Shown here in pieces: positions 1 through 64,000 of a DNA stretch of 64,000 nucleotides. The position numbers and the translations under genes were made by a program. Position 1 is the stretch's first letter. Every line of letters begins with the position of its first letter. The notes under the pieces were generated by a model. The model did no database searches, was not told the origin of the DNA, and saw nothing but the letters and a program-made list of their open reading frames with translations. The stretch covers positions 48,248 through 112,247 of the forward strand of contig MGPE01000002.1 in NCBI GenBank assembly GCA_001797335.1, written 5' to 3'. The DNA comes from Deltaproteobacteria bacterium GWA2_38_16. Lineage in GTDB: Bacteria; Bdellovibrionota; JACOXK01; 2-02-FULL-40-11.

Positions 1-330
1 CCACATCAAAGCCCCCAATGCTGCTCCCATTAAAATCGACACTCCCCAAGACGTTGCATAAATTTCAAACCCGGCAGTATGCCCTTTTAATCCCAAAATC
101 AAAAGGCCTGAGAAAAATGTAAACATCGCTCCCCACCTAAACCACCACAGGGCCCTAGGGACCAATTTTTGGACACAGTTTGATTTTGTTGCAGCATCGG
201 TTTCACCGAAGAATGCTCCTTGAACAAAGTTAAAATAATAAAGCATTCCAATCCACGTCACTCCTGCAAAAAAATGAATCCATCGAAATACAAACATCAG
301 TCCTTCTAAATTCAATAATGAAAATGTCAT
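1..330 (-). CDS. PuuD-like (urate hydroxylase N-terminal type) membrane protein, partial
   Basis: The first 110 codons are visible; the gene runs off the left edge. The reading frame starts at an ATG at 330 with an AAGGAG about nine bases upstream. The protein opens with a hydrophobic segment around FRWIHFFAGVTWIGMLYYFN, followed by a second membrane segment around residues 70-90. The W-H-x3-G-x-x-WIG-x2-YYFN pattern and the following LVPRALWWFRWGA resemble the N-terminal membrane domain of the PuuD/urate hydroxylase family. Many bacteria carry this domain without any link to urate, so the substrate is unknown. It is the only gene between the left edge and polA, on the same strand and 70 bases downstream of polA. 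Confidence 0.6.
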   Translation of the reverse strand, partial: MTFSLLNLEGLMFVFRWIHFFAGVTWIGMLYYFNFVQGAFFGETDAATKSNCVQKLVPRALWWFRWGAMFTFFSGLLILGLKGHTAGFEIYATSWGVSILMGAALGALMW

Positions 331-356
331 AGCTTTTATCTCCTTTTTTATTTTTA

Positions 357-404
357 TGATCTAGATCAGAAAATAGACTACCAGAAAAACCAAACGCGTT
401 TCAA
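357..404 (-). promoter_or_regulatory. Candidate promoter with CRP/FNR-like palindrome
   Basis: On the minus strand a TTGAAA (404-399) and a TAGTCT (380-375) are separated by 18 bases. Just downstream, at 357-368, lies the perfect 12-base palindrome TGATCTAGATCA, which has the TGAT-N4-ATCA form of CRP/FNR-family sites. It would overlap or follow the transcription start, a position that suits repression. The -10 match is weak and the regulator is unknown. Confidence 0.3.
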
Positions 405-3091
405 GTATTTAAGAGATGCATATCACCCCACGTGGGGCCGGTGTGAATATCCACTTTGATGGGAACGGAAATTTGAAACGCGCCCTCCATTTCTTCTTGA
501 ACAAGCTTTTTCACTTTTTCAATTTCTGGGGTAGGCACTTCAAACACCAGTTCATCATGAACTTGTAAAATCATTTTGGTTTTTAATTTTTCTTTTTCAA
601 ATCGCTTAACAATATGAAGCATCGCTATTTTAATCAAATCAGCGGCAGATCCCTGAATGGGCGTATTAATGGCCATTCTTTCTGCCAATCCCCGCAATTG
701 AGGATTAGCACTTTTTAAATCCGGCAAATATCGTCGCCGCCCCATCATGGTTTCCACATATCCTTTTTCCTTGGCCTCTTCGATAATCCCTTCCATAAAT
801 TTCTTTACATGAGCATAGCGAGAAAAATATTTCTCAATATATTCCTTGGCTTTTTCGATAGAAATTTTTAATTGTTTCGATAACCCAAACGCCGAGAGTC
901 CATACATGAGCCCAAAATTAATGGCTTTGGCCATGCGTCGCATTTCAGAATTCACCATTTTAGACGAAACCCCCAATACTTCTGCAGCCGTTTGCGTATG
1001 AATATCTTGATCTTCTTTAAAAGCATGGATTAAGGCTGAATCCTGACTTAAATGCGCCAAAAGTCTTAGCTCCACTTGTGAATAATCCGAAGATAAAAGC
1101 TCACACCCTTTTTCGGCAATAAATGTCCGTCTTATTTTTTGCCCCAAATCAGACCGAATAGGAATATTTTGAAGATTAGGATCGCTGGATGAAAGCCTCC
1201 CTGTTTCGGCAATCGTTTGATTATAAGACGTATGCACCCGGTGTGTTTTTGGATCTGCCAAAGTAATAAGTTGATCCACATAAGTCGATTTTAATTTTGA
1301 AAGTTCCCGATAAGATAAAATATGAGCAGGCAACGGATGGTGTTCAGAAAGCTCTGTCAATACATCTACATCGGTTGAAAAACCTGTTTTTGTTTTTCGT
1401 CGGGCAGGGAGTTTTAATTTTTCAAATAAAATTTCCCCCAGTTGTTTAGGCGATTGAATATTAAACGTTTCTCCCGATATTTTATATACTTCCTCTTCTA
1501 AGAGTCTCATATCTTCTTCTAAATTTTTGGACATTTGTTTCAAAAAAGAAATATCCACTTTAACGCCCGCTTGTTCCATATCGACTAAAATCGAAACCAA
1601 AGGCATTTCAATATCCTGATAAAGCGATAATCGTTTTTCTTCCTTTAGTTTATTTTTTAAGAGCTCAATTAATCGATATGTCACATCCGAATCTTCCCCG
1701 GAATACTGAGTCGCCTGATCAATTGGGACATCTTGAAATCCGATTTTCTTTTTTTGAGTCACCTCTTCATATTTAATTGTTTGATGACCTAAATATTTTA
1801 AAGACATGGCATCCATATTGTGAGGCTCCGCTGGATTTAAAATATAGGAAGCCACCATTGAATCATCTGAAATAGGGAAAACGTGAATACCGTGGTTTGC
1901 TAACACCAATGTGTCATATTTAATATTTTGTCCGCCTTTTTGAATAGCAGGGGATTCTAAAATGGGCTTTAATTTTTCTAATACTTTTTGACGAGGTAGT
2001 TGTTGACCCTCTGTATGTCCAATAGGAAGATAACACGCCTCGTGAGCATGGGAAGAAGTGGCATAGGCAAAAGAAAATCCCACAATATCGGCAGAACGTA
2101 CATTTAAAGAAGTAGTTTCAAGATCAAAAACAAAAAAGGCACTGTGAGATATTTTACCTAAAAGAACTTCGAACTCTTTTTCCGTATCAATCGTTTTATA
2201 GTTTCTAACAATGTTTGAGGTCTTTACTTCTTCTTTAAGCCCAAGCGTTTCTAATAATTTTTTAAATTCTAATTCAGAAAATAAGGGGATAGCCAAATTC
2301 GCTTTAAAAGATTTCCTTTTAAATTGATCGAGTGAAAAAACTAAAGGCACATTGCATTCTAATGTTACTAATTTTTTACTCAGCAATGCCTTCTCCTGAT
2401 TGGTTTCTAATACCTCTTTCTTTTTTCCTTTTAAGGTGTGTGCATTTTTTAAAGTATTTTCTAAAGATCCAAATTGTTGAATAAGTTCTGAAGCTGTTTT
2501 AGGACCAATCCCGGGAACCCCAGGAACATTATCAGAACTATCCCCAGAAAGCCCCAGAACATCCACTACCTGACTGGGAGAAACTCCAAATTTTTCTTTT
2601 ACTTCTGGGATTCTAATTTTTCTATCTCGCATGGTGTCGTATAACATGACCTGATCATCGACGAGCTGCATAAGATCTTTATCCGCCGTAATAATCATGA
2701 TATCTATTTTTTCTTTTTTAAATTTTTCACAAATGGTTCCAATAATGTCATCTGCCTCATACCCTTCTTTTTCTAATTGGAAAATGTTTAATGCCTCTAC
2801 CACCTGTTTAATATAGGGAATTTGCTCGACTAAATCCTGGGGCATCTCTGTTCGATTGGCTTTGTAATCACTATAGAGTTCATTACGAAATGTTTTTTTA
2901 GCAGAATCAAAGATAATAGCGGCATAATCGGGCTCTATTTCTTTTAAGACTTTTAAAAGCATGGTCGTAAAACCATAGATGGCATTGACATGAATTCCCT
3001 TGGAAGTAGTTAACGGACGAATCGCAAAAAAGGCTCGATAAAAATATGAACTCCCATCAATTAGGCAAAGAGTAGGTTTGGAGGAGGTCAT
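401..3091 (-). CDS. polA: DNA polymerase I
   Basis: This 896-residue protein is full length for PolA and fills gaps in lagging-strand synthesis and repair. The N-terminal 5'-3' exonuclease/flap nuclease covers about residues 1-290, with the GDSSDNVPG helix-hairpin-helix region. The 3'-5' proofreading domain (about 310-500) keeps its acidic residues: FDLETT, the N-x3-D of GGQNIKYD and the Y-x3-D of YSGEDSD. The polymerase domain has motif A ([16 protein letters not shown]), motif B ([14 protein letters not shown]) and motif C ([11 protein letters not shown]). Proofreading should therefore be active, unlike in many PolA proteins. Its ATG overlaps the hemB stop as ATGA (3088-3091), so it is the last gene of the haem block and probably translationally coupled to it. 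Confidence 0.97.
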
Positions 3092-4059
3092 TCTCGTAAA
3101 AGTTTTGCAGCTTCCTTGGCAAAGTATGTGATTAGGATATCCGCTCCAGCACGTTTCATGGCTTGAAGACTTTCCATCATTGTTTTTTCTCCATCAATCC
3201 ATCCTTTTTCAGCCGCCGCTTTAATCATCGAATATTCTCCGCTCACACTATACGCTGCAATTGGAAGATCGGTGAGTTCTCGTGTTCGAGCAATAATGTC
3301 TAAATATGCCAAGGCAGGCTTCACCATCACAATATCGGCGCCCTCTTGGATATCAAGCTCCACTTCTCGAAGTGCTTCTCTTTGATTGGCGGGATCTAAT
3401 TGATAGGACTTACGGTCTCCAAATTGAGGAGCAGAGTTTTGGACATCCCGAAAAGGACCATAAAATTGAGAAGCAAATTTAGCCGAATACGCCATGATGG
3501 GAATATTTGAAAAACCATTTTCATCTAAAGTAGCCCGAAGATGAGCCACCCGCCCATCCATCATGTCTGAAGGAGCCACCATATCGGCTCCCGCTCGGGC
3601 ATGAGATAACGCAATCTTCGACAGTACTTCCAATGTCACATCATTTAATACTTGGTTTTTATCCACAATCCCACAATGGCCATGGGTCGTATACGCACAC
3701 AAACACACATCCGTTGCCACAACCACATGAAGAAGTTGCGATTTAATTGCACGAATGGCTTGTTGAACCACTCCATTGTCTGCATATGATTCTCCTCCAT
3801 TGGCATCTTTATGTTCCGGCTGTCCAAATAATAAAATCCCGGGGATTTTAAATTCAGCGGCTTCTTGAACTTCTCGAATCACCTGATCTACAGAAAATTG
3901 GTAAATGCCAGGCATCGATGGCACTTCACGCCGAATATGGGTCCCTGGGACCACAAAAATAGGATACATGAGATTATCAATGGAAAGATGTGTTTCTCTC
4001 ACCAAACGACGCAAATTTTCATTTGCTCGTAAACGCCTCATTCTGATTTCATGAAACAT
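3088..4059 (-). CDS. hemB: Delta-aminolevulinic acid dehydratase (porphobilinogen synthase)
   Basis: HemB condenses two 5-aminolevulinate molecules into porphobilinogen in the cytoplasm. At 323 residues it has the normal length. Both Schiff-base lysines are visible, in [17 protein letters not shown] and [10 protein letters not shown]. The metal site [14 protein letters not shown] carries three cysteines, marking the zinc-dependent type rather than the magnesium type. The gene lies downstream of hemD, five bases apart, and its stop overlaps the polA start. Confidence 0.97.
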
Positions 4060-4063
4060 CTGT

Positions 4064-4864
4064 TTACAGTTCTCTGCAGAGGGTATTTACAAAAGAGGGA
4101 ATGGTAAATTCTGAAGGTCGCACCCGCACGCGTAATCCTTTATCTTCTACGGCTTGCGCGGTCACATCCCCTAAAGTAGCAATGGTTAACATTTCCAAAT
4201 GTCGTTGCATCTCTCGTGCTCTTTCAGGATTAACCATGGTTAAAAAATTTTCAACGGTTGAAGGGCTCGTAAAGGTCACGGCATCAATTCTTTCTTCTGA
4301 AAGATATTTTAATAATACTTTGGAATTTCCAAGAGGGATGACCGTTTCATAGAGCGCTAAAATATCTACCTCGGCACCATTTTTACGAAGTTCTGTCGGT
4401 AACAGCACTCGACTATTTAACGAAGATACAATGAGAATTTTTTTATTCTGTACTTTTCCCTTAAATGCTTTTACTAATTCTTCCGACTGATAAATAGAAG
4501 GCGTAAAATTCACTCTTAATTTATGCTGCTTTAAGTACTCTCGGGTTGTTTTTCCAATAGCTGCCAAATGACATCCCCGAAAAGTCATTTTTGAAATTTT
4601 TTGTTTTTTAAGTTGTTCAAAGAAATAAAAAACTGCATTTTGACTCATAAAAATAACCCAGTCATACTTCTTTAAATTTTTTAAAATTTCTATATTCTCA
4701 CGATTTTCACGAGGGATAATTTCAATGGTAGGGCAATGAAGAACCGTAGCACCTTTTTGCTTTAATAAATGAGTAAATCGATCGGCCTGATGAATGGCCT
4801 GCGTCACCAAAATGGTTCTTCCTTTGAGAGGAAGTCTTTTTGTTTTATGTATTTTTCCCGGCAC
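4064..4864 (-). CDS. hemD: Uroporphyrinogen-III synthase
   Basis: HemD closes and inverts ring D of hydroxymethylbilane to give uroporphyrinogen III. The 266-residue protein shows the loosely conserved HemD pattern: the start [15 protein letters not shown], the segment [11 protein letters not shown] and the late segment [15 protein letters not shown], where serine/threonine contacts to substrate lie in known structures. It is a stand-alone gene with no CobA methyltransferase fused to it. The start is a GTG at 4864, inside the end of hemC (20-base overlap), with GGAG about ten bases upstream. Sequence conservation in this family is low; position between hemC and hemB supports the call. Confidence 0.9.
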
Positions 4865-5771
4865 GCTCTATCGTCTCCAAAATCTTTTTTCCGCCCCTGT
4901 TTAACAACTCTTGACTTAAAGACAATACATTTTTTTGAGAATCCACTAATAAACCTTTTACGTTATGCTCCAAAAAAAGTTTCCCGTCAAGGCTTCCAAT
5001 GAATGCGCTCATCAAAAAAGACATTTCATTACATGTTGCATACGCCCCTAGGGGCACCTGGCACCCTCCTTGCATCTCTTTTAAAAATAATCGTTCTAAA
5101 AAAGTAGCTTGTGCCGTTTTTTTATCATTTAAAAAAGAAATTTTATCTTTTAAATCTTTATCTTTTTTTCTTGTTTCCAATACTAAGGCTCCTTGACCGA
5201 CGGCAGGAATAAAATTTAATACCTGAGAAATTTGTTTTTCTAATCCCAGTCTTTTTAAAGCGGCGGCTGACATCACAATGGCATCGTACTCACCACGATC
5301 TAATTTTTTAAGCCGCGTGTCTACATTCCCCCGCAAATCCACTACTTTTAAGTCAGGATTCAAATGAAGGAGCTGAACTTTTCTTCTTAAACTACTGGTT
5401 CCCACCGTACTTCCTTTTGGAAGCGCTTGAATGGTTTTATATTTAGAACTTACAAAAGCATCTGAAGGATCCTCGCGTTTACAAATAACAGATAATTCTA
5501 ATCCAGAAGGCAATTCTGTGGGAACATCTTTCAAACTATGCACTGCAAGATCAATATCGCCTCTCTGAAGCGCTTCTTCAATTTCTTTAACAAAAACCCC
5601 TTTTCCTCCGATGCGAGATAAAGGACTTTGCAAAAATTTATCCCCCATTGTTTTAATTATTTTTAAAGAAATATCGGTCTTAGGATTTTTTTCTAACAAT
5701 TTTTGGCGGATATATTCAGCTTGGGCCAGGGCCAACTGGCTACCGCGCGTTCCAATAATAATACTTTTCAT
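4845..5771 (-). CDS. hemC: Porphobilinogen deaminase (hydroxymethylbilane synthase)
   Basis: HemC polymerises four porphobilinogens into hydroxymethylbilane. The protein is 308 residues, the usual length. It begins with the conserved IIGTRGSQLALAQAEYI, has the catalytic-region HSLKDVPTELP, the arginine-rich GTSSLRRKVQL, and the loop EMQGGCQVPLGAYA whose cysteine carries the dipyrromethane cofactor. Its ATG overlaps the hemA stop as ATGA (5768-5771), so expression is coupled to the first enzyme of the pathway. Confidence 0.97.
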   Translation of the reverse strand: MKSIIIGTRGSQLALAQAEYIRQKLLEKNPKTDISLKIIKTMGDKFLQSPLSRIGGKGVFVKEIEEALQRGDIDLAVHSLKDVPTELPSGLELSVICKREDPSDAFVSSKYKTIQALPKGSTVGTSSLRRKVQLLHLNPDLKVVDLRGNVDTRLKKLDRGEYDAIVMSAAALKRLGLEKQISQVLNFIPAVGQGALVLETRKKDKDLKDKISFLNDKKTAQATFLERLFLKEMQGGCQVPLGAYATCNEMSFLMSAFIGSLDGKLFLEHNVKGLLVDSQKNVLSLSQELLNRGGKKILETIERAGKNT

Positions 5772-6772
5772 GAGAACTTCTTTAGAAATTTTTGAACTTC
5801 TTCTTGAACAATGACTTCTGCTTTTAAGGCTTCTTCTTCTCTAGACTTATAATTTTCTTTAATAATAGAATGTAAGTCATCGATATTATAAAGATATATA
5901 TTTTCTATTCTATGGATGGCAGGATCCACATTTCTAGGCACAGAGATATCCACACAAAAGATGGGATTTTGCTTTCGATCATCAATGGCTTTTTTCATCA
6001 TGGTTTTGGTGACTAAATAGGTAGGACTGGCAGTAGATACCAAAATCATATCCATCTTGTGTAAATATTTTGGAAATTCTTCTAAAGATAAATAGTGTGT
6101 TTGAATATTTTTAAAAAAATGCTCTTTTTCTGTACGATTAGCCACGTAAAATTTCTGAACGCCTTTTTTCCACAAAAGTTCTGCAATGGTCTCCATCATT
6201 TCACCTGCGCCCATGAGAAGAATTGTTTTATTATCCAATCGGTCAAAAATTTTGTGGCACAGTTGTACGGCCACAGATCCCACAGAGACCGGTTGACTCC
6301 CAATGGCTGTCTCTGTTCTCACCCGCTTGGCCACTGAAAATGCCTTTTGATACATTCGATGAAGAATAGGCCCTACGATTTTGGCTTCTTGAGACAATCG
6401 ATACGCTTCTTTAACTTGCCCCAAAATTTGAGCTTCACCAATCACCATGGAGTCTAAACTGGAAGTAACCCGAAATGCATGATGAATCGCATCTTGCTCA
6501 GAAAGAGTATACACATAGGGAGATAATTCCCGAGGACTGTAGCCATGATATTCAGCCATAAAAGAAGATAAATTTTGAGAAGCCGTTTTAGTATCTTGAG
6601 TGGCTGCATACACTTCTACCCGATTACAGGTTGATAAGATTAATCCTTCATCAACACCACTTAATGTTTTTAATGTTTGAAAAGGTGCTTTATCTTCTTT
6701 TGGAAAATGAATTTTTTCTCGAATATCTAAAGGCGCTGTCTTATGATTAATTCCCACCACCACGACACTCAT
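5768..6772 (-). CDS. hemA: Glutamyl-tRNA reductase, lacking the C-terminal dimerisation domain
   Basis: HemA reduces glutamyl-tRNA(Glu) to glutamate-1-semialdehyde, the committed step of C5-pathway haem synthesis. The N-terminal catalytic domain has the nucleophilic cysteine in ILSTCNRVEVYA and the substrate region VIGEAQILGQVKEAY. The NADPH domain has LLMGAGEMMETIA and DISVPRNVDP. At 334 residues it is about 80-90 residues shorter than typical HemA: it stops just after the start of the spinal helix (VIVQEEVQKFLKKFS). HemC begins at the stop codon (ATGA), so there is no displaced remainder downstream. Whether the protein still forms the V-shaped dimer is open. Confidence 0.95.
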   Translation of the reverse strand: MSVVVVGINHKTAPLDIREKIHFPKEDKAPFQTLKTLSGVDEGLILSTCNRVEVYAATQDTKTASQNLSSFMAEYHGYSPRELSPYVYTLSEQDAIHHAFRVTSSLDSMVIGEAQILGQVKEAYRLSQEAKIVGPILHRMYQKAFSVAKRVRTETAIGSQPVSVGSVAVQLCHKIFDRLDNKTILLMGAGEMMETIAELLWKKGVQKFYVANRTEKEHFFKNIQTHYLSLEEFPKYLHKMDMILVSTASPTYLVTKTMMKKAIDDRKQNPIFCVDISVPRNVDPAIHRIENIYLYNIDDLHSIIKENYKSREEEALKAEVIVQEEVQKFLKKFS

Positions 6773-7221
6773 GGCAAAAACCTCTTTAAATAGCCTTCAA
6801 AATAGGCATGCCCAGCAGCAAATAAAACCAAAAGAAGCCCCACCAAAGAATACCAGGCAGCCCTTCTTCCCCGAAATCCGGTGAGTCGTCTAGCGATTAA
6901 AATCAAAAGATAAATCAACCACCCTGAAAAAAGCCAAAGTTCTCTGGGCTCTAAAAACCATTTTTCTCCCCACGCATGAAAGGCCCAGATAGATCCTAAA
7001 ATAAGCCCTAAAGTTAATGATATAAACCCAATCCATAAGAGTTGATATTGTGCTTTGTCTAAGGCTTCTAGGGCTGGTAATGCATTTTTAAATTCGATGA
7101 TTTTATTTTTTAATCTTTTTTCCTGAATCCCATAAATAAGCCCAACGATCAGAGCAACCGCTAAAAATGCTTCTCCTAAAATTGACAAACCAATATGAAT
7201 ATCAAGCCATAGCTTATTCAT
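6769..7221 (-). CDS. Half-length HemX/CcsA-like cytochrome c assembly membrane protein
   Basis: This 150-residue protein has four predicted membrane segments. The periplasmic-loop motif WAFHAWGEKWFLEPRELWLF corresponds to the tryptophan-rich WWD-type motif of the HemX/CcsA/CcmC family, and a histidine opens the first segment (LDIHIGLSILG). HemX normally has about eight segments and 270 residues, so this looks like the C-terminal half only. Position immediately before hemA is the classic hemX site; in Bacillus HemX tunes HemA level. The start ATG at 7221 lies only five bases after the purF stop, so no missing N-terminal half can be hidden there. A role in haem handling or HemA control is inferred. 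Confidence 0.7.
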   Translation of the reverse strand: MNKLWLDIHIGLSILGEAFLAVALIVGLIYGIQEKRLKNKIIEFKNALPALEALDKAQYQLLWIGFISLTLGLILGSIWAFHAWGEKWFLEPRELWLFSGWLIYLLILIARRLTGFRGRRAAWYSLVGLLLVLFAAGHAYFEGYLKRFLP

Positions 7222-7226
7222 GAGTT

Positions 7227-8606
7227 TTAATCTTTGGGTAAAATTGGATATCGATCATCAAAACAGGCCGTACAAAATAAACTCCGTTCATTTTTCTCAA
7301 CCTGTAAAAGCCCCTCTAATGACAAATATCCCAAACTATCTACTCCTAAAAAATGTTGAATTTCTTGCCGATCTTTTGATGATGCAATTAACTCTGACTT
7401 TGTAGGAGTGTCAATGCCATAAAAACAAGGACCTATTGTAGGGGGTGCCGAGACACGCACATGAACTTCTTTGGCTCCGTATTGACGTAAGAGCTGAACA
7501 ATTTTTTTAGATGTTGTCCCCCGGATAATGGAGTCATCTACCATCACAATCGATTTTCCTTCTAAAACTTCACGAATGGGATTTAATTTTATTTTTACCC
7601 CAAAATTTCGAATGGCCTGTTCGGGCTCAATAAACGTTCTTCCAATATAATGATTTCGAATAATTCCCATTTGAAAGGGAATCCCCGATTCCTGAGAATA
7701 ACCAATTGCGGCTGGCACTCCTGAATCTGGAACGGGAATAACAATATCCGCTTTGGCAGGATGTTCCTTGGCTAATTGCTTTCCAAAAGAAACTCTCATT
7801 TCATAAACATTTTTTCCAAACACAACACTATCGGGTCTAGCAAAATAAATATGCTCAAAAATACAGTGTTGGGTTTTGGTTTTTAAAAAAGGCTTTAAAC
7901 TCTTTATCCCTTTTTCAGAGATAATCACCATTTCCCCTGGCTCAATTTCTCGAATACATTTGGCTCCCATTAAATCAAAAGCCGTGGTTTCAGAAGCAAC
8001 CACCGATGCTCCTTTTAATTCTCCCAACACCAATGGCCTAAATCCATAGGTATCACGCACACAGATTAATTCTTTTTGGGATAAAAATAAGAGTGAGAAG
8101 GCCCCTTCTACTTCTTTTAAAGCATCTGTAATCCTCTCAGAAAATGTGTCTTTTTGAGAGCGAGCAATGAGATGAAGAATAATTTCTGTATCAGAAGTGG
8201 TTTGAAAAATAGTCCCGGATTTTTCAAGTATTCGTTTAAGACTGACTGCATTGGTAAGATTTCCATTGTGCGCAAGGGCGAGCCATTGGTTGCCAATATT
8301 CACAAGTAACGGTTGAACATTTTTTAAAACATCATCCCCTTGGGTAGAATAGCGCACATGACCAATAGCGGTATTTCCTTTGAGACGATTTAGATTTTCT
8401 TCATGAAAAACATCATGAACCAATCCCAGCCCTTTTTCGATGTGATGTTTCTTTCCATCATAAGAAACAATCCCTACGCCTTCTTGTCCTCGATGTTGGA
8501 GTGCATAGAGTCCCAAATAAGTAAGATTGGCCGCTTCGGGATGACCAAATATTCCAAAAACACCACACTCTTCTTTCAGCTTTGAGTTAACAGACCAGCT
8601 TTTCAA
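7227..8606 (-). CDS. purF: Amidophosphoribosyltransferase
   Basis: PurF commits PRPP and glutamine to phosphoribosylamine, the first purine step. The N-terminal glutaminase domain begins after a short propeptide at [10 protein letters not shown], where the cysteine becomes the N-terminal nucleophile. The PRPP loop is [15 protein letters not shown]. Four cysteines placed as in the Bacillus-type enzyme (in QHCIFEH, GPCFYGI and the C-x-x-C of LFCTACFDD) should bind a 4Fe-4S cluster. The 459 residues match the family. It overlaps purL by 20 bases and leads directly into the haem genes, so purine and haem synthesis share a transcript. Confidence 0.97.
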
Positions 8607-10836
8607 AAGAACTCTCCCAAAGGGTTTTGAGGGGCATCATATCTATATCCACTCCTGGTTTCCAAACAAAGCGATACTGAGCAGTCACTTCACCCAGGAT
8701 TTCAAAGGGGGTGGAATGCCTTTCTACTACAGTTTTGAGCTGAGGTAAATAGGCTCCAGATACGCTCACCACCACTCTCGAGGGTGCTTCTATCAGCATG
8801 CTTATTTCTTCTTTTTTAGGTTCTTTTTTATTTGGATCTATTTTCACTCCCAGATTATTTTCAAAAGAAGATTCTAAAAGTGCCATAAGAAGTCCACCCT
8901 CAGAACAATCATGAGCAGAAGAAATTATTTTTTTTGAAATTAATTCTAAAAGAGCTTCTTGCACTTTCTTTTCAAGTTCCAAATTTAATGATGATAAGCT
9001 TTCTCCTAGAAGAATAATAACATCTCCAGCCTGTTTAAAACCATGAGTCATTCGTAATTCGATATTTGAGATAAGCCCTACCATTCCAATCGTGGGAGTC
9101 GGATAAATAGACTCGCCATTGGTTTCGTTATAAAAACTCACATTCCCACTCACCACCGGAATATTAAAATATTGACATGCATGGGAAATCCCTTCCACTG
9201 ATTTTTGAAACTGCCACATGATTTCGGGTTTTTCAGGATTTCCAAAATTAAGGCAATCTGTAAGCCCAATAGGAGTAGCCCCGACACAGGCTAAATTCCG
9301 GGCGGCTTCACAGACGGCCATTTGTGCACCTATGTAAGGATCCTCTTTACAATAAACGCTGTTACAATCCGTGGTAATGGCTAAGGCTTTTTTTGTACCC
9401 TTCACACGAATCACAGCGGCATCTCCTCCGGGGAGGATGACAGAGTCGTCTCGAACTTGATGATCGTATTGGCGATAGATCCAGCGGCGGGAGCAGAGAT
9501 TAGGGGAGGCTACAAGCATCTTAACAATGTCTTCTAGAGAAGATGACTCATCTACTCTGAGAGACCCTCTCGCAGGACGAGCGGGCATGGTTCCGGAGGA
9601 GAGCGAGTCCGAGAGGGAGCGCAAATTCCTCGCAGGGGAATTTGATAGCGTGTCGAGAAGAGTCGATGAGTCATCCTCTCTAGCAATATTGTTTGGTGCC
9701 TGCATAGGTCTCTCATACATCGGGGCGGCTTCGGTCAACGCTTTCACCGGAATATTGGCCACTTCTTTTCCCTTAAATTTCACCCGAAACCTTCCGTCAC
9801 CTGTCACCTTTCCAATCACCGCCATATCTAAATCCCATTTACGAAAGATTTTTTGAACATATTTCTCGTATCCCTTTTTCACCACCAAAAGCATTCGTTC
9901 TTGAGATTCCGACAGTAAAAATTCATAGGGAGTCATGTTTGTTTCTCGTGCCGGAATTTTTAAAAGATCAATAATAATTCCATTGCCACTACGTCCTGCC
10001 ATTTCTACCGATGAAGACGTCAGCCCAGCAGCACCCATATCTTGAATCCCTACCACATAGGTTTCTTTCATGACTTCTAAACACGCTTCTAATAATAATT
10101 TTTCAGTAAACGGATCTCCCACCTGCACCGTTGGTTTTTTGGATTGGGCTTTATCGTCAAATTCTTGAGAAGCCATCGTGGCTCCATGAATCCCATCTCT
10201 GCCCGTTTTAGATCCTACATAGATCACTGAATTTCCAACACCCTCTGCTCGACCTAAAAATATTTTATCTTTCTCGGCTATCCCCAAACAAAAAGCATTG
10301 ACCAAGGGATTTAAATTATAAGATTCATGAAAATAAACTTCCCCCCCAACAGTGGGACACCCAAAACAATTTCCATAGCCAGCGATTCCACGCACCACTC
10401 CTTCCACTAAAAATTTTGTTTTGGGATGAGCGGGAGAACCAAACCGAAGTGAATTTAAAAGTGCAACCGGACGTGCTCCCATCGTAAAAACATCGCGAAG
10501 AATTCCTCCTACTCCGGTAGCAGCTCCTTGATAAGGCTCTATAAAGGAGGGATGATTATGGCTTTCCATTTTGAATACTGCCACCTGATTATCTCCAATA
10601 TCCACCACTCCGGCATTTTCTCCAGGTCCCTGGACAACTCTTGGGCCTTTTGTTGGGAATTTTTTAAGATGAATCCTAGAACTTTTATAGCTACAATGCT
10701 CAGACCACATCACCGAAAAAACACCTAATTCTACACCATTAGGTTCTCTTTCTAAATACTTAATAATATTACTGTATTCTTCTTTAGTTAAGCCGTGAGA
10801 AGCAATAATTTCAGGCGTAATGGATGTGGGCGCCAT
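8587..10836 (-). CDS. purL: Phosphoribosylformylglycinamidine synthase large subunit, with embedded palindromic element
   Basis: PurL is the ATP-dependent synthetase that works with PurS and PurQ to make FGAM. The 749-residue small-PurL type begins with [14 protein letters not shown] and contains the AIR-synthase-like ATP regions [19 protein letters not shown] and AHDCSEGGL. Between the two halves, residues about 385-435 ([10 protein letters not shown] to [10 protein letters not shown]) are foreign: they are encoded by the GC-rich hairpin at 9534-9683, in frame, in a surface linker. PurF follows with a 20-base overlap. A TTGCTT/TACACT pair 17 bases apart upstream of the ATG may be the operon promoter. 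Confidence 0.96.
9534..9683. repeat. Palindromic in-frame element, copy A (inside purL)
   Basis: A 92-base GC-rich core (9563-9654, 57 of 92 bases G or C by hand count) is flanked by inverted arms 9534-9558 and 9659-9683 that pair at 23 of 25 positions. The core recurs inverted at 58812-58903 with one mismatch. The arms are unrelated to those of the other copy and encode purL-like residues on both sides (REDDSS and RVDESSS). The whole unit is 150 bases, a multiple of three, and purL stays open through it. The closest known analogue is the Rickettsia palindromic element, which also inserts in frame into conserved genes; sequence relationship to it is not implied. Confidence 0.9.
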
Positions 10837-10878
10837 AGGTTTGGCAGGAGTGTAGCGAAACTAGAGGCAAAAAGCAAA

Positions 10879-12495
10879 TTACTGATTACTCCGGTTCACT
10901 TCTGTTTTCACCTGAATAAAATCATTTTGAAGGAGATGACCATCATCAAGAAGATCATCATGGTTAACTCTATTGATGACGACACCCGTCTCTAATTTTT
11001 GAAATATACAATTTTGGATAGAAATACCGCTGACTTGAGCTCTATCATTATCATTGAGACGATCCACTCGTCCAATCTGCACTCCTGTACCCAAATGCCT
11101 TTCTTCATTATCCAATACTCGACTTCCATCAAACGTTAATCCATGGAGAATAATATTAGACACTCCATTAATCCAAACTGCAGCGGTAGCAACCTGTCCA
11201 TTATTTTTAACACTTTTAATCATGGGGTGCTTACCTGACTGAGCACGAATATAAATATGATACTTCCCCGTACTTCTATTATTAGAACTAAAACTAAAAG
11301 GTTCATAGACTTCATCATCTTGAATTTCAATCACTACATCTTTTCCACCACCAAAATTTTCTAGACGTAGAGGAACTCCATAACTTATTGCATCTGCTAA
11401 ATTATTAAAGCGACATCCGTCACTGGCGCGAGACTGCTGAGTAATATTTTTTCTGATAATGACTGGCTTAAAACTAAGGGGAGAATGAGTACACATACTA
11501 TCCGTCAAAGAACCTGAAGGACCAGGCATTGTTGTTCCTGTGCTTTCTTCTCCCGCCGTCTCTTCTGCTACAACTTCTGCCTGAGCTTGCACAGAATTAT
11601 TACAGTCATTATCAGGGTTGAAAGGACATGGATCTTCTCCATTTTCTCGCAGAGTATCACTGTCATCGTCATCATCACAGGCATCTCCTTGGGAATCCGT
11701 ATCAAAATCATTTTGATCATTATTCGCTACAAGAGGGCAATTATCCTCATTATCTAAAATAAAATCGTCATCATCATTATTATCACAAGCGTTACCTTGG
11801 CCATCCGAGTCTTGGTTAGCTTGATCCCTATTAGTCACAAGCGGGCAATTATCCTCATTATCGGGCTTTCCATCCCCGTCTCCATCTGGCAAATCCACAG
11901 TTGCCGTATTACCTGCTGGCTCTTCTGTCATGTTTTCTTCCGTATTCGTATTGGAAGCAGTATCAGATACAGCTTCTTGCACCACAAATGTAAACTTCTT
12001 ATTTGGCGCCAAAGATTTTCCTGCTATATCCATAAAAGACTCTTTAAAAGTGATAGTTATCTTTTCTCCTGCTGATAAAGAAATATTTGAAAAATTAAAG
12101 CGAAGCTCTCTATTCCCTCCTTTCACAAGAACAGTGGGAGCAAGCGCTCTTCCATCACTCTCTCGAATCACATCAATATAGCTTAGGTGATCTATGGCTG
12201 GATCTATGTCACTTTGTAACTGAAAAACGAGGTTACATTCTGGCGGTATTTGAAAAATTTCTTCACCCTCAGATGGTCTTTCCTGAACTCCTGTCGATTC
12301 ATCAATAAATCCATCGTACGAAATGTTTTCTTCTATAATAGGCTGTATAGATATAGTATCCTCGCCTGTTTCTGTCTGAGATGCGCTTCCTGCGCTGCTA
12401 CTCCCTCCACTTCCACTTCCACCTCCTCCACCTCCACCACAGGTAGTGAGTGCCCCTAAAAAAACAAGAAGTAAAATTGTTGATAAAAACTTCAT
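10879..12495 (-). CDS. Lipoprotein with Ig-like, thrombospondin type 3 and short beta-helix regions
   Basis: The 538-residue protein starts with a lipoprotein signal, lipobox LTTC, followed by a polyglycine/serine tether. Residues about 85-175 look like an SbsA-type Ig-like domain (LSAGEKITITFKESFMDIAG). Residues about 200-300 carry calcium-binding thrombospondin type 3 repeats (DGDGDGKPDNEDNCPLVTN and relatives). The C-terminal part (NIILHGLTFDGS, VSGISIQNCIFQKL) resembles the first rungs of a right-handed beta-helix, but it ends after a few, so the helix may be truncated. It is likely anchored in the outer membrane. It lies 42 bases upstream of purL on the same strand. The function is unknown. 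Confidence 0.75.
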   Translation of the reverse strand: MKFLSTILLLVFLGALTTCGGGGGGGSGSGGSSSAGSASQTETGEDTISIQPIIEENISYDGFIDESTGVQERPSEGEEIFQIPPECNLVFQLQSDIDPAIDHLSYIDVIRESDGRALAPTVLVKGGNRELRFNFSNISLSAGEKITITFKESFMDIAGKSLAPNKKFTFVVQEAVSDTASNTNTEENMTEEPAGNTATVDLPDGDGDGKPDNEDNCPLVTNRDQANQDSDGQGNACDNNDDDDFILDNEDNCPLVANNDQNDFDTDSQGDACDDDDDSDTLRENGEDPCPFNPDNDCNNSVQAQAEVVAEETAGEESTGTTMPGPSGSLTDSMCTHSPLSFKPVIIRKNITQQSRASDGCRFNNLADAISYGVPLRLENFGGGKDVVIEIQDDEVYEPFSFSSNNRSTGKYHIYIRAQSGKHPMIKSVKNNGQVATAAVWINGVSNIILHGLTFDGSRVLDNEERHLGTGVQIGRVDRLNDNDRAQVSGISIQNCIFQKLETGVVINRVNHDDLLDDGHLLQNDFIQVKTEVNRSNQ

Positions 12496-12517
12496 AAAAC
12501 AATAAACGTACCACTTA
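12490..12517 (-). promoter_or_regulatory. Duplicated leader before the 538-residue lipoprotein
   Basis: These 28 bases match the leader of the neighbouring lipoprotein gene (16404-16431) at 24 of 28 positions, including the start codon and the first codon. Neither leader contains a recognisable ribosome binding site before ATG. A copied promoter-leader unit is the simplest explanation, although here the -10 palindrome of the other copy has been reduced to an A/T run. Confidence 0.5.
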
Positions 12518-12530
12518 AAATTTAAAAACC

Positions 12531-13575
12531 CTATGGGAACACCACTGACACAGGGGTTGATCTTTCAATTTGTGTTCCATCTCCCAGTTGACCAATGCTA
12601 TTCATTCCCCAACACTTAGCTACATCATTTTGAATGGCACACGTGTGAGAATCTCCTGCTGAAATCGCTTGAGCCCCTGCTGAAATAGCGGGAGCACCAA
12701 AAGATCCAAAGTTATTTCCAAGTCGACCGTTGGCACTATATCCATAACACTTTGCAGCACCGTTAGACATTAAACACGTATGTTGGTTGCCTGCTGAAAT
12801 GGCTGCTACACCAGCGGAATAGTTATAAGCCCATGACACTTGACCAACGTTATTCATCCCCCAACATTTGGCAGCGCCATTTTGAATCGCACAGGTGTGA
12901 TAATTCCCCGCCGAAATGGCTTGAACCGCAACACCAGAAGTAAGCCCAGAATACTGCTGGGAAACTGCGGTGGGCGTTAAGGACATATATCCCGCCGAAT
13001 ACCCCAGTTGATTTGTTATTGTTTGACCATTATCGTTTCTCCCCCAACACTTGGCTGCACCATTGTGAATGGCACAGGTATGATAACCCCCTACTGAAAT
13101 GGCTGTAACACCAGAATTTAACCCAGCCACTTGAACGGGGGTTAATCTGATGCCCCCCATTGTTCCATCCCCCACTTGGCCATAATTATTCTTCCCCCAA
13201 CATTTTGCTGCACCATTGTGAATGGCGCAGGTATGATTTTCCCCTGCTGAAATGGCTGTAACGCCGGACTCTAACCCAAAAACTGGGAAAGGAGTTAATT
13301 GAGGAACCCCTATGGTTTGATTCCCCAGTTGCCCACCGCTATTATCTCCCCAACACTTGGCTGCACCGTTTTGAATGGCACAGGTGCGATAGCTCCCTCC
13401 TGCTGAAATGGCTGTTACACCAGAAGTAAGATCTGAAACAGAAATAGGGTTAGGGTGAGGACTACCGTCTTGCATCCCATTTCCCAATTGTCCATAACCA
13501 TTAAATCCCCAACACCACGCCGCTCCCTCTTTAATCGTACAGCTGTGGCCACCTCCTGCAGTGATGACATAAACG
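12531..13575 (-). repeat. Seven RCC1/beta-propeller repeats
   Basis: Seven repeats encode variants of AISAGxxHTCAIxNGAAKCWG followed by a GQLG-type turn. The first (GAAWCWGFNGYGQLG) and the last (DVAKCWGMNSIGQLGDG) are the most divergent; the middle ones are nearly identical even at the nucleotide level, which suggests recent expansion or gene conversion. Confidence 0.85.
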
Positions 13576-16409
13576 GGAACTTGGATCGAAACAGGGAGCT
13601 GCCCAGTTAAAAACGTTCTATTGGTTCCAATATTCGCTGAAACTTGTAAAGTGGTGGACCCTGCTTGAGTGCTTTTAAAATAAAAATCTATAGATGATGG
13701 CCCGCCTGGTGAGGATAGGCTCACAGGATAAGAAGAGCTACAATTTAAATCATTATAAAACATACCATTGCTCTCCAAACTTTGAAAACCAACAGAACTG
13801 GATTGATAATAAGACGTTGGATTTAAATACTCATCTTTAAAGGTGGCAGTAAATTTCGTACATTGATTTGTAGAAAAAGTGGTTTTAGCGCCAGTCACTG
13901 AAATAGTAGACGGCCATCTTGGATTAACAGCAATTGAAAAACTTTGTTCAGGAAAAATATTTCGAACCTGCGCTTTGACAGTTAAAATTGCTGCTTTTGT
14001 AGGTTTAAAAAAGAAAGGCGTCATGGATTGTCCTTGAGGTATAGTAATCGAATACCATTTCACTGATGAATCACTAGATGTATCAAGAGGTAAGTTCTCG
14101 CTACAATCACTCAGAGAAGAAAAACTGGCACTATCCTCTGGATCAACAGAAAGAGAGAGTACGTAAGAGGTAGAAGATGTTGTATCATTCCCATTTTGGT
14201 CTTTAAGTGTGACGTGATATGGCTGACAATTTCCTGCTCCTAGAGAGGAAGCCGTATTCGTAGGCCCGTAATCAATGAGAAGCCTAGTAGGAACATCAGG
14301 ATTCACCGTAACACTTAATGATGCTGATAACGCAGAATAATAACTATTGAGAAGAAAAGTTTCGGCTTTTAAATCTTTTAAATAAAATGTTTTTTGAGAT
14401 TCATTGTTAAACGCTAAAAAATTAATTGGAGTTTGTGACTGCTCACACGCTGATAGATCACTATAAAACAAAGCCTGACCTCCTCCACCATTCAATGAGA
14501 TATACGCTTGTTGCAAAGGAGAAAGATTCCCATGCTCATCTTTAATGGAAAGGGTATAGCTACCACACCTTCCAGCAGTTAATACGGTGGTTCCTCCTGT
14601 AAATGATATGTTTTGGGGTGAAGCGGCCACAATAGGAACCGTTAAGGTAGCTGCCGTTAACTGTTGGGCTTTATCAGAAATTTTTAAATAGACCTCTTCA
14701 ACCTGGGTATCTTTTACATAAACGGTGATCGTATCGTGATCTTTTGGAATCGTGATCGTAGAGTTAAGGATAGGATCAGAAGTGCAACTTCCATCTGAAT
14801 AAAACGTCACATTAGAACTGTTTGAAAGAAGATTCAGTGACACATCTTGAGAAACTTTCGAAAGATTACCATAAGTATCTTTGCTCTTAATAATATAAGG
14901 AGAACAGTTCCCAGCAACAATTTGGGGTAGCCCACTCAGTTCAAGCCAAGAGGGAGCTTCGGGCATTACTAATACGGTAGATGAAATGTCAGAAAATCCA
15001 TTTGCCTGGACAACAAATGTAGACCATTCTGCTCTTGTATCTTTAAAATAAAAACTCTTTTCTTTTTCTCTCACTAAAATGTTAAAGCCAGTGATGGTGT
15101 CACCGCTACACGTAGAATCAGAAGCACCATACAATTTCCCCGATCCAATATGATCCCTATTTAAAGCAATATGTATACCATCAACACTCACGCTGCTTGG
15201 ATTTCCATATTGATCTTTCGCAATGATTTTATATTCCTTACAAACTCCTGCCATGACATAAGAGGCCATTACCATAAATTGTGATACCACATCGGGTTGA
15301 ACATCCATCGTGACAGTTCCATCCACAAATCCAGCAGCCGAAGCTTTAAGCTCAGTAGGCTGAGCCAACGTCGGCTTAAAATAGAGAGCCATTGAATCTT
15401 TTCCTAGAGCTAAAGTGACAGTTGAAGAAATATTCACCCCATTATTGCAATCGTCCTGTGATAAAAATACTCCTTGTGAAAGCTGTATGGGAGTTTCTTG
15501 GGAAACAGTAGAGGGATTGCTATTCGAATCTACAGAAGAAAGAGTATAGGCACTACACTCCCCCGCTCGAATAGACTGCGATCCACTCACCAATAGCTTC
15601 GCTGCATCTGCGGCAACACTTGCAATGGAACGTTGGGCAGACTGAAGCCCCTCTTTTGAAGCCGTCAGAGTAAATAGGTTTGCAGCCAAATTTTTTAGAT
15701 AAAAAGAATTATTTTGAGGAGAAAGAACTGAAGTAGAATTCGTACAGGCAGCATCACTATAAAAAATAGCAGATCCCCCGACAATAATTATATCTTGAGA
15801 AAGGGATAAAATATTGTCGTATTGATCCATGACAATAACGCTATACGGGCCTTCGCAGTCTCCCGCTTTAATGCTCTCTTTCCCTCCTTGAAGTAAAAGC
15901 TTTTTCGCTGCCCCTGCTGATATATCAATTGAAAAAGGAGCTTTGAGAGTCAGCCCTGCCGCTTGAACCTTAAGGGAAAAAGTTCCTACCTTTGTGCTTT
16001 TTAGATAAAAACTGTGTGAGCTTGTCCCTTTTAAAAGAATTAAATTTGGTGTTGAACTTGAACAGTTTTTATCTGAAAAAAAAGTGGTGTTTATAGCATC
16101 TATGGGAACAATAGTCGTATCACTTAAAACATTTAAGGCATTACTACCCTTAGAATCCAGAGATTGAACTGTGTAAGGCCCACTACAATCATCAGCTGTC
16201 ATTTGAGCTATTCCCTCCAGCAACAGCTGAGTGGGAGACTGCTCAGAAGAAGCTTGTGGGGCCGCACTTGAAACAATAGCCCCCATACTTCCTGATGGAA
16301 CACTCCCACCTCCTCCACTTCCACCACAGGCAGAAAGCATGCCTAAAAAAATAAGCCAAGACATCCGCATAGGATGTCGTTTTAAAGATATTTTTTCTAA
16401 AGACTTCAT
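12531..16409 (-). CDS. Giant RCC1-repeat lipoprotein with eight cysteine-paired domains
   Basis: The 1292-residue product has a lipoprotein signal with lipobox LSAC followed by a glycine-rich tether. Eight copies of a roughly 100-110-residue domain follow; each begins near an A-G-x-C-x-x-Y core, continues with a D-x-x-G-N motif, and has a second cysteine after a tyrosine/phenylalanine-serine-aspartate stretch, so one disulfide per domain is likely. The C-terminal 350 residues are seven RCC1-type beta-propeller blades with the repeated HTCAIQNGAAKCWG, again with paired cysteines. ATG 16409 is preferred to the GTG at 16421. Expected location is the outer membrane or surface; a binding or adhesive role is inferred, not shown. 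Confidence 0.8.
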   Translation of the reverse strand: MKSLEKISLKRHPMRMSWLIFLGMLSACGGSGGGGSVPSGSMGAIVSSAAPQASSEQSPTQLLLEGIAQMTADDCSGPYTVQSLDSKGSNALNVLSDTTIVPIDAINTTFFSDKNCSSSTPNLILLKGTSSHSFYLKSTKVGTFSLKVQAAGLTLKAPFSIDISAGAAKKLLLQGGKESIKAGDCEGPYSVIVMDQYDNILSLSQDIIIVGGSAIFYSDAACTNSTSVLSPQNNSFYLKNLAANLFTLTASKEGLQSAQRSIASVAADAAKLLVSGSQSIRAGECSAYTLSSVDSNSNPSTVSQETPIQLSQGVFLSQDDCNNGVNISSTVTLALGKDSMALYFKPTLAQPTELKASAAGFVDGTVTMDVQPDVVSQFMVMASYVMAGVCKEYKIIAKDQYGNPSSVSVDGIHIALNRDHIGSGKLYGASDSTCSGDTITGFNILVREKEKSFYFKDTRAEWSTFVVQANGFSDISSTVLVMPEAPSWLELSGLPQIVAGNCSPYIIKSKDTYGNLSKVSQDVSLNLLSNSSNVTFYSDGSCTSDPILNSTITIPKDHDTITVYVKDTQVEEVYLKISDKAQQLTAATLTVPIVAASPQNISFTGGTTVLTAGRCGSYTLSIKDEHGNLSPLQQAYISLNGGGGQALFYSDLSACEQSQTPINFLAFNNESQKTFYLKDLKAETFLLNSYYSALSASLSVTVNPDVPTRLLIDYGPTNTASSLGAGNCQPYHVTLKDQNGNDTTSSTSYVLSLSVDPEDSASFSSLSDCSENLPLDTSSDSSVKWYSITIPQGQSMTPFFFKPTKAAILTVKAQVRNIFPEQSFSIAVNPRWPSTISVTGAKTTFSTNQCTKFTATFKDEYLNPTSYYQSSSVGFQSLESNGMFYNDLNCSSSYPVSLSSPGGPSSIDFYFKSTQAGSTTLQVSANIGTNRTFLTGQLPVSIQVPVYVITAGGGHSCTIKEGAAWCWGFNGYGQLGNGMQDGSPHPNPISVSDLTSGVTAISAGGSYRTCAIQNGAAKCWGDNSGGQLGNQTIGVPQLTPFPVFGLESGVTAISAGENHTCAIHNGAAKCWGKNNYGQVGDGTMGGIRLTPVQVAGLNSGVTAISVGGYHTCAIHNGAAKCWGRNDNGQTITNQLGYSAGYMSLTPTAVSQQYSGLTSGVAVQAISAGNYHTCAIQNGAAKCWGMNNVGQVSWAYNYSAGVAAISAGNQHTCLMSNGAAKCYGYSANGRLGNNFGSFGAPAISAGAQAISAGDSHTCAIQNDVAKCWGMNSIGQLGDGTQIERSTPVSVVFP

Positions 16410-16467
16410 AAAACAACTCACGTACCGCTTATACTTTTAAGTATAAGCCGAACTAAAAATATTTCAA
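16404..16467 (-). promoter_or_regulatory. Promoter, palindrome and leader of the RCC1 lipoprotein
   Basis: On the minus strand TTGAAA (16467-16462) and TATACT (16445-16440) lie 16 bases apart, a strong vegetative promoter. The -10 box is inside a palindrome at 16427-16448 with perfect 10-base arms (GCTTATACTT and AAGTATAAGC), a likely operator. The leader 16404-16431 is shared with the next lipoprotein gene at 24 of 28 positions. No ribosome binding site precedes the ATG. Confidence 0.6.
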
Positions 16468-16517
16468 ATTTTTATCGATATTTTTTGCATTAATTTTAAA
16501 TTAAGCTCTTGCCTTTC

Positions 16518-16910
16518 ATGAGGGCTTCATTAAACTCTCATCCGATGATTTCGACATTGCTTTTTATTGCCCTCACTGCTTTTTTAGACCCCTGGTCTGT
16601 GACAGAAAAAGCACCGGTGATGAAAGAAGAGGGATTTTGGAATCAACGGTTTGAATATGGATTTTATTTTTATCAAAAAGTCTTGAGCCCTGCAGATGGA
16701 GCTAGATGTGGAATGTACCCCACCTGCGCTGATTATGGATACCAGGCCATTCAAAAACATGGGCCTCTTCTGGGCGGGTGGATGGCGACCGACAGATACA
16801 TGAGAGATAATGGGCGTGGTAATTCTTTTTATTCTCTTATTGAAAAATTTGGACATCGAAGACTTTTTGATCCAGTCTCTGCAAATGACTTTTGGTTTAC
16901 AGCACCATGA
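16518..16910 (+). CDS. YidD-like protein with N-terminal signal or membrane segment
   Basis: The 130-residue product contains a YidD (DUF37) core: YQKVLSPADGARCGMYPTC, then ADYGYQAIQKHGPLLGGWMA and the R of TDRYMRD. YidD is a small factor linked to the YidC/Sec membrane-insertion machinery. Two of the usual cysteines are kept (C-x5-C), but the later RC-x-P of YidD is absent. Unlike ordinary YidD it carries an N-terminal hydrophobic stretch (MISTLLFIALTAFL) that reads as a signal peptide or anchor. The start is uncertain: TTG 16509, ATG 16518 and ATG 16545 are all possible and none has a good ribosome binding site. It is coupled by ATGA to the next gene. Confidence 0.65.
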   Translation: MRASLNSHPMISTLLFIALTAFLDPWSVTEKAPVMKEEGFWNQRFEYGFYFYQKVLSPADGARCGMYPTCADYGYQAIQKHGPLLGGWMATDRYMRDNGRGNSFYSLIEKFGHRRLFDPVSANDFWFTAP

Positions 16911-17791
16911 AAAAAATATTTTTTTTCTTCATGTTTTTTTCATTCCTTCCTCTGTCTTTATTTTCCAAAGACAGCCCAGAACAGATCCTACAGTTTGGCA
17001 ATCATCTCTATCAAGAAGAAGACTACTACCGAGCCATCACTGAATATAAACGTTTTTTATATTTTTATCCAAAACACCCCCAAAATTCACACACTGAATT
17101 TCAAATCGGATACTCTTATCTTAAGGGAGAAAAATGGGAGGCCGCTCTCCCCTATTTTCAAAAATTATCCACTGATTTTCCACATACAAGGCTTGGGGAA
17201 AACTCTTTTTTTTCCATTGCCCATACTCACTTTCTTTCTAAAAAATACAAAGCCGCACAGGAAACATGGAATGAGTTTCAAGAGCGTTATCCAAAAAGTT
17301 CACTGAATGACATTGCATGGTATCAAAAAGGGTGGGCTTATTTTTTCCAGGAAAAAACCAAAGAAGCAACCCAAGAACTCTCTCTCATTAAAAATCCTTC
17401 TCTCAAAAACAAAGCCATGCTTCTTTCGACAGAAATTGAAAAGTGGCACACACTCCCCTATCGATCTCCCTTTTTAGCCGGAATGTTTTCAGCAATGCTC
17501 CCAGGCTTGGGCCAATGGTATGACGGCCGATTTTGGGATGGTATGTCGGCACTTGTGGTAAATAGCATGTTCGCCTATGGAATATATGCGACTTGGAGAG
17601 ATGAGCACTATGTCGCTTTTGGCATCGTCACTTTCTTAGCCAGCGGATTTTATGGAGGAAATATTTTTTCTGCAGTCTCTTCTGCCCACAAATTTAACCG
17701 AAACGTCAAAGAATCTAAATGGCAGATTCTTCAAAAAAAATATGGCGTTAATCTGGAGTGGAATGGAAATTCACTTACAATTAAATTTTAA
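16907..17791 (+). CDS. TPR-repeat protein with C-terminal membrane domain
   Basis: The 294-residue product starts at the ATG that overlaps the preceding stop (16907-16910). It has a signal peptide or anchor (FFFFMFFSFLPLSLFS), then BamD/YbgF-like tetratricopeptide repeats to about residue 185 (GNHLYQEEDYYRAITEYKRF, FQIGYSYLKGEKWEAALPYF). The C-terminal part has two or three membrane segments opening with MLPGLGQWYDGRFWDGM, a PGLGQ motif seen in DUF5683-like membrane proteins. It is probably a periplasmic scaffold anchored in the inner membrane and a partner of the YidD-like protein. Its stop shares TTAA with the stop of the convergent toxin gene. Confidence 0.65.
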   Translation: MKKIFFFFMFFSFLPLSLFSKDSPEQILQFGNHLYQEEDYYRAITEYKRFLYFYPKHPQNSHTEFQIGYSYLKGEKWEAALPYFQKLSTDFPHTRLGENSFFSIAHTHFLSKKYKAAQETWNEFQERYPKSSLNDIAWYQKGWAYFFQEKTKEATQELSLIKNPSLKNKAMLLSTEIEKWHTLPYRSPFLAGMFSAMLPGLGQWYDGRFWDGMSALVVNSMFAYGIYATWRDEHYVAFGIVTFLASGFYGGNIFSAVSSAHKFNRNVKESKWQILQKKYGVNLEWNGNSLTIKF

Positions 17792-18585
17792 TGCAACAAT
17801 CCCTCAAATGTTTTTAATTCTAAAAACTTAGCTTCGCTCGGAACTTCTAAAAAGGAACTTACATCTCGGACAATCTCTTCCCAATTAAATTTTGAAATGT
17901 GAGCAAACAATTCTTTTTTCCAGTTCTCCTCAGTCATTCCTGCTCCTTTCCACCCTGTTTGTTTTAAAGCATTATTTAAAAATAAAATATTGGGTGCAAC
18001 TTTCTGAACATTTGTCAAATACCATAATAAATCATATAAATCTCTCCCCTTTACATACGGTCTCATAAAAACAGCATGGAGTTTTCCTGCCATGGAAGAG
18101 GCCAAATCATGATGCCTTAAAGACAAAACAAAGTGGTGATTAATAAGGGTTGTCATAAAATGAGCCCCCGAAGGAGGATTTGTATCTATATCTACATGAA
18201 TATCTAAATTTTCATTTTCTCGACGACTGACTTGCGCTTTAAAAAGAACTTCTGAAACTCTCACAGATAAAACTTTTACTGTTTTCGGTTTTTTTTCATG
18301 AATAGTTACTTGAAATCCCCCATATTGAAGATCTTTTAAGATTTTTTCTTTCATTTTTCGAAAATCAAAACCTTCTTTTTTTTCAAGAGCAAAATCTAGA
18401 TCCTCAGAAAATCTTTTAATGGAATAAAGGAACCGTAAAGCCGTCCCTCCTTGAAAAGCAATATATTGGAAAGCTCCTGACTGTTGAATGGAGTACAAAA
18501 TATTGGCCTGCATATATTCTCTTAAAACATTTTTTCGTTGTTTCTGGGGGAAGGATAAGGCTAACGCTAAAGCTCTATCTTTCAT
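17788..18585 (-). CDS. AbiEii-type nucleotidyltransferase toxin
   Basis: The 265-residue protein belongs to the AbiEii/DUF1814 family. The nucleotidyltransferase signature is complete: FQGGTALRFLYSIKRFSEDLDFAL contains the GG-T and the S-x-D-x-D metal-binding pair, and a later K-L-H-A (MAGKLHAVFMRPYVKGRDLYDL) is the conserved second motif with the RDxYD element. AbiEii toxins modify tRNA or other substrates with nucleotides and act in abortive infection. The gene overlaps its antitoxin by four bases (18582-18585). Confidence 0.85.
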   Translation of the reverse strand: MKDRALALALSFPQKQRKNVLREYMQANILYSIQQSGAFQYIAFQGGTALRFLYSIKRFSEDLDFALEKKEGFDFRKMKEKILKDLQYGGFQVTIHEKKPKTVKVLSVRVSEVLFKAQVSRRENENLDIHVDIDTNPPSGAHFMTTLINHHFVLSLRHHDLASSMAGKLHAVFMRPYVKGRDLYDLLWYLTNVQKVAPNILFLNNALKQTGWKGAGMTEENWKKELFAHISKFNWEEIVRDVSSFLEVPSEAKFLELKTFEGLLH

Positions 18586-19214
18586 GCAGCTTTTTTCTCC
18601 TCATGAATTAAAGGAAGTAAAAAATGATGAATAATTTTTGACAATTTCGAATTTTTTGTTTTTTCTGTAAATTGAAGGAGTTTATCAACATTAATTTGAT
18701 CTAAATTTTGGAATCTCATTTCATCTACTCTGGCTTGAGAAATTTCCCCCCTCCAAAAGTAAAAAGTATCCAAAATGGCTTTTTCAGGACAAGCAATCAT
18801 AGCTTCCTTCATTCCTTCACTTTGAGATTCATATCCCCAAAACATTTCTTTTTTAAGATGCCGATATGTAAAATTTCCAGCTTTGGTTTGATATTTAATG
18901 GGTCTTAAAGATGTTACTGAAGTTACGGAATATACAGCTTCCGGGATTAAACCAAAAAATGAAAGTGCATACTCTAAGCTCACATAGGAAGGATATACCA
19001 AATGATTGGCAATATATACTTCTGAAAAAGTATCTTTTTGATAAAGTGCAGAAAATACATACCTTTCACGTGCAAGCTTGATCAATTTTCCACTCTTAAC
19101 CCAGCGGCTCATTTGCACTTGAAGGGATGTATCATGCCCTCCGCACGCATAGACCATTTGTGGCGTAATAATAGAACAAGCACTAAATTTAGCATAAAAA
19201 GCTTCCCATTTCAT
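18582..19214 (-). CDS. AbiEi-type antitoxin/transcriptional regulator
   Basis: The 210-residue protein resembles AbiEi: an N-terminal winged helix (ACSIITPQMVYACGGHDTSLQVQ, RWVKSGKLIKLARERYVF), then the typical SPSYVSLEYALSFFGLIPEAVYSVTSV-like region (here YPSYVSLEYALSFFGLIPE) and a segment naming AILDTFYF. AbiEi represses its own operon and neutralises the toxin. The ATG at 19214 is preferred to a TTG at 19232, because the latter lies inside the operator. A palindromic operator spans the promoter just upstream. Confidence 0.85.
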   Translation of the reverse strand: MKWEAFYAKFSACSIITPQMVYACGGHDTSLQVQMSRWVKSGKLIKLARERYVFSALYQKDTFSEVYIANHLVYPSYVSLEYALSFFGLIPEAVYSVTSVTSLRPIKYQTKAGNFTYRHLKKEMFWGYESQSEGMKEAMIACPEKAILDTFYFWRGEISQARVDEMRFQNLDQINVDKLLQFTEKTKNSKLSKIIHHFLLPLIHEEKKAA

Positions 19215-19266
19215 ACCTTTTATATAACACAAATGTTATATAAATGCAATATTTTTGCTATATAAC
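19212..19266 (-). promoter_or_regulatory. AbiE promoter-operator, probably leaderless
   Basis: On the minus strand TTGCAT (19249-19244) and TATATA (19226-19221) are 17 bases apart. A perfect inverted repeat, TTATATAAC and GTTATATAA with a six-base spacer (19220-19243), covers the spacer and -10, and a third half-site lies at 19259-19266. The -10 box ends six bases before the ATG at 19214, so transcription should start at or next to the start codon. The site overlaps the end of purQ. Confidence 0.7.
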
Positions 19267-19908
19267 AGATTCAAAAAGGCGAAGGCCATCGGTAGACCCT
19301 AAGAGAGCTTCAGATGCTCGTTCGGGGTGGGGCATGAGTCCCAGGACATTTCCCTTTTTATTTGAAATCCCGGCAATGCTTTTTAACGACCCATTAGGGT
19401 TTTTCACATATCGAAAAATAATTTGACCATTATCTTCCAGCTCTTTTAAACCCTCTGCATCAATAAAATAATTTCCCTCCGCATGGGCAATGGGCATTTG
19501 GAGGTGCTCTCCTTTTTTATATTTTTTTGTAAAAGGATTTCGATTGTGTTCCACCGCTAAAGTGACAGTTTCGCAGATAAATTTTAAAGAAGCATTTTGA
19601 AGCATGGCACCCGGCAAAAGCCCAGATTCCAAAAGAATTTGAAACCCATTACAAATGCCTAAAACCAACCCTCCTTTTTTAGAAAATTGAATCACTTCTT
19701 TCATGATTGGGGAAAATCGAGCCATCGCTCCGCATCTTAAATAATCCCCATAGGAAAACCCGCCGGGAAGAACAATGGCATCATAAGTTTTTAGATTTTT
19801 ATCTTTATGCCAGAGAAAATGAACATCTTGATGAAGAACGTGTTTTAAAACATGGTAGGCATCGTGATCACAATTAGAACCGGGGAAAACAACAACACCC
19901 CATTTCAT
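19258..19908 (-). CDS. purQ: FGAM synthase glutaminase subunit
   Basis: PurQ supplies ammonia from glutamine to PurL. The 216-residue class-I amidotransferase has the nucleophile in [12 protein letters not shown] and the His-Glu pair in [10 protein letters not shown], with the conserved [10 protein letters not shown]. It begins at an ATG overlapping the purS stop as ATGA (19905-19908). The end of the gene lies under the upstream half of the AbiE operator region. Confidence 0.97.
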
Positions 19909-20189
19909 ACCCTGTCATCCTGGCATGCTCTGTCATCCTGAGCAGAGCGAAGGATCTCAAAAGAATAATTTTCAATGACGGTATTGGCCAAAAGCTCATC
20001 ACACATTTTTTGAATTTGCTTTTGGGCTTGAGATTTTTTAATGGATTTATCTATTTTTACTTCAATATATTTCCCCACACGGACATCGCTAATGTTTTTA
20101 AAACCTAGAGAGTTTAGGGATTTTTGGACAGTTTTCCCCTGGGGGTCTAGTACGCCTTCTTTAAGTGTAATGTATATGCGAGCTATCAT
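19905..20189 (-). CDS. purS: FGAM synthase small subunit, with repeat-derived tail
   Basis: PurS bridges PurL and PurQ in the three-subunit FGAM synthase. Residues 1-77 match the usual length and pattern ([21 protein letters not shown], ending near [11 protein letters not shown]). Residues about 78-94 ([16 protein letters not shown]) are not PurS-like; they are encoded by an interspersed repeat at 19913-19957. The tail ends on the ATGA overlap with purQ, so the repeat insertion has kept translational coupling. Confidence 0.93.
19913..19957. repeat. Interspersed TGTCATCC...GGATCT repeat at the end of purS
   Basis: A full unit, TGTCATCCTGAGCAGAGCGA followed by AGGATCT (19931-19957), is preceded by a partial second unit (TGTCATCCTGGCA, 19913-19925). 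Repeats of this form occur in many bacterial genomes. Here it supplies the last 16 or so codons of purS. A related unit interrupts argS. Confidence 0.8.
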
Positions 20190-20205
20190 GTTTCACTCAT
20201 CACCA

Positions 20206-20295
20206 GGAGCTGACATCTTTTATGCCCCTGCTTCATGGCTCGGCCCCGAAGGCCTGCGCTTTACTTCAGCAAAGGTCATAAAAGATGTCAGCTCC
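20206..20295. repeat. Perfect 19-base inverted repeat with GC-rich loop between purC and purS
   Basis: Arms 20206-20224 and 20277-20295 are perfect complements (GGAGCTGACATCTTTTATG and its reverse complement). The 52-base loop is GC-rich (32 of 52 by hand count) and contains GGCC-CCGAA-GGCC. One arm overlaps the purC stop codon. On the minus strand the loop is an open micro-ORF of 19 codons starting at ATGACCTTTGCTGAAG. The architecture, GC-rich core between locus-specific arms, parallels the elements in purL and the kinase. It would form a strong hairpin in the purC-purS mRNA. Confidence 0.85.
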
Positions 20296-21001
20296 CACAG
20301 ATCAGTTTTGATACCTTCTCATATGATTCTTCTATTTTCCCTAAGTCTCTTCTAAAGCGGTCTTTGTCCAACTTCTCCCCTGTCCCCTTTTCCCACAGCC
20401 TGCAACCATCCGGAGAAATTTCATCGGCTAAAAAAAGCTGCCCCTGGCTGTCTTTCCCAAATTCCAATTTATAATCAATTAAATCAATTCCCCGCTCATT
20501 AAAAAATTCTGTCAAAAGCGTATTAATCTTCCAAACTTCTTTTTTTACATGGTCTATTTGAGCTTGCGTTGTCCACCCAAAAGCAACCGGCGCTGTTTCA
20601 CTAATCATGGGATCATCTAAGGGGTCACTCTTATAAAAAAATTCTAAAATAGGCTGCTTAAGCACTGTGCCCTCTTCCATCGCCAAGCGCTTGGCTAAAG
20701 ATCCCGCCACTCGATTTCGAACCACCACTTCAACAGGTATAATGCTTAATGCCCGAACCACCATCTCTCGGTCATTCAGATGTTCCTTAAAATGAGTCTT
20801 CACTCCATTTTTTTCTAAAAATGTAAAAATAAAAGAAGACATCTTGTTATTCATCACCCCTTTATTGACGATTGTCCCTTTTTTCTTGGCATTAAAGGCA
20901 GTGGCATCGTCTTTAAAGTACTGAATGAGAAGGTCTGGGTCATTGGTTTTATATAAGATCTTTGCTTTTCCTTCGTATATTTTTTCTTTTTTTATGAGCA
21001 T
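20288..21001 (-). CDS. purC: SAICAR synthase
   Basis: PurC joins aspartate to CAIR to give SAICAR. The 237-residue protein has the expected N-terminus (IYEGKAKILYKTNDPDLLIQ), the ATP/substrate region VVRNRVAGSLAKRL and the signature LIDYKLEFGKDSQGQLFLADEISPD, split around residues 175-200. Its start overlaps the purB end by ten bases. The stop lies within one arm of the 20206-20295 hairpin, so its last residues (CGS) may have been altered by that insertion. Confidence 0.96.
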   Translation of the reverse strand: MLIKKEKIYEGKAKILYKTNDPDLLIQYFKDDATAFNAKKKGTIVNKGVMNNKMSSFIFTFLEKNGVKTHFKEHLNDREMVVRALSIIPVEVVVRNRVAGSLAKRLAMEEGTVLKQPILEFFYKSDPLDDPMISETAPVAFGWTTQAQIDHVKKEVWKINTLLTEFFNERGIDLIDYKLEFGKDSQGQLFLADEISPDGCRLWEKGTGEKLDKDRFRRDLGKIEESYEKVSKLICGS

Positions 21002-22305
21002 TCAAATACCCTCCGATAGATTTGAGAAACATGTTTTAGATAATGCTTTGGGTTAAAACAGCCTTTGAGTTCTTTTTCAGATAAATACTCTCGAATACGC
21101 TTGTCGTTAGATAAAAGATCATAAAATGATGTTTTATTCTTCCAGGCTGTTAGTGCATGCTCTTGCACCCATTCATAGGCTTTTTGTCGATCTATATTTT
21201 TATTGGCTATATTTTTTTGAGTCAGGGCTAAGAGCACGCGCTGAGAAAAAATAAGTCCCTGAGTTTTATGAACATTAGCTTCTACTGTATCTTTGTGGAT
21301 AACAAGCCCTTCTAAAACCTCTCTGATCCTGGCCACCATAAAATCAACTAAAATCGTACTATCCGGAGCAATGACTCTCTCCACAGAAGAGTGGCTAATG
21401 TCTCGCTCATGCCAAAGCGCCATATCTTCAAAGGAAGCCATCGCATAAGATCGAACGAGTCTAGCCAACCCCGTTAAGTTTTCACACAAAATAGGATTTT
21501 TTTTGTGCGGCATGGCCGAACTTCCTTTTTGACCTTCCATAAAGGGTTCTTCTACTTCACCCACTTCAGTTCGCTGAAGGTGCCGGATCTCTGTTGCCAT
21601 TTTTTCAATGGTGCCAGCAATAATGGCTAACGTTGAAAAAAATTCAGCATGACGATCGCGTTGAATCACCTGAGTAGAGACAGGAGTAAAATTTAATTCT
21701 AATTTTTTACAAATTTTTTCTTCAATTTGAGGAGTCAAATAGGCAAAATTTCCAACCGCTCCTGAAAATTTTCCATACGCAATTGTCTGCTGCGCTTTTT
21801 TAAGACGATTATAGTTTCGCACCATTTCTTGATACCAAAGCGCAAACTTTAATCCAAAAGAGGTAGGCTCTGCATGAATCCCATGCGACCTACCAACGGT
21901 CACTAAATCTTTTGTATCATAGGCCCTGTCTTTTAAAACTTTCATTAAAAGTTTTATTTCATCTAAAATATGTTGAGCTGATTCTTTTAATAAAAGAGCT
22001 AGTCCCGTATCCAACACATCTGAAGAGGTGAGCCCAAAATGAAGATATCTTCCTTCTGGGCCAATTTTTTCTGAGACATTGGTAATAAACGCAATGACAT
22101 CATGTTTTACTTTTTTTTCTAAAGCTTCGATTTCAGAAATACCAAAAGCTGCTTTTTTCTGGATGGTAGCAGCGGCTTCTTTGGGAATTTGGCCTTCTTC
22201 GGCCAAGACATCCACATGAGCCAGCTCAATTTGTAACCATTTTTTGTATTTGGCCTCCGTACTCCAGAGGTGCCCCATACGAGGCCGGGTATAGCGATTG
22301 ATCAT
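20992..22305 (-). CDS. purB: Adenylosuccinate lyase
   Basis: PurB removes fumarate from SAICAR and from adenylosuccinate. At 437 residues it has normal length. The fumarase-superfamily signature GSSAMPHKKNP is intact, as are the TSSDVLDT and GRSHGIHAEPT catalytic regions. It is the first gene of a purB-C-S-Q operon. Its start is only 55 bases from that of divergent purM, so the two share a very short control region. Confidence 0.97.
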   Translation of the reverse strand: MINRYTRPRMGHLWSTEAKYKKWLQIELAHVDVLAEEGQIPKEAAATIQKKAAFGISEIEALEKKVKHDVIAFITNVSEKIGPEGRYLHFGLTSSDVLDTGLALLLKESAQHILDEIKLLMKVLKDRAYDTKDLVTVGRSHGIHAEPTSFGLKFALWYQEMVRNYNRLKKAQQTIAYGKFSGAVGNFAYLTPQIEEKICKKLELNFTPVSTQVIQRDRHAEFFSTLAIIAGTIEKMATEIRHLQRTEVGEVEEPFMEGQKGSSAMPHKKNPILCENLTGLARLVRSYAMASFEDMALWHERDISHSSVERVIAPDSTILVDFMVARIREVLEGLVIHKDTVEANVHKTQGLIFSQRVLLALTQKNIANKNIDRQKAYEWVQEHALTAWKNKTSFYDLLSNDKRIREYLSEKELKGCFNPKHYLKHVSQIYRRVFECS

Positions 22306-22360
22306 AAAGTAATTGCGTCTTTCTTGCCATTTTTGTATCGTTTTTATAGGAAAAAAGCAA

Positions 22361-23407
22361 ATGGAAGCATCCCATTACAAAAAAAGTGGCGTAGACATTA
22401 CAAGAGCTGACGAATTTATTGAGAAAATCAAGCCCTTAGCTAAATCCACCTATCGAAAAGATGTTTTAGCAGGATTAGGTGGTTTTGCCGCTTTAGTTCA
22501 AGCTAATTTTAAAAAATATAAAAATCCTATTCTTGTCTCAGGAACAGACGGCGTTGGAACCAAGCTCAAAATTGCATTCATGGCGAATCGCCATAAAACC
22601 GTAGGCATTGATTTGGTCGCCATGTCCGTCAACGACGTTTTAACAACCGGCGCAGAACCTCTTTTTTTCTTAGATTATTTTGCTACTGCCAAACTAGATA
22701 TGAATGTCGCCAAAGATGTTATCGAAGGCATTGCTGAAGGATGTCGGATATCCCATTGTTCTTTGATTGGCGGCGAAACTGCCGAAATGCCAGGATTCTA
22801 TCATCCCAAAGAATATGATTTGGCTGGCTTTGCGGTAGGCATTGTTGAAAAAAATAAAATTGTCGATGGGTCCAAAATCAAACCAGGGCACGTACTCATT
22901 GGGCTTGCCTCTTCCGGCCTCCACAGTAATGGCTATTCGCTGGTTCGAAAAATTATGTTTGAAGATTTAAAATTGTCTCCCAACGATCATATCAAAGAGA
23001 TTGGCACAGTGGCCGATGTACTGCTGACTCCTACCGTTATTTACGTCCCTCTTGTTTTAAAACTTTTAAAACAATTTTCCATTCACGGAATGGTTCATAT
23101 TACCGGAGGGGGCTTTACAGAAAATATCCCCCGGGTTCTTCCCAAAGGTGTTTCCGCTCGCATACAAAAAGGAAGTTGGCCTATCCCTCCCATTTTTGAT
23201 TTTTTAAAAACCAAAGGAAACATCTCTCAAGAAGAAATGTTTAAAACGTTTAACTGTGGCATTGGATACATATTGATTGTTCCTGAAAAAGAATCTCAAA
23301 AAATTCTAAAAACCTTGCACGCTCAAAATCAAAAGGCGTATGGTATAGGAGAAGTTATTTCTAAACGCAGAAAGGATGACAATGATCCAAATGTCGTCTA
23401 CATCTAA
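22361..23407 (+). CDS. purM: Phosphoribosylformylglycinamidine cyclo-ligase (AIR synthase)
   Basis: PurM closes the imidazole ring, FGAM to AIR. The 348-residue protein begins at ATG 22361 (MEASHYKKSGVDI) with AGGA about ten bases upstream; a longer frame back to a TTG at 22313 has no support. Conserved elements are LVSGTDGVGTKLKIA, GGETAEMPGFY and HITGGGFTENIPRVLP. It is divergent from purB and overlaps purN. Confidence 0.96.
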   Translation: MEASHYKKSGVDITRADEFIEKIKPLAKSTYRKDVLAGLGGFAALVQANFKKYKNPILVSGTDGVGTKLKIAFMANRHKTVGIDLVAMSVNDVLTTGAEPLFFLDYFATAKLDMNVAKDVIEGIAEGCRISHCSLIGGETAEMPGFYHPKEYDLAGFAVGIVEKNKIVDGSKIKPGHVLIGLASSGLHSNGYSLVRKIMFEDLKLSPNDHIKEIGTVADVLLTPTVIYVPLVLKLLKQFSIHGMVHITGGGFTENIPRVLPKGVSARIQKGSWPIPPIFDFLKTKGNISQEEMFKTFNCGIGYILIVPEKESQKILKTLHAQNQKAYGIGEVISKRRKDDNDPNVVYI

Positions 23408-23978
23408 AACTAAATTGGGAGTATTAGCATCGGGAACAGGGTCTAATCTCGAAGCCATCATGAAATCCTGCCAAAAAAAAGAATATCCGGCATATGTAGG
23501 AGTTGTGATTAGTGACCACAAAGATGCTCCCGCACTTAAAAAAGCTATCGCCCATAACATCCCAGGTGTCTTTCTGAATTCAAAACTTTTTGAATCTCGC
23601 GAAGCGTATGATCAAATGCTTTTGGCCACCTTAAAACAGTACCAAGTAGATCTGGTTATTTTAGCAGGGTTTATGAGAATTCTATCTCCTATTTTTGTTC
23701 AGGCATTTCCCAAAAGAATTTTAAATATTCATCCTGCCCTGCTTCCACAATTTCGAGGCTCACATGCCGTTCAAGATGTTCTTAAAGCCGGCCTTACAGA
23801 AACAGGGTGTACGGTTCATTTCGTCGATGAGGGGGTTGACACAGGCCCTGTCATTTTACAGGCCAAGGTTTCTATCCTAAAAAATGACACAGAAGAAACG
23901 TTACATCAGCGAATTAAAGAAAAAGAGCATATCCTTTACCCTAAGGCAATTTTTGAGGTCATTAAATCTCTCAAATGA
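23382..23978 (+). CDS. purN: Phosphoribosylglycinamide formyltransferase (folate-dependent)
   Basis: PurN transfers a formyl group from 10-formyl-THF to GAR. The N-terminal GVLASGTGSNLEAI loop binds phosphate; the catalytic Asn-His-Asp set is in LNIHPALLPQFRG and DEGVDTGPVI. Start ATG 23382 has AAAGGA five bases upstream and is preferred to ATG 23376; both lie within the last codons of purM. The gene ends in an ATGA overlap with argS. Confidence 0.95.
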   Translation: MIQMSSTSKTKLGVLASGTGSNLEAIMKSCQKKEYPAYVGVVISDHKDAPALKKAIAHNIPGVFLNSKLFESREAYDQMLLATLKQYQVDLVILAGFMRILSPIFVQAFPKRILNIHPALLPQFRGSHAVQDVLKAGLTETGCTVHFVDEGVDTGPVILQAKVSILKNDTEETLHQRIKEKEHILYPKAIFEVIKSLK

Positions 23979-25696
23979 CAACTTCTTTTGTCCAGGAAAT
24001 TTCTCAATTTTTATCTCAAAAAACAAAAAAAGATCCTTCTTTTTTTGTCCCTTTTATCGAAAAACCTCCTTCTTTAGAGATGGGGGATTATTCCTTTATT
24101 TGTTTTCCATTGGCCAAAGAACTTAAAAAAAATCCAAAAGATCTTGCTCAAGAATTGGCTCAGGCTTTTCCCCCTTCCCCTCATTTTGACAAAGTCATTT
24201 CAACAGGCCCTTATTTAAATTTTTTTGTAAATCAAAAATTTTATCAAACTGAAATCATCCAAGACATTGTAAATAAAAAAGAGCTCTACGGAAGCTCTCA
24301 TGAAGAAACGCCCAAAACGATTGTCTTGGAATATTCTTCTCCCAATATTGCCAAGCCCTTTCACATTGGCCACTTTCGAGCTACCATTATTGGAAATTCC
24401 TTAAAGAAAATTTTTGAAATGCTGGGGCACACCTGCATTGGCATTAATTATTTGGGCGACTGGGGAACCCAATTTGGAAAACTCATCTGTGCTTTTAAAA
24501 AATGGGGGGATGTAAAAGATTTAAAGGACGATCCCATTCAATATCTTCATTCTCTCTATGTGCGATTTCATTCCGAAGCTAAAAGCAACCCCTCTTTAGA
24601 GGAGGAGGCTAGAGAGTGGTTTAAAAAGTGTGAAAAAAAAGACCCAGAAGCTCTAAAGCTGTGGAAAGAATTTAAAGAGCTCAGTCTTAAAGAATTTAAA
24701 CTTATTTACGATGATCTTCATGTCCAATTTGATGAAGTCTCAGGAGAAAGTCATTACGATGAATTCATCCCAAAAACCATTTCAGAAATTCAAGCCTCTC
24801 TTAAAACCCAAATTTCCGAAGGCGCTTTAATTATTGACCTCGAAAAATTTGGAATGCCCCCAGCACTGCTTTTAAGATCCGACGGAGCCTCTCTCTATCT
24901 TACCCGGGACATTGCTGCTCTTTTTGATCGGCATAATCGACTTCACTTTGATAAAATTATTTATGTCGTTGGAGACACTCAAACGCTTCACTTTAAACAG
25001 CTCTTTAAAATTATTGAACTCATGGGAAAACCCTGGGTAAAAAACTGCCACCATATCGCTTTTGGACAAATTCGCTTTAAGGATCAAAAGATGTCTACTA
25101 GGGAAGGCAAAGCCATTTGGCTAGAAGACATGCTCCATCGATCCACAGAGCTTATTTCTAAAATCATTGAAGAAAAAAATCCAACTTTAAAAGACAAAAA
25201 AGAAGTGGCTCAAAAAGTAGGATTGGGAGCCATTATTTTTGCAGACTTTAGTAGTAAACGCATTAAAAACTCTGTCTTTGATTGGGACGTTATTTTAAAC
25301 CCAGATGGAGATACCGGCCCCTATGTACTTTATACCTATGCCCGAGCTTCCAGTATTTTACGAAAAGCATGTCATCCCGAGAAGAAAGCATGTCATCCCG
25401 AGCAAAGCGAGGGATCTCTCATCCCCCTCGAATCCCCCGAAGAGCGCATGCTTATTGGCCACCTGGAACGCTTCCCTCATATTATTGCCTCCGCAGCACA
25501 TGATTTTGAGCCCTGCTATATTGCTAATTATTTGCTCGATCTTGCTAAACTTTTTAATCGCTTCTATCACGAACATCGAGTCATTCAGGAAAATCCCGAT
25601 CTTCAATCTGCTCGTTTAAAATTGGTCACCGCCACCCGACAAGTCATGAGCACTGGGCTTTCTCTTTTAGGGATTGAACCCCCTGAAGAATTATAA
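23975..25696 (+). CDS. argS: Arginyl-tRNA synthetase with repeat-encoded insertion
   Basis: ArgS is the class-I synthetase that charges tRNA(Arg). The 573-residue protein has the HIGH motif (KPFHIGHFRATIIG, about residue 130), the KMSK-region KMSTREGKAIW (about 370) and the DALR anticodon-binding start GPYVLYTYARASSILRK. Immediately after that, residues about 464-481 ([17 protein letters not shown]) come from a doubled interspersed repeat at 25364-25417. The insertion is in frame at the entrance of the anticodon-binding domain. The remainder of the domain is intact, so the enzyme is probably functional, as it must be if this is the only copy. Confidence 0.95.
   Translation: MTTSFVQEISQFLSQKTKKDPSFFVPFIEKPPSLEMGDYSFICFPLAKELKKNPKDLAQELAQAFPPSPHFDKVISTGPYLNFFVNQKFYQTEIIQDIVNKKELYGSSHEETPKTIVLEYSSPNIAKPFHIGHFRATIIGNSLKKIFEMLGHTCIGINYLGDWGTQFGKLICAFKKWGDVKDLKDDPIQYLHSLYVRFHSEAKSNPSLEEEAREWFKKCEKKDPEALKLWKEFKELSLKEFKLIYDDLHVQFDEVSGESHYDEFIPKTISEIQASLKTQISEGALIIDLEKFGMPPALLLRSDGASLYLTRDIAALFDRHNRLHFDKIIYVVGDTQTLHFKQLFKIIELMGKPWVKNCHHIAFGQIRFKDQKMSTREGKAIWLEDMLHRSTELISKIIEEKNPTLKDKKEVAQKVGLGAIIFADFSSKRIKNSVFDWDVILNPDGDTGPYVLYTYARASSILRKACHPEKKACHPEQSEGSLIPLESPEERMLIGHLERFPHIIASAAHDFEPCYIANYLLDLAKLFNRFYHEHRVIQENPDLQSARLKLVTATRQVMSTGLSLLGIEPPEEL
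25364..25417. repeat. Doubled interspersed repeat inside argS
   Basis: The 18-base string AAAGCATGTCATCCCGAG occurs at 25364-25381 and 25385-25402, 21 bases apart, so the pair adds whole codons. The second copy continues to GGATCT, giving the classic TGTCATCCCGAGCAAAGCGA plus GGGATCT form (25391-25417), whose translation CHPEQSEGS is seen in many misannotated proteins; here it is truly inside a conserved gene. Confidence 0.85.
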
Positions 25697-25707
25697 AGAT
25701 CTGGAAT

Positions 25708-25746
25708 TTGACAAATTATCACACTTTGTGTGATAATTAGGCTATG
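25708..25746 (+). promoter_or_regulatory. Promoter-operator of the second AbiE-like locus, probably leaderless
   Basis: A perfect -35 box TTGACA (25708-25713) is followed after 18 bases by GATAAT (25732-25737). A palindrome with perfect ten-base arms, AATTATCACA and TGTGATAATT (25714-25723 and 25729-25738), fills the spacer and -10. The ATG at 25744 starts six bases after the -10 box, where transcription should begin, and there is no ribosome binding site. The arrangement mirrors the AbiE locus at 19212-19266 although the operator sequences differ. Confidence 0.75.
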
Positions 25747-26124
25747 GCAATCATCCTTAAAACATTGAAAAAAAAACAGTATGCTTATGTGGTTTCTCGC
25801 AGAGCAAAAGGGAAAATAGTTCATACGTATCTAGGCCCCCTGGGACATGAAAATGTCACTCGGCTGATGGCACTTGAAGAAACAAGTAGGCAGATTCCAA
25901 AGGATATACATTGGTTATTCTGGGACATAGATCCACAAAAAATAGAAATTCACACATTTTCAAAATACATCATCGAGCGGATATTAGAACTTGGAAACGA
26001 GCAGGCTTTCCAATGGCTTCAGCTTGTTTTTCCAACAAAAAAAATTATTGAAGTTTTATATACTAGTCGGGCGTTGTCTAAAAAATCAAAAACATTTTGG
26101 GAAGTTTGGTTCTCACTCAAATGA
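25744..26124 (+). CDS. DUF6922-like protein, antitoxin position
   Basis: The 126-residue protein has two parts. Residues 1-45 (AIILKTLKKKQYAYVVSRRA, ending near YLGPLG) resemble the short N-terminal module found on some transposase-like and toxin-antitoxin proteins. Residues 55-126 (WLFWDIDPQKIEIHTF, YIIERILELG, LYTSRALSKKSKTFWEVW) resemble DUF6922, which usually sits directly before an AbiEii-type nucleotidyltransferase. It overlaps the next gene as ATGA and sits under a palindromic operator, which suggests that it is the repressor/antitoxin. Family assignment is from memory of the motif. Confidence 0.6.
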   Translation: MAIILKTLKKKQYAYVVSRRAKGKIVHTYLGPLGHENVTRLMALEETSRQIPKDIHWLFWDIDPQKIEIHTFSKYIIERILELGNEQAFQWLQLVFPTKKIIEVLYTSRALSKKSKTFWEVWFSLK

Positions 26125-26516
26125 CACCGAAACTTACAATTCATAAAGAACGTTTTATAAAGGACCTACAGCGAAAAATTAAAATTTCAGGTATTTTGGA
26201 CATTGCCACCATGAAGCTTATTGCCATTCATCAAAGAGGCACCAAGAGAGACTTTGTAGATCTTTATTTTATTTTAAAATCCATTCCTTTTGATCAAATC
26301 GCCTCTTATGCCATACGCCGCTTTGGAAAAGAACGTATTAACCCCTTTCAGATTGGGAAATCCCTGGTTTATTTTTCCGATGCCGATAGTGATCCCGATC
26401 CCAATTATAAAAACAAGTGTCACACACCCTGGGAAACCATTAAAGAATTCTTTAGAAAGCACATCAAGCAGTTCGTGTGGGATTTAGAAAACGAACTTAA
26501 AACAAATCAAAAATAG
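26121..26516 (+). CDS. AbiEii-like C-terminal remnant or minimal toxin
   Basis: The 131-residue product starts at the ATG overlapping the previous stop (26121-26124). It contains the second half of an AbiEii/DUF1814 protein: ILDIATMKLIAIHQRGTKRD followed by FVDLYFIL and a helical C-terminus. The catalytic first half, with GG-T and S-x-D-x-D, is missing. It is either a decayed toxin or a reduced partner protein. The clean overlap and operator upstream argue that the unit is still expressed. Confidence 0.6.
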   Translation: MTPKLTIHKERFIKDLQRKIKISGILDIATMKLIAIHQRGTKRDFVDLYFILKSIPFDQIASYAIRRFGKERINPFQIGKSLVYFSDADSDPDPNYKNKCHTPWETIKEFFRKHIKQFVWDLENELKTNQK

Positions 26517-26525
26517 CATCTTCAG

Positions 26526-26553
26526 TTGACAAACAAAAAAGTCGCAGTACACT
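26526..26553 (+). promoter_or_regulatory. Candidate promoter of the 1211-residue lipoprotein
   Basis: TTGACA at 26526-26531 and TACACT at 26548-26553 are 16 bases apart. An AGGA at 26574-26577 lies ten bases before the ATG at 26588, so this gene, unlike several others here, has a normal leader. Confidence 0.5.
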
Positions 26554-26587
26554 TAAAACTGTAGAACGTATGTAGGATTAATATTTC

Positions 26588-29500
26588 ATGAGAACTAAAG
26601 ATTATTTAACTTTTATTTTTTCTCTCTTTTTGGGTATCACTTTTGTAAGCTGCGGAGGAGGCGGTGGTGGAGGGGGTGGAGAAAGTACCAGTCCCATTGT
26701 TTCAAGCCAAGCTCCCGCTATTGAACAAGAAGCAAGCCCAATTCTGACCGCATCTTTACCTGCAACAACCTATAGCCAAAAAGACGCCCAAAAAGGGCTC
26801 GAACTCACATTTAATATTTCAAATGATACCAGTACTAAAATTTATTTTACACAAGGGAATAATGCTGTTGCTTCACCCACTGAAGATTCAAAGTTTTTAT
26901 ATCAGGGAGAATCTATTTCTATTAGCGCTGATACTGTTTTTAAATTTTTAATTGTCCCCTCTAAAGGAAAAAAAATTGAAACCTCATTATCTTACTCTTT
27001 TGATCTAACACCCCCAGTATCCCCAGAAATAAAATTAAGTTCAAATGCTGGCTTCTACAGCAATGAACTACAAGTAACCATAGAAAATAAATCTCAAGAA
27101 AAAGCACAATTATATTATGCATTATCTGATGGTATTTTAAACATAATTCAAGACGCCGATGATCTAAACACAAAAGTTAAAGCAGGAAACGTTAAAATTT
27201 ATCAACAGTCATTTAATCTTCCGTGCCCCGCTGAAGGATTAAATGAAGGGGAAGAAGGAAAACTTCAAGCAATTGCCATGGACAGTACGGGTAATTTAAG
27301 CAGTCCTTCTGCCATAACTACATTTGTTTGTGACAAAACTCCCCCCATAATAAGTGCTGTAGCAGAAGCCAATGGCCACTATACGACTGACCAAGAAGTT
27401 GAAGTATCAGCGAATGAGGATGTAACCTTTTTATATAGTAAAATTAGAGGCATGGAACTAGCATTGGGCAAGACCTCTGTAAAACAAATCGATAAAGCAG
27501 CTCAGGAGAAATTAAAAATAATTTTGGACCAACATGATAGTCATTTAAGCATTAAAGCCAAAGATAAAGCTGGAAATTTTTCAACCGACATTATTTCACG
27601 TAACTACGTTATTGAAAAACAAGCATTTGTAGATGTAGAGATCACTCCCGACAAAAATCTTTTTGAAGAAGATGAATCCATTACGAACATTACTTTTAAG
27701 AAAAACATAGATCATCTAAAAGTATATGCAGCCTTGGATCGTAATTTAGACTGCAATTCTCCATCAGAGAGCGATCAAGTCCAGTTTAATAGTGGAAGTT
27801 TGGAATCCTACAATTATCTGACAACGGTTTTAGGAGGAAGAGCCGGAGAATCTCGTCATTTAAATTATTGTTATGTATTAGAGGAATCGGGTTCCATTAT
27901 TTATAGTTCACCCATGATCAGTAAAGACTTTAGCTTTGTAGAAGTTTCTCGTATTGAAACACAAAGAGATACTTTTTTAGTAGATAATTTCGCTCTGCAT
28001 GATCGTAAAATTTCATTTTCCGTAACCTCTCCTACTGGCATTCAAAAAATTTTTTATACAATAGATAATCTCTCAGATGAAAACATCCTGGATATCCCTA
28101 GCAATACAACAAACTTTTCGCATGAGATTCTCTTCCCTGCTTCTGCCAATCGGGTAGTTGTAAAAGTCAAATCTTTCAGTGGGAAAATAGTCGAAAAAAT
28201 ATTTACCAAGAAACCTGCTCAAAGAAAATGGAACAATTATATAGGAACTTTACCACTGGATTCCATCTTAGCTGTAGCGATTGATTCAAAAAATAATGTT
28301 TATTTTTCAGATCGAAAACTTGGTTTATTCAAGATAGACAATCAGGGAAAAATTCAAGCTGTCATTACTATAAAAAACGGAAAGGCATTTAGAATTTCTG
28401 GACTTATTAGAAGTATGCTTTTTGACACTCATGACAATCTTTTCATGCTTACCCCAGATCGCGTTTCAAAGATGGATACCCAAAAAAATATAACTGTTGT
28501 AGCAGGCGGTGATAGCTCAATATCCGCTCAGCCAGTCATTGAAAAAACATCTAATCTGGCCGCTACCAGTATTAGACTAAACGATGCTATTGCCCTGGAT
28601 ATGGACAAAACAGGAGCATTGTATATCGCAGAAAGAAATCGTATTCTAAAAATACTTCCTGATACACAAACGATTTATACACTTCATTATCATCCAGCGT
28701 ATGAAATTATTTCCATAGCCGCAGATAAGAATCCTATGGTATCTCATATTATATGTTTAGCTCATCTTTCTAATAGCGATAACAATATTATTATAGGAGT
28801 TTCAAGTGACAATCCAAGCTGGAATTATACTAGAGGGCAGCGAAGTGAATTTACACTCATTTCAGACATAACTAGCACTGTTCTTCCTCTGAGCCGTAAT
28901 CCTTCCAAATTATACCCTGATTATAATGATCGTTTCAACTCTCACAAAGGATATCCCTTAACCTACCAACCTTTCCCAAAATATTTTGTAAGACATGGCA
29001 AAATAACATTTGTTTTATTATCGGACGGTGACGTTATAAGCATTGATGCATTTAATAATCATCAACTCATTCGTCCATGTAGTAATGCTAATTATGCTCA
29101 GTGCCAAATTCCTTCAGGGACTAATCCTACTTCAGGGCAAGGACTTCTCATAGGACCGCCGGAAGTAGATCACAGTGACATAATTCCAAGTTTTTTAAGT
29201 ATTTCACCTACAGGAAATTTTTATTTTTCTTATTCAGATGCTAAAATTATTAAAACTTCAACCCAGGCAGGCTTATCTTTGTCAACCGTCATTAACCATT
29301 CACTCCCTAGTGTTTTAGAATACGCACAAGATATGATCAAAGATGAAGAAGACAATATGTATGTGGGGAAATTTTTAGAAACTACTACAACAGATCAATG
29401 GCAAAACACAATCCATAGATTTTATCCTTGGATTCAAAAGATTGATTTAAATAAAAATATTTCTGATGTAGTTCCAAAACCATCCAGTGCCTTTTCATAT

Positions 29501-30223
29501 TGGGAGAATGCAGAGTTAAAAGATATCTACATTGATCAAAACAAGCAGTTGTATGAAGTTCTATCCGTTTTTTATGCTGATTATCATCTTTCGAGCACCC
29601 GTAATGATGATGAACTGAAAAGATTTGTTCGAACCACAAAATATAGCATTGGGCCTAATACAGGCAATAGGATACCAGGCATATTAAATCAAGTTGTTTC
29701 CCCTGGTTTGGGTACGGGTAGTCTTATTAAGAACTCGATGTTTGTAAATAAAAAAGGAGACCTTTTTTATGTTGATCAAAATGAGACATCGATTCGCCGT
29801 CTAAATACGAATGGTCAAGATCAAGAAATGGGTGCATTATCTATAGCTAATCAAGATATCGAAAAGATTTACGAAGAAACAAATGTATATTTTTCGAGCT
29901 CTTCTAATAATCAGTCTTATATTCATAGAATTGCCAATGATGGCACCATTCAATCTGCAGCAGTAGATAGCCGCATTAGTGATATTTTAGAAGAATCAGC
30001 AGGAAGTAATGCAATAGCGAATGGAGAAGTAAATCTATGGCTGGTTCATCCCGATATAATGGAAGTTAGAAAATATTCTTTTGACTCGGATTTTTCCCCG
30101 CGTGGATCAGTGTTAATCTCCAATCATGCAAATGGCCTCATTCATCCAAAGGCGATAGTTCAGCGTGATACATCTATTTTTATTCTTGATGAAGCTTTTA
30201 TCCTTGAAGGATATTTAGAATAA
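26588..30223 (+). CDS. Giant lipoprotein with Ig-like domains and a probable beta-propeller
   Basis: The 1211-residue product has a lipoprotein signal (lipobox VSC) followed by nine glycines. Residues about 50-350 contain chitobiase-type or Ig-like modules (YSQKDAQKGLELTFNIS, SYSFDLTPPVSPEIKLSSNA, GFYSNELQVTI, FVCDKTPPIISAVAEANGHY). From about residue 550 onward there are NHL/SMP-30-like propeller segments (LAVAIDSKNNVYFSDRKLG, IALDMDKTGALYIAERNRIL). No catalytic motif was recognised. It stands alone between two divergent neighbours. It is likely exported to the outer membrane; a substrate- or surface-binding role is only inferred. Confidence 0.7.
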   Translation: MRTKDYLTFIFSLFLGITFVSCGGGGGGGGGESTSPIVSSQAPAIEQEASPILTASLPATTYSQKDAQKGLELTFNISNDTSTKIYFTQGNNAVASPTEDSKFLYQGESISISADTVFKFLIVPSKGKKIETSLSYSFDLTPPVSPEIKLSSNAGFYSNELQVTIENKSQEKAQLYYALSDGILNIIQDADDLNTKVKAGNVKIYQQSFNLPCPAEGLNEGEEGKLQAIAMDSTGNLSSPSAITTFVCDKTPPIISAVAEANGHYTTDQEVEVSANEDVTFLYSKIRGMELALGKTSVKQIDKAAQEKLKIILDQHDSHLSIKAKDKAGNFSTDIISRNYVIEKQAFVDVEITPDKNLFEEDESITNITFKKNIDHLKVYAALDRNLDCNSPSESDQVQFNSGSLESYNYLTTVLGGRAGESRHLNYCYVLEESGSIIYSSPMISKDFSFVEVSRIETQRDTFLVDNFALHDRKISFSVTSPTGIQKIFYTIDNLSDENILDIPSNTTNFSHEILFPASANRVVVKVKSFSGKIVEKIFTKKPAQRKWNNYIGTLPLDSILAVAIDSKNNVYFSDRKLGLFKIDNQGKIQAVITIKNGKAFRISGLIRSMLFDTHDNLFMLTPDRVSKMDTQKNITVVAGGDSSISAQPVIEKTSNLAATSIRLNDAIALDMDKTGALYIAERNRILKILPDTQTIYTLHYHPAYEIISIAADKNPMVSHIICLAHLSNSDNNIIIGVSSDNPSWNYTRGQRSEFTLISDITSTVLPLSRNPSKLYPDYNDRFNSHKGYPLTYQPFPKYFVRHGKITFVLLSDGDVISIDAFNNHQLIRPCSNANYAQCQIPSGTNPTSGQGLLIGPPEVDHSDIIPSFLSISPTGNFYFSYSDAKIIKTSTQAGLSLSTVINHSLPSVLEYAQDMIKDEEDNMYVGKFLETTTTDQWQNTIHRFYPWIQKIDLNKNISDVVPKPSSAFSYWENAELKDIYIDQNKQLYEVLSVFYADYHLSSTRNDDELKRFVRTTKYSIGPNTGNRIPGILNQVVSPGLGTGSLIKNSMFVNKKGDLFYVDQNETSIRRLNTNGQDQEMGALSIANQDIEKIYEETNVYFSSSSNNQSYIHRIANDGTIQSAAVDSRISDILEESAGSNAIANGEVNLWLVHPDIMEVRKYSFDSDFSPRGSVLISNHANGLIHPKAIVQRDTSIFILDEAFILEGYLE

Positions 30224-30270
30224 AAAATTTTATCCAAGCTTCCCTCAAAAATACTCTTCTTTAAAATTTC

Positions 30271-31116
30271 CTAGCTAGAAGGATAAATAATTAAATTTCC
30301 ATCTAGATCTTGATAAGCATAGCTCATGGTGGGCGTAGAATAATCAAAAGAGACATTTCCCTCACTATCGATCCCAATAGCTCCAATTTGGTATTGATGA
30401 GCTTTGACTTCTTTAAAACTTTTTTGAAAGGCATCTTCTAGCGTCATTCCATCAATAACACGCGTTACAATGCGGCTGGCCAGTGATTCATTAATAATAT
30501 GCTCTCCAATCCCAGTACACGATACCGCCGCTTTTTGGTTCGCATAGTTTCCAGCCGGCATGGCAGAGTCACTAACACGCCCTAATTTTTCAAATCCTTT
30601 TCCCCCGGTTGAAGTAGCTGCCGCTAAATGCCCTTTGTCATCTAACGCCACGGCTCCCACAGTACCCACTGGTAAACTCTTCTTTTTTTGAAGCCATACT
30701 TCTCGTTGCCGGGGAGTAATGGGGTCATAAAAAAGAAATCCTTTCTCACGAGAAAAAGCCGTAGCAAATTGTCCGCTTAAAACAGAATCCGTACTTTCTT
30801 GCAAGTGTGCTGCTACTTGAATAGGATTTTTAACATCTTCAATATTCAAGACCGCTGAAAAACGCTGAGTTTTTCCATCCATGAGTGATGCACTCATTCT
30901 GGCTTTTCCATCTTGTTGAAGTTTAGATCCTGTACCCGCATTAAAATAAGGAGAATCTTCTAAAAGGGACACGGCATAAATCACCGCTTCTACTGCAGAA
31001 TGATTTTTTAAATATAAAAAAGAATCTTCATAAATGCGTTTAAGTTCTTGATGAATGATCTCTTTATCTTGTGTGTGGACATTCCCTGCCCCACCATGAA
31101 TAATTAAAACCGCCAT
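30271..31116 (-). CDS. Isoaspartyl peptidase/L-asparaginase (Ntn hydrolase)
   Basis: The 281-residue protein is of the plant-type asparaginase/isoaspartyl dipeptidase family, made as a precursor that self-cleaves before a threonine. The threonine nucleophile is in VGTVGAVALDDKGHLAAATS, followed by TGGKGFEKLGRVSDSAMP and the conserved SCTGIGEHII. The N-terminal VLIIHGGAGNVH and YFNAGTGSKLQQDGKARMSA are typical. It would remove damaged isoaspartyl residues from peptides. It overlaps the YdcF-like gene by 13 bases. Confidence 0.9.
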   Translation of the reverse strand: MAVLIIHGGAGNVHTQDKEIIHQELKRIYEDSFLYLKNHSAVEAVIYAVSLLEDSPYFNAGTGSKLQQDGKARMSASLMDGKTQRFSAVLNIEDVKNPIQVAAHLQESTDSVLSGQFATAFSREKGFLFYDPITPRQREVWLQKKKSLPVGTVGAVALDDKGHLAAATSTGGKGFEKLGRVSDSAMPAGNYANQKAAVSCTGIGEHIINESLASRIVTRVIDGMTLEDAFQKSFKEVKAHQYQIGAIGIDSEGNVSFDYSTPTMSYAYQDLDGNLIIYPSS

Positions 31117-31655
31117 AAAATAATCCTATACCAATAATATTTTAAATATTCCAAAAAAATCACTTTCCAGCTGATCGAAGTAGCATCCACAGCATACGGA
31201 ATAATCTCGACATTGTCAGGGAAAAGTTCTCGAAAAATAAAAAAAGCTCTTTTCATATGATAATTGGATGTCACTAAAATGGCAGAACCCAACGAATGCT
31301 GAATAATATAATTTCTAGTTTGAAGTGCATTTTGATAGGTACTCGTCGATTCTTGTTCTAGATAAATTTTAGAGATATCAATCTTTTCTAGTTCTTCGGA
31401 TGAAAAAATAGCTTGAACAGATGTACGGTTTCGGGCTCCCGAAATAAATAATACCGTCGCCTTAGACTCCGTAAAGAGTTTTAAGGCTTGAGACAAACGT
31501 CCTCGCCCACCGGTTAAAGCCACCACTGCATCCACAGAAGGCGTTTCAGTAAAATTAGGATTACTCAATGATTGATAAAAATCCGAAAAAGAAAATCCCA
31601 CCGCACTCAGAAAAATAAGAATAATACTTAAAAATAATAGTGTCTTCTTTTTCAT
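31104..31655 (-). CDS. YdcF/SanA-like DUF218 membrane protein
   Basis: The 183-residue product has an N-terminal membrane segment (KKTLLFLSIILIFLSAVGFS) and a DUF218 domain (DAVVALTGGRGRLSQALKLF, ATVLFISGA, AILVTSNYHMKRAFFIF). The family is linked to envelope integrity, and its substrates are poorly known. The frame can be extended upstream to 31700, but that part (CHSCESRNL) is encoded by an interspersed repeat, so the ATG at 31655 is the real start. Confidence 0.8.
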   Translation of the reverse strand: MKKKTLLFLSIILIFLSAVGFSFSDFYQSLSNPNFTETPSVDAVVALTGGRGRLSQALKLFTESKATVLFISGARNRTSVQAIFSSEELEKIDISKIYLEQESTSTYQNALQTRNYIIQHSLGSAILVTSNYHMKRAFFIFRELFPDNVEIIPYAVDATSISWKVIFLEYLKYYWYRIILWRF

Positions 31656-31664
31656 AACGCTGAG

Positions 31665-31684
31665 ATTCCTGCTTTCGCAGGAAT
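31665..31684. repeat. Interspersed hairpin repeat upstream of the YdcF-like gene
   Basis: ATTCCTGC and GCAGGAAT form an eight-base stem with a TTTC loop, inside the familiar GAGATTCCTGCTTTCGCAGG form of interspersed repeat. It lies just upstream of the start codon and creates a spurious N-terminal extension in that frame. Confidence 0.75.
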
Positions 31685-31750
31685 GACAGGAGTGTATCAT
31701 AATTTTTATTCTTGCCTCAACTTGTAATATTTGTTAAGAAGATTTCCATT

Positions 31751-31942
31751 ATGTCACTTGCATGCGATCATTGCGGAAAAAAACCATTAGTTGGAAATAG
31801 CGTTAGCCACGCCAACAATAAGCGAAAGCGAAGAACCTTTCCCAATATTCAAACTGTTCGCGCTGTTTTAAATGGTAGTGTTCGTCGCATTCGAGTCTGC
31901 ACTCGCTGTTTACGTTCTGGTTTTATCACCAAAGCCGCTTAA
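31751..31942 (+). CDS. rpmB: Ribosomal protein L28, zinc-binding form
   Basis: The 63-residue product [20 protein letters not shown] is L28, with the conserved KRRTFPNIQ. Two C-x-x-C pairs (CDHC and CTRC) mark the zinc-containing C+ paralogue rather than the C- type. Start ATG 31751 has AAGAAGA upstream; a longer frame from 31712 is not supported. Its stop shares TTAA with the convergent spoT stop (31939-31942). Confidence 0.96.
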
Positions 31943-34095
31943 ATTCTCTCAACAGAAATAACACCCGGTAGTGCTTCCATCGCCTTCATGACCTTTTGCA
32001 GCTGTTCCAAATCCATAATATCTACTTCAAAAGTACTAATGGCCTTTTTATCTCGAGTGGTTCGAATTTGAGCCTGAGAAATATTGACTCCTCGAGAGGT
32101 AAAAACCCGACTCATTTCCACTAAAAGCCCGGGCTCATCCTTACATACGACTTTCACTTTAATGTGATGACGAACCACTTTTGTATCTAAATCCCATTCT
32201 ACATCAATTTTTCGATCGGGATCACAGGCAAACATTTTAGCACAACCGGCTTGGTGAACAGACACTCCTCTTCCTCTCGTCACAAAACCAATAATTGGAT
32301 CTCCTGGGAGGGGGTTACAACAATGGGCAAAGCGCACCAAGACATCTTCTTCTCCCTTAATTTTAATCGCGGCTTTAGCTTTAGATTTTTTCGCCGCTTT
32401 TTGAAAAATTTGTTTTAAGAGAGAAGGCTTTTCAGATTCTTCTTTTTTAATCTCTTCTGAAGGAAATAATTTTTGAAATAGCTGAGAGGGCTGAATCAGT
32501 CCATAGCCAATAGCCACCAAAACTCCTTGGGGGTCCTTATGTCCTAATTCAGAGGCAGCTTTTGAAAATTCCGAAGTATCTACAAATTTAGAAAAACTTA
32601 AATTTTGTTTTCGAAACGCTTTTTCACAAATAGCTCTTCCCAACTCCAACCCCTTTGCCCTTTCTTGCACCTTAATAAAACTTCTAATTTTTGCTTTGGC
32701 ACGAGAGGAATGAACAAAAGAAAGCCACTCTTTATTGGGCTTAGGAGTAGCTTGCGTTAGAATTTCAATCGTATCTCCACTTTTTAATACATATCGAAGT
32801 GGGACAATTTTCCCATTCACCTTAGCCCCAATACACCGATGTCCTATCGTCGTATGAACGGCATAAGCAAAATCAATAGGTGTGGCCCCTCTGGGGAGCT
32901 CCATCACCTCTCCCTTAGGAGTAAACACATAGACATCTCCAGGAAAGAGATCTAACTTCATGGTATCTAAAAATTCTGAAGGGTCCCTAAGTTCTTTTTG
33001 CCATTCTAAAAGCTGACGAATCCAACTAAATCGCTCCACATCTTTTTTGCTCATATTACCCGCTTTATATTCCCAATGGGCCGCAATTCCCTCATCGGCA
33101 ATATGATGCATTTCTTCGGTTCGAATTTGTATTTCAAGCCTATCCCCTCCGGGGCCAATGACGGTTGTATGAAGCGACTGATAGGAATTGGCTTTGGGCA
33201 TAGCAATAAAATCTTTAAATCGACCTGGAACGGGTTTCCACACCGAATGAATAATTCCCAAAGCTTCATAGCACTCTGAAAGCGTATGAACGATAATTCG
33301 AAAAGCAATCACATCATAAATTTGTTCAAATTCTAAATTTCGGGTTTCCATTTTTTTATAAATACTAAAAAAATGTTTGGGCCTACCCATCACCTCAATA
33401 AAATTTAAATTCTGTTCTTTTAATTTTTCTCGAATTATTTCTTGTACTTTTTCAATATAGCCTTCTCGATTGGTTCGGGTTGCCACCACTTTTTCAACCA
33501 AGGATTCATAAATTTCTGGTTTTAGATATTTCAGCGAAAGATCTTCTAATTCCATTTTCATCCACCCAATCCCAAGCCTGTTAGCAATAGGTGCATAAAT
33601 ATCTGCTGTTTCTTGAGCAATGCGAAGTTGTTTACTGATGGGCAAATGAGCAAGCGTTCTCATGTTATGAAGCCGATCAGATAGTTTAATAAGCATCACC
33701 CGAATATCTTGGGCAGTGGCCAAAATCATTTTTCTAAAATTTTCAGCCTGTTTTTCATGAACATTTTTAAATGTTAAGCGAGATAATTTAGTCACTCCAT
33801 CTACAAGCTCGGCAATTTCTTTTCCAAATTCTTTCTCTAGGAATTCAAAAGTAGCCCCTGTATCCTCAATCGTATCATGTAAAATAGCGGCTACGATGGA
33901 GGGGATATCCATGTGAAGACGGGTTAAAATCATGGCCACTTCCAGAGGATGACTCACATAGGCTTCACCAGAAGCACGGGTTTGACCTCGATGGGCTTTT
34001 TCTGAAAAATCACAGGCCTTTTTAATGAGGGTGAGATCTGCATCTGGATAATAGGCGCAAATGCTTTTAAATAAATCTTCAAGAAGAAGGGTCAT
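31939..34095 (-). CDS. spoT: Bifunctional (p)ppGpp synthetase/hydrolase
   Basis: The 718-residue RelA/SpoT homologue makes and degrades the stringent alarmone. The HD hydrolase domain is intact ([26 protein letters not shown]). The synthetase domain has [13 protein letters not shown] and the RxKD motif in [20 protein letters not shown], which is typical of bifunctional Rel/SpoT rather than RelA. TGS ([20 protein letters not shown]) and C-terminal ACT domains follow. It overlaps gmk by four bases; the rpoZ gene that often lies between them is absent. Confidence 0.95.
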
Positions 34096-34667
34096 TTCTT
34101 TCGCTTACTTTCAATAATGGATATCAGTTGAGATACCGCTTTTTCTACATCATCATTGACGACGTGAAACTCATATGCAGAAGAACTCTTAAGCTCTGCC
34201 TCTGCATCGGCAAGTCTTTTTTGAATACTTTTTTCGGTTTCGCTTTTTCGCCCAATGAGCCGTTTTTTTAATTCTTCAAAAGAAGGGGTATGAATAAAAA
34301 TGGTCACAGCCTCTGGATATTGCTTCTTTAAATTTTTTGCTCCCTGCACATCAATATTAAAAATGACATCTCGACCATTTTGGATATTTTCTTCTAAAAA
34401 AGATTTTTGAGTCCCGTAATAATATCCATGGACCAGTGCCCATTCTGAAAATTCATTTTTTTCAATCATCCCCTTAAAAAGGTTTTCTGAAATAAAATAA
34501 TAATCCACTCCATTTTTTTCATTAGATCGAGAAGGACGCGTTGTATATGAAATGGAAGGAATGATGTTTTTCATCCGAGAAAGAACGGCTCGACACAAGG
34601 TTGTTTTCCCTGCACCCGAAGGAGCAGAGATAATAATTAAATTCCCTGGTTTTTGACTATTCGACAT
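34092..34667 (-). CDS. gmk: Guanylate kinase
   Basis: Gmk phosphorylates GMP to GDP. The 191-residue protein has the P-loop SAPSGAGKTTLC, the GMP-binding SISYTTRPSRSNEKNGVDYY and the NIDVQGAKNLKK segment. It overlaps yicC by 11 bases and spoT by four, which places nucleotide supply and alarmone synthesis in one unit. Confidence 0.97.
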   Translation of the reverse strand: MSNSQKPGNLIIISAPSGAGKTTLCRAVLSRMKNIIPSISYTTRPSRSNEKNGVDYYFISENLFKGMIEKNEFSEWALVHGYYYGTQKSFLEENIQNGRDVIFNIDVQGAKNLKKQYPEAVTIFIHTPSFEELKKRLIGRKSETEKSIQKRLADAEAELKSSSAYEFHVVNDDVEKAVSQLISIIESKRKK

Positions 34668-35529
34668 TCTGAACTTGTTCTCTCATTTTTTCTAGCAACG
34701 ACTTACACTCTATAACTTCTTGAGTGAGTTTAAGGTCTTGTATCTTAGAACCCACGGTATTGATTTCCCGGTTCATCTCTTGAATCACAAAATCTAATTT
34801 CTTCCCAATGGCTCCTTTTTCGTGAAGGACGGATCGAAAGTGTTTCAGATGACTGCTCAACCTTTGAAGCTCCTCACCCACGTCTGCTTTATCCATGAGA
34901 TAGGCTATTTCTTGACAAAGTCTTTGGTCATCTAGTTTTTGCTCTCCCAAAAGCTTGGTCATTCTTTCTTTTAATCGTTCTTCATGTTTTTGGCTCAAAG
35001 TTTCCTTATAGAAAGACAAACCTATAATCTTTTTTTCTAATCTTTTTATATCCCTCAAGATCATTTTTTGAAGTGCATTCCCCTCTTTTTCTCTCATGAG
35101 ATTCACTTTTTTAAAGCATGTCTGTAAGATTGGAAAAAGTTTTTTAAATTCTAATTCTCTTGAAAAAGAATGTTTATAATTCCATATATTTGGCATGGAT
35201 ATTAAATGTCTTACGTGAATATCTCCCTTGAGCAGGAATTTCTTTTTTAAGTGCTGCAAGGTCTTAAAATAATAAGAAATGAGTGGTGTATTTAAAGAAG
35301 GAAAAGAAGTTTTATCTAGCCTCGTTTCTCTAAATAAAGACATCTCAATCGATCCCCGAGAAAAAAAAGATTTTAACTCTTTTAAAATCTTAGGCTCTAA
35401 AAAGGAATATTCAGGAGAGGATCGAAATTTTAATTCAAGATAGCGATTATTGAGGGTTTTAACCTCAATCGTGATGCGATCAGGGCCAATATGTGCTTCT
35501 TCACTGGCATATCCCGTCATGCTCCTCAT
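34657..35529 (-). CDS. yicC: YicC-family endoribonuclease
   Basis: The 290-residue protein opens with MRSMTGYASEEAHIGPDRIT and matches YicC_N plus the C-terminal DUF1732 (GKKLDFVIQEMNREINTVGSK). The family is a stress-linked RNase in E. coli and commonly sits before gmk, as here. Start ATG 35529 agrees with the family N-terminus (RSMTG). Confidence 0.92.
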   Translation of the reverse strand: MRSMTGYASEEAHIGPDRITIEVKTLNNRYLELKFRSSPEYSFLEPKILKELKSFFSRGSIEMSLFRETRLDKTSFPSLNTPLISYYFKTLQHLKKKFLLKGDIHVRHLISMPNIWNYKHSFSRELEFKKLFPILQTCFKKVNLMREKEGNALQKMILRDIKRLEKKIIGLSFYKETLSQKHEERLKERMTKLLGEQKLDDQRLCQEIAYLMDKADVGEELQRLSSHLKHFRSVLHEKGAIGKKLDFVIQEMNREINTVGSKIQDLKLTQEVIECKSLLEKMREQVQNVE

Positions 35530-35549
35530 AACGCATCATGTTAACAAAA

Positions 35550-36464
35550 CTAGAACAATTCTGCAATCTTACGATAAATTTGAGAGTCATGAGGAGAAAA
35601 CCACTGAATTTCTAAATCTTTTCGAAACCAGGTCCACTGCCCTTTGGCCAGGTGCCGAGTGGCTTGAGTAATTTTTTGTGAAAGTTCTTTAGATCCCCCG
35701 GATAAACCGGGGGATGACGATTGTAAAAATTGAAGTGTTTCTTTATACCCCACGCTTTTAAAGGGTTTACAGGTAAGCGGATATTTTTTCATTAATCCAG
35801 AGACTTCTTCTATGAGGCCATCTGCAAGCATTTTTTGAGTTCGATGTTCAATATTCTGATACAGCTTTTCTCTTTCTATCGTTAATCCAATTTTTAAAAA
35901 TGGAGAGGCCTGTTTTGGATTGTGCTTTTGACGAAATTCAGAAAATTTTTTTCCACTGACTTTAAATACCTCTAATGCTCGAAGAATCCGATATCGATCA
36001 TGAGGGTGAAGGGTAAGAGCCCATTCTGGATCCACAGCTCTTAACTTTTGATACATTCGCTCACTCCCCTCTTCTTCCATCTCTTTTTCCAATTCTTTTT
36101 TAAGAAGGGGATCCGAGGGAGGCGCTTGAAACATCCCACGGGTTAAGGCTTTTAAATAAAGCCCCGAACCTCCCACTAAGAAAACCTTCTTTCCTTTTTT
36201 TTGAATCAATCGAATAGCTTGATTTGCTGCTTCACAAAAATCAAATGCAGTAAAATTTTCTTCGGGGCTAATAAGATCAATCACATGATGAGGTACTCGT
36301 TGGCGTTCTTCCAAAGTTGGTTTAGCAGTTCCAATATTAAAATCTCGGTAGACAACCAGTGAATCTACACACACAATTTCAGCATTTAATTTTTCGGCCA
36401 ACTCAAGAGAGAGGAGTGTTTTACCTACGGCGGTAGGTCCCACCAAACAAATTATTTTATCCAT
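35550..36464 (-). CDS. miaA: tRNA dimethylallyltransferase, with small repeat insertion
   Basis: MiaA prenylates A37 of tRNAs that read U-starting codons. The 304-residue protein has the P-loop LVGPTAVGKTLLSLELA, the DSLVVYRDFNIGTAKPT segment and SVGYKETLQFL. Residues about 248-258 (SSSPGLSGGSKE) derive from a short hairpin repeat at 35694-35716 and lie in the C-terminal half. Start lies two bases after the mutL stop, in a mutL-miaA pair like that of many proteobacteria. Confidence 0.95.
   Translation of the reverse strand: MDKIICLVGPTAVGKTLLSLELAEKLNAEIVCVDSLVVYRDFNIGTAKPTLEERQRVPHHVIDLISPEENFTAFDFCEAANQAIRLIQKKGKKVFLVGGSGLYLKALTRGMFQAPPSDPLLKKELEKEMEEEGSERMYQKLRAVDPEWALTLHPHDRYRILRALEVFKVSGKKFSEFRQKHNPKQASPFLKIGLTIEREKLYQNIEHRTQKMLADGLIEEVSGLMKKYPLTCKPFKSVGYKETLQFLQSSSPGLSGGSKELSQKITQATRHLAKGQWTWFRKDLEIQWFSPHDSQIYRKIAELF
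35694..35716. repeat. Short hairpin repeat inside miaA
   Basis: ATCCCCCGG and CCGGGGGAT form a perfect nine-base stem with an ATAAA loop. With its flanks this is the common GATCCCCCGGATAAACCGGG-type interspersed repeat, here read in frame in miaA. Confidence 0.75.
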
Positions 36465-36466
36465 CG

Positions 36467-38257
36467 TTATCGACGAAAATACTTTTCTATATCTACAATC
36501 GGCACACGAAAATCAAACGGCCGTCCGTGGGGGCAATGAGGGGCTACTTTAATCTGATCCAGTTCTGAAAGCAATGCCGAAACTTCTTCTCTACTTAACT
36601 TTTCTTTGGCGGTTCTGGCAGAATGACAGGCCAGTGTAGCTAAATGGTGATTAATGATTTCATCTCCTACTAATGTTTTAGAAACTTCTTTAAGCTCATG
36701 AATTACAGATCGAATAACTTCTATAGAAATATGATCGTGCAAGAGAGAGGGAACGGCCTTGATTAGAAACGTAGTCCCCCCAAAAGGCTCAATTTCAAAA
36801 CCAAGCTGAGAGAGTTCCTGAGAAAGCTCCGTCAATAACACCGCTTCCTCTTGAGTGACTTCTAAAGAAATAGGAACGAGGAGATACTGCTGTTGAAGGA
36901 CTGAATCACGATATTGTTTCCGAAGTTTTTCAAACGCTACGCGTTCATGCGCAGCATGTTGATCGATAAAAATAAGTTCATCTTTATCTTCACATAAGAG
37001 ATAGCTGCTTTTGATTTGGCCAATGTAATGAAGGTTTCGATAGTAGCCGGTCTGAGTGAAAGCCTCAGTGGCACCTTCTCGAAGTACCTGTATTCGGTGG
37101 TCTGGGGGGTAGAGGGAAAAGTAGGAGTCAGTCCCTTCTGCTTCATCTTTGGGTCCTGTCGCTGAAGGACTCTCTCCATCGTCCGTCCTCGTAAACTGCG
37201 GGCGCGGCGATGGAGCCTCTCCTTCAGCGCCACCCAACCAAACATGAGAATTTAATTTATCTCCCGCTGATCTCAACTGTCCCAACACCTGACGAATACT
37301 CTTTTCCACAAAACTATGCACAAAGTGTGTTTCTTTAAAGCGCACCTCTCTCTTTGCTGGATGCACATTCACATCCACATCCTCTCCCTCTGTTTCTAGA
37401 AATAACACCACCTTTGGATAATGCCCCTGTGGCACAAAACTTTGATAAGCCGCCGAAATCGCATGAAGCAGTGTTCGATCTCTGACAGGCCTTCGATTAA
37501 CAAACGTATAGCATTGACGAGAAGTCCCCCCCATAAACCGTGGCAATCCCACATATCCTGAAAGGTGAAACTGCGAGGCATTATTTTCGATGGGTACAAA
37601 TACCTCAGGCTTTTCTTTGAGAACAGCTAAAATTCTTTCTAAGAGCGTTGCCCGAGGAAGAAAAAAAACATCTTTTTCCTGATGAACCAACTTAAAAGAA
37701 ATCATGGGATGCGCCAACGCCAACTGTTCTACTATCTCAATACAATGACTCAGTTCTGTAGCATTGGATTTTAAAAACTTAAGCCTGGCCGGTGTATTAA
37801 AAAATAAATCCTCTACCTGAATTTCTGTCCCAATGGGAGCTCCCACAATTTTAGAAGCCTGTTTTTTCCCACCCTCCAAAAAAAGCTTTGTGGCTTCTAC
37901 AGTATCTTTGGTTTTTGAAATCAGAGTAAAGTAAGATACAGAAGCAATCGAAGGAAGTGCCTCCCCCCGAAATCCTAAAGTTTTTACTTTAAATAGATCT
38001 TCTAAGATATTGATTTTACTTGTTGCGTACCTTTCAATACAAAGCTCAACTTCTTCTTTTGTCATTCCACATCCATTATCTCGAATTACAATTTTCTTTT
38101 TTCCTGCTTCTAACAATTCAACGTCAATTTGCGTAGCTCTGGCATCAATAGAATTTTCAACCAGTTCCTTTACAATAGAAGAAGGACGTTCCACCACCTC
38201 TCCCGCAGCAATTTGATTGATAAGATGAGAAGGTAAAATTTTTATTCTAGAGGACAC
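36467..38257 (-). CDS. mutL: DNA mismatch repair protein MutL, endonuclease type
   Basis: MutL couples mismatch recognition to excision. The 596-residue protein starts at a GTG (38257) preceded by GGAAGGA about ten bases upstream; this matches the family start [20 protein letters not shown]. The GHKL ATPase has ELVENSIDA, IRDNGCGM and LGFRGEALPSIASV. The C-terminal domain carries the metal-endonuclease motif DQHAAHERVAFE and CPHGRP, so repair is probably MutH-independent. Residues about 343-366, in the interdomain linker, are encoded by the hairpin at 37160-37229. It overlaps the FHA-GGDEF gene by 11 bases. Confidence 0.96.
   Translation of the reverse strand: MSSRIKILPSHLINQIAAGEVVERPSSIVKELVENSIDARATQIDVELLEAGKKKIVIRDNGCGMTKEEVELCIERYATSKINILEDLFKVKTLGFRGEALPSIASVSYFTLISKTKDTVEATKLFLEGGKKQASKIVGAPIGTEIQVEDLFFNTPARLKFLKSNATELSHCIEIVEQLALAHPMISFKLVHQEKDVFFLPRATLLERILAVLKEKPEVFVPIENNASQFHLSGYVGLPRFMGGTSRQCYTFVNRRPVRDRTLLHAISAAYQSFVPQGHYPKVVLFLETEGEDVDVNVHPAKREVRFKETHFVHSFVEKSIRQVLGQLRSAGDKLNSHVWLGGAEGEAPSPRPQFTRTDDGESPSATGPKDEAEGTDSYFSLYPPDHRIQVLREGATEAFTQTGYYRNLHYIGQIKSSYLLCEDKDELIFIDQHAAHERVAFEKLRKQYRDSVLQQQYLLVPISLEVTQEEAVLLTELSQELSQLGFEIEPFGGTTFLIKAVPSLLHDHISIEVIRSVIHELKEVSKTLVGDEIINHHLATLACHSARTAKEKLSREEVSALLSELDQIKVAPHCPHGRPFDFRVPIVDIEKYFRR
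37160..37229. repeat. GC-rich inverted repeat in the mutL linker
   Basis: Arms 37160-37181 and 37208-37229 pair at 18 of 22 positions: ten matched bases (CGCTGAAGGA), a four-base bulge and eight more (CTCCATCG). The 26-base loop is very GC-rich (18 of 26). The unit is read in frame and encodes a proline/serine/glycine-rich stretch. Architecture resembles the purL and kinase elements but the core is unrelated in sequence. Confidence 0.75.
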
Positions 38258-39146
38258 TGACTTGATTCCTTCCAGAATTTTTTGCTTTGTACAATGCTTG
38301 ATCTGCTTTTTTAATGAGATCTTCGGGAGTCCGCGTGGCAATATCTAGCTCACATACTCCCAGACTAATCGTTACAGCAAGTTTTTGGTTATCATATTCA
38401 TAGGGATAATTTTCAACAGTCACTCTCAGTCGTTCTGCAATTTCACATGCTTTTTGAAGGGTGGCTTCTGGTAAAATCACCACAAACTCTTCCCCTCCAT
38501 AGCGGCCGAAAACATCCTCACTTCTTAAAACTCGATCCTTCAGTAAGGCACACGTTTTTTTAAGGACATAATCCCCTGCCAAGTGCCCATATCGATCATT
38601 AAATTTTTTAAAAAAATCCACATCAAAAATAATAAAAGACAGGGGAATACGAAGCGATCGGCACCGCACAAATTCACTGTTTAAAAAATCAATAATATAT
38701 TTTTTATTAAAGACCTGCGTTAAATCATCAATCGTCGCTAAATCCCGCATTTTGTCATGATACACATTCTCAATATTCCCAGCTGGAAGAAATTTAAAAA
38801 TGGTGGTTCCAATACGAACCACATCACCCTCTTTAAGAGATGTTTTTTCTTGAATACGCACATCATTCACAAAGGTCCCATTTCTACTTCCCAAATCTGA
38901 AATAAAAAATACATGATCTTTGGCGGTCACTTCGGCATGAACCTGTGACACACTTTGATCATCAATAGAAAGATCGGCTTTCTTTCCTCGCCCCAAACAC
39001 ACACGAGGAGGTACCAAAGGAAACTTTCTTCCTAAGGGACGTCCTTCTATTAAAACAAAACACGCTCCTCCCCCTTCAGAAGCAGCTAGTTTTTGTAAAA
39101 AATCTTCACTTTCTATGACAAATGTTTTTGTTTTTTCTTCCTTCAC
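38247..39146 (-). CDS. FHA-domain diguanylate cyclase
   Basis: The 299-residue protein joins a phosphothreonine-reading FHA domain ([20 protein letters not shown], then [14 protein letters not shown]) at about residues 45-110 to a GGDEF domain (about 130-295). The active-site loop is GGEEF in [15 protein letters not shown], and an RSED five residues before it is a product-inhibition I-site. It should make cyclic di-GMP in response to a Ser/Thr phosphorylation signal. A PEGA-type kinase encoded at 58511-59737 is a possible, unproven, partner. It overlaps the acyl-CoA dehydrogenase before it as ATGA and mutL after it by 11 bases. Confidence 0.92.
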
Positions 39147-40279
39147 TGCAATATCTCCTTAGCAATAATCATCCGTTGAATCTGATTTGTTCCTTCTACA
39201 ATTTGAAGCACCTTAGCTTCTCTCATCAATCTTTCTACAGGATAATCTTGACAGTATCCATTTCCTCCAAAAACTTGAACAGCATCGGTTGTGACTTTCA
39301 TCGCCGTATCCGAAGCCAGGGTTTTGGCCATCGAGGCTTCTTTAGAATAAGGCATTTTTTGATCTCTTAAAAAAGCTGCTTTTTGTACTAAAAGCCGAGA
39401 TGCTTCAATCGTCATGGCCATCTCTGAAAGCATGGTTTGAATCGCTTGGAACTGAGAAATAGGCTTTCCAAATTGAACCCGTATTTTAGAATAATTTTTT
39501 GCTTCTTCAAAGGCACGCCGAGCCAACCCTACCGCCGATGCCGCGATGGTAATTCTTCCACTGTCTAAAGCCCGCATGGCAATGGCAAACCCTTCTCCTT
39601 CCTTTCCCACTAAATTTTCTTTGGGTACTTTGCAGTCTTTAAAAATAAGTTCCATCGTTGGAGAACATTGAAGGGCCATTTTATGTTCTTTTTTTCCAAA
39701 CATAAATCCTGCCATGTCTTTTTCAACAATAAAAGCACTGATGCCTTTTTTCTTATCTTCACTGGTTCTGGCCAGCACCAAATAAATATCTGCTTCTCCA
39801 GCATTCGTCACAAAACATTTGGTGCCATTTAAAATATAGTAATTTCCTTCTCGAATGGCTTTTGTTTTTAACGCCGCACTATCGGATCCCGATTGAGGTT
39901 CTGTCAGTGAAAAAGCTCCTAGTTTTTTCCCCTGAGCTAAAAGCATTAAATATTTTTGTTTTTGTTCTTCATTACCAAAGGTCCCAATAATATTTTGAGG
40001 AAGTCCCGTCACTGCTAAAGACACGGCCACCGCTAAAGAGTGAAAAGAAATTTCTTCTAAGACTAAAGCATACGTTGAAAAATCAAGCCCTGCCCCAGAA
40101 TATGTTTCCGGAGTCATCATGCCCATTAAAGAAAGCTCAGCCATCTTCTTAAAAATAATTTTTGAAAATTCTTCCTTCTCTTCAAACGATCCAATGACAG
40201 GATCGATTTCACTCACGCAAAATTTTTGAACCATCGAAAGAAGAGACTGTTGTTCGTCTGTTAGTTGAAAAGAAAGCAC
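39143..40279 (-). CDS. Acyl-CoA dehydrogenase (378 residues)
   Basis: This FAD enzyme introduces the 2,3-double bond of acyl-CoA in fatty-acid or branched-chain degradation. It shows the signatures [19 protein letters not shown] and, near the C-terminus, [20 protein letters not shown] followed by [16 protein letters not shown], including the catalytic-glutamate region. The start is a GTG adjacent to the stop of the upstream dehydrogenase. It ends in an ATGA overlap with the FHA-GGDEF gene. Confidence 0.92.
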
Positions 40280-41413
40280 TTAGTGTAATCCTAATTTTGA
40301 AAGTTCTTTAGCAATAATGATTCGTTGAACCTCAGACGTTCCTGCGCCAATTTCCATAAGCTTTGCATCTCTCAAATATCGTTCCACATTATAGTCCTTG
40401 CAATAACCATATCCTCCCAAGATTTGAATCGCATGAAGTGAGGCTTGAGTAGCTATTTCAGCACTAAATACTTTACACGCCGATGCCATCGCAGATAAAG
40501 GTTTCCCAGTAGCCGACAATCGGGCAGCTTCGTAAGTTAAGGTTCTTGCTGCTTGAAGCCAAGTATACATATCGGCCAACATTTTTTGTACCAACTGAAA
40601 TTCAATAATAGGTGTTTTAAATTGTTTCCGATCTTTGGCATACGCCAGCGAATCTTCAAGTGCCGCTTGGGCAATCCCTAAAGAAATCCCCGAAATAGTA
40701 ATTCTCTCAACATCCAGCGTTTTTTTCATCTGAGGAAGCCCTTGATGAAGCTTCCCCAATAAATTTTCCTCTGGAACTCTGCAATCTTCTAAAATAAGTT
40801 CAGAGGTTGGAGATCCTCTCATTCCCAACTTAGATAATTTTTTGCCCACAGAGAATCCAGGAAAATCTTTTTCAACAATAAAGCTACTGACCTCCCGCTC
40901 TTTTCCCGTCCGCGCATAAATCACAAAGGTTTGAGCTACCGTACCATTGGTAATAAACATTTTTCTTCCTGTAAGATGATAAAATTTCCCCTCTTTAATG
41001 GCTTTAGTTTCTAGCCCAATCGCATCCGACCCATATCCAGGCTCTGTCATTCCCATGGCCCCTAATTTTTTTCCAGAGCAAAGATCTGGAAGATATTTTT
41101 TCTTTTGGAATTCATTTCCATTGGCATGAAGATTGTGCACACACAAAATACTATGGGCCAAATAAGAAAGAGCTGTCGAGGCACATACCCGCCCAAATTC
41201 TTCCATCACAATGGTTGCCCCCAAGACATCCATATCTCCCCCACCGTACTGGGAAGGAACGGTCACTCCTAAAAGTCCAAGCTCTCCTATTTTTTTAAAA
41301 ATTTCAGAACGAAATCCTTCGGTTTCATCAATTTCACGAGCAAAGGGTTTAATCTCTTTTTCGGAAAAATGACGAACCGTTTCTCTGAGTAACTCATGCT
41401 CTTTGGTCATCAT
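40280..41413 (-). CDS. Acyl-CoA dehydrogenase, isovaleryl-CoA type-like (377 residues)
   Basis: This is a second acyl-CoA dehydrogenase, with AMGMTEPGYGSDAIGLETKA and QILGGYGYCKDYNVERYLRD ending in IGAGTSEVQRIIIAKEL. The acidic residues expected in short/branched-chain enzymes fit, but chain specificity cannot be set from sequence. Start ATG 41413 has AAGGAG five bases upstream, the best ribosome binding site of this region; an extension to 41449 is not needed. It is the first gene of a long minus-strand run to spoT. Confidence 0.9.
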   Translation of the reverse strand: MMTKEHELLRETVRHFSEKEIKPFAREIDETEGFRSEIFKKIGELGLLGVTVPSQYGGGDMDVLGATIVMEEFGRVCASTALSYLAHSILCVHNLHANGNEFQKKKYLPDLCSGKKLGAMGMTEPGYGSDAIGLETKAIKEGKFYHLTGRKMFITNGTVAQTFVIYARTGKEREVSSFIVEKDFPGFSVGKKLSKLGMRGSPTSELILEDCRVPEENLLGKLHQGLPQMKKTLDVERITISGISLGIAQAALEDSLAYAKDRKQFKTPIIEFQLVQKMLADMYTWLQAARTLTYEAARLSATGKPLSAMASACKVFSAEIATQASLHAIQILGGYGYCKDYNVERYLRDAKLMEIGAGTSEVQRIIIAKELSKLGLH

Positions 41414-41491
41414 AGATACTCCTTTGTCATCTCTTTCGGTCTTACACAATTTTCCCCATCAAGACAAGGAGATTGGATATCTACAGTTTTC

Positions 41492-41532
41492 TTGACAAGG
41501 CGCGTAAAAATCCGCTAGGGTGAAGACACATG
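41492..41532 (+). promoter_or_regulatory. Candidate promoter of the third acyl-CoA dehydrogenase
   Basis: A perfect TTGACA (41492-41497) lies 18 bases before TAGGGT (41516-41521). The ATG at 41530 is eight bases beyond the -10 box, so the leader would be absent or very short; alternatively AGGGTG serves as a ribosome binding site from an upstream start. Confidence 0.45.
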
Positions 41533-43287
41533 GTCGCAACATCCCCAAAAAACGCAAGCTTCACTAAATCCCTCTTTTTTGGAAATATTTTAGAAGAAAT
41601 GGTTTTCCCTTACCCTCAAATGTCCAAAGAGGAAAAAGAAACGGTCAATATCCTTGTAGATTCTTTTAAAAAATATGCTGAAAAAAATATTGACACCACT
41701 AAAATCGACCGCGAAGAAAAAATCTCACCAGAGGTCATGTCAACGCTTTCAGAAATGGGTCTCTTTGGAATGATTATCCCAGAAAAATACGGCGGCAGTG
41801 GGCTTTCTGCAACAGCCTATGCTCGCGTTATGCAGGAAGTTTGTTCTGTAGATGCGTCTTTGGGTGTTACTTTTGGAGGACATCAGTCCATTGGCCTTAA
41901 AGGCATTATTCTTTTTGGAACAGAAGCTCAAAAGAAAAAATATTTACCTGATCTTGCCACGGGGAAAAAAATGGCTGCTTTTGCCCTCACTGAGCCTGAA
42001 GCAGGCTCTGATGCCGCAGGTATTAAAACCAAAGCCATTCTTTCCGAAGACAAAAAACATTATATTTTAAATGGAAGCAAAATCTGGATTACCAATGGTG
42101 GCATTGCTGATGTATTTACTGTTTTTGCTAAAACTGAGGAGCCTGACGAGAAAGAAGGCCAAGGCAATTTGAAGAAGTGGAAAATTACTGCCTTTATTGT
42201 CACACGAGACATGGGCGTTCGCAATGGCCCAGAAGAACATAAAATGGGAATTCGGGGAAGCTCTACTACAGAACTATATTTTGAAAACTGTAAAGTCCCC
42301 GCTGAAAATATCTTAGGCGAACCAGGAAAAGGTTTTAAAGTCGCCATGGAAATTTTAAATAATGGCAGACTGGGACTGGCTGCCGGTTGCATTGGAGGAG
42401 CTAAAAAAGCCATTAAATTGGCAACCACCCATGCAACCACCCGAAAACAATTTGGAAAATCTATCGCCGAGTTTGGAATGATCCAAGACAAAATTGCTAA
42501 CATCACCATGGATACCTTTGCTGCTGAAAGTATGATCTATATGACCACTGCTCTCATTGATCGAGGCGTAGAAGACTATTCTTTGGAATCCGCCATTTGT
42601 AAAATTTTTTCATCTGAATCTGCCTGGAGAGTTATTAATGAAGCTGTTCAAATTGGGGCAGGCATTGCCTATATGAGAGAGTACCCCTATGAACAATTAT
42701 TAAGAGATGCTCGGATTAATATTATCTTTGAAGGTACCAATGAAATTTTGCGATGTTTTACAGCTCTGGCCGGCATGCAAGGCCCTGGACAATATTTAAA
42801 AGAAGTGGGACAAGCCATGCGCTATCCTTTAAAAGGCATTGGCCCTTTATCTGATTTTGCCGTTAAAAAAATTAGTCGAGACATCGTCGGCTTAGGAGAC
42901 CGGATCACCAAAGCCGACATTTATCTTAAAAAAGAAACAGCACTGATTGAAGATTATGTAAAATATTTGGCCACGGCCGTTGAAAAAACCCTCATGAAAC
43001 ATCAAAAAACCATTTGGGAAAAAGAATTTGTCCAAAGACGCATTGCCAATGCCGTTATTGATCTTTATGCCATGATTTGCACGGTTTCAAGAACCACTTC
43101 CTTCATTCAAAAAGATGGTTTAGCAAAATCAAAATATGTCATTCAACTGTGCCAATCCTTTTGTGACCGGGCCTCTAGACGCATTAAACGAAATTTGCGC
43201 TCCATGGATGGCAATGACGACGAGCGTTTAAAAGATCTCTCGAACCAAACCTGTGCTCTCAGTGGTTATCCATTCGATATCCTCTAA
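41530..43287 (+). CDS. Long-form acyl-CoA dehydrogenase (585 residues)
   Basis: The protein has the acyl-CoA dehydrogenase fold in residues about 40-430 (FALTEPEAGSDAAGIKTKA, QIGAGIAYMREYPYEQLLRD, IIFEGTNEILRCF) and a helical C-terminal extension of about 150 residues, as in VLCAD/ACAD9-type enzymes that handle long chains. It is divergent from the other two dehydrogenases, which forms a fatty-acid oxidation locus. Its end overlaps recG by 35 bases. Confidence 0.9.
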   Translation: MVATSPKNASFTKSLFFGNILEEMVFPYPQMSKEEKETVNILVDSFKKYAEKNIDTTKIDREEKISPEVMSTLSEMGLFGMIIPEKYGGSGLSATAYARVMQEVCSVDASLGVTFGGHQSIGLKGIILFGTEAQKKKYLPDLATGKKMAAFALTEPEAGSDAAGIKTKAILSEDKKHYILNGSKIWITNGGIADVFTVFAKTEEPDEKEGQGNLKKWKITAFIVTRDMGVRNGPEEHKMGIRGSSTTELYFENCKVPAENILGEPGKGFKVAMEILNNGRLGLAAGCIGGAKKAIKLATTHATTRKQFGKSIAEFGMIQDKIANITMDTFAAESMIYMTTALIDRGVEDYSLESAICKIFSSESAWRVINEAVQIGAGIAYMREYPYEQLLRDARINIIFEGTNEILRCFTALAGMQGPGQYLKEVGQAMRYPLKGIGPLSDFAVKKISRDIVGLGDRITKADIYLKKETALIEDYVKYLATAVEKTLMKHQKTIWEKEFVQRRIANAVIDLYAMICTVSRTTSFIQKDGLAKSKYVIQLCQSFCDRASRRIKRNLRSMDGNDDERLKDLSNQTCALSGYPFDIL

Positions 43288-45373
43288 TACCCCCATCCAA
43301 TATATTAAAGGAGTGGGGCCAGCTCTGGCAGAATTACTCAGACGAAAAGACATTTATACCGTCCAGGATGCTTTATATTTTTTACCCAGAACATACGAAG
43401 ACCGAGAACATTTTAAACCTATTGCTCAGTTAACACCCGGCCAAGCAGAAACGTCTTTTGGAACCATCCGCCGTATAGCTCTCGTTCCCATGAAGCTACA
43501 GCGAAAAAAAATTCTAACCATCGCCGTTGCTGACTCAAGCGGAACCCTCCTTTTAAAATGGTTCCATTATAACCCGAAATATATGATGACTCGCTTTAAA
43601 GTAGGCATGCACATTGTCTTTCGAGGAGAAGTAAAAATATTTAAATACCAAAAAGAAATAACTCATCCAGACCTGGAGGTGATTGAAGACACTCATAGCA
43701 CCAGTCTTCATTTTGGCCGTATTGTTCCAGTGTATTCAGAAACAGAAGGATTATATCAAAAAACCATTCGACGTATTTTGAATAATGTTCTTCTTCAAAG
43801 TTTAAATACTTTTACCGATCCCCTCCCCCCAGAAATTAAAGAAAGACATCATCTGCCCGATCTATCGCAAAGTTTTCAAGAAATTCACTTTCCAAAGCAC
43901 AAAACTTCTTTAGATCTATTACTTAATGGCACCCATCCCGCCAGAAGAAGACTTGTATTTGATGAATTCTTTTTCTTAGAATTAGGCTTGGCATTAAAGC
44001 GGTCGCAGATGACTCAGGAAAAGGGAATCCCCTTCCCTTCTTCACAAACATTTAAATCACAACTTATTTCCTCTCTTCCTTTTGAACTCACTCCTGGACA
44101 AAAAACAGCTCTTTTAGAAATAGAAGAAGATCTGAAACGCCCTACCCCCATGAATCGTTTGCTTCAAGGAGATGTGGGAAGTGGAAAAACATTGGTCGCT
44201 ATTCTCTCTGCTCTGACGGTACTAGAGCACCATCATCAAGTAGCGCTCATGGTGCCAACAGAAATTTTAGCCGAACAACATTTTAAAACACTCACAACTC
44301 TTCTTTCCCTTTTTAACATTAAGATATCACTCTTAACCAGTGACATGAAAAAAAATGAGCGCTCCCTTCTTTTAGATAACCTTAAAAAAGGAGAAATCAA
44401 TTTTATCGTTGGAACTCATGCCCTCATTCAAGAAGATGTGGAATTTTTTAAACTAGGATTTGTCATCGTGGACGAACAACATCGATTTGGTGTTGAACAA
44501 AGACTGGTCCTTAAACAAAAAGGATTTAATCCCCATCTTTTGGTCATGACCGCTACCCCTATTCCCAGAACTTTGGCTCTCACGGTCTATGGAGATTTAG
44601 ATATTTCTTTAATGCAAGACATGCCGAAAGGACGAAAACCGATTAAAACAAAAGTAATTCATGAACGCCAACGGTTACAGCTCTATGATTTCATGAAAAA
44701 AGAATGTGCCAAAGGTCGCCAGGCTTATGTCATTTATCCCTTAATTGAAGAATCAGAAAAAATAGATTTAAAAGATGCCACCCAAATGGCCGAACATCTA
44801 AAAAATATTTTTACCTCCTTTCGCGTAGAACTCCTCCATGGAAAAATGAGTGGAGAAGAAAAAAAACACATCATGGAAGATTTTAAAAACAAAAAAATTC
44901 ATCTCTTGGTTTCTACCACCGTTATTGAAGTAGGCATTGATGTTCCCAATAGCACAATCATGGTTGTAGAACATCCCGAACGATTTGGTCTCTCTCAGCT
45001 TCATCAACTCAGAGGAAGAATTGGCCGGGGGAGTGAAATGTCTTACTGTTTCTTACTCTCTCAATATGCTGCAACGGAAGAATCTAAAATTCGACTTAAA
45101 GCCATGGAAGAACATCTTTCAGGATTTAAAATTGCAGAAGTAGATCTAAAACTTCGAGGTCCGGGAGAATTTTTAGGTACACGGCAATCGGGACTTCCTG
45201 GGTTTCGAGTGGCAAATCTTATAACCGATACCGAACTCCTCATTGCAGCCAGATCGGAAGCCTTTAATATGGTATCAAAAGATCCCCAGCTCTCCTTGCC
45301 ACAACATCAACCTTTAAAAGAAGCGCTTAGACATCACTGGCAACATAAAATTAATTTTATTAATGCTGGGTAG
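43253..45373 (+). CDS. recG: ATP-dependent DNA helicase RecG
   Basis: RecG regresses stalled replication forks and processes branched DNA. The 706-residue protein has the wedge OB-fold N-terminus (PIQYIKGVGPALAELL), Walker A GDVGSGKT, DEQH in VIVDEQHRFGVEQR, TATPIPRTLALT and the LHQLRGRIGRG motif VI. The start is a GTG at 43253 or 43262, inside the end of the dehydrogenase gene. Confidence 0.96.
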   Translation: MLSVVIHSISSNTPIQYIKGVGPALAELLRRKDIYTVQDALYFLPRTYEDREHFKPIAQLTPGQAETSFGTIRRIALVPMKLQRKKILTIAVADSSGTLLLKWFHYNPKYMMTRFKVGMHIVFRGEVKIFKYQKEITHPDLEVIEDTHSTSLHFGRIVPVYSETEGLYQKTIRRILNNVLLQSLNTFTDPLPPEIKERHHLPDLSQSFQEIHFPKHKTSLDLLLNGTHPARRRLVFDEFFFLELGLALKRSQMTQEKGIPFPSSQTFKSQLISSLPFELTPGQKTALLEIEEDLKRPTPMNRLLQGDVGSGKTLVAILSALTVLEHHHQVALMVPTEILAEQHFKTLTTLLSLFNIKISLLTSDMKKNERSLLLDNLKKGEINFIVGTHALIQEDVEFFKLGFVIVDEQHRFGVEQRLVLKQKGFNPHLLVMTATPIPRTLALTVYGDLDISLMQDMPKGRKPIKTKVIHERQRLQLYDFMKKECAKGRQAYVIYPLIEESEKIDLKDATQMAEHLKNIFTSFRVELLHGKMSGEEKKHIMEDFKNKKIHLLVSTTVIEVGIDVPNSTIMVVEHPERFGLSQLHQLRGRIGRGSEMSYCFLLSQYAATEESKIRLKAMEEHLSGFKIAEVDLKLRGPGEFLGTRQSGLPGFRVANLITDTELLIAARSEAFNMVSKDPQLSLPQHQPLKEALRHHWQHKINFINAG

Positions 45374-45492
45374 AAAAAAATACACAGTATTGTTTACCAG
45401 ATATACAATAACCACACTGCCTATTTTTTTAGCTGCATCATAAATCTCAATAAAATTCACTCATTACGTCCTATTTTTGGCACAAAGTGTCA

Positions 45493-45508
45493 TGGCATTT
45501 TTTTTGCA
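45493..45508 (+). promoter_or_regulatory. Sigma-54 promoter upstream of the SRPBCC gene
   Basis: TGGCAT and TTGCA place GG (45494-45495) and GC (45506-45507) exactly ten bases apart, the -24/-12 form. The ATG at 45541 follows with AAGGAG in between. Confidence 0.75.
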
Positions 45509-45540
45509 GATCTTCTACAGTCAATAAGGAGATCGTCATC

Positions 45541-46215
45541 ATGAAAAAAAAATATCTTTTTTTAATTTTATCCCTATCTCTCATTACCTTCAGTCTTAAA
45601 ACGTTTGCGCAAGAAGAACCCATGGCAATAGAACCTCCTCCTCCGACTTCTGTCCCCAATCTTCTTTTAAAACCCACTCAGGTTATCTGGGAAGAAGAGG
45701 ATGAAAATGGAAATTTTCGTGTGGACCAATACACCGTTCGAGGAAGCAGAATCCTCATTGGAAACCGCCAAAAACTCTATGCCGTACTCACAGACTTTGA
45801 AAATTATGACAAATGGATGCCCTATTTTAAAGTCACCCGAAAAATAGATCCAGAACATTTAAATTTTATTTTTCAAACCAAAAATTTTGGAGATTATAAT
45901 TTAACCTTAAAAATTGAATACCCCCGGCGAAATATGAATGGATATTACCATTGGGTCCGGCTAACCACCGAAGGAGAATTTCCATACTCAACCTTAAAAA
46001 CCATGGAACATAATTTTTATCTTCACCAAGTATATAATACACAAACAGGGGCCCTGGATGACAACTTTACGCTTATAGAGCTTGCCAATCACACTAAAGT
46101 TGCAGGTCTTTTAGCCGCCTTTCCAGAATCAAAAATACGAGAGATTTTTTTAAATGTAATAGAACAGCTCTTTCGGAACTTACAACTTCGTCTAGATTCG
46201 ATTGAAAATAAGTGA
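45541..46215 (+). CDS. Exported SRPBCC/START-like protein
   Basis: The 224-residue product has a signal peptide (LFLILSLSLITFSLKTFAQE) and an SRPBCC-type ligand-binding domain (LYAVLTDFENYDKWMPYFKV). Such domains form a deep hydrophobic pocket for lipids or polyketides. Start ATG 45541 has AAGGAG ten bases upstream. It shares the domain type with the two exported proteins at 53881-56027 and, like the pilin, has a sigma-54 promoter. Its end overlaps the convergent manC gene by 24 bases. Confidence 0.7.
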   Translation: MKKKYLFLILSLSLITFSLKTFAQEEPMAIEPPPPTSVPNLLLKPTQVIWEEEDENGNFRVDQYTVRGSRILIGNRQKLYAVLTDFENYDKWMPYFKVTRKIDPEHLNFIFQTKNFGDYNLTLKIEYPRRNMNGYYHWVRLTTEGEFPYSTLKTMEHNFYLHQVYNTQTGALDDNFTLIELANHTKVAGLLAAFPESKIREIFLNVIEQLFRNLQLRLDSIENK

Positions 46216-47199
46216 AACATCTTTCACTCGCTCATAATCTTTTCGGTGGCACACCAAAAGCCCATGAGGGGAATCAACAATAATTAAATCTTTCACTCCA
46301 ATAGTTGCCACATTTTTAGTAGGAGCATCCACAAAACAATTTTTAGAATTAAGCTGAATCCATTGTTTTGCCCGACTGGGGCGTTTTAAAGAAAGGCTCT
46401 TCCAATTCCCAATATCTATTAATTTAAACGATGCTTTAACCATACACACCGATTGTGCTTTTTCCATGACCGCATAATCAATAGAGATATTAGGCATTTT
46501 CTCATAAATACGGCCTATAGGATATTGGCCTATATTTCTAAGATTTTTATAAATGAGCGGTTCATGTGTTTTAAGTTCATCGAGAATGGTTTTTGCTTTC
46601 CAGACAAAAATGCCTCCATTCCAAAAATGATGTCCAGTTTGAATAAGCCGCCTTGCTTTAGAAAGATTTGGTTTTTCAATAAATCTCTTAACGCTATATA
46701 TATTTTTTCCGTGTTCTTCCCCTTGTTCAATATATCCATATCCTGTTTCTGGATAGGTTGGTTTTAATCCAAACACCACCAGTGTTTTCGGATGATGTTC
46801 TACAAACTGAAGAGCACCCTTAACATCTTTTACAAAAGCTTTGGGATTATCAATCCACTGGTCGGCCGATAACACAACCATGGTTGCTTGGGGGTCTTTT
46901 TGATAAAGTGTCCATGCTGCCCATCCTACACACGGGGCCGTATTTTTAACCATGGGCTCTAATAAAAACTGGGAAGGTTTTAGCGTTTTAAGTTGTCGTT
47001 TTAAAAGTTTTTTAAAATTTTGATGACTGACAATTCGGAGTTGTTCTTTTTTCGCCCACGCAGACGCTTCTTCAACAGCCATTTGAAGGGTTGATTTTTG
47101 ATTATTCACTAACGGCAAAAATTGCTTGGGCTCCTGAGGCGTAGATAATGGCCAAAAACGCCTTCCAATTCCGCCGGCCATAACCACAGGATAAATCAT
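46192..47199 (-). CDS. manC: Mannose-1-phosphate guanylyltransferase
   Basis: The enzyme makes GDP-mannose for surface glycans. The 335-residue protein has the nucleotide-binding signature AGGIGRRFWPLSTPQEPKQF and the metal/sugar region FVEKPxLSKA-like RFIEKPNLSKARRLI, WNGGIFVWKA. It lacks the C-terminal cupin (phosphomannose isomerase) domain of two-domain ManC; that domain is the separate gene just upstream, and the two are separated by no bases. Confidence 0.9.
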   Translation of the reverse strand: MIYPVVMAGGIGRRFWPLSTPQEPKQFLPLVNNQKSTLQMAVEEASAWAKKEQLRIVSHQNFKKLLKRQLKTLKPSQFLLEPMVKNTAPCVGWAAWTLYQKDPQATMVVLSADQWIDNPKAFVKDVKGALQFVEHHPKTLVVFGLKPTYPETGYGYIEQGEEHGKNIYSVKRFIEKPNLSKARRLIQTGHHFWNGGIFVWKAKTILDELKTHEPLIYKNLRNIGQYPIGRIYEKMPNISIDYAVMEKAQSVCMVKASFKLIDIGNWKSLSLKRPSRAKQWIQLNSKNCFVDAPTKNVATIGVKDLIIVDSPHGLLVCHRKDYERVKDVSLIFNRI

Positions 47200-47526
47200 C
47201 TATATCCTTCCATAACAATCTTCTAAGCGAACCACATCTTCTAAATGAGGAGTGGACACCTCAAAAATTTCACTATCCGCCAATGCTTTCACCCGATGCA
47301 TCGTCTTGGGAGGAAGATGAAGCGTTTTTCCTGGGGTCATCACACGTAATTTTCCATTCACCCACACGTTAAGCTTTCCTCGATACACATACATCGATTC
47401 TTCTTTTTTTCGATGATATTGCAAAGATAAAGATTCCCCTTTCCGAACAAATAAAATTTTCCCAGCATAGTGTTTGGTTTTTGCAAAAAGAAGTTCATAT
47501 CCCCAAGGTTTATCAATTTTTTTCAT
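47200..47526 (-). CDS. Cupin, mannose-6-phosphate isomerase type II domain
   Basis: The 108-residue cupin matches the C-terminal domain of bifunctional ManC/AlgA: KPWGYELLFAKTKHYAGKIL, the metal-binding set in SLQYHRKKEESMYV, and LPPKTMHRVKALADSEIFEV. It should isomerise fructose-6-phosphate and mannose-6-phosphate, feeding the adjacent guanylyltransferase. It overlaps a small membrane-protein gene as ATGA. Confidence 0.82.
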   Translation of the reverse strand: MKKIDKPWGYELLFAKTKHYAGKILFVRKGESLSLQYHRKKEESMYVYRGKLNVWVNGKLRVMTPGKTLHLPPKTMHRVKALADSEIFEVSTPHLEDVVRLEDCYGRI

Positions 47527-47639
47527 CTTGAATAACGTCCAATAAAAATTCCCAAACCAAAGATAATCAGCGAAACAGAAATTAAAAACAGAAAAATAGC
47601 CACAATATCTTTTCGTTTAAATTGTACTTCTTTCGACAT
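47523..47639 (-). CDS. Small single-pass membrane protein (38 residues)
   Basis: The protein MSKEVQFKRKDIVAIFLFLI continues to GLGIFIGRYSR: a charged cytoplasmic start and one membrane helix. Its TGA overlaps the cupin ATG (47523-47526), which argues for a real gene despite its size. No ribosome binding site precedes ATG 47639. The function is unknown. Confidence 0.6.
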   Translation of the reverse strand: MSKEVQFKRKDIVAIFLFLISVSLIIFGLGIFIGRYSR

Positions 47640-47682
47640 AGAATTGACTATGAGTGTATAGCGCAACGTGTTCAAAAATCAA
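47639..47682 (-). promoter_or_regulatory. Candidate promoter of the small protein-cupin-manC unit
   Basis: Minus-strand TTGATT (47682-47677) and TATACA (47660-47655) are 16 bases apart. The -10 box ends 15 bases before the ATG at 47639, so the leader would be about eight bases with no ribosome binding site. Confidence 0.4.
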
Positions 47683-47691
47683 GAAAGGAAT

Positions 47692-48141
47692 CTACTTAAG
47701 ACTTAAATCACTTTGGAGAGAATAAATAATCTTATGATCTTCATCCATCCAGATTTCTTGATAGCGGATGGTGCGCTCATCTAAACGTTCTGCATGATAC
47801 TGAAAATATTGCCTTGAATTCTTGTCATAACGGTTTACATCCAAAAGCTCTTCTGTAATCACCCCTACTTTTTCATTGTTAAAATAGAGGTTCCCTTCTT
47901 TGATATCCATCATCACAGGCTCCCAGCTTACCTGATAATGAGGAGAAGAAAAATGCCCCTCTTTTAAAGAAAAGGTACTGTCTGTTTGTTCCAATACAAA
48001 AAAAAGCGTGCCTGTATTCTCTACATCGCCTACTTTTAGAAAAGCTTTTCCTTCCCACTGGCCAGACCAGGATGCCAAAACAGATACGGGAAGAATCATT
48101 AAAAGACCTAACACAACGCTATAAATAATATTTTTTATCAT
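47692..48141 (-). CDS. Exported protein of unknown function (149 residues)
   Basis: The product has a signal peptide (IIYSVVLGLLMILPVSVLAS) and a beta-rich body starting SWSGQWEGKAFLKVGDVENT, of the general type of small lipocalin-like or heat-shock-like periplasmic proteins. It is not recognised. It diverges from the pilin operon. Confidence 0.6.
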   Translation of the reverse strand: MIKNIIYSVVLGLLMILPVSVLASWSGQWEGKAFLKVGDVENTGTLFFVLEQTDSTFSLKEGHFSSPHYQVSWEPVMMDIKEGNLYFNNEKVGVITEELLDVNRYDKNSRQYFQYHAERLDERTIRYQEIWMDEDHKIIYSLQSDLSLK

Positions 48142-48181
48142 TTACAAAGAGCACTTTAACTTTTTCGATGCATCGCGTCAA
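48139..48181 (-). promoter_or_regulatory. Promoter of the exported 149-residue protein, near-leaderless
   Basis: TTGACG (48181-48176) and TAAAGT (48158-48153) are 17 bases apart on the minus strand. The ATG at 48141 begins 11 bases after the -10 box, leaving a leader of about four or five bases and no ribosome binding site. Confidence 0.55.
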
Positions 48182-48213
48182 GAAAAAAATCAGAAATGCC
48201 AATTCCGTCGGAA

Positions 48214-48237
48214 CGGACGGTTTTCCGTCCGCTTTTT
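48214..48237 (+). terminator. Hairpin with T-tract upstream of the flp promoter
   Basis: CGGACGG and CCGTCCG pair around TTTT (48214-48231), followed by CTTTTTT. It has the form of an intrinsic terminator on the plus strand but no plus-strand gene precedes it, so it may insulate the pilin promoter from read-through. Confidence 0.5.
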
Positions 48238-48260
48238 TCGCTATTTGAGCTCAAAACCCC

Positions 48261-48276
48261 TGGCACACCGTTTGCA
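48261..48276 (+). promoter_or_regulatory. Sigma-54 promoter of the flp pilin operon
   Basis: TGGCAC-N5-TTGCA matches the -24/-12 consensus, with GG (48262-48263) and GC (48274-48275) ten bases apart. AGGAGG at 48291-48296 and ATG 48306 follow. Transcription should need an enhancer-binding activator. Confidence 0.85.
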
Positions 48277-48305
48277 AGGACATCCTGTCCAGGAGGAAAT
48301 ATCAT

Positions 48306-48545
48306 ATGAAAAAAAATATATCAGGCCAAAGCATGGTCGAATACATCATCTTGGTGGCTATCATTGCAGTGGCATCGTTGGGAATTATTAAAGTCTTAGG
48401 CAGCACCGTCTCTTCTAAGCTTTCTCAAATTACCTTGGCGCTTCAAGGGAAAAATCAAGAGGCCAACCAAGTCACCGTTCCCAAGGTAGAAAAGAAACAT
48501 TATCAAGAAAGAAGCCTCGAAGACTTTTATGAATCAACGGAATAA
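48306..48545 (+). CDS. flp: Flp-type pilin
   Basis: The 79-residue prepilin has a short leader ending in glycine and the type IVb core SGQSMVEYIILVAIIAVASL, with the conserved glutamate five or so residues after the cleavage glycine and the tyrosine next to it. It would be cleaved by a TadV-type peptidase and assembled into Flp/Tad pili. The hydrophilic C-terminal tail is longer than in the smallest Flp pilins. AGGAGG precedes the ATG and a sigma-54 promoter drives it. Confidence 0.88.
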   Translation: MKKNISGQSMVEYIILVAIIAVASLGIIKVLGSTVSSKLSQITLALQGKNQEANQVTVPKVEKKHYQERSLEDFYESTE

Positions 48546-48894
48546 TCAAAGAGGACAATCGCTCATAGAGACAACGCTGATAATTCCTATTATTCTCTTA
48601 TTTTTATTTTTTTCTATCCAGTTTTCCTATGTAACGATTGCAAAAAGAATTCAAGAGTGGGCTTCATTTCGGATGGCAAGACAGCTTTTACCTCTCCCGA
48701 TTGAAAATAAGCTTACTCCCATTACCGCAGAAATAGAAGCCAGAGCAATTCTTTCTAAAATTCCGTTTCAAAAAAGTATCCCTATCATCATTTGGAAGAA
48801 CACTCTTTCTGAAGTAGAGGTCTCACTTCAACACACTATTTTTTTATTGGGGAAACCGTATGAACTTAAAAATAAAGTCACCTTCTATAGATAA
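48529..48894 (+). CDS. TadE-like pseudopilin
   Basis: The 121-residue product starts MNQRNNQRGQSLIETTLIIP, a TadE-like prepilin leader with the G-Q-S-x-x-E pattern and one membrane helix. Tad minor pseudopilins of this type are needed for pilus assembly. It overlaps flp by 17 bases and the next gene by 35, so all three are one translation unit. Confidence 0.8.
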   Translation: MNQRNNQRGQSLIETTLIIPIILLFLFFSIQFSYVTIAKRIQEWASFRMARQLLPLPIENKLTPITAEIEARAILSKIPFQKSIPIIIWKNTLSEVEVSLQHTIFLLGKPYELKNKVTFYR

Positions 48895-49507
48895 CCATCA
48901 AGGGCAAGCCCTCCCCTTTGCTTTAATTCTCATCCCTCTTTTTTTAATTTTAATCCAACAAACTTTATATTTTTCTCGATTGATTGAAAGAAAAATAGCC
49001 CTTCAAAATGGGGTCGATGCGGCGCTGATCTCCGGCATAACGATTCTTTCAGAAGGGCTAAATCGAATCAGCACGCTCAATCAAAATCTCGTTCGCTGCC
49101 ATAAACTTTTAATCCTAGCACAAGCCGGAACCGTTGTTACCGGCAATGGAGGACTCCTCTTAACTGTTGAGGCACTTAAAAAAATGATCCGAGCAATTGC
49201 CCTTAAACAAGAAATGATTAAACAAAGCGTTCCTCTAATCGCCGCACAAAAAACACTTTCTATGGCCCGAAAAAATAATACGCCACACAGTGTTTTAAGT
49301 CCGCCTTTATTTCGCTATTCTATTGAAAGACTCCCACCAACACAAGGATTACCAAGCCCCTATGTTTTAAACCCTGATTTTGACACTCATCGCACATGGA
49401 GCATTTCAGGGTTTAAATATAAACACGCGTATAGAGCACACGCCAAAGCCGCTCTCTTTGGAGACTCTCTCATGCTCTCTAACTGGAAAGGATATATTAG
49501 TGAATAA
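48860..49507 (+). CDS. TadG-like Tad pilus protein
   Basis: The 215-residue product begins with NHQGQALPFALILIPLFLIL, a TadG-type N-terminus in which G-Q-A-x-P precedes one membrane helix; the rest is a periplasmic domain (LQNGVDAALISGITILSEGL). TadG is the larger pseudopilin-like partner of TadE/TadF. A second, larger TadG-like gene begins at 62442. Confidence 0.65.
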   Translation: MNLKIKSPSIDNHQGQALPFALILIPLFLILIQQTLYFSRLIERKIALQNGVDAALISGITILSEGLNRISTLNQNLVRCHKLLILAQAGTVVTGNGGLLLTVEALKKMIRAIALKQEMIKQSVPLIAAQKTLSMARKNNTPHSVLSPPLFRYSIERLPPTQGLPSPYVLNPDFDTHRTWSISGFKYKHAYRAHAKAALFGDSLMLSNWKGYISE

Positions 49508-49868
49508 GCCAAAAGGCTCCGCACTTATAGAAATAATGTTTATTCTTCCCCTCTTTATCCTTTGCATCAGTCTCCTTGAAACGATTTCAGAGGGCTATGG
49601 TGCACGCATTCAAAATCGCCTGCTCAGTCGCTATGTTTCTACCCACACTTTTCGTGAGGGGACTTCTCCTTCGCTGTCTCAGCTAAAAGAAAAATTTTTT
49701 ATCCAACATCCTCTGACAATTCAAAATATTGAAACCACTCAAATAACCTTTCATCCCTTTTGGCAAAAAAATAGCCTAACCCTCACTCAACACTTTTTTC
49801 TTTGGAGGAAAAATCATGATTCCATTTTTGAAACAACTCGCTCATCAGATGAAGAAGAAGAATTCTAA
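49500..49868 (+). CDS. TadE/TadF-like pseudopilin
   Basis: The 122-residue product starts at a GTG (49500) overlapping the preceding gene by eight bases. It begins NKPKGSALIEIMFILPLFIL, where G-S-A-L-I-E is the prepilin-like cleavage pattern, and has one N-terminal membrane helix. It is probably a minor pseudopilin of the Tad system. Confidence 0.7.
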   Translation: MNKPKGSALIEIMFILPLFILCISLLETISEGYGARIQNRLLSRYVSTHTFREGTSPSLSQLKEKFFIQHPLTIQNIETTQITFHPFWQKNSLTLTQHFFLWRKNHDSIFETTRSSDEEEEF

Positions 49869-50007
49869 AGAATTGAAAGCTCTCTTTTTTTCGGCCATTT
49901 CAGGGCTAATTCTTATTATTTTATTTGAACTTTATATTCAAAAAATAAAAGAGGATTTTTTGACAAATAATATTGATAGTGGTAGTTTAATAAAATATTA
50001 CAAGTAA
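49816..50007 (+). CDS. Small single-pass membrane protein (63 residues)
   Basis: GGAGGAAAAATC immediately precedes ATG 49816. The product has one membrane helix (ALFFSAISGLILIILFELYI) between a lysine-rich start and a short polar tail. It overlaps the previous gene by 53 bases. It is probably a Tad-associated accessory factor; no family was recognised. Confidence 0.6.
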   Translation: MIPFLKQLAHQMKKKNSKELKALFFSAISGLILIILFELYIQKIKEDFLTNNIDSGSLIKYYK

Positions 50008-50012
50008 CTAAA

Positions 50013-50873
50013 ATGAAAAGACTTTTTACAATATTTTTAATCTTATGTTTTTCTTTTGAAATAGGGTTTGCAGGTATTGAACCCCCTGCCCAAGAAAATT
50101 TATCCATTGCTTTTGAAAAAGTAATTCAAGGAAAAGAGCTATATTACCAGTCTTCTTTTGAAGAAGCTTTGAATCATTTTAAAGAAGCACAAACGCTTTA
50201 TCATGGTCACATGGCTTCTCTCACCAAGGGAGATTCTCTATTTGAAGCCCATATTTATGCTGGGCTTTGTCACTTTTCTCAAAAACAGATGACCAGCGCC
50301 AAAGAAGAAATTAAAAAAGCCTATCTTTTAAATCCCAAAAAAACATTAGATCCAAAAACTTTTTCTCCTGCATTTATTGCCTTTTTTCAAGAAACCACAA
50401 AACCTTTAAAAGATTTATCCAAAACAAAACTTGAAATTCATTCCACTCCTGATTTTGCAAAAGTGTACATCAATGGGTTTGAAATGGGCTTAACGCCTTT
50501 GATTATCAATCATTGGCCTCAAGCGGAATATCACGTGCGCATTGTCATGGATGATTTCCGGGAATGGACTTCTTCTATTAATACAACACAGCAAAAAAAC
50601 TATCGTGTAAATGCAACGTTAATTCGACTTTCAGATCCAACATGGTTATCCAAAAAAACATCGTCAAATGATTCAATCTCAATTGAAACACAACGTTTTT
50701 TAAAAGCCATGGAATCACAAAACACATCTGCTTGGACAACGTCTTTTTGGTTTTGGTCTATTGCCGCCATCGCGGCAGGTGGGGTTACCTATGCCGTTCT
50801 AAGCTCACAGCAACAAAAAGCAGTTCCAAAATCTTCTACGCCCGTTTCAATTGTCACTGCTCATTTACCCTAG
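50013..50873 (+). CDS. Exported TPR/PEGA-domain protein with C-terminal membrane anchor
   Basis: The 286-residue product has a signal peptide, TPR-like helices (FEEALNHFKEAQTLYHGHMA, then FEAHIYAGLCHFSQKQMTSA), and a PEGA domain at about residues 145-215 (LEIHSTPDFAKVYINGFEMG). A C-terminal membrane helix (WSIAAIAAGGVTYAVL) follows. PEGA domains are surface-layer-like beta modules. The gene lies six bases after the small membrane protein in the same run, so it is part of the pilin operon; the kinase at 58511-59737 has a similar PEGA domain. Confidence 0.72.
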   Translation: MKRLFTIFLILCFSFEIGFAGIEPPAQENLSIAFEKVIQGKELYYQSSFEEALNHFKEAQTLYHGHMASLTKGDSLFEAHIYAGLCHFSQKQMTSAKEEIKKAYLLNPKKTLDPKTFSPAFIAFFQETTKPLKDLSKTKLEIHSTPDFAKVYINGFEMGLTPLIINHWPQAEYHVRIVMDDFREWTSSINTTQQKNYRVNATLIRLSDPTWLSKKTSSNDSISIETQRFLKAMESQNTSAWTTSFWFWSIAAIAAGGVTYAVLSSQQQKAVPKSSTPVSIVTAHLP

Positions 50874-50891
50874 ATTACCTAGATTAATAGA

Positions 50892-51302
50892 TTAATTAGT
50901 CCGATAGAAAATTTTTACCCAATCGATATCCACTTGATCTTCTTGGGAATCATCATCATCTCTGGCAATACCTAATTGAAAAGACTCATATCCGGTAAGC
51001 ACATTGTCCCAATATTCTACTTTCCAGGTTTGATCAATAGAGCGAGTCCAATCATATTCTTTGTTATCTAAAAAAAGCCAGCCTTCCGCTTCTTGATCTT
51101 TTTTTGCTTTCCATCGGACCTCAATTCGATCAATAGGATAATGCGCCAGCGGCAATTCGATGGTCCGCGCTCCTTCACGAAGGGGAGAGCCAATGTCACG
51201 ACCAGAAAACGTAATCACCGCTCCTTGGGTATCATCAGCCATGGGAAGGACGGGATAAAAAACATATAAAAGAAGAAAAAAGAAAAGAAATTTTTTGATC
51301 AT
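50892..51302 (-). CDS. Exported protein of unknown function (136 residues)
   Basis: The product has a signal peptide (FLFFFLLLYVFYPVLPMADD) and a beta-rich body with many acidic residues (DDDDSQEDQVDIDWVKIFY), reminiscent of carbohydrate-binding jelly-roll domains. ATG 51302 has AAGGAGG five bases upstream and is preferred to GTG 51305. Not recognised. Confidence 0.6.
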   Translation of the reverse strand: MIKKFLFFFLLLYVFYPVLPMADDTQGAVITFSGRDIGSPLREGARTIELPLAHYPIDRIEVRWKAKKDQEAEGWLFLDNKEYDWTRSIDQTWKVEYWDNVLTGYESFQLGIARDDDDSQEDQVDIDWVKIFYRTN

Positions 51303-51371
51303 CACAACCTCCTTATAGATAGCTGTAGACTATCGTGGGCATCCATGGCTGTCAAGACGGGATTCCGCAAA

Positions 51372-51400
51372 TTGACTTCCCCCTTTTCCCATGGTACAAG
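51372..51400 (+). promoter_or_regulatory. Promoter of the 820-residue lipoprotein operon
   Basis: TTGACT (51372-51377) and TACAAG (51395-51400) are 17 bases apart. The ATG at 51422 has no clear ribosome binding site. Confidence 0.5.
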
Positions 51401-51421
51401 ATGGCGCTTTTTTAAGCAGCT

Positions 51422-53884
51422 ATGAAGTCATTGAATTTATTCCTCATTTCAGCAACTCTCATGGGCTGTGGCGTTGCCAAATCCCCTGAAATTACGAGTA
51501 CTTTGCCCTCTTTAAATCCTGAAATACCTCTCTCTTATACTTCTTATATGGCCTTTCCTTCGGACTGTAAGGGACTTAAAATTTCTGGAGAATTATCAAC
51601 TGCTGATTTTACAAAACTCTTTCGCTGTTTGAATAAAAAAGGGGGGCTTAATGACATTGCTCCCATGGTTTTAGACAATCCCAGCGATACAGAACTTTTT
51701 GTCTCTCTCTATAATGAAACCTTCGGGAAAAATCCACAGTTTAGAAATGATACGCTCCAACTTCTTAAAAATTTAGATGACAATCAAGGGCTTGGGGATC
51801 TATTTAAAATTCTCTCCCTCCTTATTTCAGAATTTATTGACACTCCCAATTTTGATGAAACCACTCGGGAACTTTTAAAATCCATTTTATCGGACGATTT
51901 AAATCTGATGCCCCTTTTAAAATCCGTTATCACACACCCAGAAAGTGAAGAATTCAATCGTCTCCTAAAAAATGCGTTCCATCGAGGAACGTTAAGCGAT
52001 TTTCTTACTCATCTAGGATTTTTTCTCAATCAACCTGAACTCTTGGTTCAATTCATTAACAATATTTCAGCACTCCCTACCCCTTCTTCAAATTTTACGT
52101 GGAATGATCTCGATGAACTCAATATTCACCACGTTCCTAGAAATTCATTAGAAGCACTATACGAACTTCAAAAAAACTCTAAACTTCCAACCCTGATTCA
52201 ATTAGTCACTGATTTAGTAAAGCGTAACAGCACAAGCTCTCTAACGGCTGAACGACTTGAAAAATTAAACCACTCTCCAGAACTTCTCACGCCCGAACAA
52301 CGAGAAGCTTCTCTTCAAGTCTTAAAGAGCCATCCTGCCAATGATCTAGTGGCTCTCATTAAACTTTTTTCTAGCCTCAACCGACGGTTCATGGATGATG
52401 AAAATTCAACTCTCAATAGAAATTTCTTGTACTCTCTTGATATTTTTCTCCAAGGAGTCAAATCAGCGTTTGATGCTGACCCCCATCTAGGAGTAGACGC
52501 AGAGGCCTCTCGCGTCATGACCATTTATAGTTTATTCATAGATCTTTCCTATACAGAAATAGAGTCTTCTGACTTTCACTCCAAGAACTTAGATGAAAAA
52601 TTTACTCTGTACCAAAATGGAACTCTGTACCCAAAATATATTACCGATTACCAAACTCAAAAAACACGAGAAGTCCTGTCCCTCTATAAAGAACAATTAG
52701 AAAATGAAAAAGATCCAGATAATCCTGATCAACCCCGGTGGACACCCAAAGAAATTAGACAAAAAATAAGAACCCGCGAAACAGAATTTAAAGAAAATGA
52801 ATTGCCAGGATTAACAGCCCTCTATCAAGATTTTTTAAATAAAGAAGTTAAAAAAGCCCTTTCTTTTATTAATGAACGGCCCTTGATTTTAACCTTTACT
52901 CTCTATGATGTGCTCATGAACCTAAAAGAAAGTCCCCAAACCATTGCTGTCATCGCTGCAAAATCTCTCTTAAACTTAGACAATGATTTTATTCTCCCCT
53001 TTCTAGATCAATTGATTCAAGGACCCATTAAAGATTTTTATGAATTTAATCGCCCTGTAGATACTTTTTTAAAATCATTAGACGTAGAACATTCTGGATC
53101 CACCTGGCTTAGTCACACGGTAGATCCCTTGGTTCATGGATTTTCAGATGGCATGCCTATAAAAGACCAAATCACTATTATTTCTGTGGTCGAATCCTAT
53201 CAAGCCTTGGAAAAACTTCTCATCACCGAAAATAGAATTCATGATATTAAAGACATATTACTTCCGTTCATGAAAGCAATTAACATGGCAAACCAAGATC
53301 AACGCATTTTAAATATGCTAACCCTTTTTCATTCAGGCCAATTTACAGATGGGCATACCGAAAGCCAAGAGCTCGCCACCACTCTTTCTCCCATTCTTAT
53401 TTCTGCTATCGATTCTGGATTCTTAAATAGTTCTTTAGAACTCATGGCCTCTTTTGGGAATGATGCCGATACCATCAATCGTTTCTTAACGTTCATCACC
53501 CATCCAAATGACAATTCAGAAAGACCCATTTTGTCTATGATCAACACGATTAAAAACTTAGCTCAAAACCACCCCCAAGCCCTCACGTTATGCTTAACCC
53601 ATCTTCACCATTTTTTAACGCCCCAAAATATCTCTACCCTTCAATCTTTTATTCAAAAATATGAAACGGCGTCTTTTCATCTCCGATATTCAGAAAGTAT
53701 CTTGACTCAAATGATAAAAAGAGGTCAAATGGAACATTTTTTAAAGATTGTGGAACGCATGCTGGACAATCAATCATTTCGTTCCGTCAGTCTTCTTTTA
53801 AAAAGAGTGATCGAAAAAGGTGAACTGGAAAAAACATTAAAACTCTTAGTACAGCTGATGCTGGTTCAGGAGGGAAAACAGTGA
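51422..53884 (+). CDS. Large helical lipoprotein of unknown function (820 residues)
   Basis: The product has a short lipoprotein signal with lipobox LMGC and an otherwise almost entirely alpha-helical body of repeated 40-50-residue units of the form LLKNLDDNQGLGDLFKILSL and MLNMLTLF-type helices, which could fold as an alpha-solenoid. No known domain was identified. The stop overlaps the next start as GTGA (53881-53884). It heads a four-gene operon with two paralogous exported proteins and a stand-alone prodomain. Confidence 0.65.
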   Translation: MKSLNLFLISATLMGCGVAKSPEITSTLPSLNPEIPLSYTSYMAFPSDCKGLKISGELSTADFTKLFRCLNKKGGLNDIAPMVLDNPSDTELFVSLYNETFGKNPQFRNDTLQLLKNLDDNQGLGDLFKILSLLISEFIDTPNFDETTRELLKSILSDDLNLMPLLKSVITHPESEEFNRLLKNAFHRGTLSDFLTHLGFFLNQPELLVQFINNISALPTPSSNFTWNDLDELNIHHVPRNSLEALYELQKNSKLPTLIQLVTDLVKRNSTSSLTAERLEKLNHSPELLTPEQREASLQVLKSHPANDLVALIKLFSSLNRRFMDDENSTLNRNFLYSLDIFLQGVKSAFDADPHLGVDAEASRVMTIYSLFIDLSYTEIESSDFHSKNLDEKFTLYQNGTLYPKYITDYQTQKTREVLSLYKEQLENEKDPDNPDQPRWTPKEIRQKIRTRETEFKENELPGLTALYQDFLNKEVKKALSFINERPLILTFTLYDVLMNLKESPQTIAVIAAKSLLNLDNDFILPFLDQLIQGPIKDFYEFNRPVDTFLKSLDVEHSGSTWLSHTVDPLVHGFSDGMPIKDQITIISVVESYQALEKLLITENRIHDIKDILLPFMKAINMANQDQRILNMLTLFHSGQFTDGHTESQELATTLSPILISAIDSGFLNSSLELMASFGNDADTINRFLTFITHPNDNSERPILSMINTIKNLAQNHPQALTLCLTHLHHFLTPQNISTLQSFIQKYETASFHLRYSESILTQMIKRGQMEHFLKIVERMLDNQSFRSVSLLLKRVIEKGELEKTLKLLVQLMLVQEGKQ

Positions 53885-55110
53885 CAAAATTAAACAATCA
53901 TTTAAGAGAACTAAAACTTCTTATTTTAAGCATGGTTATTTTCATTTTAAGTATCTTTGCTACTACCTATGCCGATATCCCCATTGGAAATAATCGTGTC
54001 AAAGAACAACTCGATGATTTTTTTCAACCCTCCATCATGAAAGCCCAGTTGTATCTTCAAAATACAGTCGACGCTGGAAGACAAGGCATGGTTTCTAGAA
54101 AAAATATTGAAAGTGGCACTGTAGCGGTATTTAGATATGGAAATCAAAAAGCCTCGGGAGGATTTTTCCCTGCAACAGCTTGGGCCACACGAGAAATTGA
54201 ACGCGTCATCCGAGAACACTGGGAAGATGGTGGTATTGACCCTGATATTGCAGATGAAGATTTAACCCCTGAAGAAAAAGCTCAAAAAGATCAACTCACT
54301 TTAGATGCCCGAAAAGTAGTAGGATATACGGTAGGCGAACAAAAACGCTTTTTAACCAAAGCATGGGCAGAAAAACAAAAAGAATTGGGAAGAGAGCTCT
54401 CTGAAGATGAAAAAGAAAAAATTAAATCTGTTATTGTCAAAAATTTTCCCTTAAAAACAGACACCCAAACCGATGAAACTGAAGGTATTGCCATTGTTAA
54501 TAATACGTCTATTTACAAGGTACATGAAATTTTTTCTCAAAAGGGAAAATACAGTAGCTATCTTCCAGAGTTTTTCTTATTCTCACACGCCCTAACACCC
54601 GAAGAACTTTCAGCTAGAAAATTAAAATTAAATCCCTTTGAATCCTTTCTGTTTGCTCGTTTTTACATTGCCAATATGACGGTAGACTATACCGATTTTA
54701 ATGAATCCAAGCAAAGTTTTAGAGATGTCATCTTAAACACTCCTGAAGGAAAAACCAAAGTTGTTATTCCCGTCATTACCGAAGCCTGGACGATTGATCC
54801 CAGATTCACAGACGATGGAAAATTTGTCCCTGTACTAGATGAAAAAACAGGAAAAATTATTGGGCATAATGGAAAATTTGGGCACAATAATATTTTAGTC
54901 ATGGATGGCTATCTGGAAACAGAGCCCTATATTGCCAAAGATGAAAAAGGGTTTGAGTTTGTCGATGAATCCAGAGTACTGGCCATTTATCATACCTACA
55001 CCCGAATCGATCCTTATTATAGAGATCTCACAGGGCTTACCGATATGTTCAGAGAAGCTGAAGGACGCAGATTCATGGAAAAAATGGTTTCTGTGATCCA
55101 AAAGTATTAG
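53881..55110 (+). CDS. Exported SRPBCC-like protein, paralogue 1 (409 residues)
   Basis: The start is GTG 53881, overlapping the previous stop. A signal peptide (LLILSMVIFILSIFATTYAD) precedes a helical segment and then a domain (GIAIVNNTSIYKVHEIFSQK, SYLPEFFLFSHALTPEELSA, ending ILVMDGYLETEPYIAKDEKG) that aligns by eye with the next gene and with the START-like region of the protein at 45541-46215. The ligand is unknown. Confidence 0.6.
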   Translation: MTKLNNHLRELKLLILSMVIFILSIFATTYADIPIGNNRVKEQLDDFFQPSIMKAQLYLQNTVDAGRQGMVSRKNIESGTVAVFRYGNQKASGGFFPATAWATREIERVIREHWEDGGIDPDIADEDLTPEEKAQKDQLTLDARKVVGYTVGEQKRFLTKAWAEKQKELGRELSEDEKEKIKSVIVKNFPLKTDTQTDETEGIAIVNNTSIYKVHEIFSQKGKYSSYLPEFFLFSHALTPEELSARKLKLNPFESFLFARFYIANMTVDYTDFNESKQSFRDVILNTPEGKTKVVIPVITEAWTIDPRFTDDGKFVPVLDEKTGKIIGHNGKFGHNNILVMDGYLETEPYIAKDEKGFEFVDESRVLAIYHTYTRIDPYYRDLTGLTDMFREAEGRRFMEKMVSVIQKY

Positions 55111-55127
55111 GGAGAGCGTTTATTTTC

Positions 55128-56027
55128 ATGAAGCAATTTGCCCTCAAGTGTTTTATGATTGTCTTATCAACATGGGGGCGCGAGGGTTTTGCTGCTTCCT
55201 CCCAAAATCTCATCCAATACAAAAATAGCCTCTTCATGCATCGTCCTACATTTATTGAAGAGCTCTACGAAACTCAGCAAATTTTAACCTCTAAAAATAC
55301 TTTTAATCGAAGAGACATTGAAGAGGGAGCCATCCCCATTGAACTCTTTCAAAAAACATACTATTCCCCTCAAGAAATCTACCGACTGGCGAAAGAAACA
55401 ATAGAAGAATCTGAAAACAATGGAGAAAATCTATCCGATCCCCAAAAACAGGCTTTGGTTCAAACCCTGTTTCAAGAATATTCAAATACCATAGATTCCC
55501 AAGTCATGGAGGGAGTCGCTCTGGCCATTGCCCCTGCTTCTATAGATAAGATTTTTAGTGCTTTTTCAAGACTTGAAGACTTTAAGCGATATGTGCCCAA
55601 TGTTTTTTTAGAAAGCTCACATCTAACCCTGGATCAGCTTAAAAAGAGACGTATTGTAAAACTCGAAAATATTGAATATCAGTTTTCAAAAGTAAAGATT
55701 GCTTCTGTTGAATTCACTCATACCCTTCGATATGAAATTACCCGAGAAGAAAAACCTAAACAGCGCATTACCGTTGCTTGGGAAATAGACCCTCTCTTTG
55801 AAAGAGATAGAGAATTCTCTCAAAAAGGCGTTCTCATGAACAATGGCCTTTTTATCATTGAGCCTTATGACGCCCATCGTTCTATTATTTTATATCAAGT
55901 ATATATTAAGGTAGATCCTTTAAATGCGATAATGAGAATTTTTTCAGACATTTTTAAAGAAAGTGAGGCTAAGGCCGTGATTCATGCTTTGGCCAATGCC
56001 ATGAGAATGGAGGCTCAAAAACCATGA
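55128..56027 (+). CDS. Exported SRPBCC-like protein, paralogue 2 (299 residues)
   Basis: GGAGAG precedes the ATG. The signal peptide is followed by GVALAIAPASIDKIFSAFSR, FKRYVPNVFLESSHLTLDQL and ITVAWEIDPLFERDREFSQK, the same order of elements as in the preceding gene (VHEIFSQKGKY, EAWTIDPRFTDDGKF). The two are clear paralogues, this one shorter. It overlaps the following gene as ATGA (56024-56027). Confidence 0.6.
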   Translation: MKQFALKCFMIVLSTWGREGFAASSQNLIQYKNSLFMHRPTFIEELYETQQILTSKNTFNRRDIEEGAIPIELFQKTYYSPQEIYRLAKETIEESENNGENLSDPQKQALVQTLFQEYSNTIDSQVMEGVALAIAPASIDKIFSAFSRLEDFKRYVPNVFLESSHLTLDQLKKRRIVKLENIEYQFSKVKIASVEFTHTLRYEITREEKPKQRITVAWEIDPLFERDREFSQKGVLMNNGLFIIEPYDAHRSIILYQVYIKVDPLNAIMRIFSDIFKESEAKAVIHALANAMRMEAQKP

Positions 56028-56362
56028 AACTATTTATTTTTATTTTTACTGCGCTAACCTTTTTATATTTTACGGTGTCTCATGCACAAGAGAAAACACT
56101 TAAACCCTCTCCTCAATTTGCAGCTGGCGAGGTACTCCTAAAATTTAAACCCAAAACCCCTAAACGCATTATCTTAGCCCTAAAAGAATCTTTAAAAGTC
56201 ACGGAAGAACACTACACCAAAAGCATTGATCTCTATCATTGGAAAGGAAATTTTGACACAGAAACCGCCATTCAAAAACTTCAAAAATCCAAACATGTCC
56301 TCTACGCCGAACCCAACTACAAAGTCCAAATTCAAAAGAAAAAGAAAATCGAAACCCATTAG
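56024..56362 (+). CDS. Stand-alone subtilase prodomain (fervidolysin N-terminal/I9-like)
   Basis: The 112-residue product has a signal peptide (LFIFIFTALTFLYFTVSHAQ) and then only a propeptide-type domain: AAGEVLLKFKPKTPKRIILA, followed by IQKLQKSKHVLYAEPNYKVQ. In subtilases of the fervidolysin type this domain precedes the protease and inhibits it. Here no protease follows, and the gene ends in a lysine-rich tail. A free propeptide could inhibit or chaperone a protease encoded elsewhere; this is inference. Confidence 0.7.
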   Translation: MKLFIFIFTALTFLYFTVSHAQEKTLKPSPQFAAGEVLLKFKPKTPKRIILALKESLKVTEEHYTKSIDLYHWKGNFDTETAIQKLQKSKHVLYAEPNYKVQIQKKKKIETH

Positions 56363-56404
56363 TGACGATTTTGGGCACTTGTAGAAAAGTTTCTCACCTT
56401 TTTT

Positions 56405-56490
56405 AAGCTTAGAGAATTTATAACTCATTGATATTACAGCTATTATTCTATCTTCATGGCTGGCATAAAATTTGTATACTCTCTAAGCTT
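56405..56490. repeat. 11-base inverted repeat around a sigma-54-like site
   Basis: AAGCTTAGAGA (56405-56415) and TCTCTAAGCTT (56480-56490) are perfect complements 64 bases apart, enclosing the promoter-like site at 56461-56476. It may be a regulator-binding pair or a looped structure; significance is uncertain. Confidence 0.4.
56461..56476 (+). promoter_or_regulatory. Sigma-54-like site upstream of the 107-residue protein
   Basis: TGGCAT-N5-TTGTA has GG ten bases from G-T instead of G-C, one mismatch at the -12 position. Its distance to the ATG (46 bases) equals that of the other sigma-54 sites in this window (45-48 bases). Confidence 0.5.
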
Positions 56491-56506
56491 GCAAGGAGTA
56501 CGTAAC

Positions 56507-56830
56507 ATGAAGCGTTTTTTGACTATTTTTGGAATTACCATTGCCGTCTTTTTGCTATCGATTGGAGCCCTACGCCAAAGCATGGCTCAGCATGAAAAGC
56601 TGGCCAAAGCGTATGTTACTGAAGGACTTTATGATGAAGCGCTTCAGGAGTATCATCATTTTTCTACAACAACGGCTCTTTTTAAATCGACCATTCGGCT
56701 CTTTGGAGAATTTAATGCTTTTTTAGCCATTGTGGGACTTTTCTTTATTGCGGGAGGATTTTTGATTAAAAAACCTTTGTCCAAAAATCACGTTAATCGC
56801 ATTCGCATTACCAAAAATCTTAATACCTAA
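56507..56830 (+). CDS. Two-helix membrane protein (107 residues), Tad-associated
   Basis: AAGGAG lies ten bases before ATG 56507. The product has an N-terminal helix (FLTIFGITIAVFLLSIGAL), a cytoplasmic or periplasmic middle with a TPR-like pattern (LAKAYVTEGLYDEALQEYHH) and a second helix (FNAFLAIVGLFFIAGGFLI). No family was recognised. It precedes the T2SSF genes and has its own sigma-54-like site. Confidence 0.55.
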   Translation: MKRFLTIFGITIAVFLLSIGALRQSMAQHEKLAKAYVTEGLYDEALQEYHHFSTTTALFKSTIRLFGEFNAFLAIVGLFFIAGGFLIKKPLSKNHVNRIRITKNLNT

Positions 56831-56832
56831 TC

Positions 56833-56848
56833 TGGCATAGTATTTGCT
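56833..56848 (+). promoter_or_regulatory. Sigma-54 promoter of the TadB/TadC genes
   Basis: TGGCAT-N5-TTGCT has GG (56834-56835) and GC (56846-56847) ten bases apart. The ATG at 56875 follows, with GGAGGG just before it. Confidence 0.75.
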
Positions 56849-56874
56849 TAATCCCTTTCCAGGAGGGAAAAGGG

Positions 56875-57483
56875 ATGTTTTGGGTCCATATTATTTTAAT
56901 TTTGTTCATCGGCACACTTGGATTTTATTTTTCTCTAAACTTAAGTCGCATTTATCTTACCCAAGAAAAGTGGATTAAGATTTATTTTAAACATCAAAAA
57001 GAAAATAAAGCACTCATAGAGGCCTTTCCAAATTTACTCCTTATTCTTTCATCTTTTTTAAAATCTGGCCAAGCCCTGCCTCAGGCTTTACAGCATATGG
57101 CCAAAACTAAAACAGGCCTTTTACTCTATCAATCGCTTTCACGACCGACGGAAAACACGTATGTTCATTTTTTAAAAATATGCACCACGCTATCTCTTAA
57201 AAATGGCATCTCTCTTTCCCCCATTTTAAAAAGACTCTCAGAGTTAAGCCAACAACAACTGGAGTTTTCTCAAAAAATAAAAACACTCTCTTTTCCTCTG
57301 CGCGCCCAGGCTACGATCGCCATTCTTCTCCCCTGGTGTGTCATGGCTCTTTTTGCCATCATCGATCCCCATATCATTACCCAAGCAGCGGACGGATTTT
57401 ATGGAGCGGTCGGTTTTTCGTCCGCCCTGGCTTTAGAAATCGTAGCAATCATTTGGATAAAAAGGATTTTAAAATCATCATGA
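56875..57483 (+). CDS. TadB-like T2SSF inner-membrane platform protein, short
   Basis: The 202-residue protein has an N-terminal membrane helix, a T2SSF cytoplasmic domain (ALIEAFPNLLLILSSFLKSG, QALPQALQHMAK) and a C-terminal membrane pair (ATIAILLPWCVMALFAIIDP). TadB proteins are normally about 300 residues; this one lacks much of the N-terminal region. It should form the pilus assembly platform with TadC. Its stop overlaps the TadC-like ATG. Confidence 0.75.
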   Translation: MFWVHIILILFIGTLGFYFSLNLSRIYLTQEKWIKIYFKHQKENKALIEAFPNLLLILSSFLKSGQALPQALQHMAKTKTGLLLYQSLSRPTENTYVHFLKICTTLSLKNGISLSPILKRLSELSQQQLEFSQKIKTLSFPLRAQATIAILLPWCVMALFAIIDPHIITQAADGFYGAVGFSSALALEIVAIIWIKRILKSS

Positions 57484-57932
57484 CCATAGAGCTTCTCATT
57501 GAATTTTCTTTATGGCTAGAACTGTTGGCCCTCTCTTTAGAAGCAGGATTAGATTTTACAAGTTCTCTAAAAGAACTTACTAAACTTACTTCCACCTCTC
57601 TTCTCCATCCCACCTTTATGTTAATGCTTTCTCATTTAGAGTTAGGAAAACCAAAACAAGAAGTTCTCAAAACTATACAAAAACAATTTCCCCACCCTCT
57701 CATTGAAACGTTTTGCCAAACGCTTCTTTTTGGATGGCAACAAGGCATTGGAATTAGCCCTCTTCTCAAAGAACAAGCAAGTCACATTCGAACCGTCACC
57801 TATTTTCAACTTGAAAAAAATATTCAAAAAAACCAATTAAAACTTTTACTTCCCTTATTCTTACTCATTTTACCGGCTGTCATCCTGGTTATTTTAACAC
57901 CGCTCATGATTGAGCTTATTGGAAATATATAA
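57480..57932 (+). CDS. TadC-like T2SSF inner-membrane platform protein, short
   Basis: The 150-residue protein starts at ATG 57480, overlapping tadB (ATGA). The T2SSF domain begins with FSLWLELLALSLEAGLDFTS, includes LLFGWQQGIGISPLLKEQAS, and ends in a C-terminal membrane helix (LLPLFLLILPAVILVILTPL). It is about half the length of usual TadC. An upstream extension to 57336 in this frame is a shadow of tadB. Confidence 0.72.
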   Translation: MTIELLIEFSLWLELLALSLEAGLDFTSSLKELTKLTSTSLLHPTFMLMLSHLELGKPKQEVLKTIQKQFPHPLIETFCQTLLFGWQQGIGISPLLKEQASHIRTVTYFQLEKNIQKNQLKLLLPLFLLILPAVILVILTPLMIELIGNI

Positions 57933-57945
57933 AGGAGGAAATCCC

Positions 57946-58524
57946 ATGCACCACGAAGAAGTCACATTTTCAGAAGAACTCATGAAAGAACCTTCTTGGA
58001 AAGAATGGATGAGAGAGAATCGAATGTTTTTAGCCGTCATTGGTATTTTATCTCTTCTCTCACTGATTCTTCTCCTTGAGAATCAATGGAATGGTCCTAG
58101 CACAGAAAAAGTCATTGCCCCACTTCAAGAACCCTTACCTCAAAGACCAACGCCCAAACCAAAACTTTTGAAAAAAAACCACACTCAAAATCCTATTGAC
58201 GAGGCTAAAGAATTATTTTTATCTTCTCAAACACAAAAGGCGATTGCTCTACTTTTGAAAATAGCCAAAGAGAATTCCGACTCAACGCTCCAAGAAGAAG
58301 CTTCAACTTTGGCCAAGCGCTACTATCACATTCAAGAAGAACAGGAAAAAATAAAAAAATATTATCTTCAAGGATATGTTTTATTTTTAAATTATCCTAA
58401 AGAAGCATGTGATGAGTGGGCTAAAGTGCTCACTTCATCTCTCACAGAAGATCCTTATTATGAAAAAGCGCAAAAAAGATGGAAGGAAAATTGCACGAGT
58501 CGCATGAATCTCATTGAAAGGTAA
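57946..58524 (+). CDS. Single-pass TPR-like protein (192 residues), Tad-associated
   Basis: AAAGGAGG lies nine bases before ATG 57946. A cytoplasmic start is followed by one membrane helix (MFLAVIGILSLLSLILLLEN), a proline-rich linker and TPR-like helices (AKELFLSSQTQKAIALLLKI, ILFLNYPKEACDEWAKVLTS-like segment). It resembles the TPR proteins (TadD-like role) that accompany Tad clusters, but no family was assigned. Its end overlaps the convergent kinase gene by 14 bases. Confidence 0.6.
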   Translation: MHHEEVTFSEELMKEPSWKEWMRENRMFLAVIGILSLLSLILLLENQWNGPSTEKVIAPLQEPLPQRPTPKPKLLKKNHTQNPIDEAKELFLSSQTQKAIALLLKIAKENSDSTLQEEASTLAKRYYHIQEEQEKIKKYYLQGYVLFLNYPKEACDEWAKVLTSSLTEDPYYEKAQKRWKENCTSRMNLIER

Positions 58525-59737
58525 CATTATTTTTTAAAATTTGATTTTCTTCAATGGCAATGGCCATTTTTTTTGCTTGTTTAAGAATGGGATTAGACAC
58601 AGTAAGCATGTATTTTCCTGTGGGAAGAGAGGCGCGAATGAGAGGAGTCGTACCCACGTAAGTGTTTTCCACATAGACCTCTCCCCAGGGCTTGGCATTT
58701 AGGGTAAGATAACCTTTGGGGGAAAAAGCCGGCGGCCTGCTCCCAAAGAATATGCATATAAATAAAAGCACCCCAATGCTTAAAGATGAGAGTATCTTAT
58801 CTATTCCTAAAGACACGCTATCAAATTCCCCTGCGAGGAATTTGCGCTCCCTCTCGGACTCGCTCTCCTGCGGAACCATGCCCGCTCGTCCTGCGAGAGG
58901 GTCTTTCAGAATAGATAAGACACCCTCATCTCTTAGAATGAGTGTTCTTTTGGGTTTCCACGGAATATATGTCTTCAGAAACTGTGCAAATTCTCTCTGA
59001 GTGACAAAACTTTGTTTGCGCTTCACTTCTTGAAGCAGCGCCTCTTCAAATTCCTCACACGTTTGAAATCTCTCTGAAGCCAATTCCGTCAATCCTCTCT
59101 TTAAATACTCCACCTTCTCTGCCAATAGTTCCTGCAAAACCACCGCCAAGGAATAAAGATCACTGGCATAGGTGAGTATTTCTTTTCGACGCTGCTCAGG
59201 AGACATATACGACTCTTTTCCTTTTAAAAATTGAGTCGGTTCCAAAGAAGCCGATTGAAGCTTGGCCACTCCAAAATCTGTCAGCTTCACTTCCCCTGCT
59301 TTAGACAATAAAATATTTGAGGGGCTAATATCCCGATGTAAAACCCCTTTTTTATGTGCATATGAAAGCCCTTTTAAAATCTCTAACCCAATATAAAGCA
59401 CAAAGGACTCTGGAATCGCCCCTGCTTTTTCAATCAAATCTAAAAGACTTCCCCCTTCCACATATTCCATAGCTAAAAAATATCCAGAATTGGATTTCCC
59501 AAAATCATACACCTGCACAATGTGGGAGTGATTAAGGAGAGACATAATTTTAGCTTCATTTAAGAAAGAGTCCACCCAGCGAGGATCATGTTCATAATGC
59601 TCTAAAATTTTTTTAATGACGACAGGCCGAGTAAATCCCTCTGAAGTAAACATGGCCTTATAAATATGAGCCATGCCTCCGGTGGAAAGAAGTTCTAAGA
59701 CCTGATAGCGAGAACCAAAATTATTTTTTTTGTTCAT
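58511..59737 (-). CDS. Ser/Thr protein kinase with PEGA domain, interrupted by palindromic element
   Basis: The 408-residue protein starts at ATG 59737. Kinase domain, about residues 8-250: glycine loop LSTGGMAHIYKA, lysine in VVIKKIL, HRD in GVLHRDISPSNILLS, DFG in KLTDFGVAKL, and YMSPEQRR. Residues about 269-318 come from element copy B, inserted between kinase domain and membrane helix. A membrane segment (SIGVLLFICIFFGSRPP) then leads to a periplasmic PEGA domain (LTLNAKPWGEVYVENTYVGT). It is divergent from cbs and faces the Tad cluster; a role in regulating the pilus or cyclic di-GMP genes is inference. Confidence 0.9.
   Translation of the reverse strand: MNKKNNFGSRYQVLELLSTGGMAHIYKAMFTSEGFTRPVVIKKILEHYEHDPRWVDSFLNEAKIMSLLNHSHIVQVYDFGKSNSGYFLAMEYVEGGSLLDLIEKAGAIPESFVLYIGLEILKGLSYAHKKGVLHRDISPSNILLSKAGEVKLTDFGVAKLQSASLEPTQFLKGKESYMSPEQRRKEILTYASDLYSLAVVLQELLAEKVEYLKRGLTELASERFQTCEEFEEALLQEVKRKQSFVTQREFAQFLKTYIPWKPKRTLILRDEGVLSILKDPLAGRAGMVPQESESERERKFLAGEFDSVSLGIDKILSSLSIGVLLFICIFFGSRPPAFSPKGYLTLNAKPWGEVYVENTYVGTTPLIRASLPTGKYMLTVSNPILKQAKKMAIAIEENQILKNNVTFQ
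58784..58931. repeat. Palindromic in-frame element, copy B (inside the kinase gene)
   Basis: Core 58812-58903 matches the purL core in inverse orientation at 91 of 92 positions. Arms 58784-58811 and 58904-58931 pair at 24 of 28 positions but share no sequence with the purL arms. The kinase reads the core on the opposite strand from purL, and both frames are open. Confidence 0.9.
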
Positions 59738-59749
59738 GTGGCGGTTTCG

Positions 59750-59788
59750 TTGACACTTTCTTAAGAAAGGTATACACAAAAGTCAATG
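59750..59788 (+). promoter_or_regulatory. cbs promoter with palindromic operator, leaderless
   Basis: TTGACA (59750-59755) and TATACA (59771-59776) enclose a 15-base spacer containing the perfect 14-base palindrome CTTTCTTAAGAAAG (59756-59769). The ATG at 59786 lies nine bases after the -10 box without a ribosome binding site. Confidence 0.6.
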
Positions 59789-61156
59789 GACATTTGTAAG
59801 AATATCCTGGGAACGCTAGGCAATACCCCTATGGTTCGAATTAACCGCCTCGCCGAACATCTCGACTCTCATATTTATGCCAAAGTAGAATCTTTAAACC
59901 CTGGTGGTTCTGTAAAAGATCGCATTGGGGAATACATTATTGATGAAGCAGAAAAAAAAGGTCTCTTAAAACCCGGAGGAACTATTGTCGAAGCTACGTC
60001 TGGAAATACGGGGTTTGGTCTGGCCATTGTAGCTGCTGTCCGAGGATATAAAACTATTTTTGTAATGCCCGATAAAATGAGTCATGAAAAAATTCAAAAT
60101 CTGCGGGCATTTGGCGCCAAGGTCATTATTACGCCCACAGATGTTGCTCCCGAAGACCCAAGATCCTACTACAATGTTTCAAAACGCTTGGCCTTAGAAA
60201 CTCCCAATTCTTTTTATGCCAATCAGTATCAAAATCCCCAAAATCCAAAAGCCCATTACGAAACCACAGGCCCAGAAATTTGGAAACAAACGGAAGGAAA
60301 AATCAATGCTTTTATCTGTGGCATGGGTACCGGCGGAACGATTAGCGGTATCGGAAAATTTTTAAAAGAAAAAAATCCAAAAATAAAAATTATTGGTATT
60401 GATCCCATGGGATCTCTTTATTACGAATATTTTAAAACCAAAGAAATGGGAGAAGCCCATAGTTATAAAATTGAAGGCATTGGGGAAGATTTTCTTCCAG
60501 GAACCATGGACTTTAAATATGTTGATGATGTCATTCAAGTGACCGATAAAGAAGCTTTTCAAATGACTCGACAACTCGTCACCAAAGAAGGAATGTTTGT
60601 TGGAGGATCGAGTGGAGCGGCCATGGCAGGAGCATTAAAATATGCTCGAACTCTTAAAAAACCTGAAGATATTGTTGTTCTTCTGCCAGATTCCGGGGAT
60701 AGATATCTCAGTAAAATTTTTAATGATGACTGGATGCGTGAAAATGGTTTCTTAGAAGGACGCATCAACTTAGGAACCGCAAGAGATATTTTAGATCACA
60801 CGGGCAGTGGTAAAATCATTGTCGCTCAAAAAAGTGCCAAAGTCTTAGATCTTATTCGGCTCATGAAAGAACACAGCATTTCCCAAATCCCTGTCACCGA
60901 AGGAACCAAACTCTTAGGTCTGGTAACAGAATCTGAGCTTCTTCATTATTTATTAGATAAAGCCCACAAAGCCCAAGATTCTATTGAACCCGTGATTAGT
61001 CGAAATTTTGAACAGATTTCTTTAGATGAAAATGTGGATACAATTTCAGGTCACATTGAAAATGGAAAAGTATCCGTCGTCTATGAAAACAATAAAATTC
61101 ATGGTATTATTACTAAAATTGATCTTTTAAGTTACTACTCTGGAAAATTAAAATAA
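59786..61156 (+). CDS. cbs: Cystathionine beta-synthase
   Basis: The 456-residue PLP enzyme joins serine and homocysteine into cystathionine. The PLP lysine is in LNPGGSVKDRIGEYII, and the cofactor phosphate loop is ATSGNTGFGLA / GMGTGGTISGIGKFLK. Two CBS domains follow (about residues 330-456) and should bind an adenosyl ligand such as AdoMet, as in human CBS; the N-terminal haem domain of the animal enzyme is absent. The stop shares a base with the next start (TAATG). Confidence 0.93.
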   Translation: MDICKNILGTLGNTPMVRINRLAEHLDSHIYAKVESLNPGGSVKDRIGEYIIDEAEKKGLLKPGGTIVEATSGNTGFGLAIVAAVRGYKTIFVMPDKMSHEKIQNLRAFGAKVIITPTDVAPEDPRSYYNVSKRLALETPNSFYANQYQNPQNPKAHYETTGPEIWKQTEGKINAFICGMGTGGTISGIGKFLKEKNPKIKIIGIDPMGSLYYEYFKTKEMGEAHSYKIEGIGEDFLPGTMDFKYVDDVIQVTDKEAFQMTRQLVTKEGMFVGGSSGAAMAGALKYARTLKKPEDIVVLLPDSGDRYLSKIFNDDWMRENGFLEGRINLGTARDILDHTGSGKIIVAQKSAKVLDLIRLMKEHSISQIPVTEGTKLLGLVTESELLHYLLDKAHKAQDSIEPVISRNFEQISLDENVDTISGHIENGKVSVVYENNKIHGIITKIDLLSYYSGKLK

Positions 61157-62292
61157 TGAAATTTGAAACCAAAACCATTCACGCAGGCCAAAAACCTGAT
61201 CCTTCTACGGGAGCCATTATGCCCCCTATTTTTCAAACCTCGACGTATGTCCAAGAAGAACCGGGCAAACACAAAGGCTATGAATATTCAAGAACCGCAA
61301 ATCCCACCCGTACCATGCTTCAAGATAATTTAGCTGCACTTGAAAATGGAAAATATGCCCTGGCATTTAGTTCTGGCTGTGGCGCCATGACAACGGTGAT
61401 GCACCTATTTAAAAATGGGGATCATATCGTCTGTTGTGATGATGTGTATGGAGGAACGTATCGGCTCTTTACCAAGGTTTTGGTCAATAATGGCATTAAG
61501 TGCACATTTACAGATTTAACCAAAACAGAAAATCTTAAAAAAAATATTTGTTCAAACACAAAGGCCGTTTGGATTGAATCACCCACCAATCCCCTCTTAA
61601 AGCTCATTGATATTGAAGCCATTGCTTCTATTTGCAAATCCAAAAATATTATCTGCATTGTAGATAACACCTTTATGAGCCCTTATTTTCAAAACCCTCT
61701 AAATTTAGGAGCAGACATTGTTCTTCACTCCACCACCAAATACCTAAATGGCCATAGCGATGTTGTGGGCGGAGCCACCATTACCAATAATTTTGACATT
61801 CACGAAAAATTGCGATTTTTAGAAAATGCCATGGGTACCGTTCCAGGGCCTTTTGATGCCTGGCTTATTTTAAGAGGGATTAAAACCTTAGCCCTTCGGA
61901 TGAAAGCCCATGAAGCCAATGCTTTAAAAATTGCAACCTATTTAAGTGACCATCCGGGAATTGAAAAAGTTATTTACCCGGGCTTAAAGAGTCATCCTCA
62001 ACACCTGCTCGCCAAAAAACAATGCTCTGGGTTTGGAGGGATGGTGAGTATTGTCGTAAAAGGCGGACTTCCTAACGCCAAAAAACTGTTAAAGAAAACA
62101 CATCTTTTTTCTCTGGCTGAAAGTCTAGGCGGAGTTGAATCTCTTATTGAACATCCAGCCAGCATGACACATGCGGCGATTGAAAAGGGAACCCGAGAAA
62201 AATTAGGGATTGTGGATGGACTCGTTCGCCTCTCTGTAGGCATTGAACACATCGATGATCTCATTTCAGATTTAAAACAAGCCTTAGAATAA
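61156..62292 (+). CDS. Cystathionine gamma-lyase/synthase family PLP enzyme
   Basis: The 378-residue trans-sulfuration enzyme begins FETKTIHAGQKPDPSTGAIM. The PLP lysine is in LHSTTKYLNGHSDVVGGATI. In this family one motif does not separate gamma-lyase from gamma-synthase, but pairing with cbs suggests the lyase, making cysteine. The two genes share a base at 61156, so they are expressed as a pair for cysteine from methionine-derived homocysteine. Confidence 0.9.
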   Translation: MKFETKTIHAGQKPDPSTGAIMPPIFQTSTYVQEEPGKHKGYEYSRTANPTRTMLQDNLAALENGKYALAFSSGCGAMTTVMHLFKNGDHIVCCDDVYGGTYRLFTKVLVNNGIKCTFTDLTKTENLKKNICSNTKAVWIESPTNPLLKLIDIEAIASICKSKNIICIVDNTFMSPYFQNPLNLGADIVLHSTTKYLNGHSDVVGGATITNNFDIHEKLRFLENAMGTVPGPFDAWLILRGIKTLALRMKAHEANALKIATYLSDHPGIEKVIYPGLKSHPQHLLAKKQCSGFGGMVSIVVKGGLPNAKKLLKKTHLFSLAESLGGVESLIEHPASMTHAAIEKGTREKLGIVDGLVRLSVGIEHIDDLISDLKQALE

Positions 62293-62293
62293 A

Positions 62294-62346
62294 AAACACA
62301 TATCACCATAAGAGTGGCACTAAAATTCTTATGGCGACATGTGTTT
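62294..62346. terminator. Long hairpin after the transsulfuration pair
   Basis: Arms 62294-62313 and 62327-62346 pair at 18 of 20 positions. On the minus strand the two mismatches become G-U pairs and the stem is followed by TTTTTTATTC, so it is an intrinsic terminator on that strand; on the plus strand there is no strong T-run. It may act for both transcripts or be another palindromic insertion. Confidence 0.55.
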
Positions 62347-62391
62347 ATATACTCCCCTCTTCGACACATTTCATATTTTCTTTAACCACTA

Positions 62392-62400
62392 TGATATAAT
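62392..62400 (+). promoter_or_regulatory. Extended -10 promoter of the large TadG-like gene
   Basis: TGATATAAT is a TGn extended -10 element with a perfect TATAAT box (62395-62400). No matching -35 box is visible 16-18 bases upstream, which extended -10 promoters do not need. Confidence 0.55.
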
Positions 62401-62441
62401 AAAAAAATACCGATAAGAAACAGTAGAACGTGAGAAGAAGA

Positions 62442-64000
62442 ATGATACAGATTAAAAACACATTAAAAAATTCAAAAGGCCAGGCGGCGATTTTTATTTT
62501 AATGCTCTTTAGCCTGATCTTTATGTTTTTTGGCATGGCCATTAACATAGGCATGCTCGTTCATCATAAAATGAATCTTCAAAATGCTGCCGACATGGCA
62601 GCTCTCTCAGCAGCTTCCGAACAAGCTCGAATTTTAAATATGATCGGGTGGAAAAATTATGAACTTCGGAAAAATTTTAAATATTTTTTGTACGAGTACT
62701 GGGTAGAATATAATGACCGACACCAGTACTTTCCTGACCCAAGACCTATATATGCCAGTCGAGGGGCAGCTAACCTAGCCCACCCCGGTCAATGGACTAA
62801 AAATCCCTCTCGCCCTTTTACCGTCCCTAGTTTCTGTGCAGGTGACGTTTTTCCTTCAATGTTTGGCGGGGGAGATTTTAGAGCCTGCGAAGCCACATCT
62901 TTACCGGGGACTATTATTGGACCTCCCACAGGACTGGCAGCCGCTTTGGGTGCCTTTGACCCTGTGACTGGAGCCCTACTCACCGCTCTTGAAAACTTAG
63001 CCCAGCAAAAACAAACACAAACCAATAAATTATGGGAACAGTATAGCATTGAAGATGAACGTGTAGCGACCGTCGATACGGGTATTTTTCGAAAACGATC
63101 TGAAGATCTTTATCAGGCTTATTTAAATACCAATAGAGAAGGCTCCATTCCCTGGATCATGAACCAAGCAGGCACAGCCGATTTCCCTCAAGGGAGACCT
63201 CAATCCTGGCGTACGATTGAACAAATGGCCCTTTCTACCACCGCTGGGCGAGCTTCGATGAAAGATTATGTTAATCCTCTGCAAGAAGTTCCCAGAGATT
63301 TTGATGTCTTAGCCAGACTCACCGCCCAAAAAAATTTAAATAGAGGAAATCAGGAAGGCTTTACGTTTACGACTCTTCGCCCAAATCAATATGTAAAACT
63401 CCGCCCCATTCAACCCAACTTTAGTGTCTTTTGGACAAAATTTAATAAGATTGGAGGAGACTTTGTCCCCGATCGCCTTCAAGAAATTAAAGCACGATTT
63501 TACACAGCGGTTGCCAAAGACCCAGCCGTTAAAACATTTTATGCCTTGGCCCTTACCTCAACGCCAGATCTTCCTTTTTTACCGGGATTAAAACCCTGGA
63601 AATTAACCGCCATTGCTGCCGCTCAACCCTTTGGTTCTCGAATTGGCCCTGTGAATGATAGCGAAGATAATTATGTGAGCTGCATCTCTGACCTAGGTCG
63701 CTGTGTTCCTTCTGTTCGCATGGATGAAGATACCACTATCGATGACACACAAGTTCTTCATACCTTAAAAGCAGAAGGGATGAATTATGAAGCTTTAAAT
63801 GATCCGCACCGGTATTGGCCCATGTTAACCCCAAATAACTACGAAGCCCTTCGGTTTATTTTTCAAACTCCAGAGACTTCTTCGACACAACACCACTGGA
63901 CCGATGAACCGATTCAATCCCCAGGCCCCTTTACCACCGACTATACAGTAACAGATCCTCAGGCCTTAAGTACAAGCTGGAACAATCGAAGAGGCTACAG
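62442..64000 (+). CDS. Large TadG-like pilus protein, partial at the right edge
   Basis: The frame is open from ATG 62442 to the end of the window (519 codons shown). The start KNTLKNSKGQAAIFILMLFS has the G-Q-A prepilin-like pattern, one membrane helix, and then MNLQNAADMAALSAASEQAR, the segment typical of TadG-type proteins. The remaining periplasmic part is large and not recognised (FSVFWTKFNKIGGDFVPDRL). It is a second TadG-like protein beside the one at 48860-49507. Confidence 0.75.
   Translation, partial: MIQIKNTLKNSKGQAAIFILMLFSLIFMFFGMAINIGMLVHHKMNLQNAADMAALSAASEQARILNMIGWKNYELRKNFKYFLYEYWVEYNDRHQYFPDPRPIYASRGAANLAHPGQWTKNPSRPFTVPSFCAGDVFPSMFGGGDFRACEATSLPGTIIGPPTGLAAALGAFDPVTGALLTALENLAQQKQTQTNKLWEQYSIEDERVATVDTGIFRKRSEDLYQAYLNTNREGSIPWIMNQAGTADFPQGRPQSWRTIEQMALSTTAGRASMKDYVNPLQEVPRDFDVLARLTAQKNLNRGNQEGFTFTTLRPNQYVKLRPIQPNFSVFWTKFNKIGGDFVPDRLQEIKARFYTAVAKDPAVKTFYALALTSTPDLPFLPGLKPWKLTAIAAAQPFGSRIGPVNDSEDNYVSCISDLGRCVPSVRMDEDTTIDDTQVLHTLKAEGMNYEALNDPHRYWPMLTPNNYEALRFIFQTPETSSTQHHWTDEPIQSPGPFTTDYTVTDPQALSTSWNNRRGY

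Follow-up and report, generated by a model that had tools for sequence, protein, structure and literature searches.

The insert at 9534-9683 of the window (the whole 64-kb stretch of DNA analysed) is a hairpin-shaped element of about 150 bases that lies in frame within purL, with two 25-nt arms, 100 nt apart, flanking a GC-rich core. The core belongs to a dispersed, conserved family, while the arms are mostly private to each copy, and where species share an insertion locus the arms have changed by mirrored substitutions and the cores have been inverted. It is rather probable that repeated template switching at the folding core keeps the arms matched, flips the cores and, at least sometimes, makes the arms. 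The earlier note on this DNA had described a palindrome with paired arms in purL and had reported that its core recurs in another gene between other arms, and both descriptions were confirmed (Table 1): the arms pair inside the purL ORF, and the second copy matches the purL core on the minus strand at 58812-58922 (95.5% identity over 111 nt), with arms that differ from those of purL. The core span takes in the inner arm pairs, together with the G/A-rich internal loops where arm and core meet. Four palindromes of comparable strength occur in the window, compared with none or one in shuffled sequence.

Table 1. Coordinates in the window of the purL element, the second copy and their host genes.
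Feature	Position	Strand	Description
purL-copy left arm	9534..9558	+	Private to the purL copy
purL-copy right arm	9659..9683	+	92% complementary to the left arm
Conserved core	9552..9664 (contig 57799-57911)	+	Covariance-model match
P2 branch of core	9565..9617	+	CCCTCTCG...CGAGAGGG, variable apical hairpin, conserved GAGCGGGCATGG/GAGCGAG
P3 branch of core	9619..9651	+	AAATTCC/GGAATTT hairpin, conserved loop CTCGC(A/T)GG
purL host gene, 749-aa ORF	8587..10836	-	Frame open throughout the insert
Second copy with its own arms	58784..58931	-	23-bp arms, 2 mismatches
Second-copy host gene, protein-kinase-like ORF, 422 aa	58511..59779	-	Insert in frame, adjoins a hydrophobic stretch

A DNA search of the genome containing the window (G000; G001-G006 are the genomes of relatives compared) recovered six copies of the purL-element core, hereafter family A, and a covariance model built from those six recovered eight. 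The same kind of search, which the earlier note had proposed for the genome and its relatives, found 6-22 copies per genome in 7/7 relatives of the same class. Beyond the class, the covariance model gave one weak match among the 39 genomes searched, and a pattern scan of GTDB species matched at least 111 stretches. Among the matches listed, going by their record titles, many phyla carry the core, Patescibacteria (many lineages) and Omnitrophota foremost, besides WOR-3/Stahlbacteria, Bipolaricaulota, Saganbacteria, Actinomycetota and Deltaproteobacteria MAGs; seven genomes taken from these matches hold 4-32 copies each. One pattern match (L229) was discarded, as it looks like a chance GC-rich match. 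The family A core appears to constitute a large undescribed family of structured nucleic acids in Patescibacteria, Omnitrophota and others; the open-licence literature held nothing relevant on palindromic elements of these two phyla, and a description may exist elsewhere.

Genic hosts of the element include purL, pabB, lpxB, PBP, ctaA and the kinase gene, with the inserts in frame, and copies were also found in divergent promoter regions. Neither a transposase nor a function was found for it. A phage or plasmid vector was rejected, given that the core had no match in IMG/VR (searched with a single exact pattern) or in phage and plasmid collections (searched with a consensus query). The assemblies are MAGs, and the presence of orthologous palindromes in independent assemblies argues against an assembly artefact. 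Three copies on contig C1 of G000 (71645, 94700 and 99247) lie within 28 kb of one another, and their arms are more alike mutually than are those of other copies, as if the element had spread locally.

The fold of the core is a three-way junction, in which P1 runs into the arms and the P2 and P3 branches bear the conserved motifs given in Table 1. Double compensatory changes were present in 30 of the 31 pairs in an alignment of 81 copies. The core pairs comprised 189 G·T cells compared with 17 A·C cells, or 74 compared with 17 once two near-fixed G·T columns were removed, the pair counts being inflated because the alignment was fitted to the structure. This excess of G·T over A·C indicates that constraint acts on a single strand of the core, in the form of either RNA or single-stranded DNA. 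The GC skew of a complete Omnitrophota chromosome was too irregular to read a replication-strand bias of its copies.

The arms, about 20-27 bp long, follow another pattern. For genomes with locus-specific arms, the complementarity score within a copy is mostly 12-36, with a cross-copy median near 1, and within-copy complementarity in G000, G001, G004 and G005 holds at 0.90-0.96 through the first 20 nt, beyond which it drops to background. In genus g2, arms at different loci resemble one another at close to the background level, and a search with 32 arms in five genomes gave strong matches at each arm's own locus only. The own-copy complementarity and the 32-arm search thus support the expectation of the earlier note that the two arms of a copy covary and belong to that copy alone. 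The arms of different copies in G000 are not wholly unrelated, since their inner parts are related and between-copy identity decays outward from 0.81 to background (about 0.3). Arms are also common to the copies in G006, in most of G002 and in several distant genomes, Omnitrophota ones included, which indicates that arms can be copied along with the core. Arms identical in most copies, an outcome that the earlier note had named as contrary to its reading, were not seen in G001, G003, G004 and G005, while copies in G006 and most of G002 do share arms.

Two further families have unrelated cores and the same architecture as family A. Family B (GGGCCCCTCCGCCCNGTGTNGATCCTCCCA; GC-rich core of 30 nt, private arms) gave 36 matches in six genomes (G000, G001 and G003-G006; L386-L405), and family C, with the loop GGCATTGCAATTCGA, gave 35 matches in G002, its copies having recognisably related arms. 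Mean complementarity between a copy's own arms, out of 26, was 20.6 for family B and 22.8 for family C, compared with 11.8 and 13.8 across copies. Nine family B cores in G003 are identical over 30 nt, and the arms examined are unrelated between copies, some of them being perfect within their copy. None of the family B copies fetched lies inside a long ORF. One locus carries family A in G001 and family B in G004 and G005. Given that families A, B and C are alike in build, the behaviour of the arms is not a trait of one particular core.

Four loci (purL, pabB, L047/L050/L059 and lpxB-lpxK) carry the element in two or three species. Over eight comparisons, which are mutually non-independent, orthologous arms differ at 59 positions on one side and at 56 on the opposite side; of these, 51 share a column and 45 mirror each other exactly, compared with an estimated expectation under independence of about 22 and about 7, respectively. 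At each of the four loci the core lies in opposite orientations in different species, and several cores are closer to another copy in their own genome than to their orthologue, as with the purL core of G000 (0.96 to the own-genome copy vs 0.84 to the orthologue). The purL insertion is old, being present whole or partly deleted in G000, G001, G004 and G005; its own origin is thus not readable, and the change that is visible is later and concerted. Polarising the purL arms through relatives was abandoned, as the insert is incomplete in G001 and G004 and the linker of G003 is not alignable.

The cleanest pair of filled and empty sites is the purS-purQ junction, occupied by a family B copy in G001 (C99:2231) and without the element in G004 (C85). 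The G004 junction reads CCCCATTTCATAATTCTTCTCATCTCTTATTTCTTCGC, and at the filled site ATAAATCTTTTCATCTCTTAT on one side is the host stretch around the purS stop, with its reverse complement on the other side. One arm is thus host sequence and the other a reverse-complement copy of it. Later loss in G004, with one arm left behind, is a conceivable though less likely alternative, considering that G000 and G006 differ in the purS-purQ spacer. At the same junction in G000, where G001 has its family B copy, there is a TGTCATCCTGAGCAGAGCGAAGGATCT-type repeat (L454 257-300; C2 about 68157-68200; window about 19910-19953).

Neither arm is present in the empty site at five intergenic sites (G001_C60_6485, G001_C116, G005_C33, G001_C37 and the family B site L388). 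The inserts in pabB, purL, lpxB, PBP and ctaA lengthen their genes by about one core, which, the linkers being variable, is suggestive of both arms lying within the native linker length. Probably both routes occur, with some arms made from the target and others carried along. The empty sites are 71-84% identical to the filled ones, a divergence too great for reading a short target-site duplication. The proposal of the earlier note that one arm is copied from the other side at insertion therefore agrees with the family B copy at purS-purQ and does not extend to a general rule, given the five empty sites and the recognisably related arms of family C and some family A genomes; template switching, which it had offered as one possible agent, also fits the mirrored substitutions and core inversions. 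An apparent empty paralogue of G001_C136 (L311) was uninformative for the right arm, as its right flank is not homologous. The right flank of G001:C136 (1742-1864 of the sequence used as query) contains a repeat of about 120 nt (GCAAGGAAGGCAACGACGAACATGCGAGGCGTACTTACTGG...), separate from the element, which recurs in G000, G003, G004 and G005.

Under the favoured reading, the inherited part would be the conserved, strongly folding core (a three-way junction of about 100 nt with one strand constrained), and the arms would be no fixed part of the element. During replication of the core-bearing strand, the core would fold and the nascent 3' end could jump onto the opposite flank, copying 20-30 nt of one flank as a reverse complement on the other side. 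Such copying could build arms from the target at a new site, and at an old site the same event would correct mismatches, giving rise to mirrored substitutions and sometimes to core inversion. Template switching can create and maintain stems (PMC8794818), and in yeast genes it homogenises inverted-repeat arms and inverts spacers (PMC8604942). Template switching would then be the agent here as well, possibly in common use for building arms at insertion, and some strand-specific step would move or conserve the core. Against this reading, the host-made arm is clean in one case only, in family B and not in family A; the five intergenic empty sites lack both arms; and copies have arms in common within family C, G006, most of G002 and several distant genomes. 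A generic template-switch model also leaves unexplained the cross-phylum conservation of the core loops and the movement of the core. We propose more tentatively that these are dispersed elements without ends of their own, in which inheritance is confined to the folding core and each insertion generates fresh arms from 20-30 nt of target, with no dedicated transposase; the unrelated cores A, B and C would share this process in one lineage, and family A would have spread across candidate phyla.

It is conceivable, though unlikely, that arms and core instead move as one MITE-like unit with its own inverted repeats, whose arms, free in sequence, drift fast and are kept palindromic by correction or selection, so that old copies look unrelated. 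Shared arms among copies of family C and among those of G006, G002 and Omnitrophota genomes, the related inner arms of G000 and the empty sites lacking both arms are consistent with such a unit, but the G003 family B copies combine identical cores with unrelated arms, host sequence equals one arm at purS-purQ, and the coding inserts show no added length for arms. An origin in which cores invade the loops of pre-existing host hairpins, such as transcription terminators, so that the arms are ancient host stems, is the least credible of the explanations considered. One orthologous site (L300) does have a 23-bp palindrome that encloses a 16-nt loop and no core, and sister species do have different core families at the same locus; however, this idea is already weakened by empty sites without a hairpin, by the rarity of coreless long palindromes in the 619 kb examined, and by copies in coding genes and divergent promoter regions.

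Selection on a transcript might also preserve arm pairing, the element being a structured RNA, and the strong covariation, the conserved loops and the preference for G·T over A·C on one core strand would suit this explanation, which we nonetheless regard as improbable. Of the 17 genic copies, 9 have the core in sense orientation relative to the host gene and 8 in antisense, evidence against a function within the host mRNA, and the core changes orientation at orthologous loci. Outer-arm mismatches comprise 36 G·T, 33 A·C and 75 transversions, a spectrum that indicates no strand-specific pairing selection on the outer arms, and RNA selection on the arms was rejected for this lack of wobble bias. 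A known RNA family was likewise set aside, since six copies searched at E up to 5 had no relevant match in Rfam. This evidence counts against transcript selection on the arms, not against the core being an RNA.

Like MITEs, the elements are short, non-coding and multi-copy, with inverted repeats at both ends. The ends of MITEs are common to the copies of a family, whereas those of the present elements are mostly not shared among copies, such shared terminal repeats being absent in G001, G003, G004 and G005 and present in G006 and most of G002. The Rickettsia palindromic elements, suggested previously as an analogue in where they land, are an apt comparison: they are (Ogata 2000, 2002 via PMC10969869) palindromic, about 150 bp long, inserted in frame in unrelated metabolic genes and have no transposase of their own known, and the present elements also lie in frame in unrelated protein genes, those named above and others. 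The differences here are the arms private to each copy, the mirrored change and the three-way-junction core across many phyla; no Rickettsia occurs among the GTDB matches listed, although Rickettsia genomes were presumably in the scan.

REP/BIME sequences with RAYT and CGTC-tagged repeats are also dispersed palindromes, some intragenic, and the CGTC repeats too lack a dedicated transposase, but REPs measure 20-40 bp and carry a fixed tag, GTAG or CGTC, at the end (PMC3733652), in contrast to the present element, which spans about 150 nt and lacks an invariant tag of this kind. The 81-copy core alignment has no invariant end tetranucleotide, with CCGTC, CCCTC and CCATC all occurring at the CGTC position. 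RAYT/Y1 was rejected as a universal partner, since PF01797 was not found in G001, G002, G005 and G006, which carry 6-22 copies, their 61-93% completeness making this absence short of proof. Arm homogenisation and spacer inversion, as in the template-switched inverted repeats of yeast (PMC8604942), both occur here, and the coding palindromes of Nematomorpha mitochondria (PMC6649704) are likewise long palindromes in working genes; in both of these systems the spacer is apparently no dispersed repeat, whereas here each palindrome has a repeated conserved core.

If the favoured reading is correct, a mobile repeat with host-derived ends can exist, and transposon searches by shared termini would miss such repeats. 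At orthologous loci, the mirrored substitutions and the flipped cores would then provide a many-copy natural record of bacterial template switching, and the elements would illustrate in-frame entry of such inserts into core metabolic genes (purL, pabB and lpxB). In the purL of G002 (L118 1355-1532), two adjoining in-frame hairpins, which have one 15-nt loop in common but differ in their arms, add a long linker to PurL. A further palindrome in the window (20206-20295), with perfect 19-bp arms and a GC-rich 52-nt loop (CCCCTGCTTCATGGCTCGG...) unrelated to the purL-element core, may represent yet another family with this architecture.
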